From Stentor roeselii (lineage: Eukaryota > Ciliophora > Heterotrichea > Heterotrichida > Stentoridae), in NCBI GenBank assembly GCA_006503475.1, contig RSEH01000037.1, positions 141,569 to 205,568 of the forward strand: a stretch of 64,000 nucleotides of DNA, written 5' to 3'. Numbering within the stretch: position 1 is the first letter of the stretch; every line of letters starts with the position of its first letter. The notes under the pieces were generated by a model. It was not told the origin of the DNA. It saw only the letters and a list, made by a program, of their open reading frames with translations, and did not search any database. The position numbers and the translations under genes were made by a program. This document shows, one piece after another, positions 1 through 64,000 of the stretch.

Positions 1-3000
1 CTTTTGACTGGTCACTTCTCTCAATCCCTGAACTCAACTTAGCAAACAACGTAAAAGAAGTAAAATGTGATAAACTTCATTTCTGCATTTTCACTCAAAT
101 CGACTCATCCAATCGATGCAAGTCAACTTTTTACATCCGCCCGCCAGTGACTTTTATCAACTCACTCAGCAAATCAATCACCCTTCAACTGTTCTTCGAC
201 AACACCCACCCGAAAGAAATCGTTTTACTTCCCGCAGGAGTTTTCAACGAGCATCGATACAGCGGGTCTTCTGACTTATCATGCATTTTACACCTTGAAA
301 ACTTCCAAAAGTCCAAGAAAAAAAGTCTTCTAGGTTCAAAATCACGTAAAAAGAAGCCAAAGTCAATAAAGTTAATCGATAACAAAAACGATTCCACGAA
401 AATCCAGCTTCACCTTTCAAAAAAAGGTTGTCAAGTGTTCACCTTCTACTCATCAACAACGATAGTAAACAACACAACAATGCCACTTTCTTTCATTTTC
501 CAGAAATCTCATTTAAGCTACACCCTGGGAGGCCAGCAGTCAACAGACCCAATCGTCCATTGTGGACCTACTCGAAAAATCGCTGTTTCCATCGGAAAGG
601 AAAAGTCCGGCTGGATGCAGGTGGAGACAGTCGGAACAGAAGACGTGGTTCAATTCGAAGGAGAAGAACTAGAAGACCGTCGCATTAAATACAACTTTGC
701 TTATTCAGTTTCTCTTGCAAAAGTAGTCGACTCTGAGTTGATCTTTTCTAAAGTCGTTCTTGTCGTCCCGCGGTTTGTACTGATTAATAATATGAGTGAA
801 GATGTGAGTGTCAAACAGTATCATGCCAATCGCTCTGAGTTTTTGTTGGAAAAGGCGAAAAGGATACCTTTTCATTGGCCTGATAGTGAAATGCCTGAGA
901 TGATAAGGATTAGAAATGTCGGGTCTTGGAACTGGAGCGGGCCGTTTAGTCTAAGCAACATTGGGACTTTCACTATTCAAAACCGGCATAAAGTCATGCT
1001 GAACCATTTTATTCTTATTAGTGTCGAGGTGAAACTAGTAGAACAGAGCTTTTACGTGATTTTTCAGCAGGAAGATGAAAAATTCTGTAATTATTGCATT
1101 GAAAATCACACACAAAACACCTTTCTCAAGGTGTATCAGAAGGGCTTTAAGGAAGAGACCAGGTATTTAGACCCTGATAGTCTCATCAGCTTTGCCTGGA
1201 GTCGTCCTCAGGCGGACCAGGAGATTGTCGTTGAGTTTTGTGAGTCGAGTTACGATGAAAATCTTCCAGTTTCAAGTGTTTTTTGCTTTAACAAGATAAA
1301 TCAGACATTCACCGTTGTTTTACGTGATAATCGGAAAATCTACGCGAAAATCGACTGTGATGGGCCTACAAAAATCCTAAAAATTTACGATACCAATTTC
1401 AACCTTCGTCGACATGAAGACGACAGCATCAAGAGTCAATTTTATTTAAATGTGCAGCATATGGGACTGTCAATCATTGAGTTCACAAATGAAAGACCAC
1501 AGGAACTTCTTTATTTTTTCGCTTCGAACATCGTGTTTTTCGCTCAAGAGACCAGCAAACAATGGGCAGTTGAGCTGCAAGTGAATAATCTTCAATTAGA
1601 CAACCAAGTAAGTGTCCCAGCTATTTACCCTGTGATGCTTTCGCCCAACTCTGCAGAGTCAAAAACAGTTCTTCACATTTCTCTCATTTACAACGTAACA
1701 CCCAATCCAAATATCTACTGTTTCGATAAATGTGAATTTTTGTTACAAGAACTCGCTTTGAAGTTCGAGTCGAAAGTCCTGCAGAAGACTGTCGAGATGT
1801 GCACCCGGTTGTTGTATGACTCGAATGCGATGTTCGCCATTCAAGAGATCTACAAACTTTATCAAAGACCTGCTTGGATGGTTGAAGAGCGCATAGAGCA
1901 GAACAAGTTGTATTATTTTGCTTCTTTGTCGTTAAGTCCTATTAAGATTTTACTTAGTTTGATTCCGATCAAAGAGGAAGAGGATGAAAAAGATGTTTAT
2001 GGGAAAGTATCAAAAGCACTTGGAATGGCCATCACGACTATTGACTTAGCACCTGTTAAACTTAATACTCTTCAAATGACTGACGTTTTTGGCAATCAGT
2101 GGCAGGTATGGACTGCATTGCAGAGTCATTATGGAAAACAGTTAATTGCTGAATTGATTAGTCTTATTGGACATGCTGAAATACTTGGAAATCCTATTGG
2201 ATTACTTAATAACCTTGGAACTGGAGTCAAAGACTTTTTTTATGAACCTGCTCAAGGAATCATTCATGGACCTCTTAGTGCTGGCAAGGGACTTATTAGG
2301 GGAACGGGAAGTCTTGTTAGGAATACTGTTGAAGGAACTTTTGATACTTTTTCGAAACTTGCGAATAGCATGGCTACTGGAATTACTACTTTGACACAGG
2401 ATAGGGAGTATCTCATGATTCGTCAAAGAGAACAAGCGATGAATCGTCCTAGAAATATTGTAGATGGTGTTGAGATGGGCGTCAGGTCACTGGTTTCTAA
2501 TCTAGGCCAGGGCTTGTCAGGCGTGGTTTACGAGCCAGTTAAAGGTTTCAAAAAAAACCGCTTCACTGGTTTTCTTCTCGGGAGTTTCCGAGGACTGTCA
2601 GGACTAGTAGTCAAGCCAGTGGCAGGAGTACTAGATGTGGCCAGCAAAGCAGCAGAAGGTATAAAAAACACGGCAGGGGTGAATCAAATCTTCGGCAAAA
2701 ACGAGCGAAAACGTCCTCCACGACTCTTTTACGGTAAAAACCTGATAATGAAAAACTACGACTACGAAGCATCAGCGGCATATCTTCTCCTCTCCAATAC
2801 AAAAAAAGGAAGATACCTAAAAGAAAAATTTGTTGACTACGTAGAAGGCTTCGATTCAAAAGGTTTCAAATGGATGGTATTCATGTTTATCGGTAAACTA
2901 GTTTTATTTTACGTGAAAAAACGTAAAGTAAAATGGGAAATTCCTTTAAACTCCATCGAAAAGTACGAAATCCGCGGTGAAGGTCTCTGCGTGACGACGA

Positions 3001-3116
3001 TTCCAAGTAAATACAAAAAAACAGTCGGCCAATGCAACTTCGTCTTTCCCTTAAGCGACCTTCGAGTGAACAAGTTCATTTCCGACAAGCTTTCCGACCT
3101 TTTAACAGAAGATTAG
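1..3116 (+). CDS. VPS13-family lipid-transfer protein, C-terminal part (5' partial)
   Basis: The frame is open from the first bases of the window (frame 3) to a TAG at 3114-3116. Only the last ~1037 residues are present and the true start lies upstream. VPS13 proteins are rod-like bridges that move bulk phospholipid between membranes at contact sites. The diagnostic part is the C-terminal ~300 residues: a glycine/proline-rich run at about nt 2180-2690 with repeated motifs of the type NPIGLLNNLGTG, FFYEPAQG and VVYEPVKGF, which is the ATG2_C/VPS13_C adaptor module. A PH-like end follows. The middle (nt 700-1700) is beta-rich and fits the SHR-BD/VAB region. The next gene, lipin, starts 6 nt downstream on the same strand. 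Wobble bases switch from C-rich to T/G-rich and back along the frame. The family is confident; which VPS13 paralogue is not known. Confidence 0.88.
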   Translation, partial: FDWSLLSIPELNLANNVKEVKCDKLHFCIFTQIDSSNRCKSTFYIRPPVTFINSLSKSITLQLFFDNTHPKEIVLLPAGVFNEHRYSGSSDLSCILHLENFQKSKKKSLLGSKSRKKKPKSIKLIDNKNDSTKIQLHLSKKGCQVFTFYSSTTIVNNTTMPLSFIFQKSHLSYTLGGQQSTDPIVHCGPTRKIAVSIGKEKSGWMQVETVGTEDVVQFEGEELEDRRIKYNFAYSVSLAKVVDSELIFSKVVLVVPRFVLINNMSEDVSVKQYHANRSEFLLEKAKRIPFHWPDSEMPEMIRIRNVGSWNWSGPFSLSNIGTFTIQNRHKVMLNHFILISVEVKLVEQSFYVIFQQEDEKFCNYCIENHTQNTFLKVYQKGFKEETRYLDPDSLISFAWSRPQADQEIVVEFCESSYDENLPVSSVFCFNKINQTFTVVLRDNRKIYAKIDCDGPTKILKIYDTNFNLRRHEDDSIKSQFYLNVQHMGLSIIEFTNERPQELLYFFASNIVFFAQETSKQWAVELQVNNLQLDNQVSVPAIYPVMLSPNSAESKTVLHISLIYNVTPNPNIYCFDKCEFLLQELALKFESKVLQKTVEMCTRLLYDSNAMFAIQEIYKLYQRPAWMVEERIEQNKLYYFASLSLSPIKILLSLIPIKEEEDEKDVYGKVSKALGMAITTIDLAPVKLNTLQMTDVFGNQWQVWTALQSHYGKQLIAELISLIGHAEILGNPIGLLNNLGTGVKDFFYEPAQGIIHGPLSAGKGLIRGTGSLVRNTVEGTFDTFSKLANSMATGITTLTQDREYLMIRQREQAMNRPRNIVDGVEMGVRSLVSNLGQGLSGVVYEPVKGFKKNRFTGFLLGSFRGLSGLVVKPVAGVLDVASKAAEGIKNTAGVNQIFGKNERKRPPRLFYGKNLIMKNYDYEASAAYLLLSNTKKGRYLKEKFVDYVEGFDSKGFKWMVFMFIGKLVLFYVKKRKVKWEIPLNSIEKYEIRGEGLCVTTIPSKYKKTVGQCNFVFPLSDLRVNKFISDKLSDLLTED

Positions 3117-3122
3117 TAATAA

Positions 3123-4457
3123 ATGAATACTTTCGGAAGACTCGTCTCAAAAATCTCCGACCTCCTCGAATTCAATCAAGCCACTCTAAGCGGCGCTTTA
3201 GACGTGATCGTCATCGAACACCCTGACGGTTCTTTTCATTGCAACCCATTCCGCGTCCGCTTCGGAAAACTAAAAGTCCTCAGGATCAAATCTCAGAAAG
3301 TCTGTATTTCCATTAATGGAGAAGAAACCCCTCTCATCATGAAGCTTAAAAACACAGGAGAAGGCTTTTTTGAAGTAAAAGATTTTCCTGAAGAAGCGAA
3401 AAGCGAGTCTTCTAGTCCTGACAAGCTTCAAGACCCTGCCCGGGCCAAGGCTGAGCAGATCCTGCCAAAAAGAGGAGACTTTTGTGATGATATTCTTGCA
3501 GGTGATGAGGACTTAGAACCTGAAGAGGCAGAAGTCGAGATGAGTCTTTGCGCGCATCTTTGGGATGGGAAAGACCAGGTCTTTCAAGCCAACCGAGTGA
3601 CTTTTGAAGACTTTGCCAGAAGTCCCTGGGAAATCATTGAAAATCCGAATTTGTTGGTTAGGATAGGGAACAAGTTGTTCACTAAAGAAGAAGCCGTGCC
3701 GATGATCTTGAGTCTTATTGTATTTAAAAAGGAAATATCTGGAGTCATTGAAAAGGAAAGGCCCAGGTCTGACTGTGTCTTGACAAGTGAACAACTTAAA
3801 GCACTTGGGTTGAAAGAAGGGAAAAATGAAGTGGTTTATACTGTTAACTCACATTTGCAGGGAGAGCAGTCGATACGTGGAAGGATTTTTCTGTGGAAGT
3901 GGAATTGCAAGATCATTGTTTCTGATATTGACGGGACTATCACGAAAAGTGATGTGCTTGGACATTTGTATAACATGTTTGGAAAGGATTATAATCATCC
4001 TGGAATTGCTAAGTTTTACTCGCAACTTGTCTCTAATGGGTATAAAATCGTTTATTTGTCGTCTAGGGCTATCGGTCAGGCTAATGTCACCAGAGAGTTC
4101 TTGCTTGGACTCAGGCAGGACCAGTTCGAACTGCCAGATGGTCCTCTTATTATTTCACCTGATAGACTTTTTAAAAGCTTTTTCAGGGAAGTCATTCAAA
4201 AAACACCTCAAGAGTTTAAAGCTAATGCACTTTTAGAGATTCAACAACTTTTTCCTAAAAGTGCTCAGCCGTTTTATGCGGGGTTTGGAAATCGGGATAC
4301 TGATGCTATCGCATATCGAACTGCTGGAGTTGAACTTGATAAAATTTTTATTATCAATCCGAGTGGGAACATTTTTGCTTTTGACTCGAATACTTATGCT
4401 AGGTCTTACCCTGAGTTGCATGATTTGTGCTCTGATATTTTTCCGACTTGTTTCTAA
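3123..4457 (+). CDS. Lipin / phosphatidate phosphatase (PAH1-like)
   Basis: A 444-residue protein. The N-lipin domain occupies residues 1-90 (starting MNTFGRLVSKISDLLEFN) and the C-terminal LNS2 haloacid-dehalogenase domain begins near residue 260. The catalytic DxDxT motif is visible as DIDGT, followed by TKSDVLGHL and YLSSRAIGQA, all typical of lipins. The enzyme dephosphorylates phosphatidic acid to diacylglycerol at ER membranes using Mg2+. At 444 residues it is short for the family because the regulatory linker between N-lip and C-lip is small, as in several protists. The ATG follows the VPS13 stop by 6 nt; a thioesterase-like gene follows after 39 nt. The stop is TAA. Confidence 0.95.
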   Translation: MNTFGRLVSKISDLLEFNQATLSGALDVIVIEHPDGSFHCNPFRVRFGKLKVLRIKSQKVCISINGEETPLIMKLKNTGEGFFEVKDFPEEAKSESSSPDKLQDPARAKAEQILPKRGDFCDDILAGDEDLEPEEAEVEMSLCAHLWDGKDQVFQANRVTFEDFARSPWEIIENPNLLVRIGNKLFTKEEAVPMILSLIVFKKEISGVIEKERPRSDCVLTSEQLKALGLKEGKNEVVYTVNSHLQGEQSIRGRIFLWKWNCKIIVSDIDGTITKSDVLGHLYNMFGKDYNHPGIAKFYSQLVSNGYKIVYLSSRAIGQANVTREFLLGLRQDQFELPDGPLIISPDRLFKSFFREVIQKTPQEFKANALLEIQQLFPKSAQPFYAGFGNRDTDAIAYRTAGVELDKIFIINPSGNIFAFDSNTYARSYPELHDLCSDIFPTCF

Positions 4458-4496
4458 TTTTAAGTAATTTCATCAAATCAGTAAATATTACATTTA

Positions 4497-5129
4497 ATGC
4501 AACTCATTCGTAATGGACTTGACCTAACTATTATCCCAGAAGTTCATCGAAGAACACTTGTCTGGATTCACGGTTTTAACGATACAGCAGAACTTTTTTG
4601 CCAGGACTTCCTTCAAGAGCCCTTGGTTGAGGACTGCAAAATAGTCCTTCCAACAGCTGAAGAATCACGTCGAGGTAGTGAAACAGTTAGAAGCTGGTAT
4701 ACTCGCTCTGCAGGTTACTCTTTTAATAGCTCAGCAGAGGGAAGTATATCAAGAATATGTGGAATTCTTGAAGAAGAGGCAAAGCACACTGATTGCTTGA
4801 TGATCGGCGGGTTCTCACAAGGAGCTGTCATGTCTCTGGTTTGTGGACTTTGTAGGTACTCTGGAAATATCAGTGCAATTATTGGGTTAAGTGGGTTTAT
4901 GATGAATGTTCCGGTGCCGCAAGAGAGGAAGAGAATACCTGTGCTTCTTTATCATGGAAGGAATGATAATCGTATACCTCTTGCTGAGGCCAGGCAGTCA
5001 TATGAAAAGTATTTGAAAGGTGTTAATTTTCACCTTGAGGTTCATCCAACTATGCCTCATGAGGTGTATCTGGAAGAGTATCAGTTTATCAGACAGTGGA
5101 TTAGGACTGTACTTAATTTAAATAACTAA
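4497..5129 (+). CDS. Acyl-protein thioesterase / phospholipase-carboxylesterase-like serine hydrolase
   Basis: A 210-residue alpha/beta hydrolase of the LYPLA (APT1) type, matching the usual family length of about 220. It begins with a beta strand and oxyanion region (LVWIHGFNDTAE), carries the nucleophile elbow GGFSQGA with the catalytic Ser, then YHGRNDNRIPL with the acid Asp, and MPHEVY with the catalytic His. Relatives remove palmitate from proteins or hydrolyse lysophospholipids in the cytosol; which substrate applies here cannot be read from sequence. Its TAA stop directly abuts the stop of the convergent TMEM184-like gene with no base between them, so the two 3' ends must overlap in antisense. 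Confidence 0.9.
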   Translation: MQLIRNGLDLTIIPEVHRRTLVWIHGFNDTAELFCQDFLQEPLVEDCKIVLPTAEESRRGSETVRSWYTRSAGYSFNSSAEGSISRICGILEEEAKHTDCLMIGGFSQGAVMSLVCGLCRYSGNISAIIGLSGFMMNVPVPQERKRIPVLLYHGRNDNRIPLAEARQSYEKYLKGVNFHLEVHPTMPHEVYLEEYQFIRQWIRTVLNLNN

Positions 5130-6107
5130 CTAGGTTGTGTGGTCTTCCCACGAATATTCACAAAATTCATACCTTGGTTTCGATTCAGCAAAAGTACTAT
5201 GAGCATCTTCAATAATATCCTTCACATTCAGCATATCCCCAACGGACTTAATAATACTAAATCCTTTCTTCTGACGACAGACGAATTCTCTATAAGTAAA
5301 CGCATTACAAATGAAGTAAGATCCAACAGCCAACTCAAAAGTGAGTAAAAAGTTTTGAGCCTTGACACTTTCCAAGTTCGCATCTTTATCCTCTCCAAAC
5401 ATATTCAAAGAAAGAAAGAGTCCAAACAAGCAACTTTGCCAGAATGAGAAAAAGATGAGACTTTTAATGCTGAGAAATTTGTAGATGATTGACTTGTCTA
5501 GTTCTTTACTTGTGGCAGTGTATAATAGTACCAAGTAGTAAAGTGATACTGAAACTGAGATGTTGCTGATGAATGAGCAGTAGAGGTAACCGTTTGTATA
5601 TGAAAAATCACCTTCGTCGTACTTTCCCCATCCGTGCAAAAAGAGCGCGAGTACTGAAATGAGCGGTCGAAGAATTACGAACTGAAGAACTCCTTGCTTC
5701 ACATTTCTGTAGAATCCTTCTCCTAGGTATATTGGCCTCATCTGGTCCATGGGCCAGGGTCGTCTCATGAACTTTTTGGTCTCTAGGAGACAGATCAAAC
5801 TATGCTCACCTCCAAGGTACTCAATGATGAGTTGTGTGAACAAGTAAAGAACATAAGCTTCATAACTATTTATTCCTTACAAATCGCGAAGCGCACTAAG
5901 AGCCAAGCTTTTTTCAGGATAAAGTGTCGAAAGGTGACTCTGAACCGAGTAGAGCTAAATGAAAGTTACAGGTAAAATTCCAATAATTCGACAGACAAAT
6001 CGTTGCAGTTTCGGGTGGTTGTAGTTCAAAAAGTGAAGACATATCTGAACCCCACTGATTAAAACACATACAGAAGTGAAAACCAATGAAACATCAGCCT
6101 GGTCCAT
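5130..6107 (-). CDS. TMEM184 / organic solute transporter alpha family membrane protein, two 15-nt introns
   Basis: Read on the minus strand from ATG at 6107. Two introns are removed: 5955-5969 (gtaactttcatttag) and 5866-5880 (gtaaggaataaatag). The joined product is 315 residues. Without splicing the first stop comes within 60 residues, whereas after splicing the family signature is continuous: HLSTLYPEKSLALSALRDFY, YEAYVLYLFTQLIIEYLGGE, then KQGVLQFVILRP, GKYDEGDFS and FFSFWQ. These are the hallmarks of the Solute_trans_a (TMEM184) family, multi-pass proteins of endomembranes and plasma membrane. About seven hydrophobic segments are visible. The start lies 11 nt after the Polo-like kinase stop on the same strand. 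The C-terminal tail is polar and ends SWEDHTT. Confidence 0.9.
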
Positions 6108-6118
6108 TATTATTAACA

Positions 6119-7786
6119 TTAAGTTACTTGGTTAGAAGTAGTTAAAACCTCTTTTATATACCTGAGCCTCTTGCTGATATCTGGACAGTTGCTATCAAAA
6201 GCACTTCCCAATGGAAATTCTTGCATCACCTGATGTTTATTCAAGAAAACCACAAATTTACTTTCCCCATTAATAAAAACTTCAGACTTATCAAGAAACC
6301 TTATCTGTATCGCTTGATTATTAAGTCTAAGAACAACCGCATGAGGAGTAAAAATCACTTTTTTAACATAAACATCAAGAGTTCCAGTCGATTCCTGCTC
6401 ATCATTTAAATATTTCCGAAAATGATCTAAAATCGCGATTTTCTTTTTAAGCTCTGAAGGGACTTCAAAGGAATTAAATAAAATTTCACCAGTTGTTCTG
6501 TCGTGATACTTGAATAAATTGCCTTTGGTGTCAGAGACGAGTTTTGAATAGTCGTTGAAGTAAATGCCGATTGTTTTGTTGTTTAATAAGTAAGCAACTC
6601 CGTATTTATTTGAGTAGTCGATCCACTTTTTCACGAAGATTGTTGGGCCGTGCTCGGAACCTGTGAAAGAACTGTAGACGAAACTTTTACGACTTGTTGC
6701 TGCAGGTTTTAATAGTTTTTCTTCACGAGGTTTTACGGGATCTTCTATGTTTTCCTTTTCTTCTGGCTTTTCGAGAGGGGTTGGAAGTGTTTTTAAATCG
6801 TTTAGAATGAATTTTGATTTTTTTTCGGAGGTTTCTGTTATGTTTTCGTCTTTTTTCTGGAAATTTTTCATGAAGTTTAAGGTTGGAGCTATTGCTAGTG
6901 AACTTAATGGCATCATACCAGGAATTGGATTTTTTGAGAAGAATCTGAAGTTTTTTATTTCGGTTAAGGTTGGACGTTCTTTTGGGTCAAGAACGAGGAT
7001 TTTAATGATTAGTTCTTTTGCTTCAAAAGAAAGGTCTACATGCTCAGGAAAACTGTAAGCATTACATTTAATTCTCCTATAAGTATCCTTCACATCACTA
7101 GTTTCAAAAGGTGGTCTTCCAACCAGCATAGTAAAAGCAAGTACCCCAAGACTCCAAACATCAACTTCAAAAGAATGTCCACATCCCCCTCCAATAATTT
7201 CCGGTGCAATATAATTCGGAGTTCCACAAATAGTATTTTTCCTTTCTCCTTCAAATTCCAACTTGCAAGCAAGTCCAAAGTCCGCGAGTTTGACCTGCAT
7301 TTTTTCATTAAGCAATAAGTTTCCAAGTTTAATATCCCGATGAATGACTTTTTGTCCATGAAGATAAATAAGCGCATCAATGATCTGCATCAAATAACAC
7401 TGAACTTCGATTTCAGTCAGTCTTTTCCTTCGTCTTATCAATTCGCTCAAAGAGTGATTCTGACAAAGTTCAAGTAAAATAAAAACATTTTCACAGTCTT
7501 CAAAAAAATGCTCAAATTTGACAATACCCGGGTGATTGAGTGACTTATGGATTTTTATCTCAGTCATCAATTTTTGCCGCACACGAGATTTACTCAATGA
7601 GACTTTTTCAATGACTTTTCCTGCGAATAAGCGCTTTGACTCGATATTTATGAATTCATATACACGAGCGAAGCCACCTTTACCGAGAAATGAGCCTTTT
7701 TGGTAAAGTCTGACAGTGTTCGAGGATTTTAAAGTTTCTTGAACGATTTGGAAGTCCTGAGAGAGTTTTTTTGTATGAGCTGACAT
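6119..7786 (-). CDS. Polo-like kinase
   Basis: A 555-residue Ser/Thr kinase. The glycine loop is the Polo-type GKGGFARVYEF (near residue 35), with the ATP lysine in FAGKVIEK, catalytic loop HRDIKLGN, DFG, and an activation segment with NTICGTPNYIAPE that contains the activating Thr. The C-terminal ~175 residues begin FVKKWIDYSNKYGVAYLL (near residue 381) and form Polo boxes, which dock phosphorylated partners. The order kinase, ~95-residue linker, Polo boxes is that of PLK1-type kinases controlling mitosis, centrosome or basal-body events and cytokinesis. The linker is rich in Lys/Glu. It lies 11 nt upstream of the TMEM184-like gene and 125 nt downstream of the CCCH gene, all on the same strand. 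Confidence 0.94.
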   Translation of the reverse strand: MSAHTKKLSQDFQIVQETLKSSNTVRLYQKGSFLGKGGFARVYEFINIESKRLFAGKVIEKVSLSKSRVRQKLMTEIKIHKSLNHPGIVKFEHFFEDCENVFILLELCQNHSLSELIRRRKRLTEIEVQCYLMQIIDALIYLHGQKVIHRDIKLGNLLLNEKMQVKLADFGLACKLEFEGERKNTICGTPNYIAPEIIGGGCGHSFEVDVWSLGVLAFTMLVGRPPFETSDVKDTYRRIKCNAYSFPEHVDLSFEAKELIIKILVLDPKERPTLTEIKNFRFFSKNPIPGMMPLSSLAIAPTLNFMKNFQKKDENITETSEKKSKFILNDLKTLPTPLEKPEEKENIEDPVKPREEKLLKPAATSRKSFVYSSFTGSEHGPTIFVKKWIDYSNKYGVAYLLNNKTIGIYFNDYSKLVSDTKGNLFKYHDRTTGEILFNSFEVPSELKKKIAILDHFRKYLNDEQESTGTLDVYVKKVIFTPHAVVLRLNNQAIQIRFLDKSEVFINGESKFVVFLNKHQVMQEFPLGSAFDSNCPDISKRLRYIKEVLTTSNQVT

Positions 7787-7911
7787 TTATTTTAAAATAT
7801 TTGAAATTATGAACTTTACGGATGGAAGAAGAAATCTGAATAAAAGAAGATAGAATGGATTTCAGGGTGTTAAAATAAAGACTTTAGCACTTCTCAAGAT
7901 CCTTAAGTAAT

Positions 7912-9525
7912 TTATTCAAAAACGAATTTTTTGCAGTCACTTTGTTTCAGGCATTTCTTGCAGATGTCTCCTTCCGCGCACTTGTTGCAGCACACATGTC
8001 CACATTTGATTCTCATGGAATTTACGTCTTCTTTTAAACAGATCCTGCAGAGAAATGGTTTCGTTGTTGAAGCCGAGTTTTCGTCTACGAAATGAAGTCC
8101 GTTGCAATAGTTGCCAAGAGCACAGTTTTTGAACTTAAGCATGTTGGAGCAGTAAGTGGTTTTATAGACTTGAGGATGATAATAAATCTCAAAGAAATTG
8201 TGGGACTTTCCGCATTTGTCGTTTAGATGACATGCTGCTCCTCGAGGACACATCACTGGGTAATAGTTGTGCTTGTCAAGATCCCTTCTTTTTTCACCTT
8301 CGTAGTGATACTTGAAGCAACCTTTGCACTTTTCTCCTACAGGACATTTAGTCAATTTGAGAGTTTTAATATCAAAACTTTCAGCTAAATTAGGAAGGTT
8401 CTTTCCAAAATTAGGCCATCCAGAATTAGCAGGTTTTTCATTATTTTCATTTCTACCCAAAGAGTGGTTATTTGGCTGATAAACTTTTTCTTCTTCTCTA
8501 GCATCATCGAATCTTGGATTCATCCAAGGGTCTTGTTTTTCATCCTTAAACTTATTATTAGCCCTTGCATCAAATTTTTCTTCTCTAAATTTATGATTTT
8601 GCCAAACTTCAGGTTTTTCTTCCTTAAATTTGTTATTCAACCATGGGTCACCCTTTTCAATGACTTGTTTCATCTGAGGCCGAGAGTTATTTCTTTCGTT
8701 CGATGATTTCGAATCAAGGAAAGGGTCAAGTCTTTCATTTGAGAACTTTATCTGAGGCCCAGCGTCAGGTTTTTCATTTGATGGCCTTGATTGAAGCCAA
8801 GGGTCAGGTTTTTCATTTGATGGCCTTGATTGGAGCCAAGGGTCAGGTTTTTCATTTGATGGCTGTGACTGAAGCCAAGGGTCAGGTTTTTCATTTGATG
8901 GCTTTGATTGGAGCCAAGGGTCAGGTTTTTCATTATTGAATTTCGATTCAGGCAAAGGGTCAGATTTTTCATTATTTATTTTCTGTTGTACCCAATTCTC
9001 TCTTTTTTCACTTCCCAATTGAAACTGATTCCAAGGGTCATCAACATCATCCATACTCTCATTTTTCTTCTTCACAAAGTTCCCATTTTTCCCCTCCTCA
9101 AACCTTGCATTAAACTCTCCATTCCTAATATTTCTTCCTCTAAACCTCTTCCCTTTTCCACGATTATTTCTATAAATTTCAGGTTCTTCTAAAACAGTAG
9201 CAACAGGGGGGTCGGTGACCTTTTTATAAGGAATGGCAGGTATTTTAATCTGTGGTTCTTTAGCAGAAAAGCCACTATCAAAATTCCTATTTTCCTGAGA
9301 TTCTTTTAATAAAGTGAACTTTGGAGTTTCATCAACACTTCCCCAGGCGTCGTCATCATCAAGGCTTGTCTGAATTTTCTGAGTTTCTGAGTTTTCAGGG
9401 GCTTTTGCTTTGTAGTTCCTGGCAGGAATAAGGATCTTTTGAGGATCAGGGACTTTTGTGCCGGGGAACTCGGACTTGTCGCCATCTCTGAATTCGAAAG
9501 CTTTGAAGTCCTCATTTTGGTTCAT
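7912..9525 (-). CDS. CCCH zinc-finger + RING protein (Unkempt/plant-TZF-like) with repeat linker
   Basis: A 537-residue protein. The N-terminal two thirds are low-complexity and charged. Residues ~180-350 carry 13-residue repeats of the type SNEKPDPWLQSRP. From ~res 390 come closely spaced CCCH fingers, including CPVGEKCKGCFKYH, CPRGAACHLNDKCGKSH and CSNMLKFKNCALGNYCNGLH, separated by spacers (HNYYPVMC, YYHPQVYKTTYC) very like those of Unkempt and the plant TZF proteins. The last 50 residues form a RING-like C3HC4 finger (CRICLKEDV, CGHVCCNKC, CKKC). Relatives bind RNA and can act as ubiquitin ligases in mRNA control. It starts 13 nt after the DnaJ gene on the same strand. The domain call is firm; the biological role is inferred. 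Confidence 0.88.
   Translation of the reverse strand: MNQNEDFKAFEFRDGDKSEFPGTKVPDPQKILIPARNYKAKAPENSETQKIQTSLDDDDAWGSVDETPKFTLLKESQENRNFDSGFSAKEPQIKIPAIPYKKVTDPPVATVLEEPEIYRNNRGKGKRFRGRNIRNGEFNARFEEGKNGNFVKKKNESMDDVDDPWNQFQLGSEKRENWVQQKINNEKSDPLPESKFNNEKPDPWLQSKPSNEKPDPWLQSQPSNEKPDPWLQSRPSNEKPDPWLQSRPSNEKPDAGPQIKFSNERLDPFLDSKSSNERNNSRPQMKQVIEKGDPWLNNKFKEEKPEVWQNHKFREEKFDARANNKFKDEKQDPWMNPRFDDAREEEKVYQPNNHSLGRNENNEKPANSGWPNFGKNLPNLAESFDIKTLKLTKCPVGEKCKGCFKYHYEGEKRRDLDKHNYYPVMCPRGAACHLNDKCGKSHNFFEIYYHPQVYKTTYCSNMLKFKNCALGNYCNGLHFVDENSASTTKPFLCRICLKEDVNSMRIKCGHVCCNKCAEGDICKKCLKQSDCKKFVFE
8770..8925. repeat. 39-bp coding minisatellite, four near-identical units (plus degenerate copies)
   Basis: Four head-to-tail 39-bp units with only a few differences, each translating on the minus strand to a 13-residue SNEKPDPWLQSxP block of the CCCH-RING protein. 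More diverged units flank it, roughly 8540-8990. The period is a multiple of three, so unit gain or loss keeps the frame. Confidence 0.95.
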
Positions 9526-9538
9526 TATTAATTCTAAA

Positions 9539-10495
9539 CTAGTTGGGTAGAAGAGTTTTTAGCTCTGGAAGTCTGTCCTCAGGGATACGCTCTGGGAAGA
9601 TAATTGAGAAATGAACGTGCAAGTCACCTCGATGAGAGGAGTCTTCTAATGGCATTCCTTCACCTTTGATGGTGCTTACGTGTTGAGGACTGATGCAGTG
9701 GTCGACTGAAACACATTTCACGGATTTGTCGATATTTTCCACCAGGATCACTTCGGGGTTAAGAGCTTCATGAAGTCCAAGGGAAACTGTGACGTTTAAA
9801 TCATTTCCTGTTCTACTAAACTTCACATGAGGTTTTTCTTTTACTTTTATAATCAAGTCACCTTTTTCCCCATTTACCTTCTCATTCCCTTCCCCTTTAT
9901 ACACTAAACTCGTATGACTTCCAAATCCTGGTTTAATCAGCACATCTTTAACAACAGAAACTTTCCCTCGTTCAGAGCTCAACTCTTGACGAGAAATTTT
10001 CACAAATTTAACTTTTTTACTACATCCAAAAAACAGCTCCTCCAAAGAGCATTCAACATCAACCTCAACATTTGGCGGTGTAAGGTCGATTTCCCAATTT
10101 TTCCCAGATTCCGAGTACCCAGAAATCGCTCCAATGCACTGAGATCCGACATTATTAGCCAAAAAGGCGAAAGGATTCGCTTCAAGCATGAACTTTTTAT
10201 ACAGTTCTTCAGGACTTGACCGAAACTTATAAGCTGGAAAAATTGTTTCACCGTCTTTTTGTATTCCAGCTTCTAAGACGTCAAATCCATAAGCATCGTA
10301 AACTGACCTTAAATCTGAAGTGCTCAGGACCTCATAAGCCTCGTAAGCTTCAAGCAGTTCCCTTGCGGCCTGGGCAAGTGGCAAGCGAGTTTTTTTCGGA
10401 TGGTATTTCAAAAGCGCTCTTTTAAACCCTGCGTTGACCTCATCCAAGGTGGCGGTTGTAGGAATGTTGAGGACTTTGTAGTAATTTTTGACCAT
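9539..10495 (-). CDS. DNAJB13-like J-domain protein (radial-spoke type), HPD replaced
   Basis: A 318-residue type II DnaJ protein: an N-terminal J domain (MVKNYYKVLNIPTTATLDEV), no zinc-finger region, then the two beta-sandwich substrate-binding domains (for example VDVECSLEELFFGCSKKVKF, IKPGFGSHTSLVYKGEGNEK, GDLHVHFSI). The J-domain HPD tripeptide, needed to stimulate Hsp70 ATPase, reads HPK. Loss of this Asp is typical of DNAJB13/RSP16, a radial-spoke protein of cilia, and the following KTRLPLAQAAREL aligns with that orthologue group rather than with canonical DNAJB1. I therefore favour an axonemal structural role over a general chaperone role. It is divergent from the DOT1-like gene with only 36 bp between the two start codons. 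The stop is TAG. Confidence 0.88.
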   Translation of the reverse strand: MVKNYYKVLNIPTTATLDEVNAGFKRALLKYHPKKTRLPLAQAARELLEAYEAYEVLSTSDLRSVYDAYGFDVLEAGIQKDGETIFPAYKFRSSPEELYKKFMLEANPFAFLANNVGSQCIGAISGYSESGKNWEIDLTPPNVEVDVECSLEELFFGCSKKVKFVKISRQELSSERGKVSVVKDVLIKPGFGSHTSLVYKGEGNEKVNGEKGDLIIKVKEKPHVKFSRTGNDLNVTVSLGLHEALNPEVILVENIDKSVKCVSVDHCISPQHVSTIKGEGMPLEDSSHRGDLHVHFSIIFPERIPEDRLPELKTLLPN

Positions 10496-10531
10496 TTTGA
10501 ATAACTGTATTACTTTAAATAATTCTTATTC
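10496..10531. promoter_or_regulatory. 36-bp divergent intergenic region (DnaJ / DOT1-like)
   Basis: The whole space between the two opposite start codons is 36 bp of AT-rich sequence. Both promoters and both 5' leaders must lie in it or inside the neighbouring coding sequence. No specific motif is recognised. Confidence 0.6.
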
Positions 10532-11230
10532 ATGGAGAGCAACTTCCAAAGGTAGTCCACAAATAGAGATTCTTTTCTTAAAGTAAAAACTAAAGAAATT
10601 CGAGATTTTATTAAACCTCATCCGAACTTTCAAAATATTCGATTTTCCGTCTTAAACGTTCTTTATAAAGACCTGGAAGGCTCTCGACACTCATTCGGCT
10701 TCCCTGCACCTCAGTTCGTTTATGGAGAACTGGAAACTATGGCTGCTTATCATGAACTTTTTTCTTATTCAAATAATTTGAAACGTGATTCGATCTTCGT
10801 TGACCTTGGAAGCGGACTCGGAAAAGCCAACCTTTTGGTTGCTGCTTGTTTTCCAGTTAGACTTAGTTTGGGCGTTGAAGCTGTTCCGAGACTTGTGCAA
10901 ATTTCTAATCTGCAAAAAGAAATTTTCAAAAATGAAATTGAAAGATTTACTGAAAGTTATGCGAAAATTGAGTTTATTTGTGGAATGGCTGAGGAACTTG
11001 TCGAAAATTGGATTTTTGCTGATGTTGTTTTTGTTAATTCTTTGACTTGGGAAAAAAGGTCGATTAGGAAAATTTTAGAGAGATTGAAACTTTTGAAGAA
11101 AGGGGCTGAGGTTTTTACTAGCACGAAATTGAGTTGTAAGTTTTTGAACTTTAAGAGGTGTGTTAAGACTAGGATGAACTGGGGATCGATTCCTATGTAT
11201 ATTTATGAGAAGGGGGATATTTTAAGGTAA
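10532..11230 (+). CDS. DOT1-like SAM-dependent methyltransferase, one 15-nt intron
   Basis: The ATG is at 10532 and intron 10552-10566 (gtagtccacaaatag) is removed, giving 227 residues. Unspliced, a TAG stops it after seven codons. SAM-binding motif I is DLGSGLGKANLLVA, preceded by QFVYGELETM and followed by GVEAVPRLV and FADVVFVNSLTW. This order (FxYGEL, DLGSGxG, GVE, VNS/NN) is that of the DOT1 family, which methylates a histone H3 core lysine on nucleosomes. The protein is a minimal catalytic core with no N- or C-terminal extensions, so another protein or RNA substrate cannot be excluded. A start at the internal ATG 10739 would lose the FVYGEL motif, so the upstream start with the intron is preferred. 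Confidence 0.85.
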
Positions 11231-11341
11231 TAGGGTTTGTTGAGGATTTTAAAGGATTTTGGAATGTTGGATGATTAAATGGGTTTGTAGATTATCATCC
11301 TCCAAATTAAAAATACTAAAAATCGATTTTGTCTATTACTT

Positions 11342-12094
11342 CTACTTTTTCCTAGACTTTTTCATTTTTTCACTAAACTCAAGCCGAGCCTTCATCAATT
11401 CTTCAACCCTTTCCCTAGATTTCAAAACGGCTCCCCAAGTAGCTTCAGTAATCATAGCAAAATGTAAGTCCTCATCTTCATTCATAAACCTAAAATTTTC
11501 AGTAACATTAGTAGATTCAGTTCCATCACTTCGATAAGTAGATGGTCTACTTTCAAGTTCATCAAAAGGGTACTCAAGTCCTTTATTTAAAAACCTTTCA
11601 CGAACAACAGAGATTCCATCTAATTCATCAAGTAATTCGAAGTATTCAATTAATTCTTTTCGATATCCTTCATTATTCGTGCAAGGATTTCCTCCAATTT
11701 TTAAAATTGCGATTTCTTTTGGAATAGCTCGATATTCCAATTCTTCTATCTTGTTATTAGCCAGGTTCAAATAAAGTAAGTTGAAGAGTGTTTGCAATCC
11801 TTCTATCTTCACAATCAAATTTCCCTCCAAGCTTAAAAATTCAAGTTTTGTTAGAAACTCGAGGTTTTCAATCTTAGGGATGTAGTTATACTGCAAGTAA
11901 AGTGACCGGACATTAGAAAAAAGTTCCAAGTTGTCTATTTGATGAAGATCTTGCCACTCAAGTCGCACTGTTTCGATTTCAAGGAGTTTATTTAGTCTAT
12001 TTCGTTATTACTGTTCTTCTTTGCTTAATTGGGATTGTTCTGAAGAGGTCAGGTTCAGTTTTGCAACGAGTTCTAAATTGATTTTTTTTTGCAT
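11342..12094 (-). CDS. LRRC46-like leucine-rich-repeat protein, one 15-nt intron
   Basis: Read from ATG at 12094 with intron 11997-12011 (gtaataacgaaatag) removed: 245 residues. The N-terminal lead-in LEIETVRLEWQDL is followed by SDS22-type LRRs (VRSLYLQYNYIPKIENLEFL, LEFLSLEGNLIVKIEGLQ, LLYLNLANNKIEELE) and an LRR cap reading GGNPCTNNEGYRKELIEYF with LDELDGISVV. This is the arrangement of LRRC46, a sperm and cilium protein linked to radial spokes. The tail after residue 180 is acidic then basic. The start codon is 26 bp from that of the 14-3-3-like gene on the opposite strand. The ciliary role is inferred from the family. The stop is TAG. Confidence 0.8.
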
Positions 12095-12120
12095 ATTTGT
12101 TTATTTTAGTTATTATTTTG

Positions 12121-12849
12121 ATGGAAGAACTGATGTTTAAGGCAAGAATCGCGGAGGATGTTTACAGATATGATGATATGATCACGATCATGAAAAAAGT
12201 TGTAGAGATGTCTAGTGAGATTAGTAAAGAACAAGGGATACTTCTTTCTGTTGCTTATATGTGTAATATTGGAGGTAATAAAACTTCTTGGAGAATTATC
12301 AAAGCTGCTGAGATTCAAGAAGTTCAGAGGCAAAATTTGGAAAAAGCTGAACTTGCAAGATGTTTCAGGTTTCTTATTGAAGATGAGCTCAATTTTAGGA
12401 TAATGGAATATGTTGATGTGATTAAGAGCATTTTGGAAAGTAAATTGAAATCGGTTGAATCTAGGGTTGAGTATATGATATGTATGGGCATGTATTTAGG
12501 GTATATGGCTGAGTACCAAATCGACCCTATAAATGAGAATAGGTATGGAACTGAATCTGTTGAAAAATGTGAAATGGTTTACAAAGAAGCTCTTGAATTG
12601 GCAAGTCGTGAAATGTCTCCGGCTCATCCTATTAGACTAAAACTTGTTCTGAATTATTCGCTGTTATACTATCTTTATAAAAAACTACCTGTAGAAGCAT
12701 GTGAAATAGCCACCACAGCTGTTGATCAGGCTATGATTGATATGGATAGTTTAGATGAGGATCAACGTAAAGATTCAAAATTTATTATCCAATTGATTAG
12801 TGATAATATTTCTTTATGGAATATAGAATTGAAGGATTCACTTAAATAA
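12121..12849 (+). CDS. Divergent 14-3-3-like protein, phosphopeptide triad lost
   Basis: The ATG at 12121 opens MEELMFKARIAEDVYRYDDM, which matches the conserved 14-3-3 N-terminus; the product is 242 residues, the usual size. Family landmarks are present: LLSVAY, TSWRIIK, NYSLLYYLYKK, EACEIATTAVDQA and the C-terminal DNISLW. At the phosphopeptide pocket, counting from the family's well-known positions, Lys49 reads Met (SVAYMCN), Arg56 reads Lys (GGNKTSW) and Arg127 reads Gly (MYLGYMAE), while Tyr128 and the Asn at 173 and 224 are kept. A 14-3-3 fold that no longer binds classical phospho-Ser/Thr ligands is the likely reading. Dimer-interface residues near the N-terminus look conserved. The stop is TAA. 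Confidence 0.9.
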   Translation: MEELMFKARIAEDVYRYDDMITIMKKVVEMSSEISKEQGILLSVAYMCNIGGNKTSWRIIKAAEIQEVQRQNLEKAELARCFRFLIEDELNFRIMEYVDVIKSILESKLKSVESRVEYMICMGMYLGYMAEYQIDPINENRYGTESVEKCEMVYKEALELASREMSPAHPIRLKLVLNYSLLYYLYKKLPVEACEIATTAVDQAMIDMDSLDEDQRKDSKFIIQLISDNISLWNIELKDSLK

Positions 12850-14490
12850 GTAGCTAATCTCAAATAATTTATTATGATTATTTTCTTAATTAGTGAGTTT
12901 CCTTAGAATCGAATGTCATTTGCTTAGATATAGATCACCAAAAATTTATTGGATTTTCTTCCTGCGTTTAGGATCAAGCCTTATCTTTTGAAACTGTCTA
13001 AACACTTCAAGATTTAAATTATGATTTTTTTATTAAATGGATTAACGAAATTGTTGGTGATTACAAATTATCCCCTGATAGTAATAATTATTCAATAAAT
13101 GAAATGAGTAATTATAATTTCAGCTATAGCAGGTATCTTCACTTATTTACCCTTGAACTCGTATTTCCTTCGGTTCTAAAGTGATCGAATTATCAATTCT
13201 TCAAATTTATCAAAAAGTTGAAATAATTCAATATTCGAAAAATTAAATAAACTTATTCTTGCAAGAATAAAAGTAATACTTTTAATAATCCCGAGAAGGA
13301 TAAGTTTTTTATTGATAATATAAATTTAGACTGCCCTATATTGAAGACTGTGCCATGTTAAGGTTATGAACTTGAAGTTGCTAATGTCATAGCTTAAAAC
13401 ATCATATTGAACTATCTTAATTTTTTACTACTTCATACTTAATATTAATGCTGCCAATTGGATAAGTTCTTTAAAAATAGAGTTCCAATTAAGGTATCAA
13501 GTTGAACAGTATTTCTCATATGCCTAAATGTATCTTGAAACACTTTTATAGTTTCTTCTTATAATTCATCCTCTATCTTACAAACCATTTAATTTTTTCA
13601 GATTCTGGAGCTTTAAATCTCTCTCTACATTTCTTTAAAAGTTGAAACATCAATGTTTTCAGTTAATTTTGATTGAAACGAATATCTTGATAGGTTAAAA
13701 TCACATTAATTCTGGAGGCTAGAGGTACCAGGATCAATAATACAATATTTCCCTTTTTCCATAATTCTAATGCATCATTACTTAATACCATTCAACTCTG
13801 TCAAATATTAAGGATTTTATTTGCAGGCAACAGAAAATTAATAATTTATCCAGATTTAAACTCAGGATTATTTGACCCAGAATAATTGCTTTAAATATTA
13901 TTCCTAAAAAGTTTGTGAGATAAATTCTTCGGACTTGCTAGCAAGTATAATATATTATCTAGCCTTTTTCTTCTAGTTTTCGCTAAAAGCAATTGCTAAT
14001 CTTAATTTTTCAAAACCAGTTGGCTTGATATTTATCAAAGTAGTTCCTTTAAATTTGATATCTAATTGACTAATACATCAATAGCAGGACTGTTTTATCT
14101 ATGCTATATAATCATTTTTATTCACAGTTCAATATTCATATCTTTTTTCTCTTATAATTAAGCAGACTTCTGTATTTATTATAGTCCAAATCTAAACTAC
14201 AGATATATTTGGTTCTTATGCAATTATTATTGATATCCCAATATCATTAAACTTAATAGTCCATAAATATTTTATAGTTTTGTATATCATTCTCCTTCTT
14301 CCTTCATATTCCACTTAATCATTAAAAATAAACAAACACAATCTTAACTGATTCCATTGAAATTTTACAAAACCTCTAAAATCAAAATAAATCTAAATCA
14401 CCAGATATAAATCTTTAATAAAACCACTATTTTTAAAGCCATAGTCCACTGATATTCTAAATCTAATAGTCATATGAAAATAAATCTTAA
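12850..14490. other. AT-rich intergenic region, 1.6 kb
   Basis: Many stops in all frames and no frame long enough to call. No tRNA-like or ordered repeat structure was seen. It precedes the first GPCR-PIPK gene and could hold unrecognisable relics, but I could not align any part of it to neighbouring genes. Confidence 0.6.
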
Positions 14491-16412
14491 ATGGACCAAA
14501 TAATCCAAATTTCCTACCTGATTCTAGCTCCTCTCTCCGTACTCAGCGAAGGTCTTTTAATATATTTCTTCTGGCGAGTGAACCAATTCAAAGATCATCC
14601 AGAAATAATGATATTCTGGCAAAGTCTCTCTCAAATAATCTTCGACATCCACTGGGTGACTGGTGTAAAATCAATAAAATCTTCCCTTTCACCATTCGAG
14701 TGTTGTTTTCTCGGAGCTCTTTGCATTTACTTCTATTTCCTAAGCTGGGACTACAACCTGTGCCTATCAATAGAGATCCTTTTAAAGATTCTTTACCCTC
14801 ACCAATCAGATTACAAGACTCGTCTCATAATCTACCACCTTACATCTCACTTGACAAGTTTAATAATTTTCATCATCCTCTTAACAAGTAAAACAAACGG
14901 CGACTCAGTCTTATCAACTTGTTTCGTTCAAAGTTACACAAGATACGAAATAATAGTGATGATTCCTTCAGTTATTCACTTTCCATTATGCATCATGATA
15001 ATCGGATACACTATTTATGTGTCTTATAACACTTACTATGCGAATTACCTTAAATTTCACATGCTTGTCGTTCTTACTTTTTCGATCACTTGGGTACCTG
15101 TCGGCCTTGCTCATGGAATAATTTCAATCAACTCAAAAGTAAAGATGCCTTTTTGGTTCGTTTGTGTATTTTTCATTTAGCTTGCTGCAGTCTTAGGAGC
15201 TCTTTCAGGGTTTCTTGTATGTCTTGCCAGACTCATGCAAAAAGGGCTTTTAAGAAAAATTTACCTTTCAATTTGTTCTCCTAAAGACTTTGACGTGATT
15301 TTATTTAGAAAAGTTTGACTGTTAAATTAAAAGCTCAAAATCTTCAGAGTGAAGTTCGAATGGATAGTTATTCGATTTTATTTGAAAAAGTCACTGCTTT
15401 GGTCAGTTTTATTCAGGGTGTTAAAAAAATTCTTCTTGCACTTTTAAATGTTTTTACTTGTTTACATCGCAATGCGGATCAACCTGCTTTAAGCAATAGA
15501 AAAAGTACTAGAAAATGGGTTTTTTTCCTTGGGACTAGTGAATCACGTGAATCGAAAACAAAAGTAACTCAGTTTCATGTAATTTTATTTGAAAGGATCA
15601 TGAAAAAATTCCGAGTTCGTTTTGAGGATATCATCAAGTAATGCTAAAACAGGTCTTTTAATGAAAACTTCGAAGATCTTGAAGAAAGAGTCACGACAAG
15701 TAAAGGAAAATCTGGAGCTTTTTTTTATTTTTCAGCTGATAAGGAGTTTATTTTGAAGTCAATAAATAAAACTGAACTTGCAGTTTTTAATGATCTTGCT
15801 AAAGACTATTCAGATCGGATTTGTGGAGATTCTGGAAGTTTTTTAACGAAGTTCTTTGGAGTGTTTAAAGTGAAATTCGGAAAAACTCCTGCATTTTTCT
15901 TGGTTCTTATGGAAAATTTAACTGGAAACCTCGGAGATCCTCTTTTATTTGATATCAAAGGAAGTACTAAAAATAGAAGAGCATCAGTTGAAGAGTTTAA
16001 TGATATCAGTGAAATGCCGAGAAATATCGTTTATAAAGACCTAGATTTCAAGGTAAACGTTGGAAGTTTAGTCATTCCTGAAGAAGTCTACAGAAAAATC
16101 TCTGAGATGGTTGAAAAAGATGCAGAACTTTTAATGAATTTCAAAATTATGGACTATTCTTTAATGGTTGTTGTCGGGAGTAAAAAACAGTTGAAAGTGA
16201 CTTTAATAGACAGGTTTATAATAAACTGTCACAACCAGCTCTTAACCTATATCGGGATCATTGATTTCCTGCAATGTTACAACACAAGAAAAAAACTCGA
16301 AAACAAGTACAGAACTTTCAACCACGACCCAAAAGAACCTTCATGCATTCCTCCAAAGCCTTACAAATCCAGATTCCAAGAAAAGGTTCAAAGTTTATTT
16401 TCATTCTCTTAA
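14491..16412 (+). CDS. GPCR-PIPK fusion, copy A (7TM receptor + phosphatidylinositol-phosphate kinase)
   Basis: Introns 15166-15180 (gtatttttcatttag), 15295-15308 (gtgattttatttag, 14 nt), 15402-15416 (gtcagttttattcag) and 15638-15652 (gtaatgctaaaacag) are removed, giving a single 620-residue frame. The N-terminal ~270 residues contain seven hydrophobic segments with Cys at the start of TM3 (CCFLGAL) and in loop 2 (STCFVQ). A ~110-residue linker follows, then a PIP kinase domain: GKSGAFFYFSADKEFILK (ATP loop and Lys), LMENL, FDIKGSTKNRR, IMDYSLM and GIIDFLQCYNTRKKLE. Such fusions (RpkA in Dictyostelium, GPCR-PIPKs in oomycetes) couple a receptor directly to PIP/PIP2 synthesis. This copy is the most diverged: the ATP loop reads GKSG where the other copies read GRSG, and its second intron is one base short. 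It ends 29 bp from the convergent DNAAF1 stop. Confidence 0.87.
15295..15308 (+). other. Candidate 14-nt intron in GPCR-PIPK copy A
   Basis: The sequence is gtgattttatttag. At the same position copies B-E have 15-nt introns. Removing exactly 14 nt restores the frame so that SPKDFD joins KSLTVKL, matching NPKLAT joined to NSLMVKL in copy D. The putative branch A keeps its distance to the 3' splice site; the missing base is on the 5' side. Alternatively it is a one-base deletion that breaks the gene. Confidence 0.65.
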
Positions 16413-16441
16413 CCATTGAAATAATACAAATCTATCTATCC

Positions 16442-17350
16442 TCACTCAACATCATCATAAACAATTTTCCTTTCCTCCTCACAAGCACTTCCTTCTTCAT
16501 CAGTAGAAGAGCTCCAGTTCTGAGAAGAAGTTTCTTGAAGACTTTCCGAAGTGCTTTCAGGGATTCTTCCAGCCATTCTTCTCCTTTCAATCATTTCTTT
16601 AAAGGCAAGATGATTATTTTCCTTTTCCTGTCGTTTTTCTTCTTCCCACTTGGCACGTTCAAGTCTTTCCCCCGCGATTCCATTTTTTCCAAAAGCTTCA
16701 GCGAATCGTCTTTCATCATCAAAGACAGGTCTTTCATCAAGAAACTTAAGTTGAGGCATTTGAAAAATCATTTCTTTTCTATAATTCTTCATCTTTCCAC
16801 AGATAGGATTTCCCTGAAAGTAAAGAACAGTAACACCCTGAAGCCGAAAAATGACTTTTTCAAGAACTTCCCAAGAGTCAATCAAGTTGAAGCTTAAGTC
16901 AAGCACTGAAAGTTTCTCAAGGTCAAAAAGTTCTTCTAAGTCAGAAATTCCGCCTTTTCCGATCAAATTTCTCTGAAGAAGAAGACTAGTGAGGCAAGGT
17001 TTGTATTCAAGACATTCAATTTTTTCAATCAAATTTCCAGAAAGGTTGATTGAATGAAGCTTTGATAAGTTTTCAATTCCTGACATTTCTTTGATTTGGT
17101 TGTCTTGAAGGTAAAGACAACGAAGTTCTGGACAGTTCTCTAAATTTTCTATTTTTTCTAATGAGTTCCCTTCTGCGTAGAGGACTTTAAGACCTGTGAA
17201 CTGTTCAAGATTTTCTAGTCTTTTAAAACCTTTGAAGTGAATGAAAAGCTTTTTGTTTAGACTCCGAGTTTCGAAGTAAGTTTCTCGGTCACTTGAAAGG
17301 AGATGTTTTAAGAACTGGTCAGTAATGCGCGGGACTTGATTATTTAACAT
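16442..17350 (-). CDS. DNAAF1 (LRRC50/ODA7)-like dynein axonemal assembly factor
   Basis: A 302-residue SDS22-type LRR protein: LFIHFKGFKRLENLEQFTGL, then LRRs such as LRCLYLQDNQIKEMSGIENL and SVLDLSFNLIDSWEVLE, then the cap with FQGNPICGKMKNYRK, LKFLDERPVFDDER and AEAFGKNGIAGERLERAKWE. The DDRPVF-type motif followed by the Ala/Gly-rich stretch and a charged coiled segment is diagnostic for DNAAF1, a cytoplasmic factor that preassembles ciliary dynein arms. The C-terminus is Ser/Glu-rich and shorter than in animals. It is the only gene in the window that ends in TGA (16442-16444); a TAG follows one codon later. Its ATG overlaps the stop of the upstream same-strand frame (ATGTTAA). Confidence 0.92.
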   Translation of the reverse strand: MLNNQVPRITDQFLKHLLSSDRETYFETRSLNKKLFIHFKGFKRLENLEQFTGLKVLYAEGNSLEKIENLENCPELRCLYLQDNQIKEMSGIENLSKLHSINLSGNLIEKIECLEYKPCLTSLLLQRNLIGKGGISDLEELFDLEKLSVLDLSFNLIDSWEVLEKVIFRLQGVTVLYFQGNPICGKMKNYRKEMIFQMPQLKFLDERPVFDDERRFAEAFGKNGIAGERLERAKWEEEKRQEKENNHLAFKEMIERRRMAGRIPESTSESLQETSSQNWSSSTDEEGSACEEERKIVYDDVE

Positions 17351-17883
17351 TTATATGAAGATTGGGTTAAATTAGGTGTTATGATAAAGTCTTTAAACCA
17401 AGGTGTTTTCGCTGTTGAATTAAAACTACTTAGACCTGTTGGGTTAATGAAAATTGTAGTTTTTCCTGAAAGGTTTAAAAAGATGTTTTTTTGGGGAGGA
17501 AAAAAATTTTTGAGTCTTTTTGGTTTAAAACCAATGATGTGATTGGCTCGGAAATTTAACAAGGAATAAGTTAATGGTATTCTTGGGTCTAGATTTTGTG
17601 TTATTATTTGTTTTTCTGGGAAAAGTTTGGAGTTGTTTAGAAGGGGTGGGTCTTGCATCGGGATTCTTTGGACTAGTCCTCCTGTGAACAGGAACTTGCT
17701 GAATTTAAAGAGATCTGGTTGGATGATTAGGTGAACAAGCTGAAGTTGTAGGAAGGATGATGAACTTAAAAGAAATGTTTCAATTTTCAAAACGCAAAAT
17801 TGTCTTTTCAGTTAGTTGATGGGATCATTGACATAATTTCCGATATTAGCAGGGGTGATGACTGTAAAAAGCTTCCTTTCCAT
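17344..17883 (-). CDS. Unidentified reading frame between CDPK and DNAAF1, interrupted by one TAA
   Basis: Minus strand. An ATG at 17883, 3 nt after the CDPK stop, begins MERKLFTVITPANIG and runs 23 codons to a TAA at 17812-17814. The same frame then continues open for about 155 codons to a TAA at 17344-17346 that overlaps the DNAAF1 start. No GT...AG insert of 14-16 nt removes the internal TAA. The long part has coding-like codon use and motifs such as GGLVQRIPMQDPPLLNN and PPQKNIFLNLSGKT, but I do not recognise the family. It could be a damaged gene, a gene with an unusual intron, or chance. The opposite strand also has a short frame from 17381, which I consider less likely. Confidence 0.35.
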
Positions 17884-17886
17884 TAA

Positions 17887-19383
17887 CTACCCTGAATTAA
17901 TATTAAGATATCGAATCATCATATCCTTGAACTCCCTGATATCAATTTCACCATCTTTATCCTGATCCACATCATCAATCAACTTGATCCAGACCTCATT
18001 CTGAGCCCCAGCATCTCCTCCAAGCATTTCCCTAAGTTCACTTGCACTAATTTTCCCACTTCCATCAGCATCAAAAGCTTTAAACGCACTTTCCAAATTC
18101 TCAACAGACAACATAGTTTCTTTTTTCGCACAAGCGGTGATAAACTCCGTATAATCAATAAACCCAGAGCCATTAACATCAACACTTTTCATAGTTTTTT
18201 CAACTTCTTCAGCAGCAGCTTCCCTTCCCATGGTCTGATTATAAGCTTCCAACAATTCTTCTCTACTCAACTTTCCATCTCCATTTTTATCAATATTTCG
18301 AAAAGAATCCGCAAGTTTTTTCGACTCTTCCTTGTTGATCAGTTGAGAAGCGATGAAAGTGAGGACCGCATGTTGAAGTTTTTGTTCAACTCGAAAACCT
18401 TTCAACTTTTCCAGAGAAGAGGCTTCGAAGAGGTTGTCCTGATGATTTGAAGATGAGTTGGAAATAATCCAAGGGTCTTGTAAGGCTTGAGCAGCTGAAT
18501 AACGATGTTTCGGGTCGTATTCAAGCATTTTTTTTATAAGTCTTTTCGCTTCTGGACTGATTTTTTCCCATTCTGACCCCCAAGGAACTGTGCCTTGCTG
18601 GACCTTTGTAAGGATGTCTTTGTCGTTTTTGCCGCCGAAGGGCGGCCTGCCTGATAAAAAGATATATAAAATTACACCACAACTCCAAATGTCACATTTT
18701 TCGTTGTAATCACGGCGAAGTACCTCCGGGGCGATGTAGTAAGCGGTTCCGTATTTTTGAGTTAGTTGTTTTGTTTCTTCGAAGATGGCACTTGTACCGA
18801 AGTCAATCACTTTTACTGTTGCGTCTGGAGACTCTCGGTCTAGAAGAAGGTTTTCAGGTTTTAAGTCACGATGGACGATGTTTTGTTGGTGACAATATGC
18901 CACTGCACTTAGGATTTGCTTCATGAAGTTAGCTGCTATGGACTCTGAAAGCATTTTACTTTTAATTATATAGTCGAATAACTCTCCTCCGCCTACATAT
19001 TCTGTGACTAGATGATAGTGTTTCTCGTCTTCGTAGAACTCATAAAGACGGATTATGTTCGGATGGTCAGCTCTCGTTAAAATATCAACTTCATTAAAAA
19101 ACTTAGCCCTTTCCTTCATATCCTTCGTAATCGATTCCTTATCAATGGTCTTTACCGCTCGTTTATGATTCGAGTCTTTATGAACAGCAAGTCTCACATA
19201 ACCGAAAGCCCCAGATCCAATTTTCGCACTAATCGTGTAGTTCTGACGAAGTCCTCCAGCTTTTTTCGTCACAAAGTTTCCAGAAGAGAATCTTACATTT
19301 TCCATATTGTTCACTTCAAGGTTAGAGACTTTTTGTTTAAGAGCTGAAGATTTTTTAGTGGTTTTTATCGAGGCACATCCCAT
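17887..19383 (-). CDS. Calcium-dependent protein kinase (CDPK)
   Basis: A 498-residue protein from ATG at 19383. This start is chosen over an upstream one because it opens MGCASIKTTKK, a myristoylation site (Gly2) with a palmitoylatable Cys3, the standard CDPK membrane anchor. The kinase domain starts at about residue 49 (IGSGAFGYVRLAVH), with catalytic HRDLKPENLLL, DFGTSAIF and a GTAYYIAPEVLRRDY activation segment lacking a phospho-Thr requirement. A junction/autoinhibitory segment follows, then four EF-hands: DKNGDGKLSREEL, DVNGSGFIDYTEF, DADGSGKISASEL and DQDKDGEIDIREF, all with intact loop acids. It is expected to translate Ca2+ spikes into phosphorylation at membranes. Its start codon lies 39 bp from that of GPCR-PIPK copy B on the other strand. 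Confidence 0.97.
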   Translation of the reverse strand: MGCASIKTTKKSSALKQKVSNLEVNNMENVRFSSGNFVTKKAGGLRQNYTISAKIGSGAFGYVRLAVHKDSNHKRAVKTIDKESITKDMKERAKFFNEVDILTRADHPNIIRLYEFYEDEKHYHLVTEYVGGGELFDYIIKSKMLSESIAANFMKQILSAVAYCHQQNIVHRDLKPENLLLDRESPDATVKVIDFGTSAIFEETKQLTQKYGTAYYIAPEVLRRDYNEKCDIWSCGVILYIFLSGRPPFGGKNDKDILTKVQQGTVPWGSEWEKISPEAKRLIKKMLEYDPKHRYSAAQALQDPWIISNSSSNHQDNLFEASSLEKLKGFRVEQKLQHAVLTFIASQLINKEESKKLADSFRNIDKNGDGKLSREELLEAYNQTMGREAAAEEVEKTMKSVDVNGSGFIDYTEFITACAKKETMLSVENLESAFKAFDADGSGKISASELREMLGGDAGAQNEVWIKLIDDVDQDKDGEIDIREFKDMMIRYLNINSG

Positions 19384-19422
19384 TTTTTTAAGTCTTTGGC
19401 TTGAATCTGCAGCGAAATAAAA
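19384..19422. promoter_or_regulatory. 39-bp divergent intergenic region (CDPK / GPCR-PIPK B)
   Basis: All the sequence between the two opposite start codons is 39 bp. A shared promoter is implied; no defined motif is recognised. Confidence 0.55.
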
Positions 19423-21357
19423 ATGCTTAACTTGACTCAGCTTTGTTATATGGTCTTTGCTCCTATTTCTGTAATGAGTGAATTTGTCCTGATTTATGCT
19501 TTCATTAAGTTGAAACAGTTCAAGGACCACCCTGAAATCATGATTTTCTGGCAGTGCTTTTCTCAGATTATTCTTGATATTCATTGGTTCACGGGGATTG
19601 AGTTCTTTAAAGGAATGCTGAGTGATGAAGAGTGCTTGTTTTTAGGAGCTTTTAGTGTCTATTTTTATTACTTGAGCTGGGACTATAGCTTGTTTTTGTC
19701 TGTAGAGATTTTACTGAAGATTTGGAATCCTCATAAGACAACTTATAAGATGAGGAAGATCTTGTATCATACTTTGGCTCATTTGACTAGTTTAGGAGTT
19801 TTTGTTGCTTTGATGATTAGTCAAACGAATGGTAATTCGATTATGACGACTTGTTTTGTCCAGGAACATAGTGTTTATGAGTTGATTATTTTGATTCCGG
19901 CGTTGATTCACTTTCCATTATGTGTAGCTATAATCGGATATACCTTATACATATCACATAACACTTACTTCGCTCCCTACCTAACCTACCACATGATGGT
20001 CGTCGTAGCATATTCCATATCTTGGGTTCCAATAGCCTTAGTCCATGGTTTAAGTTATGAAGGCTTTCATGTAACTGTCCCCCTCTGGTTCATTTACGTA
20101 ATAATTACTCAGATGGCTGTTTTTCTCGGAGGACCTTCAGGTTTTTTTGTATTTCTTGCAAGAATGATGCAAAAAGGTCTATTCAGAAAAGTGATTCTCT
20201 CTATTTTCAGGCCAGGTGTTCTAAACGTAAAAATTATTCAGAGGTCTTTAATGGTCCAACTGACAGCTCCAGACATCAACAGTGACCAAGACGAAGTTAT
20301 GACCTATTCACAGCTTTTTAACACAATGACAGCCTACGTAATAAAAAATAAGGGGATAAAAGACATTATTTTAGCTGTCAGAAATGTTCTCATCAGTTCA
20401 AGCAATCCTGAAATCACGTAATCGTTATTCAGAGGACAAGACTACAGAAAGTGGAGATTTTCTATCGGCCTAGCGAAGAAGAAAGTAAAAATATTTCAAT
20501 ATCATATCACTTCTTTTGAATCGATCATGGAATATTATGGAATTAGTTACAAAGATTTGATCAAGTAAGGAATAGTTAGTTCTTTTCAAATTGAAGATGA
20601 TATGGAAAGGCTCAATGCAAGGGTTAAGACAAGTGGAGGGAGAAGTGGAGCGTTTTTTTATTTTACAGCTGATCATGAGTTTGTTTTAAAAACTATCACT
20701 TCTGAAGAACTTCATATTTTCAAGTCGATTATTAAGGACTATAAAAATCATATTACTGATAAGCAGGGAAGCTTATTGAGCAAGGTTTTTGGAGTTTTTA
20801 AACTTAAAATAGACAAAAGTAGCACTTTTAGAATTGTTTTAATGGAAAACCTTGCGAGTCGGTTGATTGATCCTATTATTTTTGATATGAAAGGAAGTAA
20901 ATCTGATAGGCATGCATCTTTTAGTGTTTATGCAGACATCAATAGGATGCGACGGGATAAAGTTTATAAAGATATTGATTTTTCTGATAATATTGGCCAC
21001 ATTTCAGTAACCCAAGAAGAACTGAATAACCTCCTTTCGAAACTGAAAAGAGATGCACATCTTTTGGAAAAACATATGATCATGGACTATTCTCTTCTCT
21101 TAATGATAGAAAATATTAATTGTTTAAGGAATACTATGATAAACAAGACATTCGTAGCAAGTTATGGTAAGTTCATTGTTTTTGCAGGAGTTATTGACTT
21201 TTTACAAACTTATAACACTAAAAAGAAACTTGAACATCGATATAAAAAGCTGAAAAACCAGGAATCGATACACTTTTCATCGATTGCTCCTACTCCTTAC
21301 CGAAAACGATTCATTAGAATGGTAAAAAATGTTTTTAAGAGGGAAGAAATTAACTAA
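19423..21357 (+). CDS. GPCR-PIPK fusion, copy B
   Basis: Five introns: 20098-20112 (gtaataattactcag), 20227-20241 (gtaaaaattattcag), 20338-20352 (gtaataaaaaataag), 20418-20432 (gtaatcgttattcag) and 20565-20579 (gtaaggaatagttag). Splicing gives 619 residues. The first three introns contain no in-frame stop, so the unspliced frame stays open to 20421; alignment with the other copies shows they are introns. The receptor half has seven TM segments, including MIFWQCFSQIILDIHW (TM2), SWDYSLFLSVEILLK (TM3) and YELIILIPALIHFPL (TM5), with the TM3 and loop-2 Cys pair. The kinase half has GGRSGAFFYFTADHEFVLK, LMENLASRL, FDMKGSKSDR, IMDYSLLLM, GVIDFLQTYNTKKKLEHR and TPYRKRF, so catalytic and activation-loop features look complete. 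The ligand is unknown. Confidence 0.93.
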
Positions 21358-22394
21358 TGTATAATGAATAATTATAAAATATGAATATATTAAGAAAGTG
21401 TTGTGTGAATAGATAAATCAAATAGATTTCTATAGGTTGAGAGGGATCAACTTTATCAATTATTCTTAATCCGATGTTGGAATTTTATACTAAGGGTTCT
21501 CTAGCAGTCTATTCCTTTCTCTTTGATATTAAAAATATATTGAAAATTCTAAATCGTCTCATGTGATATTATATTAAGTATATCTGGTATCATTTCTTAT
21601 TTAATTTTATGAGCTTAGTGTTTTATGAAACTAATAAAACCGTAATGGATGTAAATTGAATTAAAACTTTCTTTTTTAAAAAAAATGGTCCATAAGTTTC
21701 TAATATAGATTGCATTCCTCATTTCATTGTGTGCTTGTATTGTTGTGTACACTTAGTGTTTCTGATAACCTCATAAGAATTAGACATATTACTTATACAA
21801 TCAAAAATTATAATCATCAGTTATCCTAAGAAGATGGCATCATGCTGAAAAAAATTAGAAAACGTTAAATTAATATAGAAAAATGCTCTACGTTCAGAGT
21901 TATTTTTATGAAACTTTGCAAGTTGTTATTCAATCCATTTATTTAAATAAATCTATATATTTTAACAAGATCCTTAAATTTTTTCTGATTTCAATTGATG
22001 AATCTAGATTTAATTAAAAAAAATTCAACTCTAGTAATAAAATATGCCCATATATCAATGAATCTTGAAATTTGACAGTGCATTAAAATAAGCTGAAAAT
22101 AGATGGAAATGACAAGAAATTTTTCAGAACTACTCTTCCTTTTATTTTATCAAAATGTGATTTTCTTGATTTTTTGATTATTATTGGATTTCATTGAAGT
22201 TCTGAAAATTTTTTTGCTCTTATTATATCAAACTGGAGAATACAAATAAATCAAAATAAAGAATAAATGCAGTTCTCTTCTATTTCTCCATCCTTATCAG
22301 GAATGATTTTAAAAAAAATCAGTAGAATTTTTAATAAAGTTAATTAGAGGTTTTATCTAGATTTAGTATGGTTTAAAATAGAATCAAGCGAAAT
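21358..22394 (+). pseudogene. Intergenic region with decayed GPCR-half copy (~21440-21790)
   Basis: Between copies B and C. Around 21575-21595 a run nearly identical to the TM4 region of copy C (tggtatcatttctta) is visible. At 21720-21785 one frame reads IAFLISLCACIVVYT before stops, aligning with PALIHFPLCVAIIGYT of TM5. The stretch before it (21480-21560) matches the TM3 and NPH region. Stops and indels interrupt every frame. No kinase half could be followed downstream; the remainder is AT-rich. Confidence 0.75.
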
Positions 22395-24323
22395 ATGTTA
22401 AATTTGACTGAATTATGCTACTCAATCTTAGCTCCATTATCACTTCTCAGCCAATTACTACTCATATACTCCTTTTTCAAGCTGAACCAAATCAAAAACC
22501 ATCCAGAAATAATGATCTTCTGGCAGTGCATATCTCAAATAGCAATCGACGTGCATTGGCTAACAGGTATAGAAGCAATAAAAAGCTCATTGACAGACGA
22601 AGTCTGTCTATTTCTCGGTTCATTTTCAGTATACTTCTACTACCTAAGCTGGGACTACAATTTATTCATATCAATAGAAATCCTTCTAAAAGTTCGGAAT
22701 CCCCACGAAGAGTCTTACAAAGGCAGAAAGTTTTGGTATCATTTCTTAGCCCACCTTTCAAGTTCCGCAGTTTTTATCACTTTAATGTTAAGCGGGACCA
22801 ATGGAAAATCTTTGTTAAACACCTGTTTTATCGAAAAAGAAACAATTTATGAATTAGTTTTCGTTGCACCTGCTTTATTTCACTTTCCACTATGCATGAG
22901 TCTCACTTTTTATACCCTTTATTTGTCTTATGGCACTCATTTCAAACCTTACCTCTTCACACATATGCTCGTTGTCGCCACCTTTTCAGTCTCATGGGTT
23001 TCAGTGGCTTTATTTCATGGAATCAGTTATTTAGAAGGCTCGAAATACCCCCCAGAATGGTTTGTTTACGTAAATTTCAAATAGACCGCCGCTATTCTAG
23101 GAGCGCTCTCAGGATTCTTGGTGTTCCTTGCGAGGATGACGCAGCGTGGACTGTTGAAAAGTGTTGTCTTGGCTTTATTTACTTCTAAAGCAAGAAATGT
23201 AAAAGATATTCAGGAATACTTGATTGAAAGGATGAATACAGGAGATAGTCTAATGAGTGATGATAGTTTACTTTCTTTTTCTCAAATTTTCGAAACTATT
23301 ACTATGCGGGTAAGTTATAATGAGGGGATCGAAGATATTCTAATGACGATCAAGTTGGTGCTGATAAAATGCAAGGAAGAAGAACATGACTCTTCGATTA
23401 AATTGAATAACTCAAGAAAATGGCATTTTTCGATGGGTGCTAAAAGGAAAAAAGTGAAAATATTTCAAAACTGCATCTCTTACTTTGAAGCGATTATGAA
23501 ATCTTTCAAAATCAGCTATCAAGATATCATCAAGTATTTAATAAACAGTTCTTTTGATGCACAGAACGACGCTGATCTTAATGAAAGAGTAAAAGTCAAT
23601 GGTGGTAGAAGTGGAGCCTTTTTCTATAAGACAGCTGATCAAGAGTTCATCATAAAAACTATCACAGAAGAAGAACTGCAAACATTCAAGTCGATTATAA
23701 AGGATTATACTGAGAGGATAACATCTGTTGAAGGAAGCATGCTTGCCAAAGTATTCGGAATTTTTAAAGTTAAAATCGAAAAATGCAGAACTTTCAGAGT
23801 TATTTTAATGGAAAACCTTGCCAGTCGATTGGAAAATCCTATCATTTTTGACTTGAAAGGAAGTAAGCTTGATAGACAAGTTTCTTTGAATTTGTATTCT
23901 GATATCAACTTGATGAGTAGGGAAAAGGTTTATAAAGATATCGACTTCGCTGAAAATGTTAGTCAAATATTTGTCAGTAATGAGGAAATGAACAGCATTT
24001 TAATTAAAATTAAAAAAGATGCGGGGATGTTGGAAAAACATTTGATTATGGATTATTCTTTGCTTTTGATTATGGAAAATACTAGTTATTTGAGAAATTC
24101 TTTGATATGTAAAGAATTTATTGCAAGGCAGGATAAATTCGTTGTTTTTGCAGGGGTTATTGACTTTTTGCAGACTTATAATATAAAAAAGCAGATTGAG
24201 CATCGATATAAAAAACTGAAGAATAAAAATTCGGTTTATCTTTCGGCAATTGCTCCTATACCTTATAGGAAGCGGTTTATAAGGATGTTGAGAAATATTT
24301 TTGTTATTGGAATTTTGAACTAA
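22395..24323 (+). CDS. GPCR-PIPK fusion, copy C
   Basis: Four introns: 23070-23084 (gtaaatttcaaatag), 23199-23213 (gtaaaagatattcag), 23310-23324 (gtaagttataatgag) and 23534-23548 (gtatttaataaacag), giving 622 residues. Only the first contains a stop; the other three are stop-free and would add five residues each if retained. Position four of copies B and D is not an intron here. The seven TM segments and Cys pair are preserved (VCLFLGSF, NTCFIEKE). The kinase half reads GGRSGAFFYKTADQEFIIK, FRVILMENLASRL, FDLKGSKLDRQ, VYKDIDF, LIMDYSLLL and GVIDFLQTYNIKKQIEHR, with activation loop AIAPIPYRKRFIRM. It is predicted to be an active lipid kinase. Confidence 0.93.
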
Positions 24324-24851
24324 TTTATTATAGTAAATACTTTTAATTAAAAATTGCTATCCTTTGAAAAATTGTTTATTTAAATAACTATTTGGAATAA
24401 TTGTGAAATAAATTCTCTTTCTTTGACTCGTTATTAAAACTTATATTAATGATTGTATATGCTGAATATGTTAAAGATAGTTGTGAGGAGTTCATTATAA
24501 AAACTATCAGAAAGATCAACACGTTTTGAAATATTTATCAATAAATCTACTGATGGTTGAATTGAATGAATGAATAGTATATAGCCTTAAGAGGTATATA
24601 CTAGAAAAACAACTGTATTTAAAAGCGATTTACCACAATAATTAATATAATTATATTAGAGAAATAATTAAGTAACCAGATAAAATAATTCTTATCGAAA
24701 TTTCAAATAATTTAATAATTCCTCAATAGACTTTTAAAAGAATCAATCATTAACCCCTAACTTATTAGATTTTCAAACATTCAAAATTTCTCTTAAAAAA
24801 ATCTAAAGAATAATTCATTTAAACCTTATCATAAAATAAAATACTAACTAA
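24324..24851 (+). pseudogene. Intergenic region with short PIPK fragment (~24483-24525)
   Basis: A 20-odd-base segment (gagttcattataaaaactat at about 24489) is nearly identical to the EFIIKTI-coding ATP-lysine region of copies C-E. The neighbouring bases on either side do not continue the match clearly. The rest is AT-rich and has no frame. It is either a small relic of another copy or a short duplicated patch. Confidence 0.5.
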
Positions 24852-26783
24852 ATGTTAAACCTAACTCAGTTGTGCTATTCATTATTAGCTCCAATTTCGC
24901 TTCTCAGCCAGTCAATACTTATATACTCCTTTTTCAAGCTGAAACAAATCAAGAACCATCCAGAAATAATGATCTTCTGGCAGTGTATGTCCCAACTAGT
25001 AATAGACATTCATTGGTTTTCTGGAATAGGAGAAATCCAAACTGAATTAACAGATAAAGCCTGTCTTTTTCTAGGGTCTTTCGCGGTTTATTTTTTCTAC
25101 TTAAGCTGGGACTACAATATTTTCTTATCGATTGAAATTTTGCTTAAAATTTTGAATCCTCATAAAGAGTCCTACAAAGTTAGGAATTTTTTGTACCATT
25201 TCTTAGCCCATCTCTCAAGTTTAGTAGTTTTTATCATTTTGATGACGAGTGGAACTAATGGGCGCTCTGTGATGAAAACATGTTTTATAGAAAAACAAAC
25301 TGATTATGAAATTGTTGTCGTTGTTCCAGTTTTATTACATTTTCCTATTTGTATAAGTATTGTTGGGTATACTTATTATGTGTCTTATGGAACTTATTTC
25401 AAGCCTTATCTGTGGACTCATATGGTAGTTGTTGTGGTATTTTCGGCATCTATTGTACCTATTGCTTTAATGCATGGATTTAGTTATCTTGGACTAATAA
25501 AATATATCCCTATCTGGATAGTTTTCGTAAAAACTACTCAGATTTCAGTTGTTTTCGGAGCACTCTCAGGTTTTTTTGTGTTTCTTGCAAGAATGACCCA
25601 ACGTGGGCTATTTAAAAGTGTGACTTTAGCTTTATTCAACCCAAAATTAGCAACAGTAACAAAAATTTAGAATTCTTTGATGGTCAAGCTCAGAGTTAGT
25701 GATTTATCTGACCTTCAGGAAAGTCTTCTTTCGTTTTCTCAACTTTTCAACTCGATGACGATTAGTGTATAAGAAAAAAAGGGAATTCAAGACATTCTTG
25801 TGGCGATTAATATTGTTTTAATCAAATCTAAAGGGCTAGAAAAGCAGTATTTTTTAACTAGGCGAAATAATTCAAGGAAGTGGATTTTTTCAATTGGACC
25901 TCAAAATAAAAGAGTAAGGATTTCCCAATACTGCATCACTTATATTGAAAGTATGATGAAATCGTTTAATATGAGCTATGCAGACATAATCAAGTAAATA
26001 AAACACAGTTCTTTTTCAATAAAAAACGATTCAGACTTAAATAAACGAGTGAAACTTAACGGTGGTCGAAGTGGAGCATTTTTTTACAAAACTGCCGATC
26101 AAGAGTTCATCATAAAGACAATAAAAACAGAAGAGCTACAAACATTCAAGTCAATCATAAAAGACTATACTGCTCGAATAACTTCAAATGAAGGCAGCAT
26201 GCTTGCAAAAGTTTTCGGAGTCTTCAAAATAAAAATAGAAAAATGCAACACTTTCAGAGTGATTCTAATGGAAAACCTTGCAAGTCGATTAATAAGCCCA
26301 ATTATGTTTGACTTGAAAGGTAGCAGGTCTGACAGAAAGGTTTCTTGTAAGCCCTTCAATGATATAAGTTTGATGGAAAGAGGAACTGTTTATAAAGATA
26401 TTGACTTTGATGATAATATTGGACAAATTTCAGTAAGTAATGAAGAACTCACAAATATTTTAATTAAGTTGAAAAGAGATGCTTTAATGCTTGAAAAACA
26501 CTTAATTATGGACTATTCGTTACTTCTTATGGTAGAAAATGTAACCAGCTTAAGGAATCCTTTGATTAGTAAAGACTTTATAGCGAGTTATGAAAATTAT
26601 ATTGTGTTTGCAGGAGTTATTGATTTTTTGCAGACTTATAACATTAAGAAGAAATTAGAGCATAGATATAAAAAATTGAAGAATATAGAATCGATTCTTC
26701 TTTCAGCGATCTCTCCTATTCCTTATCGGAAACGATTTATTTCTATGATAAAAAACATATTTATTCGAGAAACAATAAATTAA
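24852..26783 (+). CDS. GPCR-PIPK fusion, copy D
   Basis: Five introns: 25527-25541 (gtaaaaactactcag), 25656-25670 (gtaacaaaaatttag), 25767-25781 (gtataagaaaaaaag), 25847-25861 (gtattttttaactag) and 25994-26008 (gtaaataaaacacag), giving 618 residues. Introns one and four are free of in-frame stops. The receptor N-terminus is closest to copy C (shared LLSQSILIYSFFKLKQIKNH-type sequence), pointing to a recent C/D duplication. The kinase half is complete: GGRSGAFFYKTADQEFIIKT, FGVFKIKIEK, LMENLASRL, FDLKGSRSDRK, LIMDYSLLLM, GVIDFLQTYNIKKKLEHR and ISPIPYRKRF. Confidence 0.93.
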
Positions 26784-28003
26784 TTAGATTGATCAAATAG
26801 TTTAAATTTTTTGTTAAAATCTGAATAATCGTTCTAAAATTGAAACATATGTTGAAAATTTAAATGATTAAGGAATAGTTTTCATCTATACTATAGTTAA
26901 GTCGAACTTTCTTAGAAGGACTAAAGAAAAAATTATTTTTACTCTTTAATTAAAATTAAAAATAAAGTCATTTGATAACATTTTTAAAATAATTCAATTA
27001 ATTAATTCAACAAGCTATACATCTTTAAAAACTCATAGATTATAATAAATTTACTTTAGATATTATATACATAAATTCCAAAAATTATAAGATTTGATCA
27101 ATTGTATTATTTGGCATTTGCGTCACTAGTAAATAAATAAAATATCTTTAATAATGCGAATGTTCGTAGCTTTAAACTATGGGATTAACGAGTAGTTCAT
27201 AATAAATTTATTTCTCAAGAAGAACTATAAATATTTTGAATGATTATTAAAGACTATGCTCATAGGATAGCACATGCTGAAGGTAGTATTTTGACAATAT
27301 ATTAGGGATCTTTATAATTAAAATATAATAATCTAACACTAAGAACGTAATTCTCAAGTAAACCTTTCATGTTGTTTAGACAATACTATTCTACTCGATT
27401 TAAAGAAGCAGGTTTTATCCAAAATTATCAAGTCACCGTTTCAATCATATCGAATTAATAAATCGAGGCACATAACATAAAGATTTTAGTTTTTTTTAAT
27501 CGTTACTAGAATAATATTCAGTCTTGAAGTATATACAATTATTCAATGAAAACTTGCACATTTACTGGTCTAAACTATTCTTCTAAATTATATATAGCCT
27601 AAATTTTCATAAAAGCATTACTAATTTCAATCAAATCAATTTGATATAAGTTACAGCATAGATATTAATTGAAACATCAAACTTTATCAAATCAAAAGAA
27701 TTATAAATCAGTAAAAAAATAATCAAACTATTTTTTCTTCGTTTCATAAACGATAACTCCTCTAAACTAAAAGATTTAAAGTGTAACCTAAATTATTTCA
27801 TTGATTTTGTATTCACTCCAATCCTTTATTCCATCTAATCAAAACCATGCCAAAATTCTTCTAAGAAACTGAAGATTATCATTAAATTCCAAAAATTCCT
27901 AAACCAGAGTTAAAAACCTAAAAAAATAACACTCTAACTCTCATACCTTAAATAAAAATCTCCAAAAAATCCTCTAAATTTTACAAAATAAATCCACTTA
28001 TAA
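26784..28003 (+). pseudogene. Intergenic region with decayed PIPK-half copy (~27165-27560)
   Basis: From about 27165 the sequence follows the kinase half of copy D with numerous substitutions, stops and small indels. Recognisable stretches include ttcataataaa (ATP-lysine region), attattaaagactatgctcataggatag (IIKDYTARI region), aatctaacactaagaacgtaattct (FRVILMENL region), ctcgatttaaagaagcagg (DLKGSR region) and cataaagatttta (VYKDIDF region). It is a clear dead member of the family lying between copies D and E. The receptor half is not recognisable upstream. Flanks are AT-rich with no frames. Confidence 0.82.
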
Positions 28004-29935
28004 ATGCTTAACTTAACCGAGCTCTGTTACCTAATTTTTGCTCCAATATCATGTATATCAGAATTGATCCTAGTTTACTCTTTTTTCAAGCTGAAGCAAT
28101 TCAAAAACCACCCAGAAATAATAATCTTCTGGCAATGTGTCTCTCAAATAATAATCGACCTTCATTGGTTCACAGGGATAAAATATATCCATGAGGCCCT
28201 GCCTACAAATGCATGTTTATTCTTAGGGTCATTCAGTACTTACTTCTACCTGCTAAGCTGGGACTACAACCTGATCCTATCAATTGAAATCCTTCTAAAA
28301 ATCCTAAACCCTCATCAAGAGTCTTACAAGAAAAGAAACATTTTATATCATTTAACAGCGCATCTAACAAGTTTCGCAGTTTTTATCATTTTAATGACAA
28401 GTGGCACTGACGGAAGGTCAGTGCTTAAAACTTGTTTTATTGAAGCACATTCAATATATGAAATGATTGTTTTTTTCCCAGCCTTGTTTCATTTTCCCCT
28501 CTGTGTAGGGATTATCGGGTATACTTTATATATTTCGCAAGGTACTTATTTTGCTCCTTACTTGAAATATCATATGATCGTTGTTGGAGTCTTTTCGTGT
28601 TCTTGGGTTCCTATCGCTTTTTTACATGGACTTGGGTATAAAGGGTTTGGTTTAGATACACCGGTTTGGAGTATTTATGTAAAGTTCAAATAGCTCGCTG
28701 TTATTCTTGGAGCCATTTCGGGGTTTTCAGTGTTTGTGGCGAGAATGATGCAGAGAGGACTGCTTAAACATGTTGTTTTCGCTTTGTTTCTCTCGAGGTC
28801 GATGGAAGTAAGAGGTGATTAGAAATCTTTGATGATTGATCTCACGGCACCTGATATTGGGGATCGAGAAGAATATCTGGTGTCTTTTTCTCAGCTTTTC
28901 AATACTATGACTGTTAGTGTAAGGAAAATTAAGGGGATTAAAGATATTTTAATGTCTGTTAGACATGTACTTGTGAATTCAAATTGCACTAAAAATCACT
29001 TTTCCTTAGGGAATAATTCAAGAAAATGGACTTTTTCTATTGGAAATCCGAAGAAAAAGGTGAAAATTTTCCAATACAACACCACTCACTTCGAACTAAT
29101 CATGTCATTTTTCAAAGTTCACTACATAGACATAATAAAGTATTAACCACTCAGATCATTCGAGATCCAAAACGATTCCGACCTAAACGAAAGAGTGAAA
29201 GTAAACGGTGGTCGAAGCGGTGCCTTTTTTTACAAAACAGCAGACCAAGAGTTCATAATAAAGACCATCAGCAGGGAAGAGCTTCAAACATTCAGACTGA
29301 TAATCCAAGACTACACAGAAAGAATAACATCAAAAGAAGGCAGCATGTTAACGAAAGTCTTCGGAATCTTTAAAATCAAAATCGAGAAAACTAACACATT
29401 TAGAATCATGTTAATGGAAAACCTTGCAAGTCGACTTTCTAGTCCAATTTACTTTGATCTTAAAGGAAGCAAGTCTGATCGAAGAGTCACTAATGAAACT
29501 TTCTCTGATATTGCTTTAATGTCTAGAAATGTTGTTTATAAAGACTTGGACTTCGCTGATAATATTGGACAGATTACTGTCAGTCATGAAGAACTCGTCA
29601 ATATTGTTAGGAAGTTGAAGGGGGATGCCAAGTTCCTTGAAAAATATTTAATTATGGACTATTCGTTGCTGGTTATGGTTGAAAATGTTAGAAGTCTTAA
29701 AAGCTCTTTGATTGATAAAACTTTTATCGCTTGTCATGGAAAATTTCTTGTTTTTGCAGGGGTTATTGATTTTCTGCAAATTTATAATATTCAGAAGAAA
29801 CTTGAACATCGATATAAGAAGCTGAAAAATCAGGATTCGGTTCAACTTTCTTCGATTGCTCCTGGCCCTTATCGAAAAAGGTTCATCAAGATGATTAAAA
29901 CTGTTTTTCTCAGAGAAGAGTTGAATTTAAATTAA
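28004..29935 (+). CDS. GPCR-PIPK fusion, copy E
   Basis: Four introns: 28679-28693 (gtaaagttcaaatag), 28808-28822 (gtaagaggtgattag), 28919-28933 (gtaaggaaaattaag) and 29140-29154 (gtattaaccactcag), giving 623 residues. The second intron has G rather than A at position 10, the one 15-nt member that breaks the pattern. The receptor has TM segments such as IIIFWQCVSQIIIDLHW and SWDYNLILSIEILLK, with Cys at TM3 (ACLFLGSF) and loop 2 (KTCFIEAH). The kinase half has GGRSGAFFYKTADQEFIIKT, MLMENLASRL, FDLKGSKSDRR, VYKDLDF, IMDYSLLVM, GVIDFLQIYNIQKKLEHR and GPYRKRF. It is the last member of the array; the GAPDH gene follows after 0.5 kb. Confidence 0.93.
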
Positions 29936-31471
<1,536 letters not shown>

Positions 31472-31499
31472 GTAATTAGTGATTCAAAAAGGATTATAA

Positions 31500-32324
31500 A
31501 TGGGAAACAACCTCACAATCCTTAAACTCTTTGCTGAAGTCAAAGTAAGAGCAGGAATGAGAGTTTGTGTCACCGGAGCCTCTTCTGGCATCGGGAAAGA
31601 AATTTCAATTCAATATGCGAAACGAGGGTACTCTTTAGTGCTATCTGGGAGAAAAATGAAAGATTTACTTGAAGTTCAAAACACTTGCTTGTCACTAGGG
31701 TCGAAACAAGTGGAAATAATTCAAGCGGACGTAACACAGAAAAAGGAATGTGAAGGGTTAATAGAAAAAACAGTCAGCTTGTTAGGAGGACTGGATATTC
31801 TTGTTCTTTGTGCAGGAGTCGCTGCTTATCAACTCTTTCAAGAAATTTCAAACATCGACGTGTTTCAAGATGTTCTTCAGACAAATTTTTTTGGGTATCT
31901 TTACTGCACGTTTTACGCACTGAAGTACTTGAAAGAGTCAAAAGGTCAAATATTAGTAATTTCAAGTATATCAGGTGAAATCGGTCTTCCCTTTCGAAGT
32001 GCTTATTGCACTTCTAAATTTGCAGTGACTGGTTTTTTTGAGTCTTTGCGAAGTGAATTGAATCAAGATGAAATCGCGATCACGATAGTTTGTCCTCCAA
32101 GTGTCAGGACAAACTTCAGAAGTAACTCACTTGTGAAACTTGACGGAGAAAAGGATAATGAACATCGCATCAACGTCGAGGACTGTGTCAGGGACATCCT
32201 CTCTGCCGCTGACCGAAGGGCCAGGAAGATTTTTTTCCCATTAAAAGTCTACTTTGCCGCTTATTGTCGCCCTTTCTTCCCCGACTACATCGATCGGAAA
32301 TTAAAAAAAGCTGCGAAGTTATAA
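31500..32324 (+). CDS. Short-chain dehydrogenase/reductase (11beta-HSD/DHRS7-like)
   Basis: A 274-residue classical SDR. The Rossmann motif VCVTGASSGIGKEIS starts near residue 22, after a short N-terminal hydrophobic/basic lead that may tether it to the ER membrane. LCAGVA replaces the usual NNAG. The catalytic residues appear as SSISGE (Ser) and YCTSK (Tyr and Lys). The segment SKFAVTGFFESLRSEL resembles 11beta-hydroxysteroid dehydrogenase and DHRS7-type enzymes. It is an NAD(P)-dependent oxidoreductase of lipid-like or carbonyl substrates; the specific substrate is unknown. It lies 28 nt after GAPDH and 12 nt before the thiolase, all on the same strand. Confidence 0.9.
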   Translation: MGNNLTILKLFAEVKVRAGMRVCVTGASSGIGKEISIQYAKRGYSLVLSGRKMKDLLEVQNTCLSLGSKQVEIIQADVTQKKECEGLIEKTVSLLGGLDILVLCAGVAAYQLFQEISNIDVFQDVLQTNFFGYLYCTFYALKYLKESKGQILVISSISGEIGLPFRSAYCTSKFAVTGFFESLRSELNQDEIAITIVCPPSVRTNFRSNSLVKLDGEKDNEHRINVEDCVRDILSAADRRARKIFFPLKVYFAAYCRPFFPDYIDRKLKKAAKL

Positions 32325-32336
32325 GAATATAAGTAA

Positions 32337-33512
32337 ATGGATAGGATAAGACTCATCAACAATCATTTATCAACTCCTGAAGTTTGTATTGTCGCTGTTG
32401 GAAGAAGTCCGATTCTCAGGTCTTTTGACTTGTTTTCAACGATTGAAGAGTCTGACCTGGCAGCTCAAACTCTTCAAGGCACTTTGAAAAATTTCTTGAT
32501 AAGTCCTTCACATGTGCAAGAATTTTACCTGGGAAAAGTTTTTTCTTCTAATGTAGGTCAGGCCCTTCCTAAGCAGATCTTGGCACTTGCAGGGTTTCCT
32601 GAATCGGCAAGTTCGATGTCGGTCAACAAGTTATGTGCGAGTGGAATGAAAGCGACTGAACTTGCCTATCTTTCAATTCTCTCTGGCCAGGCAGATTGTG
32701 TCGTCGCCGGAGGACTGGAGATAATGTCAAGGCCGCCTTTTCTGCTATCTTTGAGAAATGGAATTGGGAATAAAGTGAAAGACTCTTTTGACTTAGATGG
32801 CTTTCCTGATGCGGTTACTAAAGAAACTCCAATTGTGATCGCTGATAAGTTTTGTAGAGACTTTGGATACTCTAGAGAAGAACTTGATGAATACGCCAGG
32901 TTTAGCATTGAAAAGGCTCATAAGGCGAAAAAAGAAATGAAGTTCACGGAAGTTGTTGAAATTTCACTTCCGAAATCACAGAAGGTGAAAAATGATTATT
33001 TTCGACCTCTTTCCGCTGTTGATAACTCGAAACCAGTTCATAAAAACGGGTTTAACACTCCTGGAAACTCTTGTGGACTTAGTGATGGAGCTTCTTTTTT
33101 AGTACTCTCCAGTCGAAGCAAGGCTATCAGAGAAGGATGGAAAGTCCTTGCTTCGATTCTTTCTTTCTCTGATGCTGAACAACACGCAAGTCTTTTCCCT
33201 TCAACTCCAACATTAGCCACAGAAAAAGCTTTAAAAAAAGCTGGAATTTTGATAAATCAAATCGATTTCATGGAGATCAATGAACCTTTCGCTTGTGTCG
33301 TCCTTCACAATTCAAAAATGCTGAAATTCCCTTTAAATAAAATCAATATTTACGGAGGCGCCATCAGCATGGGTCACCCAGTCGGCAGCTCAGGCTGCCG
33401 AATAATCGGAACTTTAACTTCAATCTTAAAAAAAGAAGGAGGAACCTTCGGAGTCGCTTCAATTTGCAATGCAGGTGGAGGAGGTTCAGCTGTTGTTTTA
33501 AAGCGAGAATAA
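32337..33512 (+). CDS. Acetyl-CoA acetyltransferase-like thiolase
   Basis: A 391-residue thiolase of normal length. The nucleophile Cys is in NKLCASGMKA, the active-site His in GHPVGSSGCR, and the second acid/base Cys in ICNAGGGGSAVVL. The usual NEAFA motif reads NEPFA. The preserved SMGHPVGSSG and ETP/ADK region match cytosolic/mitochondrial acetoacetyl-CoA thiolases, which condense two acetyl-CoA or split acetoacetyl-CoA. No clear mitochondrial presequence or peroxisomal C-terminal tripeptide is evident (it ends LKRE), so a cytosolic location is the simplest reading. It starts 12 nt after the dehydrogenase. Confidence 0.94.
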   Translation: MDRIRLINNHLSTPEVCIVAVGRSPILRSFDLFSTIEESDLAAQTLQGTLKNFLISPSHVQEFYLGKVFSSNVGQALPKQILALAGFPESASSMSVNKLCASGMKATELAYLSILSGQADCVVAGGLEIMSRPPFLLSLRNGIGNKVKDSFDLDGFPDAVTKETPIVIADKFCRDFGYSREELDEYARFSIEKAHKAKKEMKFTEVVEISLPKSQKVKNDYFRPLSAVDNSKPVHKNGFNTPGNSCGLSDGASFLVLSSRSKAIREGWKVLASILSFSDAEQHASLFPSTPTLATEKALKKAGILINQIDFMEINEPFACVVLHNSKMLKFPLNKINIYGGAISMGHPVGSSGCRIIGTLTSILKKEGGTFGVASICNAGGGGSAVVLKRE

Positions 33513-33519
33513 TAATTAA

Positions 33520-34374
33520 ATGTCTGACCTCTTCGAGCAGAACCGAAACAATTTAAAGCGAATTTTCGAAGCACACCAGCTGAGAGGTTCAATATTATTC
33601 ACTGACATTCTGAAAATCTGCACCGCGACGAGGATCTTCCCAAACCTGCTGACTTCTAAAGACCTGCGAAAATTGATCATTCAAGTCACCAGCATTGCCT
33701 CTGGAGATGAACTCTCTGCAAAGCTAGGGTTTGAAGAAATGGAAGGGTTTTTAAAAGCTGTCGCTGAACATTCTTACCCTTCAAGACGAGGAGTGAATGA
33801 ACAGTACCGCATGTTGTTTCTTCATATGAGGAACCCTTGTTACTTAAGGTACAATTTGATACTTGAGACTGAAGAAAAGTCTTTTCGGAAAACTGAGAAT
33901 TCTCGAGTTTCAGTTAAAACTTCGCATGGTGTCTTGTTCAAACCTTTTATTGAAAAAAGTTGCATGTCTTCATCGCCGAATAGAAGTAAAGCCTTTTCAG
34001 CGAAGGTTTCTCAAATAAGCACTTTAGTTTCGCCGAAGGTCTTGAATAACTTTGGAGTTTCATTGAAACTCCCAGAAGATAGCTCAAGGGACTCCAGGGA
34101 TTCAAGTGCACAGCCTTCACCGAAGATGGTAATGACTGAAAGACTTTATGAAAGTTCTGAAACTTTAAAAGCTAGTCTCAGCAGGTCTAAAGAAAACTTG
34201 GATCTTAGAGTTTTTAGTGAAATTCTTCAGACTTTCAAGGAAAAAACACAGGAAATCTTCAAAAGTAATAAAAGTCTTACAGCTGGGGTGAAAAAAGTAG
34301 TAAGTGTCAGGAATAGCCAGATGGAAAAACAAGGAAAAGTCAAACTAGCTTTTAATTTATGGAAAAGGTCTTAG
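33520..34374 (+). CDS. Hypothetical protein, 284 aa
   Basis: I do not recognise this protein. The N-terminal ~110 residues look folded and helical (NNLKRIFEAHQLRGSILFTD, FPNLLTSKDLRKLIIQV, FEEMEGFLKAVAEHS) in a pattern reminiscent of EF-hand-like helical modules without Ca2+-loop residues. The rest is Ser/Lys-rich and likely disordered, ending in a basic segment. It starts 7 nt after the thiolase stop on the same strand, so it is probably real and expressed with it or from a promoter inside it. The stop is TAG. Confidence 0.7.
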   Translation: MSDLFEQNRNNLKRIFEAHQLRGSILFTDILKICTATRIFPNLLTSKDLRKLIIQVTSIASGDELSAKLGFEEMEGFLKAVAEHSYPSRRGVNEQYRMLFLHMRNPCYLRYNLILETEEKSFRKTENSRVSVKTSHGVLFKPFIEKSCMSSSPNRSKAFSAKVSQISTLVSPKVLNNFGVSLKLPEDSSRDSRDSSAQPSPKMVMTERLYESSETLKASLSRSKENLDLRVFSEILQTFKEKTQEIFKSNKSLTAGVKKVVSVRNSQMEKQGKVKLAFNLWKRS

Positions 34375-34446
34375 TGTTAATATCAAGAAATTTTTAAAAT
34401 TGATGGTTTTAAGGTCTCTATTCATAAACTATTCACGGAAATCTCA

Positions 34447-35001
34447 TTAATTAAGTCTTTTCACTGACCTTGTCAAGACTTTCGAGTCTTTATAAAGTCT
34501 CTCAAAAATCTGAGGATCTACTTTCAAGTTTTTTAAGTTCCTACAGCTGACCTGCCCACAATTCTTCATTTTCATTCTAAAATCCGCCGAGTTCTTCGCC
34601 TTTGAATACGCTTTCTGATGTTTCAAGAACTCAGCAACACTCGCAGTTGAACTCTTGACGTTTGTCTTCGGCTTAAAAGTGCATTCTTCAAGTTCTTTAT
34701 GATCCTGTTCGACCTTCAAGAACTTTATTTTATTCTCCGTGATTTGCTTCAAAAAGTTTAGCCTTTCAGGCAGTTCGAAAATTCTTTTTTTTGAAAGTTT
34801 TTTGCCAGTCAGGACTTCTGAGCTGACATCGAAAACTTTTGATTCTTTATGACTGGGACGCTCCAGTTCAAAAGTACAGCTGTTGGTTGAAATGGTTTCG
34901 GAAAGGAACTTTTTGTGACGAGATCTTTGAAAGGCTTCGATTTTTTGCTTTTGGAGGAATTCTGCCATATCAATTTCTTCGAAGGAGTCTGAATAACTCA
35001 T
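34447..35001 (-). CDS. Hypothetical basic protein, 184 aa
   Basis: Unknown family. It is rich in Lys, Glu and Ser, with a DMAEFLQKQKIEAFQRSRHK helical start and an ECTFKPKTN motif of the kind seen in many ciliate and flagellate coiled/cytoskeletal proteins, and an FERLYKDSK segment near the end. A cytoskeleton-associated role is a guess. It is convergent with the preceding gene (72 bp between stops) and is followed by two further small minus-strand genes upstream. Confidence 0.65.
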   Translation of the reverse strand: MSYSDSFEEIDMAEFLQKQKIEAFQRSRHKKFLSETISTNSCTFELERPSHKESKVFDVSSEVLTGKKLSKKRIFELPERLNFLKQITENKIKFLKVEQDHKELEECTFKPKTNVKSSTASVAEFLKHQKAYSKAKNSADFRMKMKNCGQVSCRNLKNLKVDPQIFERLYKDSKVLTRSVKRLN

Positions 35002-35131
35002 TTATTATTAGTATTTTCGAAGAGTGAGTAAGGGATTGGAAAAGGTTTAGGAAGATAATGATTTGGTGGGTTAATGGCTTTGGATTGCTTTCATAATTTA
35101 AATAGGAGTTAGGTGGGTGTTGGTTAGTTTA

Positions 35132-35350
35132 TTAGGTTTTTCTTCGCCCTGTTAGGACTTTGTGAGTCGCGAGGTTCTGCTGGCGGTTTACGTCTTCCAT
35201 GTGATCACGGACTTTACGCATGTGGTCTTTTAACAGTAGAAGTCGTTTCTGGTTGTTGTCACGGTAACGTTTTACTTTTTCTAGCTTTTGTCTTAGTTTC
35301 GTGAATGGTTCCATTTCTCTTTGTTCCCTTGTTAGCCTAGACTCTTCCAT
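35132..35350 (-). CDS. Small hypothetical coiled-coil protein, 72 aa
   Basis: Strongly charged and wholly helical in appearance (MEESRLTREQREMEPFTKLR, then a KLEKVKRYRDNNQKRLLLL heptad-like run). No family recognised. It starts 22 nt after the stop of the upstream small gene on the same strand, and its ATG is in AT-rich context like its neighbours. Accepted as probable because the spacing fits the local packing. Confidence 0.5.
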   Translation of the reverse strand: MEESRLTREQREMEPFTKLRQKLEKVKRYRDNNQKRLLLLKDHMRKVRDHMEDVNRQQNLATHKVLTGRRKT

Positions 35351-35372
35351 AACTTTTATTTAATAAATGCAT

Positions 35373-35909
35373 TTAAGTATACTGCTGAAGTGAACTTATT
35401 TGGTTTAGTTTAAAAAGCTTGTCCGCATAAGTGACAGCCGGTGTTTTGAAAATTATTTTTTCAAGTAAATCTTCTTTCACAATGATTTTTTTTTTCAGTC
35501 TCTCAGCAAGTCCAACTTTGAACAAGCTAAACTTTTCTTGAATATTTGAATTTTTACTAACTTTCTGTCTTTTTGAGTAGCTATTTTTATGATAATCCTT
35601 AAATTTCGAGTAGTTCAATTCTCTTAAAAGAGGAACCCTAGTGACAGTCTTCAAGCTCCGAGAGTTTCTAATTTCAAAAGACTCAGGACTATCCACATTC
35701 CTCTGAGTAATAAATTTCGACACCCTCGGTGAAAACAGTTCTTTAGTCAATTGCTTAAAGTGATTCAAAACAGGGATTCTCGGAGTTACAGACAATTTAT
35801 TCCTTGAACTCATCAAAGGTTCTTTTCCATGACTCGACTTTTGAAAGGCTAGAATATTTTTTTCTCTAATTTTAAAAGGGCTGTTCATTCTTTTTGAATA
35901 GGCTTTCAT
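35373..35909 (-). CDS. Hypothetical basic protein, 178 aa
   Basis: Lys/Arg/Ser-rich with no recognised domain; includes KIREKNILAFQKSSHGKEP and a C-terminal helical segment VGLAERLKKKIIVKEDLLEK. Similar in character (size, basicity, short PRVSKFITQ-like motifs) to the other small unknown proteins at 34447-35001 and 37413-38174. Divergent from the aldo-keto reductase with a 27-bp gap between start codons. Confidence 0.6.
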   Translation of the reverse strand: MKAYSKRMNSPFKIREKNILAFQKSSHGKEPLMSSRNKLSVTPRIPVLNHFKQLTKELFSPRVSKFITQRNVDSPESFEIRNSRSLKTVTRVPLLRELNYSKFKDYHKNSYSKRQKVSKNSNIQEKFSLFKVGLAERLKKKIIVKEDLLEKIIFKTPAVTYADKLFKLNQISSLQQYT

Positions 35910-35936
35910 TATATCCTAGTTCAAAAGGGCTTTATA

Positions 35937-36785
35937 ATGTTGAACGAATTTTACACCTTAGCGAATGGCCTTAATATCCCGAAGATCGGTCTTGGTACTT
36001 ACCAGATGTCAGGAGAAACTTGCAGAGTCGCTGTTCGAGCTGCTCTGCAGCTCGGGTATCGGCATATAGACTCTGCAGTGTACTACTCGAACCACAAAGA
36101 AATCGCTCAAGAAATCTCTTCCTTTGATCGCAGTTCTTTATTCCTCACTTCAAAGATACCGCCTCCACTTCAAGGATATGAAAAGACGATGGAAGCGACA
36201 TTGAGAAGTTTAAGTGAATTAAGAACAGAATATCTTGACTTGATGCTCATTCATTGGCCTGGAGTCGCTGGACTCGCACCGAATGACCCTCAGGTGGTTG
36301 AGACTCGACATGGATCTTGGAGAGCTCTTGAAGATCTGTATCTGCAGGGAAAGCTTAAAGCGATTGGTGTGTCGAACTTTCTTATTAGACATCTGGAAAA
36401 ACTTGAAAAAGTCGCTAGGGTACAACCGATGGTGAATCAGTTCGAGTATCATCCTTGGTGCCATGATGATGACCTAGTCAATTACTGCCATTCAAAAGGG
36501 ATCATCGTCGAAGCCTACAGTTCACTAGCCCGTGCCGAGCCAGCGCTTTGGAACACCCCAAAACTAGAAGAAATCTCTAAAAAAACATGCAAAACGAAAT
36601 CCCAAGTCCTTCTCAGATGGGGACTTCAAAAAGGTTGCATAGTTCTTCCTAAAAGCAACTCTCCAGCCCGAGTCCAAGAAAATGCAGACCTCGCCTTCAC
36701 GCTTTCCCCAAGCGACATGCAAGATCTCAACAATTTCCATTCAAACCGAAGAACCTGCTGGGACCCAACAACAATCCAGGTCTAA
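35937..36785 (+). CDS. Aldo-keto reductase
   Basis: A 282-residue AKR of the prostaglandin-F synthase/YvgN-like class. Motifs: NGLNIPKIGLGTYQM at the start, GYRHIDSAVYYSNHKEI with the catalytic Asp and Tyr, LTSKIPP with the Lys, and LDLMLIHWPG with the His, so the tetrad is complete. AIGVSNF and PMVNQFEYHPW follow, and the NADPH loop reads IVLPKSNSPARVQEN. It reduces aldehydes and ketones with NADPH in the cytosol; the substrate is not inferable. Its start is 27 bp from a divergent unknown gene; a CXC-domain gene follows after 48 nt. Confidence 0.95.
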   Translation: MLNEFYTLANGLNIPKIGLGTYQMSGETCRVAVRAALQLGYRHIDSAVYYSNHKEIAQEISSFDRSSLFLTSKIPPPLQGYEKTMEATLRSLSELRTEYLDLMLIHWPGVAGLAPNDPQVVETRHGSWRALEDLYLQGKLKAIGVSNFLIRHLEKLEKVARVQPMVNQFEYHPWCHDDDLVNYCHSKGIIVEAYSSLARAEPALWNTPKLEEISKKTCKTKSQVLLRWGLQKGCIVLPKSNSPARVQENADLAFTLSPSDMQDLNNFHSNRRTCWDPTTIQV

Positions 36786-36833
36786 TAACTTCATCAAAAT
36801 CACCACAAATTCTCCACTTTTCATATAAATCGA

Positions 36834-37337
36834 ATGGATTTTCCTAAACTTGAAGGCCTTCGTTCAGGAGACGTCTCGCCTTACACACCTTTCACGAAGT
36901 TTTGTCTCAGCACCCTTCCGCCATTGTCGAACTTTACAGCTCGGGCTGAAGAAGCGCAAGTTGAAGAGAAGCCAGAAGAGAAAAAAGGAGAAGAAGAGAA
37001 AGAAAAGCAAGAAATTGAACCTTGTGGATGTTCAAGGACGAAATGTTTGAAACTTTATTGTGAATGTTTCAGGAATAACAGGTTTTGTGATGGGTGTCAC
37101 TGTCGAAATTGCAAAAATAAACCGGAACATGAGGAGATCCGTGACCGTGCAAGGCAGATTACGATTGAGAGGAACCCTGCGGCGTTTAGACAGGATATTT
37201 CTGAGGTTTACAAGGCCTGCCACTGCAAAAGGTCAGGGTGCAAGAAAAAGTACTGTGAATGTTATGAAGCGGGAAAGACTTGCACTGCGAACTGCAAGTG
37301 TGAAGGATGTAAGAACTTACCTGAAGAGACTGAATAA
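36834..37337 (+). CDS. Tesmin/TSO1-like CXC (LIN54-type) DNA-binding protein, short
   Basis: A 167-residue protein with two cysteine-rich CXC repeats, CGCSRTKCLKLYCECF...CHCRNCKN and CHCKRSGCKKKYCECY...CKCEGCKN, joined by a linker containing RNPAAFRQDI. This CXC-linker-CXC arrangement (CRC domain) binds CHR-type promoter elements in LIN54 and plant TSO1/TCX proteins and ties cell-cycle gene control to the DREAM/MuvB complex. Each repeat keeps the Tyr used for minor-groove contact (LYCEC, KYCEC). The protein is little more than the DNA-binding domain plus an acidic N-terminal lead. The stop is TAA. Confidence 0.94.
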   Translation: MDFPKLEGLRSGDVSPYTPFTKFCLSTLPPLSNFTARAEEAQVEEKPEEKKGEEEKEKQEIEPCGCSRTKCLKLYCECFRNNRFCDGCHCRNCKNKPEHEEIRDRARQITIERNPAAFRQDISEVYKACHCKRSGCKKKYCECYEAGKTCTANCKCEGCKNLPEETE

Positions 37338-37412
37338 GGATTATGTAGGGTTTTTGCTTGGTTTTTGGATTAAGGATTGGTTTTGAGCATTTTTATTGTA
37401 AAGATTTTTTGA

Positions 37413-38174
37413 TTAGCTGTATTTTCTTTGGGATAACCTGTTGAATAAGGTACTTGAACTGGTTTTTAATGATTTTGGACTGGTTAAAAAGGTTTCTCTG
37501 AAGAGTCGAGTTAGTTTTCTAGTCTTTTTCTCTCCGAAAACCTGAGAATTTACAAGGTCAGTCGGACTTTTAACCTGACTTCTTTCCATTCTCTGTTTCA
37601 CCCGAAAAGCACTTTTACGTATCCTGTTAATTGACCCAATAAATCTTTCTGGAAAAACCGGATTTTCCTGGTTTTTCATTTCAAACATCTCAGAAATTTC
37701 TTTATCGATTTTTTTCATTTTCATTTCAAGCAACTCGCTTTTATTTTTAGGTCTTGTTTGACTTGTTGTTGCTGAAGGGGTCAGAGAAGACCTGTTTTTA
37801 TCGAATAAAATCGACGTCTGGCGCTTTTTTTTCTCTCCCATGTGAAAGGAGATGAATTTGTACTTCTCCTGAATGAGGTTTACTGCGAAGAATGACGGCA
37901 AGTTCTGATGTTTTTGACGCTCGAGCTTCTCTGAGAATGATCTTTGCATCTGGTATTCTTTCATCGCTTTTGAAGTCTTTGATGACGAGGATAACAAGAT
38001 TTGGCTTAGGTCTTGATAGTTAGGTTTCTGATTTTCAGGTTTTTTTGAGGCTAGTTGTTGTGATTTTAAAACTGCTTCGAGTACTTCGCCGTGTTTTACT
38101 TTGCTGAGACGAACGTTGGAGACTTTTCTATTTTGGGTTTACATATAGTGACTTAAAGAGTCTTTTTTTGACAT
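37413..38174 (-). CDS. Hypothetical basic protein, 248 aa, one 15-nt intron
   Basis: Minus strand from ATG at 38174; intron 38128-38142 (gtaaacccaaaatag) is removed. Unspliced, the frame would stop after 11 codons; spliced, MSKKDSLSHYIKVSNVRLSK runs on into a 248-residue frame. No family recognised. Lys/Ser/Arg-rich with coiled segments (KSELLEMKMKKIDKEISEMF) and motifs NLPSFFAVNLIQEKYKF and ERFIGSINRIRKSAFRVKQR; the last resembles basic cytoskeletal-associated proteins. Its stop is convergent with the CXC gene (75 bp). Confidence 0.7.
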
Positions 38175-38759
38175 TATTGACAATTTTAAGAGTTTTTCAT
38201 TGTTTGGAGATTGGGATGAGGTGATGACTTGAGCTGGTATGGATAGAGAAATAATTGGAAAGGTTAAAATGGTTAAGAATATTTTATTAAGTGAGAGGTT
38301 TTCGATTTAACTTGTTCTGCAGGAGTTTGATTTGAAGATAGTTTAATTATTCAATTAGAGATGGAGCTATTCACTGAGATTAATTAAATTTTTGTTTTTG
38401 TTCTAGCTTATTGATCTTGCACAATATTAAGGTACATGATTAAGTCCCTAAAATCAAATCTTTCCTATACTAAAAGGATCTCATTCACATATGGAAAGAT
38501 CCTTCAGATTTCAATAAAATTATTTATTAACTACCTTATACCAGAAATTCATTTAATTTTAAAAATCATCCATTTTGTAATTGTTCCGATTTTTACCATT
38601 TTCAATCTCCATTCAGCGCAATGGTAAACATTCAACAATCCATATCCTTCATCTCTCTAATCTTCCTTCCTCAACTAATTTCCCCAAAATTCCTTCAAAT
38701 CTCCAAATCTCTATTTCCTATTTTCAAAAATTCTTCATTTTCAAAAGTTCCGAATATGG
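38175..38759. other. Divergent intergenic region, 585 bp
   Basis: Longest gap in the dense part of the window, between an unknown minus-strand gene and the WD40-channel gene. From ~38560 the + strand becomes G-poor and C/T-rich towards the start codon, as seen upstream of GAPDH. No gene or specific element recognised. Confidence 0.5.
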
Positions 38760-41700
38760 ATGATTACAATGAAAAATAGCGAAGAACTAGGACTATCCCT
38801 TTTAGAAAAGTCAAAAGAGCTTCATCTGACCTTCAACGAAATAAAATCACGATCCCAAAAGCACTTAAATGTAAAATCAACCCAATTCACCAGTCCCTTC
38901 ACTTCACTTCCCGATTCCTTAGACCTTCCAGGGATGAGTAAAGAATCGCTAAGACTCCTTTCCTCGAAATCCACTGAAAACCAGCATCTCTGGGACGAAA
39001 TCATTCAAAAGATCGGTCAACAAGAAGAAGCAGAAGACTCTTCAATGCCTCAAAAACAAACAATAAAAAAAACCGAAGAATCTTACTACCTTCCAAGAAT
39101 CCTGAAAGAAAAGTTCAAAGCAATTGAAAGCTACACCCCTTATCTCGACCTCGGCAAGTGTGAAGCAGGTGTAGACTGCATCGACGTTTCATTTGACTCA
39201 AAATTTTTACTCCTCGGGATGACTGACAAGACAGTGAAAGTTTGGAATTTGTCTGAAAATCAACCCGAGTTTGAACTTGCAGGTCATTCAGATTCAATTA
39301 ATTCTATCGCGATTTCAGCTGATAACAGGTACATCGTCACTGGCGCTGATGATTATTGTGTAAAGGTTTGGGACTTTCATGAGAAAAAAGAAGTCTTTTC
39401 GTTGACTGGACATCTGAACTCGGTTTGTTCTGTTGCGATTTCAAGGGACTGTCGATTTGTTTTAACTAGTTCTGAAGATAAAACAGTGAAAATCTGGGAT
39501 TTTCTAGCGGCTTCTGAAGTTTTTACATTTGTGGGACATGAAGATACTGTTTTTTCTGTTGATTTTTCTAGTGATCAGCTACTCTTCGCTAGTGGCTCAG
39601 GGGACTGCACGGTGAAGGTCTGGTCAGTTAAAGAGAAAAAAGAACTCGTTACTTTTAAAGGACATTCTGAAGCTGTCCTTACAGTCGCCTTCTCATTTGA
39701 CTCACGGTTTGTAGCAAGTGGTTCAGAAGACTGTTCAGTGATTCTTTGGAATATCACAAGGAAAGTCCAAGAGTTTCTTTTTTCCCATCATCGAGGTGCT
39801 GTCCGTTCCTTGAAGTTCACTTCTGACGGTCAATACCTGGTAAGTGGTTCTTCTGATAAACGACTATCTTTATTGAATGTAGAAACAAAAGAAGTTGTTT
39901 TTTCTTCGAAAAAACAAGGAGACTCTATTTTTTCAGTTGTCGCTTCAGGAGATGGCAGATTTGTACTCAGCGCTTCAGATGACAGTCGAGTCACTGTCTG
40001 GACCTTGCAGGAGGACTACGTGCTTGAAGGACATTCCAGTGAAGTAAGGGCCGTCGCTATTTCAAAAGATGGAAAATTTGTAGTCAGTGCCTCAGGAAGT
40101 CCTTTCGCAGGTGAAAATCATGTAAAGGTCTGGAACACGCAAACGAAAAAAATGGAGAATTTTTTATCTGGACATTTGAAAGAAGTTCATTCAGTTGCCG
40201 TCGCTGATGACTTCAGCTTAATCGTCTCTGGCTCAGCTGATCGCACTGTAAAGCTCTGGAGAACAAAGGACATGAAAGAAGTTGAAACCTTCTCCGGGCA
40301 TTTAAAAGAAGTCCTTTCAGTTGCATTGTCAAGTGACGCGAAACTGGTCATCAGCGGCTCGGCAGACAAGACAATAAAAATCTGGAACCTTCAGTCAAAA
40401 GAAGACTTTTCCTTAACAGGCCATTCAGGAAGTGTTACTTCAGTTGCAGTCTCTTCTGACTCTCAGTACCTGGCAAGTGGGTCTACAGACTATTCAGTAA
40501 AACTTTGGAACTTACCTGGAAAATGTGAAGAATTCACTTTTAAAGGACATATTTCTGAAGTTTTCACTGTCGCGTTCTCGAAAGATGCGAAATTCATTGT
40601 AAGTGGCTCTGGGAACCCTTTTTCACAAGATAACTGTCTGAGGGTCTGGAATGTGCAAATGAAAAAAATCGAGTTTTTATTGAATGGACACTCGGCACCT
40701 GTTGTTTCAGTCGTTTTTGCTGATGATGGAAGTTGCATTGTAAGTGGGTCTAAAGATAACACTGTCAGGGTCTGGAGTGTTTCTTGTCAATGTGAAAAGT
40801 TCTCAATGGCAGGACCTGCTTCTTGGGTCGCTGCTGTCGCGGTTTCGCCTGATGGGAAAAATATTGTCGCGGGTGCTGGAAAAGTTGTGAAAGTTTGGAA
40901 TAGGAATACGAAAAGTCATGAGTTTTCAGTTTCTAATCATGAGGAAGCAGTTGTTGGTGTTGCTGTCTCCAATGATGGAAAGTATGTCGTTAGTGCTTCA
41001 CTTGATTGCACTGTTAAGGTTTGGAATGCGAAGAATAGGGAATGTTGGACTTTAGCTGAGAATAATGCTTGTGTCTTGGATGTTACGATTTCGTTGGATA
41101 GTTGTTTTATTGCTGCTGCACTTGCTGATACGAGAATCAGGGTTTGGAATACTAGGAATCAAAATGATTTTGTATTAGTTGGACATTCCCTTCCAGTTTC
41201 ATCAGTATCAATATCAACTGACAACCTTTATCTAGTCTCCGGTTCTCACGATAAAACCTTGAAACTATGGAGCCTATCTAATTTCCAAGAAATATTTTCA
41301 TTTACAGGGCATTCATCAGAAGTTCTTTCAGTCTGCATCAGCTCTTCAAACAAATTCATCGGAAGTGGTTCATGTGACAATTCAGTAAAACTTTGGAGTC
41401 TGGAATCTCGAAGTCTGATCGTAAGTTTCACAGGACACAAATCATGGGTCAGTTCAGTTTCGATTTCTTTTGATAGCTCGCTGCTCATCAGTGGTTCATT
41501 CGACTGCAGTATAAAAGTTTGGAATATTTCATCGAAATCTTTGGATCTGACGTTTTCAGGACATTCTCGAGCAGTGAGATCATTGAAAATATCTTCGGAT
41601 AATAAGTTCATCTTTAGCGGCTCGTATGATAAGACTATTAGAGTTTGGAGTTTATTTACGAGAAGAGCGGAACTTGTGCTTGAAGGTCATTCTAAAGAGG

Positions 41701-44700
41701 TTGAAGCAATTGCAATCACTCCAGATGGTAAAAGTATTGTGAGTGGGTCTTCGGATTGTTCATTCAAAACATGGAACCTCCACCTTTTACGAGAAGAAAA
41801 GGTCTGGACAAGCAAATCCGAATCATTCTCATCAGTAGGTATCCTAGCTGAAGGTAAATACGTGGTCGCCTCATCAAAAGTCTCAGGTTGCAAAGTGTGG
41901 AACTCTCAAAACCAAATCGAAGAATTCAGCCTTCAAGCAAAAGTTTCACGTATCCGATCAGTAGCAATATCCTTAGACAGGTCTTTAATAGTGACAGGTT
42001 CTCGAGGCCACAGCATTTATTTATACGACTTCAACGGAAAGCAATTAGGTTCATTTCTTAAAGCTCATACAAGAAGCATCAACTCAGTGGCGATTTCCGT
42101 TGATAACACCCTGATAATCAGTGGTTCAAGTGATAAAACCGTTAAAATTTTCAGCAGGGCTTCAATGACAGAGCTGATAACATTAACAGGCCACGGAAGT
42201 AAAGTCATTTCAGTAAACTCTTCAAAAGACTCAAAGTTCATCGTGAGTCTTTCCTCAGACAACGTCATAAAACTGTGGAACCTCGAAGCAAAGTTAGAAG
42301 AAGTCACATTAACAGGCCATTCCGACTTCATCAACTCAATCGCTATTTCAAAGGACTCCAAGTGGGTCGTCAGTGGCGCTGATGACGGCTCTGTCAAGGT
42401 CTGGGACTTGGAAAAGCGAGTTGAGGTAAAATCTTTAAAAGTGACAAGTAAAGTCTTTTCAGTCGCTATTTCAAGTGACTGTTCATTTGTAGTGATCGGC
42501 TCGAATGACTGTAATGTGAAGGTCTGGAGTTTTAGTCATGGTTTGCAAGAATTGGAAGGTCATTCAGGGGGAGTTTTTTCTGTTGCAGTCTCTTTTGACG
42601 GCCTTAGGATTTTAACAGGTTCTGAAGATAGGACTGTTCGGATTTGGCCTGTTTTTAAAGATATTCAAAAAGAAAGAGTTTTTTCTGGACATGTTGATTC
42701 AGTTCTTTCGCTTTCGTTTATTTCAGGTGATAAGTACTTTGTGACTGGGTCGAAAGATAAGACGATTAAGTACTGGGATGCTTTGAAAACTAGAGAAGTC
42801 TTTACATTGTACGGCCATTTAGATGCAGTTGTCTCGGTCAGTGCTTCGGAAGACGCCAAGTTCATCGTCAGCGGGTCTGATGATAAAACAGTTAAAGTTT
42901 GGAGTGTTATAGAGAAGAAAATATTTTTTACTTTTGATGCTTCTTCTGCCATTCGGTCAGTTTTCATTGGAAAAAATAGTTTTTATGCTGTTTCGGCTGC
43001 TGCTGATGGCAGAGTGCTTATTTGGAATGTTAGAGATAAAAGGCAGGAATTCACGATTAATGGACATTCAAAGTCGGTGAATTCTGTGATTTTTTCAAAT
43101 GACTCCAGATTCATTGTAACGGCTTCTTCAGATAAAAGTATTAAAATCTGGAATATTGAAGGGAAACCTGCGAAGTTTTCTTTTGATAACCCAGGAACTC
43201 AGTCTAGAGCTTTGGCAATCTCAGATGATAGCAGACTTATGGCAAGTATTTCGAATGAAAAGAATGTGAAGGTTTGGGACTTGATGCAGAGAAATGAATT
43301 TTTTGTTTTTGAACACCCTGGAACGATTCATTCTGTTGCTATATCGGCGGACGGTGAACTTCTGGCGAGTGGCTCAGTTGACTCTAAGATAAAGTTGTGG
43401 AGTACCAAGACCAAAACAGAGCTTTTTACCTTCATAGCAAATTCCTGCGTTTTCCACTCTCTAGCAATATCAAGCGATAAACAATTCATAGTAAGTGGTG
43501 CTGACGATCGAACCGTAAAAGTATGGGGAATAAACGATAAAGACTTAAAGTTCACAAAATCAGGTCATCTAAAGCCTGTATTATCTGTTTCAATTTCAAA
43601 AAACAGTCAAATCATCGTCAGTGGTTCCGAAGACATGAGGGTAAAACTATGGGCACTAATTGAAGACAAAGAATTATTCACCTTCGAAGGACATTCCGCC
43701 GCTGTCAAGTGTGTCGCGATTTCAAGGGACTCGGCTTACGCTGTGACAGGGTCTTGTGATAAGAACGTCGTTGTTTGGAACTTGAGTCTTCGACGTGAAG
43801 AATTTACTTTAAAAGGACATTCGGCTGATGTGCTTTCTGTTGACTTCTCAATGAATGGAAATTATATCGTAAGTGCTTCTGGTGATAAAAGCATTAAAAT
43901 CTGGAGATTTGATGAAAAAAGAGAAGAATTCGTCTTGAATGGACATTCAGATGCTGTTTGCTCTGTTCTTGTTTCATCTGACGGCAAAAATGTCATCAGC
44001 TGCTCGAATGACCAGAAAATAAAAGTATGGAGTTTGCATGAAAAACAGGAAAATATGCAGAATGACAGAGAAAGTGTCTTAAGTAGCTTCTCTTGCTTTT
44101 CAAAGGACCAGGATTATATCTGTGATTACTCGAATTGCTCTTTGAGGTTCAGGGAAAGTAGGACTTTGAACCGTGTTGTTGACTTTGATGTTATTTTGTT
44201 TAACCAGGGAAAGATCAAGATTAGGACTCAATATAAAGAAGTCACTTTTCATTTTAATCAAACAATTTTTTCTTCAAGGTCCTTTTCAGAAGTGCTGAGG
44301 TATAATAAAAAGTACCCTGGGATGGTGAAGTATATGATTAAAGATGGAGTTTTGAACTTGAACTCTTGGGGTCCTCAAACTGTTCTTGACATGTTTTACC
44401 AGAAAAATGGACTCACGTTCAGACATAGTCTTAGAATTTTAAAGGAAAAGGACTATCAATCACTTCAAACTAATTATTTTGAGTTTGTTTATACTGAGTT
44501 TAAATATCAGATTACTCATTTTTTGGCTTGTTTAGGTGAACATAATATTATCAAGCAGCATTTCAATTTGGAATCTGGACTTTCATTGAAAGCTGATATC
44601 TTTGGAAAGTCTCCGTTGTTTTATTCTATTTGTGAAAAACATCCGAAAGTCACTGATTTACTTTTAAGCTACTTGGCTAGTATTAACTCGGATCATAGAG

Positions 44701-46475
44701 ATTTGATTGAACAGACGTTGATTTCTGTGAGAAATGACTTTTTTTTGATTATTGAAAATTCTTCTAAAGTATTACCGGCATTTTTAAGGAAAGTTCTTTT
44801 ACATACTGAAAGGTTTGACTCTCCTAATGTACAACTTCCACTGTTAAATCTAAGCAATTCATTTACCCCAAACATACAAGACTTCACAGAAGTCTCCACC
44901 CAAGAAACAGTTCTAGCAATATTCAAATACATTCCATTCAAGCAGTCCCTCGACCCATTTTCCATCGAAAACATAAAAAACCTATCAAAGTTAAAAAAAT
45001 GCAAAAACGATGCAATCTATGAGACAGAGTTAATCCGATTAATAATCGACATGAACTGGAAAGCAGTTTACAACTGGGTTGCTTTTTATTCCCTCCTACT
45101 CATATCGAACATTTTGACTTTCATTCTCAGTATCTGGCTGGGAAGAACAAGTATTTATTGCTGGGTGCCAATGATTTTAATAAACTCTCTGATTTTAATG
45201 TGGGAAATAACACAAGTAATCGTTTCTAAAAATTCTGAGTACTTTAGTGACATTTGGAACTTATTCGATATCGCGAATCTTCTGCTTATCATTTACTGGT
45301 ACCTTGCCGAGATCTTCAATTTTGACTCGAATTACGAAAACTTCTTGCTTGGCTTTTTTCTGCTTTCAAGAGGAATGAACGCTTTTAAAATAATCGACGG
45401 GACCAGGTATTACGTTCAATTAGTTCTCATCTCGTTAAACAGCATAAAATATTTTCTTGTCATGTTTTTTTACTCCACCTTTTTTTTTGCAGTACTTTTC
45501 ACGATTTCTCAAAATGACGACTCAGGTCAAAAAAACTTCAGCTTGGGACAATTGTGGAATGATTCTTGGGAATTCAACTTTGGACAAAATGTGGTCGATG
45601 CCCAAGATTCGTCGATTTTGTTGAGTGCTGCGACTTTTCTTGCGAAAATTATTAATGTTGTGTTGATGTTGAACATGCTTATTTCGATTTTAGGAGACTC
45701 TTATGATTGTTTTTTGATAGAAAAGCATATCATTGATTATAAGGAAAAGTTAAGTTCTGCTATTGAAATACAAAAAATACTCTTCTGGAAAAAGTATCAT
45801 GGCCTTGACCGTTACTTGCAGATTCTTTCTTCTCCTTTTGATGATGATAAAGGAGAAAAGGACTGGCAAGGACGAATTTTGTATTTAGAAAAGCGACAGG
45901 AAAGAAAAATCGATAATTTGAACTCTTCAATGATGCATGAAACTTTCAATATTGTAAAAAAAATCAAAAATTCTGACTTGAAAAGAAGTGAAAAAGAAGC
46001 AAAAATAGAAGAAAAAATCGTCAATGTTGATAAAAAAATCTTTGAAACCAGTGCAGATCTCAGTGAAAAAATGTTTGAAGTTAGAAAAAATATCGAAAAA
46101 AGCATTTTTGAAGTTGAATCGAAAGTCGCTGATGTTCGAGAAACTGTTGTCCAAGTTGAGGAAAAGATTGATGGAGTGGATATGAAGATTGAAGATAATA
46201 TCTCTGTTGCTCATGAGATTATTGCTAAACAAATTTTAAATCTTCAAGAAAAAGTTGTGAATATTGAAGAAAAGATTGAAAAAAATAACCTGGGTATTCA
46301 GGAACTGATTAAGGATGAAATGGGAAAAGTTGAAAATAAGATTAATGCTGTTGAAGGCAAGGTGCAAGGAATTCAAAAGAGAATTGATGATAAAATGGGA
46401 AAGATGCAGAAGAAGTTGAGGGGTATTGAAGATCATATGTTATTGATTGCAGAGCATATTTTAAAGATTAAATAG
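38760..46475 (+). CDS. Giant WD40-repeat / TRP-like ion channel fusion with C-terminal coiled coil
   Basis: A single uninterrupted frame of 2571 residues. Residues 1-125 form a charged lead. About 39 consecutive WD40 repeats (I counted them by their GH...WD-type ends, e.g. GHSDSINSIAISADNRYIV, SGSADKTVKLW) fill about residues 130-1763. A ~330-residue intracellular linker follows, then six hydrophobic segments: ~2105-2130, 2133-2155, 2164-2187, 2193-2215, 2229-2251 and 2294-2316. A pore-like segment (FSLGQLWNDSWEFNFGQN) lies between S5 and S6, and S6 ends VVLMLNMLISILGDSYD, the TRP/ion-transport signature. Residues ~2378-2571 are heptad-rich (KIEEKIVNVDKKIFE...). A cation channel gated or scaffolded by several beta-propellers is the natural reading. 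S4 lacks the regular arginines of a voltage sensor. The stop is TAG. Confidence 0.92.
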   Translation: MITMKNSEELGLSLLEKSKELHLTFNEIKSRSQKHLNVKSTQFTSPFTSLPDSLDLPGMSKESLRLLSSKSTENQHLWDEIIQKIGQQEEAEDSSMPQKQTIKKTEESYYLPRILKEKFKAIESYTPYLDLGKCEAGVDCIDVSFDSKFLLLGMTDKTVKVWNLSENQPEFELAGHSDSINSIAISADNRYIVTGADDYCVKVWDFHEKKEVFSLTGHLNSVCSVAISRDCRFVLTSSEDKTVKIWDFLAASEVFTFVGHEDTVFSVDFSSDQLLFASGSGDCTVKVWSVKEKKELVTFKGHSEAVLTVAFSFDSRFVASGSEDCSVILWNITRKVQEFLFSHHRGAVRSLKFTSDGQYLVSGSSDKRLSLLNVETKEVVFSSKKQGDSIFSVVASGDGRFVLSASDDSRVTVWTLQEDYVLEGHSSEVRAVAISKDGKFVVSASGSPFAGENHVKVWNTQTKKMENFLSGHLKEVHSVAVADDFSLIVSGSADRTVKLWRTKDMKEVETFSGHLKEVLSVALSSDAKLVISGSADKTIKIWNLQSKEDFSLTGHSGSVTSVAVSSDSQYLASGSTDYSVKLWNLPGKCEEFTFKGHISEVFTVAFSKDAKFIVSGSGNPFSQDNCLRVWNVQMKKIEFLLNGHSAPVVSVVFADDGSCIVSGSKDNTVRVWSVSCQCEKFSMAGPASWVAAVAVSPDGKNIVAGAGKVVKVWNRNTKSHEFSVSNHEEAVVGVAVSNDGKYVVSASLDCTVKVWNAKNRECWTLAENNACVLDVTISLDSCFIAAALADTRIRVWNTRNQNDFVLVGHSLPVSSVSISTDNLYLVSGSHDKTLKLWSLSNFQEIFSFTGHSSEVLSVCISSSNKFIGSGSCDNSVKLWSLESRSLIVSFTGHKSWVSSVSISFDSSLLISGSFDCSIKVWNISSKSLDLTFSGHSRAVRSLKISSDNKFIFSGSYDKTIRVWSLFTRRAELVLEGHSKEVEAIAITPDGKSIVSGSSDCSFKTWNLHLLREEKVWTSKSESFSSVGILAEGKYVVASSKVSGCKVWNSQNQIEEFSLQAKVSRIRSVAISLDRSLIVTGSRGHSIYLYDFNGKQLGSFLKAHTRSINSVAISVDNTLIISGSSDKTVKIFSRASMTELITLTGHGSKVISVNSSKDSKFIVSLSSDNVIKLWNLEAKLEEVTLTGHSDFINSIAISKDSKWVVSGADDGSVKVWDLEKRVEVKSLKVTSKVFSVAISSDCSFVVIGSNDCNVKVWSFSHGLQELEGHSGGVFSVAVSFDGLRILTGSEDRTVRIWPVFKDIQKERVFSGHVDSVLSLSFISGDKYFVTGSKDKTIKYWDALKTREVFTLYGHLDAVVSVSASEDAKFIVSGSDDKTVKVWSVIEKKIFFTFDASSAIRSVFIGKNSFYAVSAAADGRVLIWNVRDKRQEFTINGHSKSVNSVIFSNDSRFIVTASSDKSIKIWNIEGKPAKFSFDNPGTQSRALAISDDSRLMASISNEKNVKVWDLMQRNEFFVFEHPGTIHSVAISADGELLASGSVDSKIKLWSTKTKTELFTFIANSCVFHSLAISSDKQFIVSGADDRTVKVWGINDKDLKFTKSGHLKPVLSVSISKNSQIIVSGSEDMRVKLWALIEDKELFTFEGHSAAVKCVAISRDSAYAVTGSCDKNVVVWNLSLRREEFTLKGHSADVLSVDFSMNGNYIVSASGDKSIKIWRFDEKREEFVLNGHSDAVCSVLVSSDGKNVISCSNDQKIKVWSLHEKQENMQNDRESVLSSFSCFSKDQDYICDYSNCSLRFRESRTLNRVVDFDVILFNQGKIKIRTQYKEVTFHFNQTIFSSRSFSEVLRYNKKYPGMVKYMIKDGVLNLNSWGPQTVLDMFYQKNGLTFRHSLRILKEKDYQSLQTNYFEFVYTEFKYQITHFLACLGEHNIIKQHFNLESGLSLKADIFGKSPLFYSICEKHPKVTDLLLSYLASINSDHRDLIEQTLISVRNDFFLIIENSSKVLPAFLRKVLLHTERFDSPNVQLPLLNLSNSFTPNIQDFTEVSTQETVLAIFKYIPFKQSLDPFSIENIKNLSKLKKCKNDAIYETELIRLIIDMNWKAVYNWVAFYSLLLISNILTFILSIWLGRTSIYCWVPMILINSLILMWEITQVIVSKNSEYFSDIWNLFDIANLLLIIYWYLAEIFNFDSNYENFLLGFFLLSRGMNAFKIIDGTRYYVQLVLISLNSIKYFLVMFFYSTFFFAVLFTISQNDDSGQKNFSLGQLWNDSWEFNFGQNVVDAQDSSILLSAATFLAKIINVVLMLNMLISILGDSYDCFLIEKHIIDYKEKLSSAIEIQKILFWKKYHGLDRYLQILSSPFDDDKGEKDWQGRILYLEKRQERKIDNLNSSMMHETFNIVKKIKNSDLKRSEKEAKIEEKIVNVDKKIFETSADLSEKMFEVRKNIEKSIFEVESKVADVRETVVQVEEKIDGVDMKIEDNISVAHEIIAKQILNLQEKVVNIEEKIEKNNLGIQELIKDEMGKVENKINAVEGKVQGIQKRIDDKMGKMQKKLRGIEDHMLLIAEHILKIK
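39150..44055 (+). repeat. ~39 tandem WD40 repeats encoded in series (~126 bp each)
   Basis: Repeats are diverged at DNA level but regular at protein level, about 42 residues each. Repeats 8 and 12 (~nt 40030 and ~40548) share a rare insertion (SGSPFAGENHVKVW / SGNPFSQDNCLRVW), pointing to duplication of a four-repeat block. Confidence 0.9.
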
Positions 46476-46692
46476 TATTAAGTTATAGTTTAAGGTTATT
46501 ATCTTAGATATGTACTAGTAATAGTAGAGCGAATGATGAAAGAAGCTTAGGTAAACCTCATCTTGATAAACAAATACCTATTAAAACTAACTAACATTTT
46601 CTTCTCAAGCAAAACTCAGGCGCTATTCCAAACTCCTCTGCAATTTTCTGGCACTTTCCACTATATTTATCCATTCTAGCAACATAAAAAAT

Positions 46693-48717
46693 CTAACTAC
46701 CACCTACCTTTGCAAAATGCAGCGAGTCCTCAACAAGAATCTCAAAAGGTTCAAAATCACTTGAGTAAGAAACAAGATTCGACAAAGAAAAACTCACAGC
46801 AACATTAGCCTGAACCCTAAAGTCTTCAAATAAAGAATTTCCAAACTCAAGTTTAAAAATTTCACTAGAATCATCAATATTTACATGATAAAACTTCAAA
46901 AAAACATCTAAAATCACTTCATCACAAAATCGACCAATAGGTACTCCAGGGAAACGATAAGTCAAATTATTGAGATTTATTTCAATCCTTTCCTTAATCA
47001 CTTCAAGAGCTTCTCTAACAGTATTATTAAAATCCTTTATTTCTTTCATCTTGCTACACGCACAAAATAAAACATTTGATTTAAGGTCTTTACAGTCTCT
47101 TGAATAACTCGCTATTTCTTCAACCCAATTCACAGCATTATTGACTTTAGTAGAAATTTTACTAAGAGCGAAAATAGTTTTACGAATGTCAAGTTTTGAA
47201 GTAAGTCTTCTGCTGTTTTCTGAAAGACAGTGATAAGAAGAACTGTATCGGTTGAGCAGTGATTTTTCAGCAATCACGAACATTGACGGTAGTAAAGTTT
47301 CTTGATAAGCTTCGACAGATCTATGCCAGTTGCCGTATCTCATTCCGTGATCTGCTCCTAAAAAGATGAAACTTTCTGATCTGCCTTTTGTGGTCTGGAA
47401 AAAGTCTTTCAAGAAAATGGTCAGGTCGTTGTCGAGAGTGTTTGCATGCTGGCCTGTTTTTTCATGACCTGCGTTTAAGTGGAGATAAATCCACATGTTT
47501 AGCCCTTGGTATTGGCTTATTAGTTCAAGGGTGTATTTTAACATGTAGGTGTGAGTTTGATATGTACCGAAACATCTCTGCTCGGTATTCAGCTTTTCTG
47601 ATTTTATATCTCCGTAAACATCGAGTAAACAGTAAAATTGCCGGATTGAAATGTCGACTTTTAAGTTTTCTCCTAGGACATCTGGAAACCATGAATCGCA
47701 ATCATCGAATCCCATTATTGTTAGATATCCTTGTTTTTTTAATTCGTGCCACATTGATTTATTATCCAGAACATCTGAGTTTCTAGTCCTTTCTTTAGCT
47801 TTAGTCACAGGTTTTCCACTAAAGATAGGGACTTGATTATGAACAGTGTCAGATCCAAAAGTACTATGCATTTTAAAATCAAATACAGCCATATTCGGTA
47901 TTTCCTTAGTGCTTTCATTTAAAAACTTCACAAGTTTCGGCAGCTTTCTATAAAAATGTCTTCTAGAAATCGAGTCAAGAGTAAGCATGAAGATAATTCT
48001 TGGCTTTCCTTCAACAAAGTTTTTTTTTTCATTGAACATATTTCGATCGAAGATTGGTTTCATGTCTCCATGTTGGAAGTCTTCAGAGTCGATATCATAT
48101 CTTTGAAAAGTGCCGTAGTGTCCTGGTTTTTTATCAAGATCAGTGATTGAAGAACAGAGACCGACGGCAAATGAAATATTTCTAGCTTCAACAATTCTTT
48201 CATATTTATTTAGTTTGAATTCAACTGTGTTTTCTTTTCTCATCAAAGTTTGGTTTTTTATTGGGCCTGAAAAATAGTAACCGGTTAAAGGTGGTTTGCA
48301 GTTTAGGAAAAGGGAATTTGATTTTCTGTCAATGCGAAGTTTTGATTCTCTTACATCTGTCACATCTGAGCACTTTGGGTAGTGATATGAAGGGAATAAT
48401 GAGGAACCTTCAGCTACTGAAAGACCGAAATTTGTGGGCCTGCACGAATATTTGGTAAGATTTAACTCATCAGTTGCATCAATCTTTAAGTAAGAAAATG
48501 TATAGCTAAAGTCTTTATTTGACAAAGGACTGATATCTTTAGCTACTCCTTCATTTTTTAGTTCTGGATAGAATAAAGATCCATTTGTTGATGTTTCAAG
48601 ACTTCTAATTTGATGATGATTGAAAAGTTCATCCTGATGATAAACCAGAAGTAACAATAATAGAAGAGATAATAAAGCTGTAGAGATCACCAAAATAATT
48701 CTGTTTCTGGCCATCAT
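46693..48717 (-). CDS. DUF229-type sulfatase-like type II membrane protein
   Basis: A 674-residue protein. Residues ~5-27 (RIILVISTALLSLLLLLLLV) form a signal anchor, so the bulk is lumenal or extracellular, with several N-glycosylation sequons. The core has IIFMLTLDSISRRHFYRKLP, NQVPIFSGKPV, WHELKKQGYLTIMGFDDC, GHEKTGQHANTLDNDL and IFLGADHGMRYGNWH, the layout of the DUF229 family within the alkaline-phosphatase/sulfatase superfamily (metal Asp/His in TLDS and GADHG). The nucleophile position reads Thr/Ser-like rather than a classical sulfatase CxPxR. Function in the family is poorly known; a phosphoester or sulfate transfer on glycans is inferred. The stop is TAG. Confidence 0.88.
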   Translation of the reverse strand: MMARNRIILVISTALLSLLLLLLLVYHQDELFNHHQIRSLETSTNGSLFYPELKNEGVAKDISPLSNKDFSYTFSYLKIDATDELNLTKYSCRPTNFGLSVAEGSSLFPSYHYPKCSDVTDVRESKLRIDRKSNSLFLNCKPPLTGYYFSGPIKNQTLMRKENTVEFKLNKYERIVEARNISFAVGLCSSITDLDKKPGHYGTFQRYDIDSEDFQHGDMKPIFDRNMFNEKKNFVEGKPRIIFMLTLDSISRRHFYRKLPKLVKFLNESTKEIPNMAVFDFKMHSTFGSDTVHNQVPIFSGKPVTKAKERTRNSDVLDNKSMWHELKKQGYLTIMGFDDCDSWFPDVLGENLKVDISIRQFYCLLDVYGDIKSEKLNTEQRCFGTYQTHTYMLKYTLELISQYQGLNMWIYLHLNAGHEKTGQHANTLDNDLTIFLKDFFQTTKGRSESFIFLGADHGMRYGNWHRSVEAYQETLLPSMFVIAEKSLLNRYSSSYHCLSENSRRLTSKLDIRKTIFALSKISTKVNNAVNWVEEIASYSRDCKDLKSNVLFCACSKMKEIKDFNNTVREALEVIKERIEINLNNLTYRFPGVPIGRFCDEVILDVFLKFYHVNIDDSSEIFKLEFGNSLFEDFRVQANVAVSFSLSNLVSYSSDFEPFEILVEDSLHFAKVGGS

Positions 48718-51408
48718 TTATTAATTGATCAATTAAAATCAGATGGAAGAAGCAAAGTCTCTTCAAAGCTACAATAATGAAGAAAAATAAATACTAAACG
48801 GCCGATGATGATCCAGCCTGTAAATTTTTTAAATTTTTAAAGTTTTTAGCTGCTTTTTATTCTGTTCAAAAAACAATATATTTAAATTCTATAAGTATCA
48901 TATATTTTTAGCATTTTTGCAAATATATTTCCTGGTCAAGTTAAACTTTGGCAACTATTAAAACAAACTATGCCCTTGGATTGATATCAAAGGTTTAAAA
49001 TAAAATATTTAGAATTGATATGATTAAATAATTGAATTCCTGAAAAACATTGAAGATTTCTCCTAAATCTTGATAAGTCCAATTTAAAATGCATCAAATT
49101 TTTAAAGTATCTAAGTAATATAGATAATCTTTATCAGAAATTTGTTATAGAATAGATTTATATTAAAAACTAAATAGATTTACTATTAATTAAGATAACA
49201 TCATATGTGCTAGTTCATTTTGGATTAGTATCTCTTGCTAAAAACTTATAATCATCAAATTAAATTATCACAATTCTAGAATTTCTAAAATTCAATTGAT
49301 CTAAGCAGATTCATCAATGAATTTAAAATTACTAAGATTAGAATCTTAAATATTTAAAAATTTCATTATGAGTATAATATCTATAATGATTGAAAATCGC
49401 TACATGATTAACATTTGAGTGGTTAAATTAAAAATTAGCACATGAAACTGAAGGAGAATCGAAATGAGTCTTCGTTTTCATAGAATTTCGATCAAATTTT
49501 TATGGCGAAAATGATTTTAAATAAACAAATATTCAAGTTTTCTAACAGTGAGGAGATAATTAACTCTTAATAATTGTATATTCATACAAGTTTAGCAAAA
49601 ACTCATCAATCAATATGAGTAATCTCATCTTCTCTATATTTTTCTTATAACACTCATTTAGCATAGGCTATTAAGAAAACTGAATAAAAGCTTAAAAATT
49701 GAATATCAGAAGCTAGAGGTTTTTATTGCTCAATCATTGAATTTCATTTAATTTTCTGGTATACTAAAAATTTAAGAATACTATTTTAATTTATACAGAG
49801 CCTTCAGTGTCTATTCAAAGGTCTGCTAAACATTTTATCAGGATCTGGAATCCTTCAATAAAAAATCAATCATTTGTGCTTTTAAGTCATTAACACTAGT
49901 TATAAATCTGTTCTTTCTTCAAATTAGTTAATATTCAGAAGAACAAGTTAATTTGAATTTTCTTGAAAAGAGAAAATCTCAGGTGTTTAGAATCATTTTA
50001 TAGAATTATTTCATCTATTTTTAGAATTTTAAAAGCATTCTTGCAGTAGATTTATCTTATGTAAGCTTAAGTATTGATAACTTAAAAAAACTAAATTTTA
50101 TTGTAAGTAAATGTATTAGCAGTACTTCACTGATGTTTAATGATAACAAAACTTTTTTTCTAGATCTTAGAATCTCATTATTAATTTCTAATTACTTAAT
50201 TTTAAAAAACTTATCCAAAATTTGACACTGTTTTCTTCTGTACTCTTTTATTTTGAAAAAAATGTGATGACCTAATAATAAAGTATGGAAATTACAAAAA
50301 TAAAGTTCATAAATGAGTAAGTTAGCCGACGAAAATCTGTTTATATATCTCTTACAATAAATTAAGCAAAAATATCTAAGAATAATAAGAATTTGTTAAA
50401 GTAGTATTATAAATGGTTTAATATAATTTAATCATCATATTATCTTCATCGTAAATTGATTTCATTATAAATTCAACTCTTGAAATCATGATACCTTGAA
50501 AATTATATTTGTCAAGGGTATTCCTATTCAAAATAGTAAATCGATTTAAATGTAAGAAGTTTAAATGAAATTTTTTGATTTACTTTATACCCAATAAAAT
50601 TTCATCAATTCAACACTGATTATAAGAGTCTTGAGAATTGAATTTTCTGTAAACCTTTATACTTGGCAAATGAATAAATTACTTCAAATTTCTTATCATT
50701 GCTTCTCAATCCACTATATTTTGAGTTATATGACTAAAATTATTTAATTTTTTTCTAATCATTGTCTGCCTCTAGAAAAGTGCTTCTAAATATCCCTACC
50801 AGAAAAATTTAATATTTTATAATTCTCTTTGGATCTGTTTCGAGAGATTTAGAGAACAATGTGAGAATTTTAAGTTGATTAATGGAACCTTATTAAATAA
50901 TTGAAGTATTACACAAATATATATAAAAGTTGAATTTGACATATAAATATATTATATTTTTTATCAAGACTTAACAAAACTGAAATCATTTAGGTTGATC
51001 CATTGTGATCATAATATTTTCGCTTTTGTGAAATGATAATTTTTTTTTTCAAAATATAATCCTATTGAAAGAAATAATTTCTATATGATTATATCAAAGT
51101 ATCGAACATAATAAGTAAGAAATACAAATAGCAATCATTTGATTTGCATTATAAGTTGTAATTTTATAGTCAATTACCTTAAGTATCAAAAAACTACGAT
51201 ATTATTTTAAGATAAAATTTTTGCAATTCATTTTTATAAACTTGCACATTTTCTAATACTTCCTCAAAAATCAGCACAAATCCATAATAATATCAACTCT
51301 AAAAACTTCTATAGTATCAGAAAAATATTACAAAACCTTTTTAAAAAAATCCAGAATAATTTCTTTTTCAACTTATCATCTAAAAAAATGCTCTAAACTA
51401 CTAAGCTA
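48718..51408. other. AT-rich intergenic region, 2.7 kb
   Basis: The longest gene-free stretch. Very AT-rich, stops in every frame, no recognisable gene, tRNA-like hairpin or ordered repeat. I see nothing functional in it. Confidence 0.65.
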
Positions 51409-52563
51409 TTATTTTTGGTAAAGGTAAAGGTGTTGATAATCCTTCATAATAATAGTCCATCCTTGTTCCATCAAGAAATTATGAACAAGTCCGCACTTTC
51501 CGCCATGAGGTAATGCGCAGTCATCAATCAAAACAATACTTCTTCTATGTAATTTGTGATAAATCCTCTTAATCTCTTCTAAATGATGCCTCTGAGAGAC
51601 TTCAGAGTCCTGTTCCGACCAATCAAAGCTATCCAGGTACAAAAAGTCAACAGGTCCATAGTTGAATTCCTGCAAAAACTTCAAAGAGTCACTTAAAACG
51701 ACTTCAACATAAGGAATGAACTGTTCAGTCGATTTTATTGATTCTAAGCAGCTGGCCTGACTGATATCAACTGAAAAAAGCTTTGATTTCGTAAGTAAAG
51801 CGTAATGTCCAAAGAACATAGTCGAGCACCCATCATTAAAGCAAGATAAAGTATTCCCATACCTTGCAGTTCCAGTTTCAACAAGAACCTTCGCGTTATA
51901 CTTGAGCATCAGTTCAAGAGCGCGCTTGAAAGTGTTGTACCTTCGCTGGGAAGGGTTCAGTCTGCTCGACAAGATAATGTCAGGGATTGAGTTTATCAGA
52001 ACACCTTCATTTGTACAGTCACAGTCCCATGATCGAGGCTCATTCAAATCAAGAATTTTTTTATCTGCATTTCTTTCATCTTCTGAATTCTTTTTTTGAC
52101 TTTCATCTTCAGGATTTTTCAACTTTTCAGTTAAGTCTTCTGGATTTTTCGATGGGGTTTCATTTGAGGTTACTTCTGGATTGGCACTTGAAAGAACTTT
52201 TTCTGAAGATGAAGATGGCACCATGTAGGCGAAACATTTTATATGAGGTGGTTCGGGAACTGCCATACAACATTGAAGATGATCAAAAGGGTCTGCGGAA
52301 CCGACAGGAATCTCTAAAGCCGCCTTGGGTGAAAAATGACCTAATAGCCCTGGAAATAAAGGACAGTCCGGATGCATAAAGACTTTGCCGTCAGGGTTGA
52401 AGGGAATAGGATGGCTGGTGGATTCAGGGGGAGTGACTTCGTTGTCGCCTCCCATCAGGACTGGGGAGAGGTCTTCGGAAATTACGAATTTTTGATGAAT
52501 TTGAAGAGCAAGAAGAAGAATAACGGTGGTTGCTTTGAGCGAACATAGAGTTAATTCAGCCAT
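51409..52563 (-). CDS. Secreted/membrane-anchored class I methyltransferase-like protein
   Basis: A 384-residue protein. An N-terminal hydrophobic segment (CSLKATTVILLLALQIH) suggests a signal peptide or anchor. Residues ~60-200 include Cys pairs (CPLFPG, LQCCMAVPEP) and a Ser/Glu/Lys/Asn-rich linker. From ~res 205 a Rossmann-type domain is seen: AKVLVETGTARYGNTLSCF (SAM-binding motif I-like), LFSVDIS, YVEVVLSDSLKFLQEF, PVDFLYLDSFDW and RSIVLIDDCALPHGGK. This matches the Methyltransf_24 / cephalosporin-hydroxylase-like group. The acceptor is unknown; location in the secretory pathway is inferred. Confidence 0.78.
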   Translation of the reverse strand: MAELTLCSLKATTVILLLALQIHQKFVISEDLSPVLMGGDNEVTPPESTSHPIPFNPDGKVFMHPDCPLFPGLLGHFSPKAALEIPVGSADPFDHLQCCMAVPEPPHIKCFAYMVPSSSSEKVLSSANPEVTSNETPSKNPEDLTEKLKNPEDESQKKNSEDERNADKKILDLNEPRSWDCDCTNEGVLINSIPDIILSSRLNPSQRRYNTFKRALELMLKYNAKVLVETGTARYGNTLSCFNDGCSTMFFGHYALLTKSKLFSVDISQASCLESIKSTEQFIPYVEVVLSDSLKFLQEFNYGPVDFLYLDSFDWSEQDSEVSQRHHLEEIKRIYHKLHRRSIVLIDDCALPHGGKCGLVHNFLMEQGWTIIMKDYQHLYLYQK

Positions 52564-54108
52564 TAATTAGACAGATAAATTGAACAGATTGTATTTAAGA
52601 TAAGGAAGAGCCTAAACATTGAATGAATTTTTCATTGAACTTATATTATATTTTTATTATTATCTTAAGATAGAGTTACAAAATCTTGGAACATGGAAAT
52701 TCTTTAAGAAAATCATTCTATTACAAACTAAAATATCACATCAGTTCCCAATTACATTCTCATCATCATATCTTGGATTTCTTTAAAATTATACCAAATC
52801 TCTTAATAAAATTAAAATGGAAAAGAAAGCGGTGTATTTTAAAAAGTATAAATTCACTATAAATACATTTTATTCTACTTGTTTCATATTGTAATACCAT
52901 TTCAATATTTTATTGTTTTAGAGTAAAAATAATGAATTTATTAATAGTATTTTAGATATTCATATTAAAATCCAAGTTTTGTCTGCAGTATATGTGATAT
53001 TCATCTATATTTTAATCTAATTAAGATGTGGGAATGGAAAATCGAGTTAATTATTTATAGATACCAATTTCCTATTATCTGGTATATGCATGACGTTTCT
53101 TGCATCTTATCTTTATTTTGAACTATTAAAAATCCATCCAGTATTTATTTTAAATCTTTAATAATTTTTTTGGAAATATATGAAGCGGCTACGACGCATA
53201 AACTTAAAAAATTGCTAGGTATATTATCTTATCTAAACAATAAATCTAGTCATATCTTGAAATTTTATTATATGTTAATTCTCTCGATAATCCTTCTCAT
53301 ATATTTCGTTTCTTCTATCTTCTTCCATACAAATCCAGTATATTAATGATAGGTCCTATTTTTTTTCTTTTTCTGATTGATATTATACCTTTAATTCCAT
53401 TCCACGTACACTCTATTATATTAGTATGCATCTGAATCATAGGATCATCATTTTTTAATTGAAAGTAACTTTAGCATAAAAAATATTGTATTCTTAAAAA
53501 AACAGATATCGATTTTCTGAATGATTTTTTTACTCAATAAAAATGTAAGCAGGGTTTTCATTCAAGAAAATATCTTGAAGTATTGACATGAAGGAATTGA
53601 CATGATTGAAAATACATGAAGAAAGAAAAATTGGAAGTATTTACGAATTTATATAAATATATTTTAAATTCATTAGAAGCTTCTTAAAAATTTAAACTAA
53701 TGAGGGTGTAATCCCTTCTAACTTTATACTCAAAAACTTAGTTATATAATAAAACATTTACTCAAAAAAAAAACAATGAGAATTAATCAGTTATATGGCA
53801 ATACCTTAATCAAGGTAAAAATTAATAGTAATTATAACATTTTTTTGTTAAATACTCTTTGATTTTAACAATATTTGAGGTGTATTGGCTAAGAAGGCTA
53901 TATTAGAATCATATAGAAAGTCAGATAGGAACACTAGAGACAAAAGATAGCATCCTTCCTACAACGAAAGTCAATTTTTTTAAACTAATTTAAATAAATT
54001 TGTAAAATATGTGTTTACCTAGAATCACATTGTTATTCCAGAGTCTTAAATATTTCTCTCTACATCTCCATCAAATCAACCCTCCCTATCCTAAAATAAC
54101 TAACTAAC
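52564..54108. other. AT-rich intergenic region, 1.5 kb
   Basis: No reading frame of note on either strand and no ordered repeat. Nothing recognised. Confidence 0.6.
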
Positions 54109-55017
54109 TTAAACTACCGGAGTTCCTGCAACACCATTGCTATCAATTCCACATTGTCCAAAAGCAATCCAGAAAAATCCCTGAATCCCCCAATTAGTAT
54201 TCCAAGAGTTAGCACAAATCCAATAATTATGACTTCCAGAAACCCCCCATCCAATAAGTTTCACGGCATGTCCTCCAAGTACCCCTCCAGATGTATGAAT
54301 ATAAACTCCACTCTTATAACTCATGAAATCCTGATAAACCGTAAAAGAGACTTCAATGGGTCCTCCAGCAATGACAGCGGCCTGGATAGACGCAGGTGTT
54401 TTATACGAAGCGACATTGGAAACCTTATGAAATGCAAGAGCTGATCCATTCGCACATTTAGAAGGGCAGGTCTGGTCAGCAGCCTTGTAAGGCACACAAG
54501 AGTCAAGAGGCAGGCCAGTTTGTTGCATGAATTTCCAGGCGAGACTGGGGTACCCCCCGTTGCACCCTGAAGAGCTCTTGTCACAGTCAACCAGATACTG
54601 AGGCGACAGGACGACGTTCACTGCGCCGTTGGAAGAAATGCAGGACCTGTCGCTCAGGGCTTCACTCGCTCCGAAGGCCCAGCATGAACCGCATTGGCCT
54701 TGGTCTCTTATTGGGTGGATGCAGTGAGGCCATTGCACTCGAGAGTCAAAACTCGTTGGAGCTGTGAAGTGATTTAGAAGAGCTCCCCAGTTGTGCTCTG
54801 GGTAAGTTTCTTCACGAGTCAGGGAACTGGATACAAATGAACGCGCTTCACCTACTGTCATTGAACCCACCCAGTCTTTTGATGCTTCCCAGGATGATTG
54901 GATTGAGTTTATGTAGTCGACTAGTGATTGAGGAACTACCTCTGCCGTTTCTTCCAGGATTATTGAGGGACCTGCTGAGGCTGTGAGAATTAAAGCAACA
55001 AGAATAGCTACTTTCAT
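54109..55017 (-). CDS. Cathepsin B-like C1 cysteine protease
   Basis: The start is taken at ATG 55017 because it opens a signal peptide (MKVAILVALILTASAG); an upstream in-frame ATG at 55146 would bury it. The product is 302 residues. A cathepsin B-type propeptide (VDYINSIQSSWEASKDWVG) precedes the mature enzyme. The catalytic Cys is in DQGQCGSCWAFGASEALSDR, the His in GGHAVKLIGWG, and the Asn in CANSWNTNWG. The His-His occluding loop of true cathepsin B is not visible (the segment around YKAADQTCPSKC is short), so exopeptidase activity is unlikely. It is probably a lysosomal/food-vacuole digestive endopeptidase. The stop is TAA. Confidence 0.94.
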   Translation of the reverse strand: MKVAILVALILTASAGPSIILEETAEVVPQSLVDYINSIQSSWEASKDWVGSMTVGEARSFVSSSLTREETYPEHNWGALLNHFTAPTSFDSRVQWPHCIHPIRDQGQCGSCWAFGASEALSDRSCISSNGAVNVVLSPQYLVDCDKSSSGCNGGYPSLAWKFMQQTGLPLDSCVPYKAADQTCPSKCANGSALAFHKVSNVASYKTPASIQAAVIAGGPIEVSFTVYQDFMSYKSGVYIHTSGGVLGGHAVKLIGWGVSGSHNYWICANSWNTNWGIQGFFWIAFGQCGIDSNGVAGTPVV

Positions 55018-55967
55018 ATTATAAAAAACTCTCCAAAAAATGGAAGTTCTAATAAAAATGTCAACTTTCAACAGAGTTTTCAAATTTGAAGGATTATTAT
55101 AGTTGAAATTTAAGATCTGTTCTGGGTAATTAGATGAGAGGTTCATTATATGTACTTTATAAAATTATTTTAAGAATGATTGCTTATATTATATCCTGTT
55201 AATAGGACTTTAAATAATCTTATAAAAAATGATTAGTTAGAGAATTTATTTCATCTATTTGCTTGAGTCATTGAAGTTCTTAAGAATAGTTTTGAATACT
55301 TTGAACAAGAATAAGCTCTGAATAGTCATCAAGCTTTTTTGAGTTAAATTGAAATAAATAATAATTTTTCTGAGGTTGAATCATTGGCTTGATGCAAATC
55401 TTGTAATAAATAACTTATAAATGAACTGATGAGTTCAATATTAGTTGATGATTAAAGTTCTTTTCTTTATTTCGAGCATTTGGACCAAGCTCATTTTGAA
55501 TCTGCTTTTTGGAGTTTCAGATCAGTGAGCACCAGATCAAAAGCACAAATAAGTGAAAGATTATTTGCAGTGGTAAATAAAGAAGGGCTGGCAATTCATT
55601 CTTTCTAAAAGACTGTGATTTCCTAATTATTTTTATATTCTGATAGACTTTGTAAAGTTATTGGGTTTTATAATAAGAAATATATTTAGTTGATTAAAAC
55701 GAGCTTAGGCCTTCTGATACTAAAAAGAAATGATAAACAAAAGACTGAATATCTTTTTAATATATCTTGACAATTTCCCAAATCCTATAATTCATAAATA
55801 TTGCTTAGAATGAGTATCTGAATAGATAAATAGTGAATTATATCTAATTCTAAAGGCAATTATTTAATAAAATCGTTAAAATAGCCTTCACGTATATAAA
55901 AATAATTCATTATTCCAAAATCCCAAAATTCATCAGTTTTTCTGAATTCTCTAGTTATCCATCAAAT
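55018..55967. other. AT-rich intergenic region, 0.95 kb
   Basis: Between divergent protease and dehydrogenase genes. No frame or motif recognised. A slightly less AT-rich patch at about 55440-55560 might be a gene relic but could not be assigned. Confidence 0.5.
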
Positions 55968-56693
55968 ATGTCTCTAATACTTATGCAAAAGGTAGCAATA
56001 GTAACAGGCTCTGCTTCTGGATTGGGTCTAAAGACAGCAGCCCTCTTGCTTTCCAAGAACTTTTTAGTCTTCGCTTGGGACACGAAGCCAACTCCTCTTG
56101 ATTCTCCATCATTGAAATCCCAGATAGTTGATGTGGCAGACACAAAGTCAATCACTTCAGCCCTTTCAACAGTCCTTCAATCAACATCAAAAGTCGATGT
56201 GCTGGTCAATGCTGCAGGAATAGGGAAGCTAGTCCCAATGATTTCTCTTTCTTCCGTTCATTCCCTTGCTAGTTTCGAAAAGACCTTGAAGATTAACTTG
56301 ATTGGAACTTTTGATGTAACCAGGCAAGTCTCAATGCATATGACTGGAGGAGTCGTTGTTTTGGTTTCTAGTATCAATGCTTATCAAGCTTTGAAAAATA
56401 TGACTGCGTATGGAGCTAGTAAAGGGGGGGTAGCTTCTTTGGCCATGCCTATGTCAAGGGATTTGGCTTCGAGAGGGACACGAGTTGTAAGTATTTGTCC
56501 TGGAGGCTTTGATACTCCCATGACTCAGTCGATTAAACCTAAAATGAAAGCTAAATATATTGAAGGAATATCAAAGGGAAGATTCGGAAAACCTGAAGAG
56601 TTTGCCCATGCAGTCTGGTTTGTTGTTGAGAATGAATACTTGAATGGGTGCAACTTAGACTTAAATGGAGGATTAGTTAATCCAAATATTTAG
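55968..56693 (+). CDS. Short-chain dehydrogenase (HSD17B10-like 3-hydroxyacyl-CoA dehydrogenase type)
   Basis: A 241-residue SDR. Cofactor motif AIVTGSASGLGLKTA, NAAGIG, catalytic Ser in VSSINAYQ, and Tyr/Lys in YGASKGG; the C-terminal GRFGKPEEFAHAVWFVVEN and LNGCNLDLNGGL are typical of the 3-hydroxyacyl-CoA/17beta-HSD10 branch. It probably oxidises short 3-hydroxyacyl-CoA or related alcohols with NAD. A second methionine (residue 6, MQKVAIVTG) may be the true start. It stands alone, with ~1 kb of empty sequence on each side. The stop is TAG. Confidence 0.9.
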   Translation: MSLILMQKVAIVTGSASGLGLKTAALLLSKNFLVFAWDTKPTPLDSPSLKSQIVDVADTKSITSALSTVLQSTSKVDVLVNAAGIGKLVPMISLSSVHSLASFEKTLKINLIGTFDVTRQVSMHMTGGVVVLVSSINAYQALKNMTAYGASKGGVASLAMPMSRDLASRGTRVVSICPGGFDTPMTQSIKPKMKAKYIEGISKGRFGKPEEFAHAVWFVVENEYLNGCNLDLNGGLVNPNI

Positions 56694-57777
56694 CTATAAA
56701 TCTGACTTAATTTTGATCGATTGTAGACATCAAATGGTCTTTCGGGCTATGGTACACACTTCTATGTAAAAAAAATATTTGAGGAAGACTCTAGAAGACA
56801 TACAAAGATGCTATTCACCTAGGAATTGAAGTAACTTAATTATCAGAAATTATCTCTCTATAATTATATTGAAAAAATATTAGAGTTTATTTGATGATGA
56901 AAGATTGAGATAGCCTTGAGACTTGCTTGCTTCAGTTGATATCACTTACTAAATAAAATAACCCAAGCAACTAAAGCTGTTCTACATACTTCTCATTATG
57001 TGCAATGATATTCTATCAAAATTTATTAATTACCCAATAACTAATAATTCTTCTAATAAGGTCCAAAGTTCAGCTCCACACTAACATTATATATAAAAAG
57101 AATTTCAATTACCCAGTTGAGTATATATTAAAGTACTTTGAAGCAGAGTTAAGGTAAAATCTTCATCAATTCCAAAGGATATCATAATTGGCAGACTAAT
57201 AACAAATGTTTTAAGTTGAAGTAATCCATTCTGCGAAATATATTTGTCTGAACCCAGTGAAACAAGAAACACATTTACATCTGTTCAGAACATAGTTAAT
57301 GTTCATATAAAAAGCGTGAAATTACTAAGTTGTGGCAGCAGTTGGGTTCAAATTTGATATAATTAGCAATTCGTATTATTCTGAACATTTTAAGAACATT
57401 TCAGGATAGGTTATTCAAATTTGAATAAATCTCTAATCATTCTTTAGGTAGAGTCTTTTAAAGGTTTTTTGCAGTCTTCTCAAGTTTAAAATAGTTCTCT
57501 TAGCTTATTTCATCACCATTAACCTTTAAAACGAAAATGAAGAAAACATTCCTTAGATGTTAATAATAAATACCCTCTATATCTATCATTAACCCAATGA
57601 AGTGTTGGTAACAGCGAATTCTTTATAGTGATGAGGGTGTTGTCTCTGTAATTTTTACTAATTTTCATGCTTAGATTAGGATAATTTTCACATCAACATG
57701 CTTCTATTAACAATTTCTAATATATCTTTAAATAATTTTGAAATATAGACACTTAGATTAAAATAATTTTTATAAAT
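56694..57777. other. AT-rich intergenic region, 1.1 kb
   Basis: No reading frame or RNA gene recognised on either strand. Confidence 0.55.
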
Positions 57778-58470
57778 ATGTCTTGCTTGTACCAAAATTG
57801 TGCTAATCAAGTGAAAGCAAGTTGTAAAACATGCCAAAATAACCGATTTTTATGTAAAGATCATGCTTTTAAGCATAATGAAGAAACCAATCATGAGTTT
57901 ACTCTTCTTGATCAAAATAAAATAAGGGTATTAATGAAGTATAATTTGGATTCTTTGATTAACAATTGTATATCTCAAATCAATGAAGATACAAATAAAA
58001 TTATAGCTGCAGTAGTGAAAGCTTCCAATGAAGCTATCAAATTATTAAGAACTTCGAATAACAATTTGAATAACATCAGTGAGTTCAAATCTATAACATT
58101 TGATAAAAGAAGAATAAGATTTTTGATTGATCAAGTCAGCCTTATTTCATCAGAGATGCGATTCTCACTTCAAGAAAAAGTTGTCCAGCTTTCATCCGAA
58201 TTGAATGAAAAGACAAAAAATATCAAAGAAATGAGTAATGAGATTGGTTCACTCAAAGATAAGATTTCTAGTCTAGAACAAGAAAAGCATGCCGAAGTCG
58301 AAGGTGATTTCTTTATAGAATTCAATAATATGAATCTGAAAGGAAAGAAGATTTTTATTACAATGATATGGGGATTTATTGAAGGTAATAGAGAATATGA
58401 TCAAGAACTTATACAGAGCAGAGATGGAAAATTCTTATTCCGATGTAACATCTTTTTAGGTATATTCTAA
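57778..58470 (+). CDS. B-box-like zinc-finger coiled-coil protein, 230 aa, possibly truncated
   Basis: The N-terminus has paired Cys/His (CLYQNC, CKTCQNN, CKDHAFKHNEE, NHEF) in a B-box-like spacing, followed by coiled-coil from ~60 to ~180 (LQEKVVQLSSELNEKTKNIK). The last 50 residues (KGKKIFITMIWGFIEGNREY, QSRDGKFLFRCN) look like the beginning of a new folded region that stops abruptly at TAA 58468-58470. Immediately after the stop lies a 19-bp repeat tract, then a further coding-like piece at 58647-58802. The C-terminus of this gene may therefore have been lost or disrupted. The function is unknown; TRIM-like proteins with the same layout are common in ciliates. Confidence 0.65.
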   Translation: MSCLYQNCANQVKASCKTCQNNRFLCKDHAFKHNEETNHEFTLLDQNKIRVLMKYNLDSLINNCISQINEDTNKIIAAVVKASNEAIKLLRTSNNNLNNISEFKSITFDKRRIRFLIDQVSLISSEMRFSLQEKVVQLSSELNEKTKNIKEMSNEIGSLKDKISSLEQEKHAEVEGDFFIEFNNMNLKGKKIFITMIWGFIEGNREYDQELIQSRDGKFLFRCNIFLGIF

Positions 58471-58471
58471 A

Positions 58472-58641
58472 AAGACTGTAAACTACATCGAAGACTGTAG
58501 ATTATATCAAAGACTGTCACCTATATTAAAGCAAGTAATCAACAAGAAGCTGGTAGGCTTCATCAAAGGCAGTAATCTGCGATGAAGCTAGTAACATATA
58601 ACAAAGAAAGTAACCTATACCAAAGACAGTCATTCACATCT
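58472..58641 (+). repeat. Degenerate 19-bp tandem repeat, about nine units
   Basis: Units begin AAGACTGTA..., AAGACTGTAG..., AAGACTGTCA..., AAGCAAGTAA..., AGCTGGTAGG..., AAGGCAGTAA..., AAGCTAGTAA..., AAGAAAGTAA... and AAGACAGTCA..., each 18-19 bp, with a loose consensus AAGAC(A/T)GTAACCTATATCA. The period is not a multiple of three and the tract contains stops, so it is not a simple protein repeat. Confidence 0.75.
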
Positions 58642-58646
58642 AGGTA

Positions 58647-58802
58647 ATGGATATGGAAGCCTGTATCATCTTTTCAGTGAGAGTTTGGAACTTAAAAACG
58701 AAGAAGCTTGATTTTCACAGCTGGGAGCCCCAAAAGGCCGAAACAAAGAAGTGGCTAGAAATTTACCCAGAGTGCAAATGGGGTGACTATCAATTTAGTT
58801 AA
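58647..58802 (+). pseudogene. Short coding-like remnant, 51 codons (possible lost 3' end of the B-box gene)
   Basis: ATG-to-TAA frame reading MDMEACIIFSVRVWNLKTKK, then LDFHSWEPQKAETKKWLEIY and YPECKWGDYQFS. It contains six Trp/Phe-rich positions and ordered composition unlike the surrounding AT-rich sequence. The VRVWNLKTKK stretch is WD40-like. It may be a fragment of the preceding gene separated by the repeat tract, or an independent relic. Confidence 0.4.
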
Positions 58803-59536
58803 GTAATAGATTAGAAAAATTGAAAGTTTCTATTGATATTCTGTAGTTCAATCTGATTTTATTTAGACTCAAGTCTTTGAAATTTGAATGAATAAGATTA
58901 AAGCTGACAATAAATCTTGATCGTTCTTGGGTCATTTGTAATAACATAAAATGAAGAACTTTAATTTTAAACGAAATCTTCGTAATTTTGTTGATCACTG
59001 AGCCGTACAAGAGAAAAATTAAGATGGATTTACTCACTTGATGATATTTCATACAAGTTTGAGTTATTTTCTGGCATAGTTTGCAATGAATAATGTGAAG
59101 AGGAGTTTAAAGTAATTTCTTATCATCACTTGTTACATTGCTAGATGGATAGTTTTTATTATTTCACAGAACACCCTGATTTTATTTGGGAGATGAGTGA
59201 GTTTATCGTAAATACTTATCAAATAATTAAAAAATTTACTATGGACTATATAAAAAAATAGTAATGCTATCAGGTATTTCCAGAGGCTCGCCAATTCTTG
59301 AAACCATCTTCGGGTGCGAAACCGAATAAAACTCAACAAATGTTGAAATAAACTGAACCAGCACAAGATTAGAATTTAACTGACTTTCTATTTAATTGCC
59401 AGAATTTGGCTATTTGAGCTTTCTATTATCTTTTGATTAATTAATTTAAACTTGTTTATGAATTCTTGAGATTTATTTATTTCCATCATTTTAAATTAAA
59501 AATAATTTGGAAGCAACTCTTCTACACTATCAAGTA
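58803..59536. other. AT-rich region with short minus-strand frames only
   Basis: Minus-strand frames of 85 and 77 codons exist but have AT-driven composition and no recognisable domain; I do not call them genes. They could be 3' debris of the pseudogene immediately upstream on that strand. Confidence 0.45.
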
Positions 59537-60342
59537 TTAAACTCCGCATTGGATATGGAATTTGATTAAGAGGCTTTTGATTATTTCTAAAATTTCATTT
59601 TTTAATTCATAATCAATTGAAGAATTCCCCATAATTGATAAAAGATACTGGTTGCTTTCTTCTGATTCAAAGAATTTATTAAGGACAATTTGATATAATT
59701 TATGTTTCAGGGTTTCTCTTTCGTAAAGAATTCTTTCAAAATCTATTGTTGAAATATAACTTTTAAAGCCTTCGATTTTTATTAAAATTTTCTTGATATC
59801 TCTTATAAATTTAGAGCTGTTATCATAATCTTTAAGATTGTTCATATTAGCATCTAAAAGTCGATATATAGTTTTAGCATTTCAATTTTTCTTCATCACA
59901 AACAGAGGAATCTTTGAATATCATTTCCTTAAAAACATTGAGAGCAGATCATATTTCGTAAAAATAATAATTTTCTAATATATTTTTTATTTCTTCAAGT
60001 TTATCATAGTATTCACTGATAAAATGTTCAATGAGAACTTCGATAGAATACAGGTAGTTTTCGAGATCTTGTAGATTTGGTATTCTAGAGTAAACCCTCT
60101 GGTACAATACTAAATCACAGATTATTTTTAAATCTATTTCATTTGATCTCTGAATACTTTTAGAATTTTCTTGTTTTCTGGTAGTTTTTATATTTATTGA
60201 TTAAGTCTTTTTTCAGATGATGCATATCTTTTACACATAGGAACTTGTTTAATACTTTCAATTGTTCTAAATCTTCAATGAGTTCTGAATAGGGACGTAA
60301 GCCTTTTAATATATGCACAGATTCTTTAAGACCATCAACCAT
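59537..60342 (-). pseudogene. Decayed protein gene with two frameshifts and one TGA
   Basis: Minus strand from ATG at 60342 (MVDGLKESVHILKGLRPYSE). After about 55 codons the coding-like sequence continues in the next frame (QRSNEIDLKIICDLVLYQRV, then a Leu/Ile/Glu-rich helical stretch), is broken by a TGA after FYEI, resumes with SALNVFKEMIF, then shifts frame again before YRLLDANMNNLKDYDNS and runs to a TAA at 59537-59539. No 14-16-nt GT...AG segment explains any of the three breaks. The whole is helical, Lys/Glu/Ile-rich and unrecognised. A once ~260-residue protein, now dead, is the best reading. Confidence 0.6.
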
Positions 60343-61080
60343 TTATAATCATCAAAATGTCCAATGTCTGAAACATGTAAAAAAGATAGACACCAAAATG
60401 GTAGACATTACAAATTTTTTACCATAAAAATTCTGAGTTAATTCTTATTTGATAATCAAACTTATATTTAAGTTAGGTTTTATTAGCCTTGATATTCTTT
60501 CTGAAGAATAATTATTTATACAGAGTTTTCAATTCTCAAGTTTTATTAAAATTATATGGAAATTTATAATATATGTTAATTTATAGATATTAAAATCAAA
60601 TAAATTCTGGTGTTTTCTAAGAACTTGAGCATAAAAGATTTCCCAGCATTTCTGCATAACATAATATCTAAAATGGACTTTATTTTAGTATAATAATAAA
60701 TATTATGCATATTTTCCATAGTCACTTTCAATAGTTTATTGAGAACTGAAAAGTATATGTTTATATCTAAAAATTTATTCAACTGGTTTTGTCGAATTCG
60801 AAAGTTGCTAGTAAAATACTTCAAGAAATTACGGATTTGCTATATCAATAAGGATAATATCAAATAATTTACTATTTAAGTTAATGAAAGAATGAATTAA
60901 CTTATAATAGTGCAAAAATGAATTATTAATCTTTAAATCACCAATTATTAATCTAAGAATGAAATAAATAATAATCATATAATATATTCCAGACATCGTA
61001 ATCAATACCAATTCTTCAATAATCCATTCCATTATTTCTTTTCTATAAATGTTATGCAAATTCTGCATACTTCACGATTC
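60343..61080 (-). pseudogene. Possible gene debris: two short minus-strand frames
   Basis: Frames at 60829-61068 (MQNLHNIYRKEIMEW...) and 60576-60824 (internal MENMHNIYYYTKIKS) follow each other with a frame change and stop between. Hydrophobic and AT-driven in composition; both contain an N(L/M)HNIY motif, which might reflect a duplication. No domain recognised and no intron joins them. Low confidence that this was ever coding. Confidence 0.25.
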
Positions 61081-63386
61081 AGTAACCTGTTCAAATGCAT
61101 TTCCAGGGCTTAAAAGATAAATCTTTAAACAAAAAACCTTTCAAAGAGAAATCCACACGAAAAAACTGATACTTATATTAATTTTAAATAGAATACCCTA
61201 GTCAAAACTCGAGTCTCTTCAATTGCGTTCAAAACTACTCGAGCAGAGAAGGAATATCGAAAACCGTAATAATTATTCAGAAAATCAGGTTCTTGGCAAG
61301 TTATTAGAACTCTAAAAGGATAAAAAACAAGAAGCAGAGTCGAAAAAACATAAATAATTTAAATTTCACTAGCTTGTACTTCAAATTAAAACCTTGAGTC
61401 ACTTCTGCAGAACAAGGAGAAAGTTAGAAGAACTATAATTGAAAAAGCTGTTGAGATCTATAAAATATATATTTCCTTTCCTGAGTACTGCATTTCTGAG
61501 ATGCTGGTTTTAGAAAAAATTCAAGGCACAGCCAGATTATTCGAGATAAAGATAGACATGTTTCGATTTAAAAGCCGAATTTTATCATTTCTTTCAAGAG
61601 TAAGCTAAAGTTAGATATGAAAGTTGAGTATCAGTAAGAGGAGAACAATCAAGCTCTTAACTATTCTATTTACTAGATCTGTTTCTGTACAAACCTAATA
61701 TCCGAGATTCTGAACTTGAGCTTACATTCCGATTCAAGTACAAGTTTTTTCATTTCCAAGTAAGAGACCTAGCAAGAAGCAATCTCCTAATCGATATAAT
61801 CCATTCATATGAATGTGAAAACCCACTGATCTACCTTTACGATGATCTGTAGATCCTTCAACAGCACAGCGGGTGGATTTTTCTGCCTTACGAGGAGGTC
61901 TGGAAATTCCAAGCCTCACAAAAAGTCAGATAAAAGGAAAATACTTCGAAGACCCTTCTTCCTCAAGCGACATTCAAGTCAAAACAATAATCGAATCAGA
62001 ATACAGAGACTGGAAAATTGTTAGGTGAAGGGGATCCAAGTAATTATCTAATTTCTAAAACTCATTCTTAATTTCTACGCCCATTCTAGTCATGTGGCTC
62101 AACTTTTAAGTAAAGATCAATTAAAAAGATTAATTATTTATCAAGTTCCCACCCAAAAAACTATTCAGGGATTGGAATTTATTTGCCAGAAAAATATAGA
62201 TATTTACTCAGAGGTCGCACTAGTGGTGTTTCAGTCCTTTACTATTCTTGAAAGATTATCAGATTAATTTAGGGCTCTAGTGATGCAACTATATTATATG
62301 GAATAATAAAATGATTGAAAAACAAATGATTTACCAAATATTTCTATTTATTTTTACTCGAGATAATATTTTATCAAATGCTGATAGTTTCTGCGTAACT
62401 TCAAAATAAAATTTTATAAAAAACGCTTACGGGTTTAAACCGATCTTTTCCATGTCAATAATTTTTATTTTAATGAGATTTTATATCTCAGCACAATACA
62501 AACTTAATGGTTTATTAAAACTAATGAGTTAATTGTTAATGGTCATTATAAATTAAATCATAATAAATTATTTCATTTTTAGGTTGATAATTTCAGTAAG
62601 GTGAAAAACAATAAATTGCTATAATTGAAACTTGCAGGTTTATTTTTCATGAACCTAGACTCTCAAAAGTTTTTCAAATATGAATCGGCTATTGATTGCT
62701 TTAGTGATATTTTGAAAACAAAGCACCCAAGAATACTTATATAATTTCATCTAGCTAATAAAGCTTGTTAGAAAGTCATATTAAGTTAAATTTTATCTAA
62801 CATTTCAACATTTTCAACATAATCTTTAATAAAGTAACTTATAGTCCTTATTTTATATGAAAGTACCTCTAAAATAGTTTGCATAACCAGAAAATTGTAT
62901 AGCCAGACTCACCAAGTATGAATAATTATATGAAACATTCCATACTATTAATTCATTAAAGTATTATATAATTATTGGTTAAATACCTTAATCTAATAAC
63001 TATGTCTTTATTATGAATGGTTGTATTCAAAATTAACTCAATTCATTTGAATATTGTAATTCCTATGATATTTAAATAATGGAGAATAGCAATATATAGT
63101 TACCCAAAATGGAAGTGCCTAATTTCATACTAAATAATAGTTTCCTCAAAAAATAAATAACCTACGCTAATTCAACTATGAAAATTAGGAAAATATGTAG
63201 AAAGCTTAATTGATTGTGAATTAAATTCAAAGAATTCTAATAATATTCAATTATATAGCCTTTTAGGAAACTTATGCCTTAGAAGTAAGCTTAGAAAATT
63301 TTTTAGAAAAATAGAATAGGTTTATGATTCAAATTAATAGATGAATTTTGTGAGGAGTTGATTATTACTAATTTCTATTAATCTTC
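61081..63386. other. 2.3-kb region with a probable gene relic at about 61640-62035 and otherwise empty
   Basis: On the + strand around 61690-61855 one frame reads through LYKPNIRDSELELTFRFKYK and SNLLIDIIHSYECENPLIYL to a TAG, then continues ILQQHSGWIFLPYEEVWKF before another stop (TAA at ~61930). Codon use there is like that of real genes and unlike the flanks. I find no intron that removes the stops and do not recognise the family. The remainder, 62040-63386, is AT-rich with no frame or repeat recognised. Confidence 0.45.
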
Positions 63387-64000
63387 TTAGTTAGAAGGAT
63401 AAGCAAAACTAAAGGATGATAAAATCAAAAATTCCTTGCAGACTTTCAAATCTCTTTTGTATTTACTGAGTACTTTCAAACTTTCACAACTTTCACTTAT
63501 TCTTCTAATCTTTAAATCTATCAAACTGTATCTTGAATCAAAATCTTTAATCAACAAAAAATTCAAACACTTACAAAAATAAAATTGAAAACCTGAAAAA
63601 AATCCTATTTTCAATACTTTATCAAACTTATCATAAACAAAAGCATCCCAATTCAAATCTATAAACACAAAACAATTCGATGAAAACTTCCCTGATTGTA
63701 TTCCTTGCTCTAAGTCTAATAAAACTTTAGATGATCTCAAATTAATCATTTTTGATTTATTTTCACTCGACAAACACAGGTTTTTCAAATCTTTTGATAA
63801 ACAAACAAAGACAATTTGAGATTTAAAAAAGAAATACCGACTTTTTACTTTGAGATCACAACAATCAACAACAAAAATATCACCTCTCGATGTTCCGCAT
63901 ACTAAAATCGACTTCACAAGACACAAACTTGTGATTTGACAACCAAACTCTATCGATTTTATATCTTTCAATAATTCCAAACTGAAAAAGCAAACTTTTT
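63387..64000 (-). CDS. WD40-like beta-propeller protein (5' partial at window edge)
   Basis: Minus strand, open to the right edge of the window; the first ~203 C-terminal-side residues read ...KVCFFSLELLKDIKSIEFGC, SLCLVKSILVCGTSRGDIFV and VDCCDLKVKSR, a WD40-blade pattern, followed by less regular beta-rich segments (FVYDKFDKVLKIGFFSGFQF). The start lies outside the window. The family beyond beta-propeller cannot be stated. The stop is TAG. Confidence 0.55.
   Translation of the reverse strand, partial: KVCFFSLELLKDIKSIEFGCQITSLCLVKSILVCGTSRGDIFVVDCCDLKVKSRYFFFKSQIVFVCLSKDLKNLCLSSENKSKMINLRSSKVLLDLEQGIQSGKFSSNCFVFIDLNWDAFVYDKFDKVLKIGFFSGFQFYFCKCLNFLLIKDFDSRYSLIDLKIRRISESCESLKVLSKYKRDLKVCKEFLILSSFSFAYPSN

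Follow-up and report, generated by a model that had tools for sequence, protein, structure and literature searches.

The window, by which we mean the whole stretch of 64,000 nucleotides analysed, carries on its forward strand a gene in which WD40 blades, ankyrin repeats, a channel core and a coiled coil are predicted within one reading frame (Table 1). From stop to stop the frame is open throughout its 2,598 codons (38679-46475); its terminator is a TAG at 46473-46475, and it contains no in-frame TGA. A non-standard code in which TAA and TAG specify glutamine was ruled out, since TAG terminates this frame and the stops of the 16 intact large paralogues described below are TAG (nine), TAA (six) or TGA (one). 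These mixed terminators, together with an excess of 15-base GTA...TAG spacings, fit a standard-code heterotrich ciliate such as Stentor, which has tiny introns and the standard genetic code. The spacings were counted over the whole window, where 33 are exactly 15 bases long versus 9-27 for every other length between 10 and 35, and they resemble the very short introns of heterotrich ciliates. Upstream of the repeats, a Pfam scan of residues 1-130 returned one chance-level match (E 0.092) and nothing else.

Table 1. Parts of the WD40-channel gene, with positions in the window and the basis on which each part was placed.
Feature	Residues	Positions	Strand	Basis
Complete open reading frame (2,571 aa and stop TAG; standard code)	1-2571	38760..46475	+	First ATG at 38760, without in-frame stop
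N-terminal leader, without recognised domain	1-136	38760..39167	+	Pfam on residues 1-130
Array of 39 WD40 repeats	137-1764	39168..44051	+	Own-repeat profile and PF00400
Linker from WD40 array to ankyrin repeats	1765-1915	44052..44504	+	Poorly conserved in 14-member alignment A1
About two ankyrin repeats (HFLACLGEHN...DIFGKSPLFYSI)	1916-1976	44505..44687	+	Ank_2 and A1 profile
Second linker, motif RNDFFLIIENSS	1977-2089	44688..45026	+	Conserved block in A1
Pre-S1 segment ELIRLIIDMNWKAVY	2090-2104	45027..45071	+	Aligned to TRPV3 before S1, A3 profile
S1	2105-2130	45072..45149	+	Hydropathy; A3 alignment
S2	2132-2156	45153..45227	+	Hydropathy; A3 alignment
S3	2165-2186	45252..45317	+	Hydropathy (weak); conserved N and D
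S4 (RGMNAFKIIDGTR)	about 2196-2218	45345..45413	+	Alignment only, no hydropathy peak
S5	2228-2251	45441..45512	+	Hydropathy; A3 alignment
Pore helix and filter region (GQLWNDSWEFNFGQNVVDA)	2263-2281	45546..45602	+	Family profile against TRPV3 pore
S6, ending in NVVLMLNMLISILGDSY	2284-2315	45609..45704	+	Hydropathy; strongly conserved family block; TRPV3 S6 alignment
TRP-helix equivalent past S6	2320-2343	45717..45788	+	TRPV3 alignment up to the ILEFEKML end
DWQGRI motif and C-terminal coiled coil	2368-2571	45861..46472	+	Windowed heptad score of 2385-2571

The first-pass annotation had counted 39 WD40 repeats, and the count holds. A profile seeded from one repeat of the gene itself, and hence not independent of the array, found 39 in its first pass and again after each of three rebuilds (weakest i-Evalue 7.4e-10), with at most 25 residues between neighbouring repeats in residues 137-1764; the independent Pfam WD40 model PF00400 recognises 34 stretches, worth 961 bits over the whole protein. 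The repeats bear the tetrad (GH, D, W) typical of WD40 proteins, with the W present in 36 of the 39 blades, the D in 34 and the H in 29. The estimate of five or more propellers is arithmetic from the repeat count, and 39 blades do not divide evenly into sevens; a single-sequence AlphaFold prediction of the first 28 repeats gave no usable fold (pLDDT 36.8). By sequence, the solved structures closest to the last blades are highly repetitive WD40 proteins (2ymu and the WRAP-T entries), which have similar blades but are propellers without a channel.

Within the array the blades share a mean identity of 37%, with a best pair at 62%, a pS of 0.76 and 49% identity at the DNA level; recent blade duplication was ruled out on the first two of these values. 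Because the blades average only 37% identity and no pair exceeds 62%, the array is old and diversified, and its blades are silent on recent selection. No clear super-repeat emerged within the array (offsets of 24-25 blades scored slightly higher, at 0.40), nor did a register alignment of the array against its nearest paralogues give a clear register.

A hydropathy scan marks five hydrophobic stretches in residues 2105-2315, corresponding to S1, S2, S3, S5 and S6, and one false stretch within the WD40 array (770-789). The first-pass annotation had called this region a TRP-like channel, a claim that is weak when drawn from the window sequence alone, as the Pfam Ion_trans model scores the S1-S6 part at 17.1-17.9 bits (E 0.0019 at 17.9), below its cut-off of 25, and strong when drawn from the family to which the gene belongs. 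We built three family profiles: A1 from 14 family tails, the smaller A2 from the membrane parts of those tails, and A3 from 37 channel parts, namely the 14 tails and 23 more distant relatives (three members, L023, L027 and L028, were omitted from all three, having been judged by eye close to included rows). The 14-member A2 profile had Kv3.1 as its top match (7e-5) and matched TRP channels weakly (best 0.0013). The 37-member A3 profile matched TRPV3 best (E 1.8e-12), followed in order by Inactive, 6pw4, TRPV6, a TRPM2-like entry, TRPV2, 1, 4 and 5, the polycystins and TRPM2, and all of its best 60 matches out of 242 in the PDB belong to the TRP superfamily. Here we take the entry named Inactive to be an insect TRPV, and both it and the polycystins to be members of the superfamily. 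The 6pw4 entry, a ‘TRP-like ion channel’ matched at 5.4e-9, is a protist TRP, presumably Chlamydomonas TRP1, which is not known to carry a WD40 array. With E values up to 0.5 allowed, Pfam recognises Ion_trans in 32 of the 37 members (best 1.5e-14) and the polycystin channel in nine.

The match of the A3 profile with TRPV3 starts at the pre-S1 segment, takes in the pore helix, the filter and S6, and runs on into the TRP helix. A pore helix and filter between S5 and S6 are placed by alignment only, the family profile matching residues 2263-2281 with the pore helix and filter of TRPV3. The window gene has the filter glycine, in FNFGQ. By manual count, 12 of the 37 rows have GD or GG(E/D) at the filter; the window gene has GQN, and the selectivity of its channel may differ for this reason. 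The TRP box is described in PMC7431192 as a conserved extension of S6. None of the 37 rows has its tryptophan, and the column of the TRPV3 IWRLQ tryptophan is mostly occupied by D, as it is in the window gene.

Ankyrin repeats precede the linker in the window gene as they do in TRPV channels. Ank_2 matches the window gene alone at E 0.046; at E up to 0.5 it is found in 12 of the 14 family tails (best 6.8e-7), and the A1 profile matches ankyrin proteins at 1.1e-16. The TRPV ankyrin domain comprises six repeats and the family has about two; it further differs from TRPV in the WD40 array that lies before them, in the long C-terminal coiled coil and in the missing TRP-box tryptophan. These comparisons support a predicted channel that is TRPV-like and keeps about two ankyrin repeats. 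A single-sequence AlphaFold prediction of the tail gave no usable fold (pLDDT 39.3).

The coiled coil announced by the first-pass annotation at the C-terminus is borne out by a windowed heptad score of 0.559 over residues 2385-2571, against 0.278 ± 0.039 in shuffled versions, none of which (0/1,000) reached it; a control linker scored at chance (339/1,000). Scored in one fixed heptad phase from end to end, the coil falls short of significance (124/1,000), and it shifts phase along its length. Residues 2385-2571 contain no proline, and charged, coil-like ends are seen by eye, unscored, in the remaining 13 A1 tails. The proposal that this segment could set the oligomeric state is supported by the presence of the coil, which could act in this way.

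The gene singled out by the first-pass annotation is no lone oddity. We searched the genome (44.4 Mb assembled into 522 contigs, with the window on contig C273) with the channel part at E 0.001 or better and scored 119 of the 195 candidates of a first look; at least 119 places, the window gene included, carry this channel, a few of them short or with stops. Two further members lie on the same contig as the window (C273:99946-100938 and C273:8610-9515). Twenty large regions were fetched, comprising the window gene (L009), 16 intact long frames and three regions without an intact long frame (L013, L020 and L022), which were left out of the arrays and alignments; the last three have stops within the matched stretch and may be pseudogenes or reflect unrecognised introns or sequence errors. 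Every one of the 16 intact large paralogues has 17 to 36 WD40 repeats upstream of the common tail in one frame (the 21 repeats counted in L011 include one stray match in its tail). This shared order of parts upholds the earlier description of the fusion as a single coding unit. Among the members read, in which arrays run from 17 to 39 repeats over 17 genes, the window gene has the most, and its open frame is the longest among the 119 listed places.

Smaller members of the family were also read. In all three shorter members that were examined (1,205-1,315 aa, of which 1,145-1,266 were read) a WD40 or degenerate propeller precedes the common tail, the call in L031 coming from the own-repeat profile only. 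Upstream of the channel in eight lower-ranking relatives, WD40 repeats are clear in four, weak in one (L059, 7e-5), marginal in one (L057, 0.0014) and without a match in two (L052 and L055). With two of these eight showing none, WD40 repeats are usual rather than universal in our sample, which covers, with open upstream frames, 27 of the other 118 places. In L052, L055 and L057 (C257:132838, C103:78059 and C25:132201) about 730-770 in-frame residues without a clear WD40 match lie before the channel, and may represent another N-terminal domain or propellers past recognition. A midpoint-rooted tree of the 37 channel parts places the window gene with two genes of about 21 repeats (support 97/99), inside a large-array clade (99.9/100) that also holds L039, a gene covered in its channel part only.

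In five of the paralogues (L018, L021, L023, L024 and L027, with 24-30 blades each) the blades within an array are 56-70% identical, which suggests continuing exchange or duplication, and their variability is concentrated in a few columns of the blade (3, 4, 6, 12, 22 and 24). These five arrays would lend themselves well to work on concerted evolution. Columns 4, 6, 22 and 24 were first noticed in our data together with 3 and 12, and were later matched to published positions. According to PMC3419727, R1-2, R1 and D-1 are top-face interaction sites of WD40 propellers, and they correspond to columns 4, 6 and 22 of our blade alignment. In fungal HNWD genes, according to PMC1805685, codons 7, 9, 25 and 27 are positively selected and flank the conserved codons 8 and 26; columns 4, 6, 22 and 24 stand in the same spacing around columns 5 and 23, a mapping made by spacing and description and not by alignment with the HNWD letters.

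Ranking the 38 blade columns by variability in each of the 17 arrays gave column 22 a mean rank of 3.0, column 6 of 3.8 and column 4 of 4.1, making them the three most variable; column 24 (8.0) was sixth, behind columns 32 (7.1) and 12 (7.8). Only three of the 73,815 possible four-column sets, the set 4/6/22/24 itself included, rank as high. Blade diversification of the HNWD type, at codons 7, 9, 25 and 27, is in this sense found across the 17 arrays, with misses in single arrays (L011, where column 4 comes 18th, and L016, where column 24 comes 15th). The pattern was measured on the channel-gene arrays of this genome only; PMC5587647 reports hotspot diversity as a general trait of highly repetitive WD40 proteins.

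Columns 4, 6, 22 and 24, here called the hot columns, change much more freely than the remaining positions of the blade. Between close pairs of blades, drawn from six arrays (five for the per-column table) that were picked in both cases after their high internal identity had been seen, and after blades with fewer than 30 aligned columns had been dropped from the identity and pN/pS work, pN/pS at the hot columns was 0.85-1.22, versus 0.18-0.31 elsewhere, at nucleotide identities of 0.80 and 0.85 (Fisher p 1e-7 to 8e-19). At an identity of 0.90 the values were 1.06 versus 0.24 overall and 0.99 versus 0.21 within arrays; between arrays, with three pairs only, they were 0.40 versus 0.37 (Fisher p 1.0). 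L021 and L023 compared in register over 24 blades gave 0.78 at the hot columns versus 0.21 for the rest. Over nine pair sets the hot-column pN/pS ranged from 0.40 (the value from three pairs) to 1.22 and in none was it significantly above 1 (binomial p 0.42-0.83), so that a loss of constraint may also account for it.

We lean towards a working model, built from sequence comparisons, in which a TRPV-type channel would be gated, or positioned, by partners bound to its variable propellers. The gene product would be one subunit of a TRPV-type cation channel, four subunits probably joining through coil and pore, and each would carry several stacked cytoplasmic propellers, the top faces of which would bind partner proteins, with different partners for different genes. 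The binding or release of a partner, or a pull on it, might then reach the TRP helix and the S6 gate by way of the block formed by the ankyrin repeats, the linker and pre-S1. On this model every member of the family would deliver the same output, cation entry, and the members would vary in their protein-sensing input; the window gene has the longest input array among the members read.

The same long array could instead serve as a mechanical tether, a stack of propellers working like the ankyrin spring of NOMPC, anchored to cortical microtubules or contractile fibres, whose deformation would open the pore. NOMPC (TRPN), with its 29 ankyrin repeats, likewise places a very long cytoplasmic repeat region ahead of the TRP core; array length varies by gene, from 17 to 39 repeats in 17 arrays, as the length of a tether might; and a NOMPC structure is among the matches of the A1 tail profile, though by way of its ankyrin repeats. 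Against this, the very long array of the window gene is made of WD40 propellers and not of an ankyrin spring, and propellers are compact and form no continuous superhelix; the match to a propeller of EML, which is microtubule-associated, is only one among many generic WD40 matches, and a uniform tether would not need variability focused at partner-binding columns. A tethering function, putative here, strikes us as rather improbable. Since the variation is focused on the binding columns, we rank recognition above mechanical tethering, and the top-face variability would fit partner recognition at least as well.

A passive role for the propellers, placing the channel in cilia or cortex and gathering signalling enzymes while gating is left to voltage, calcium or lipid, appears to us just as improbable as the tether. 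It agrees with the common use of WD40 repeats as scaffolds, with a hot-column pN/pS near 1, which weak constraint would also be expected to give, and with the two of eight lower-ranking relatives that have no WD40 match, from which it seems that the channel core may do without; a fusion kept constant in all 16 intact large paralogues, and at high copy number, nevertheless exceeds what placement would need. That the gene itself is an artefact, whether through a false joining of two adjacent genes or through misassembly of the repeat array, is very improbable indeed: a single frame stays open for 2,598 codons, all 16 intact large paralogues, which lie on other contigs or at other sites of the same contig, likewise encode WD40 repeats and channel in a single frame, and the blades, at 49% DNA identity, are too different for repeat collapse.

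Beyond a partner-bound channel, a broader and more speculative picture can be drawn from the resemblance to the fungal HNWD and HET-E NOD-like receptors. As in those receptors (PMC1805685), the WD40 arrays are variable at codons 7, 9, 25 and 27, our columns 4, 6, 22 and 24, and some of the sibling channel genes have near-identical blades. They differ in that the output of the window family is a channel, in that positive selection is not significant, and in that the window gene's own array is diversified and not homogenised. No NACHT or HET domain was recognised by Pfam in residues 1-130 or downstream of the array, nor among the best 25 of the 47 families in a scan of the whole protein. As a tentative possibility, and a doubtful one, the genome may hold some hundred or more TRPV-type channels that together make up a repertoire, with the WD40 arrays as the variable recognition module. 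Recombination would multiply and homogenise the blades, and they would diversify at their top-face binding columns, as happens in fungal non-self receptors, with ion entry and not cell death as the output; the channels would then be protist receptor-channels for intracellular or self/non-self protein cues.

A search of the literature on WD40-TRP fusions and on heterotrich channels, judged by titles and the starts of abstracts among the matches listed and with subscription journals thinly covered and no preprints, yielded no description of such a fusion in any organism; in the main text of PMC9882060 the terms WD40 and channel are absent. The family joins TRP channels to a different class of input domain, multiplied to large copy number in one genome. 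Were the propellers to gate the pore, cation entry would be coupled directly to a modular and fast-evolving device for protein recognition, and the family would offer a concrete molecular candidate for sensing and discrimination by giant single cells. The series of array lengths on one core (few or degenerate blades, 17-25, 30-39) is a natural experiment in the growth of an input domain.

The neighbours of the gene in the window (at 3-20421, 32337-33512, 46693-48717 and 51409-52566) look ordinary. The neighbouring products include the end of a VPS13, a lipin, a Polo-like kinase, a DnaJ protein, a kinase with EF hands, a thiolase, a DUF229 protein and a methyltransferase-like protein; eight of the ten neighbouring frames scanned have a Pfam match, and no functional link to the channel was seen among them. 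A single scan of bacteria and archaea with one peptide pattern gave 38 stretches, none of which was confirmed as a relative. Elsewhere in the genome, four open frames of 2,618-2,715 aa (G000:C488:50723, C130:29604, C80:59337 and C85:56990) have partial Ion_trans matches, from model positions 66-103 onward, and perhaps represent a further family of very large channels.
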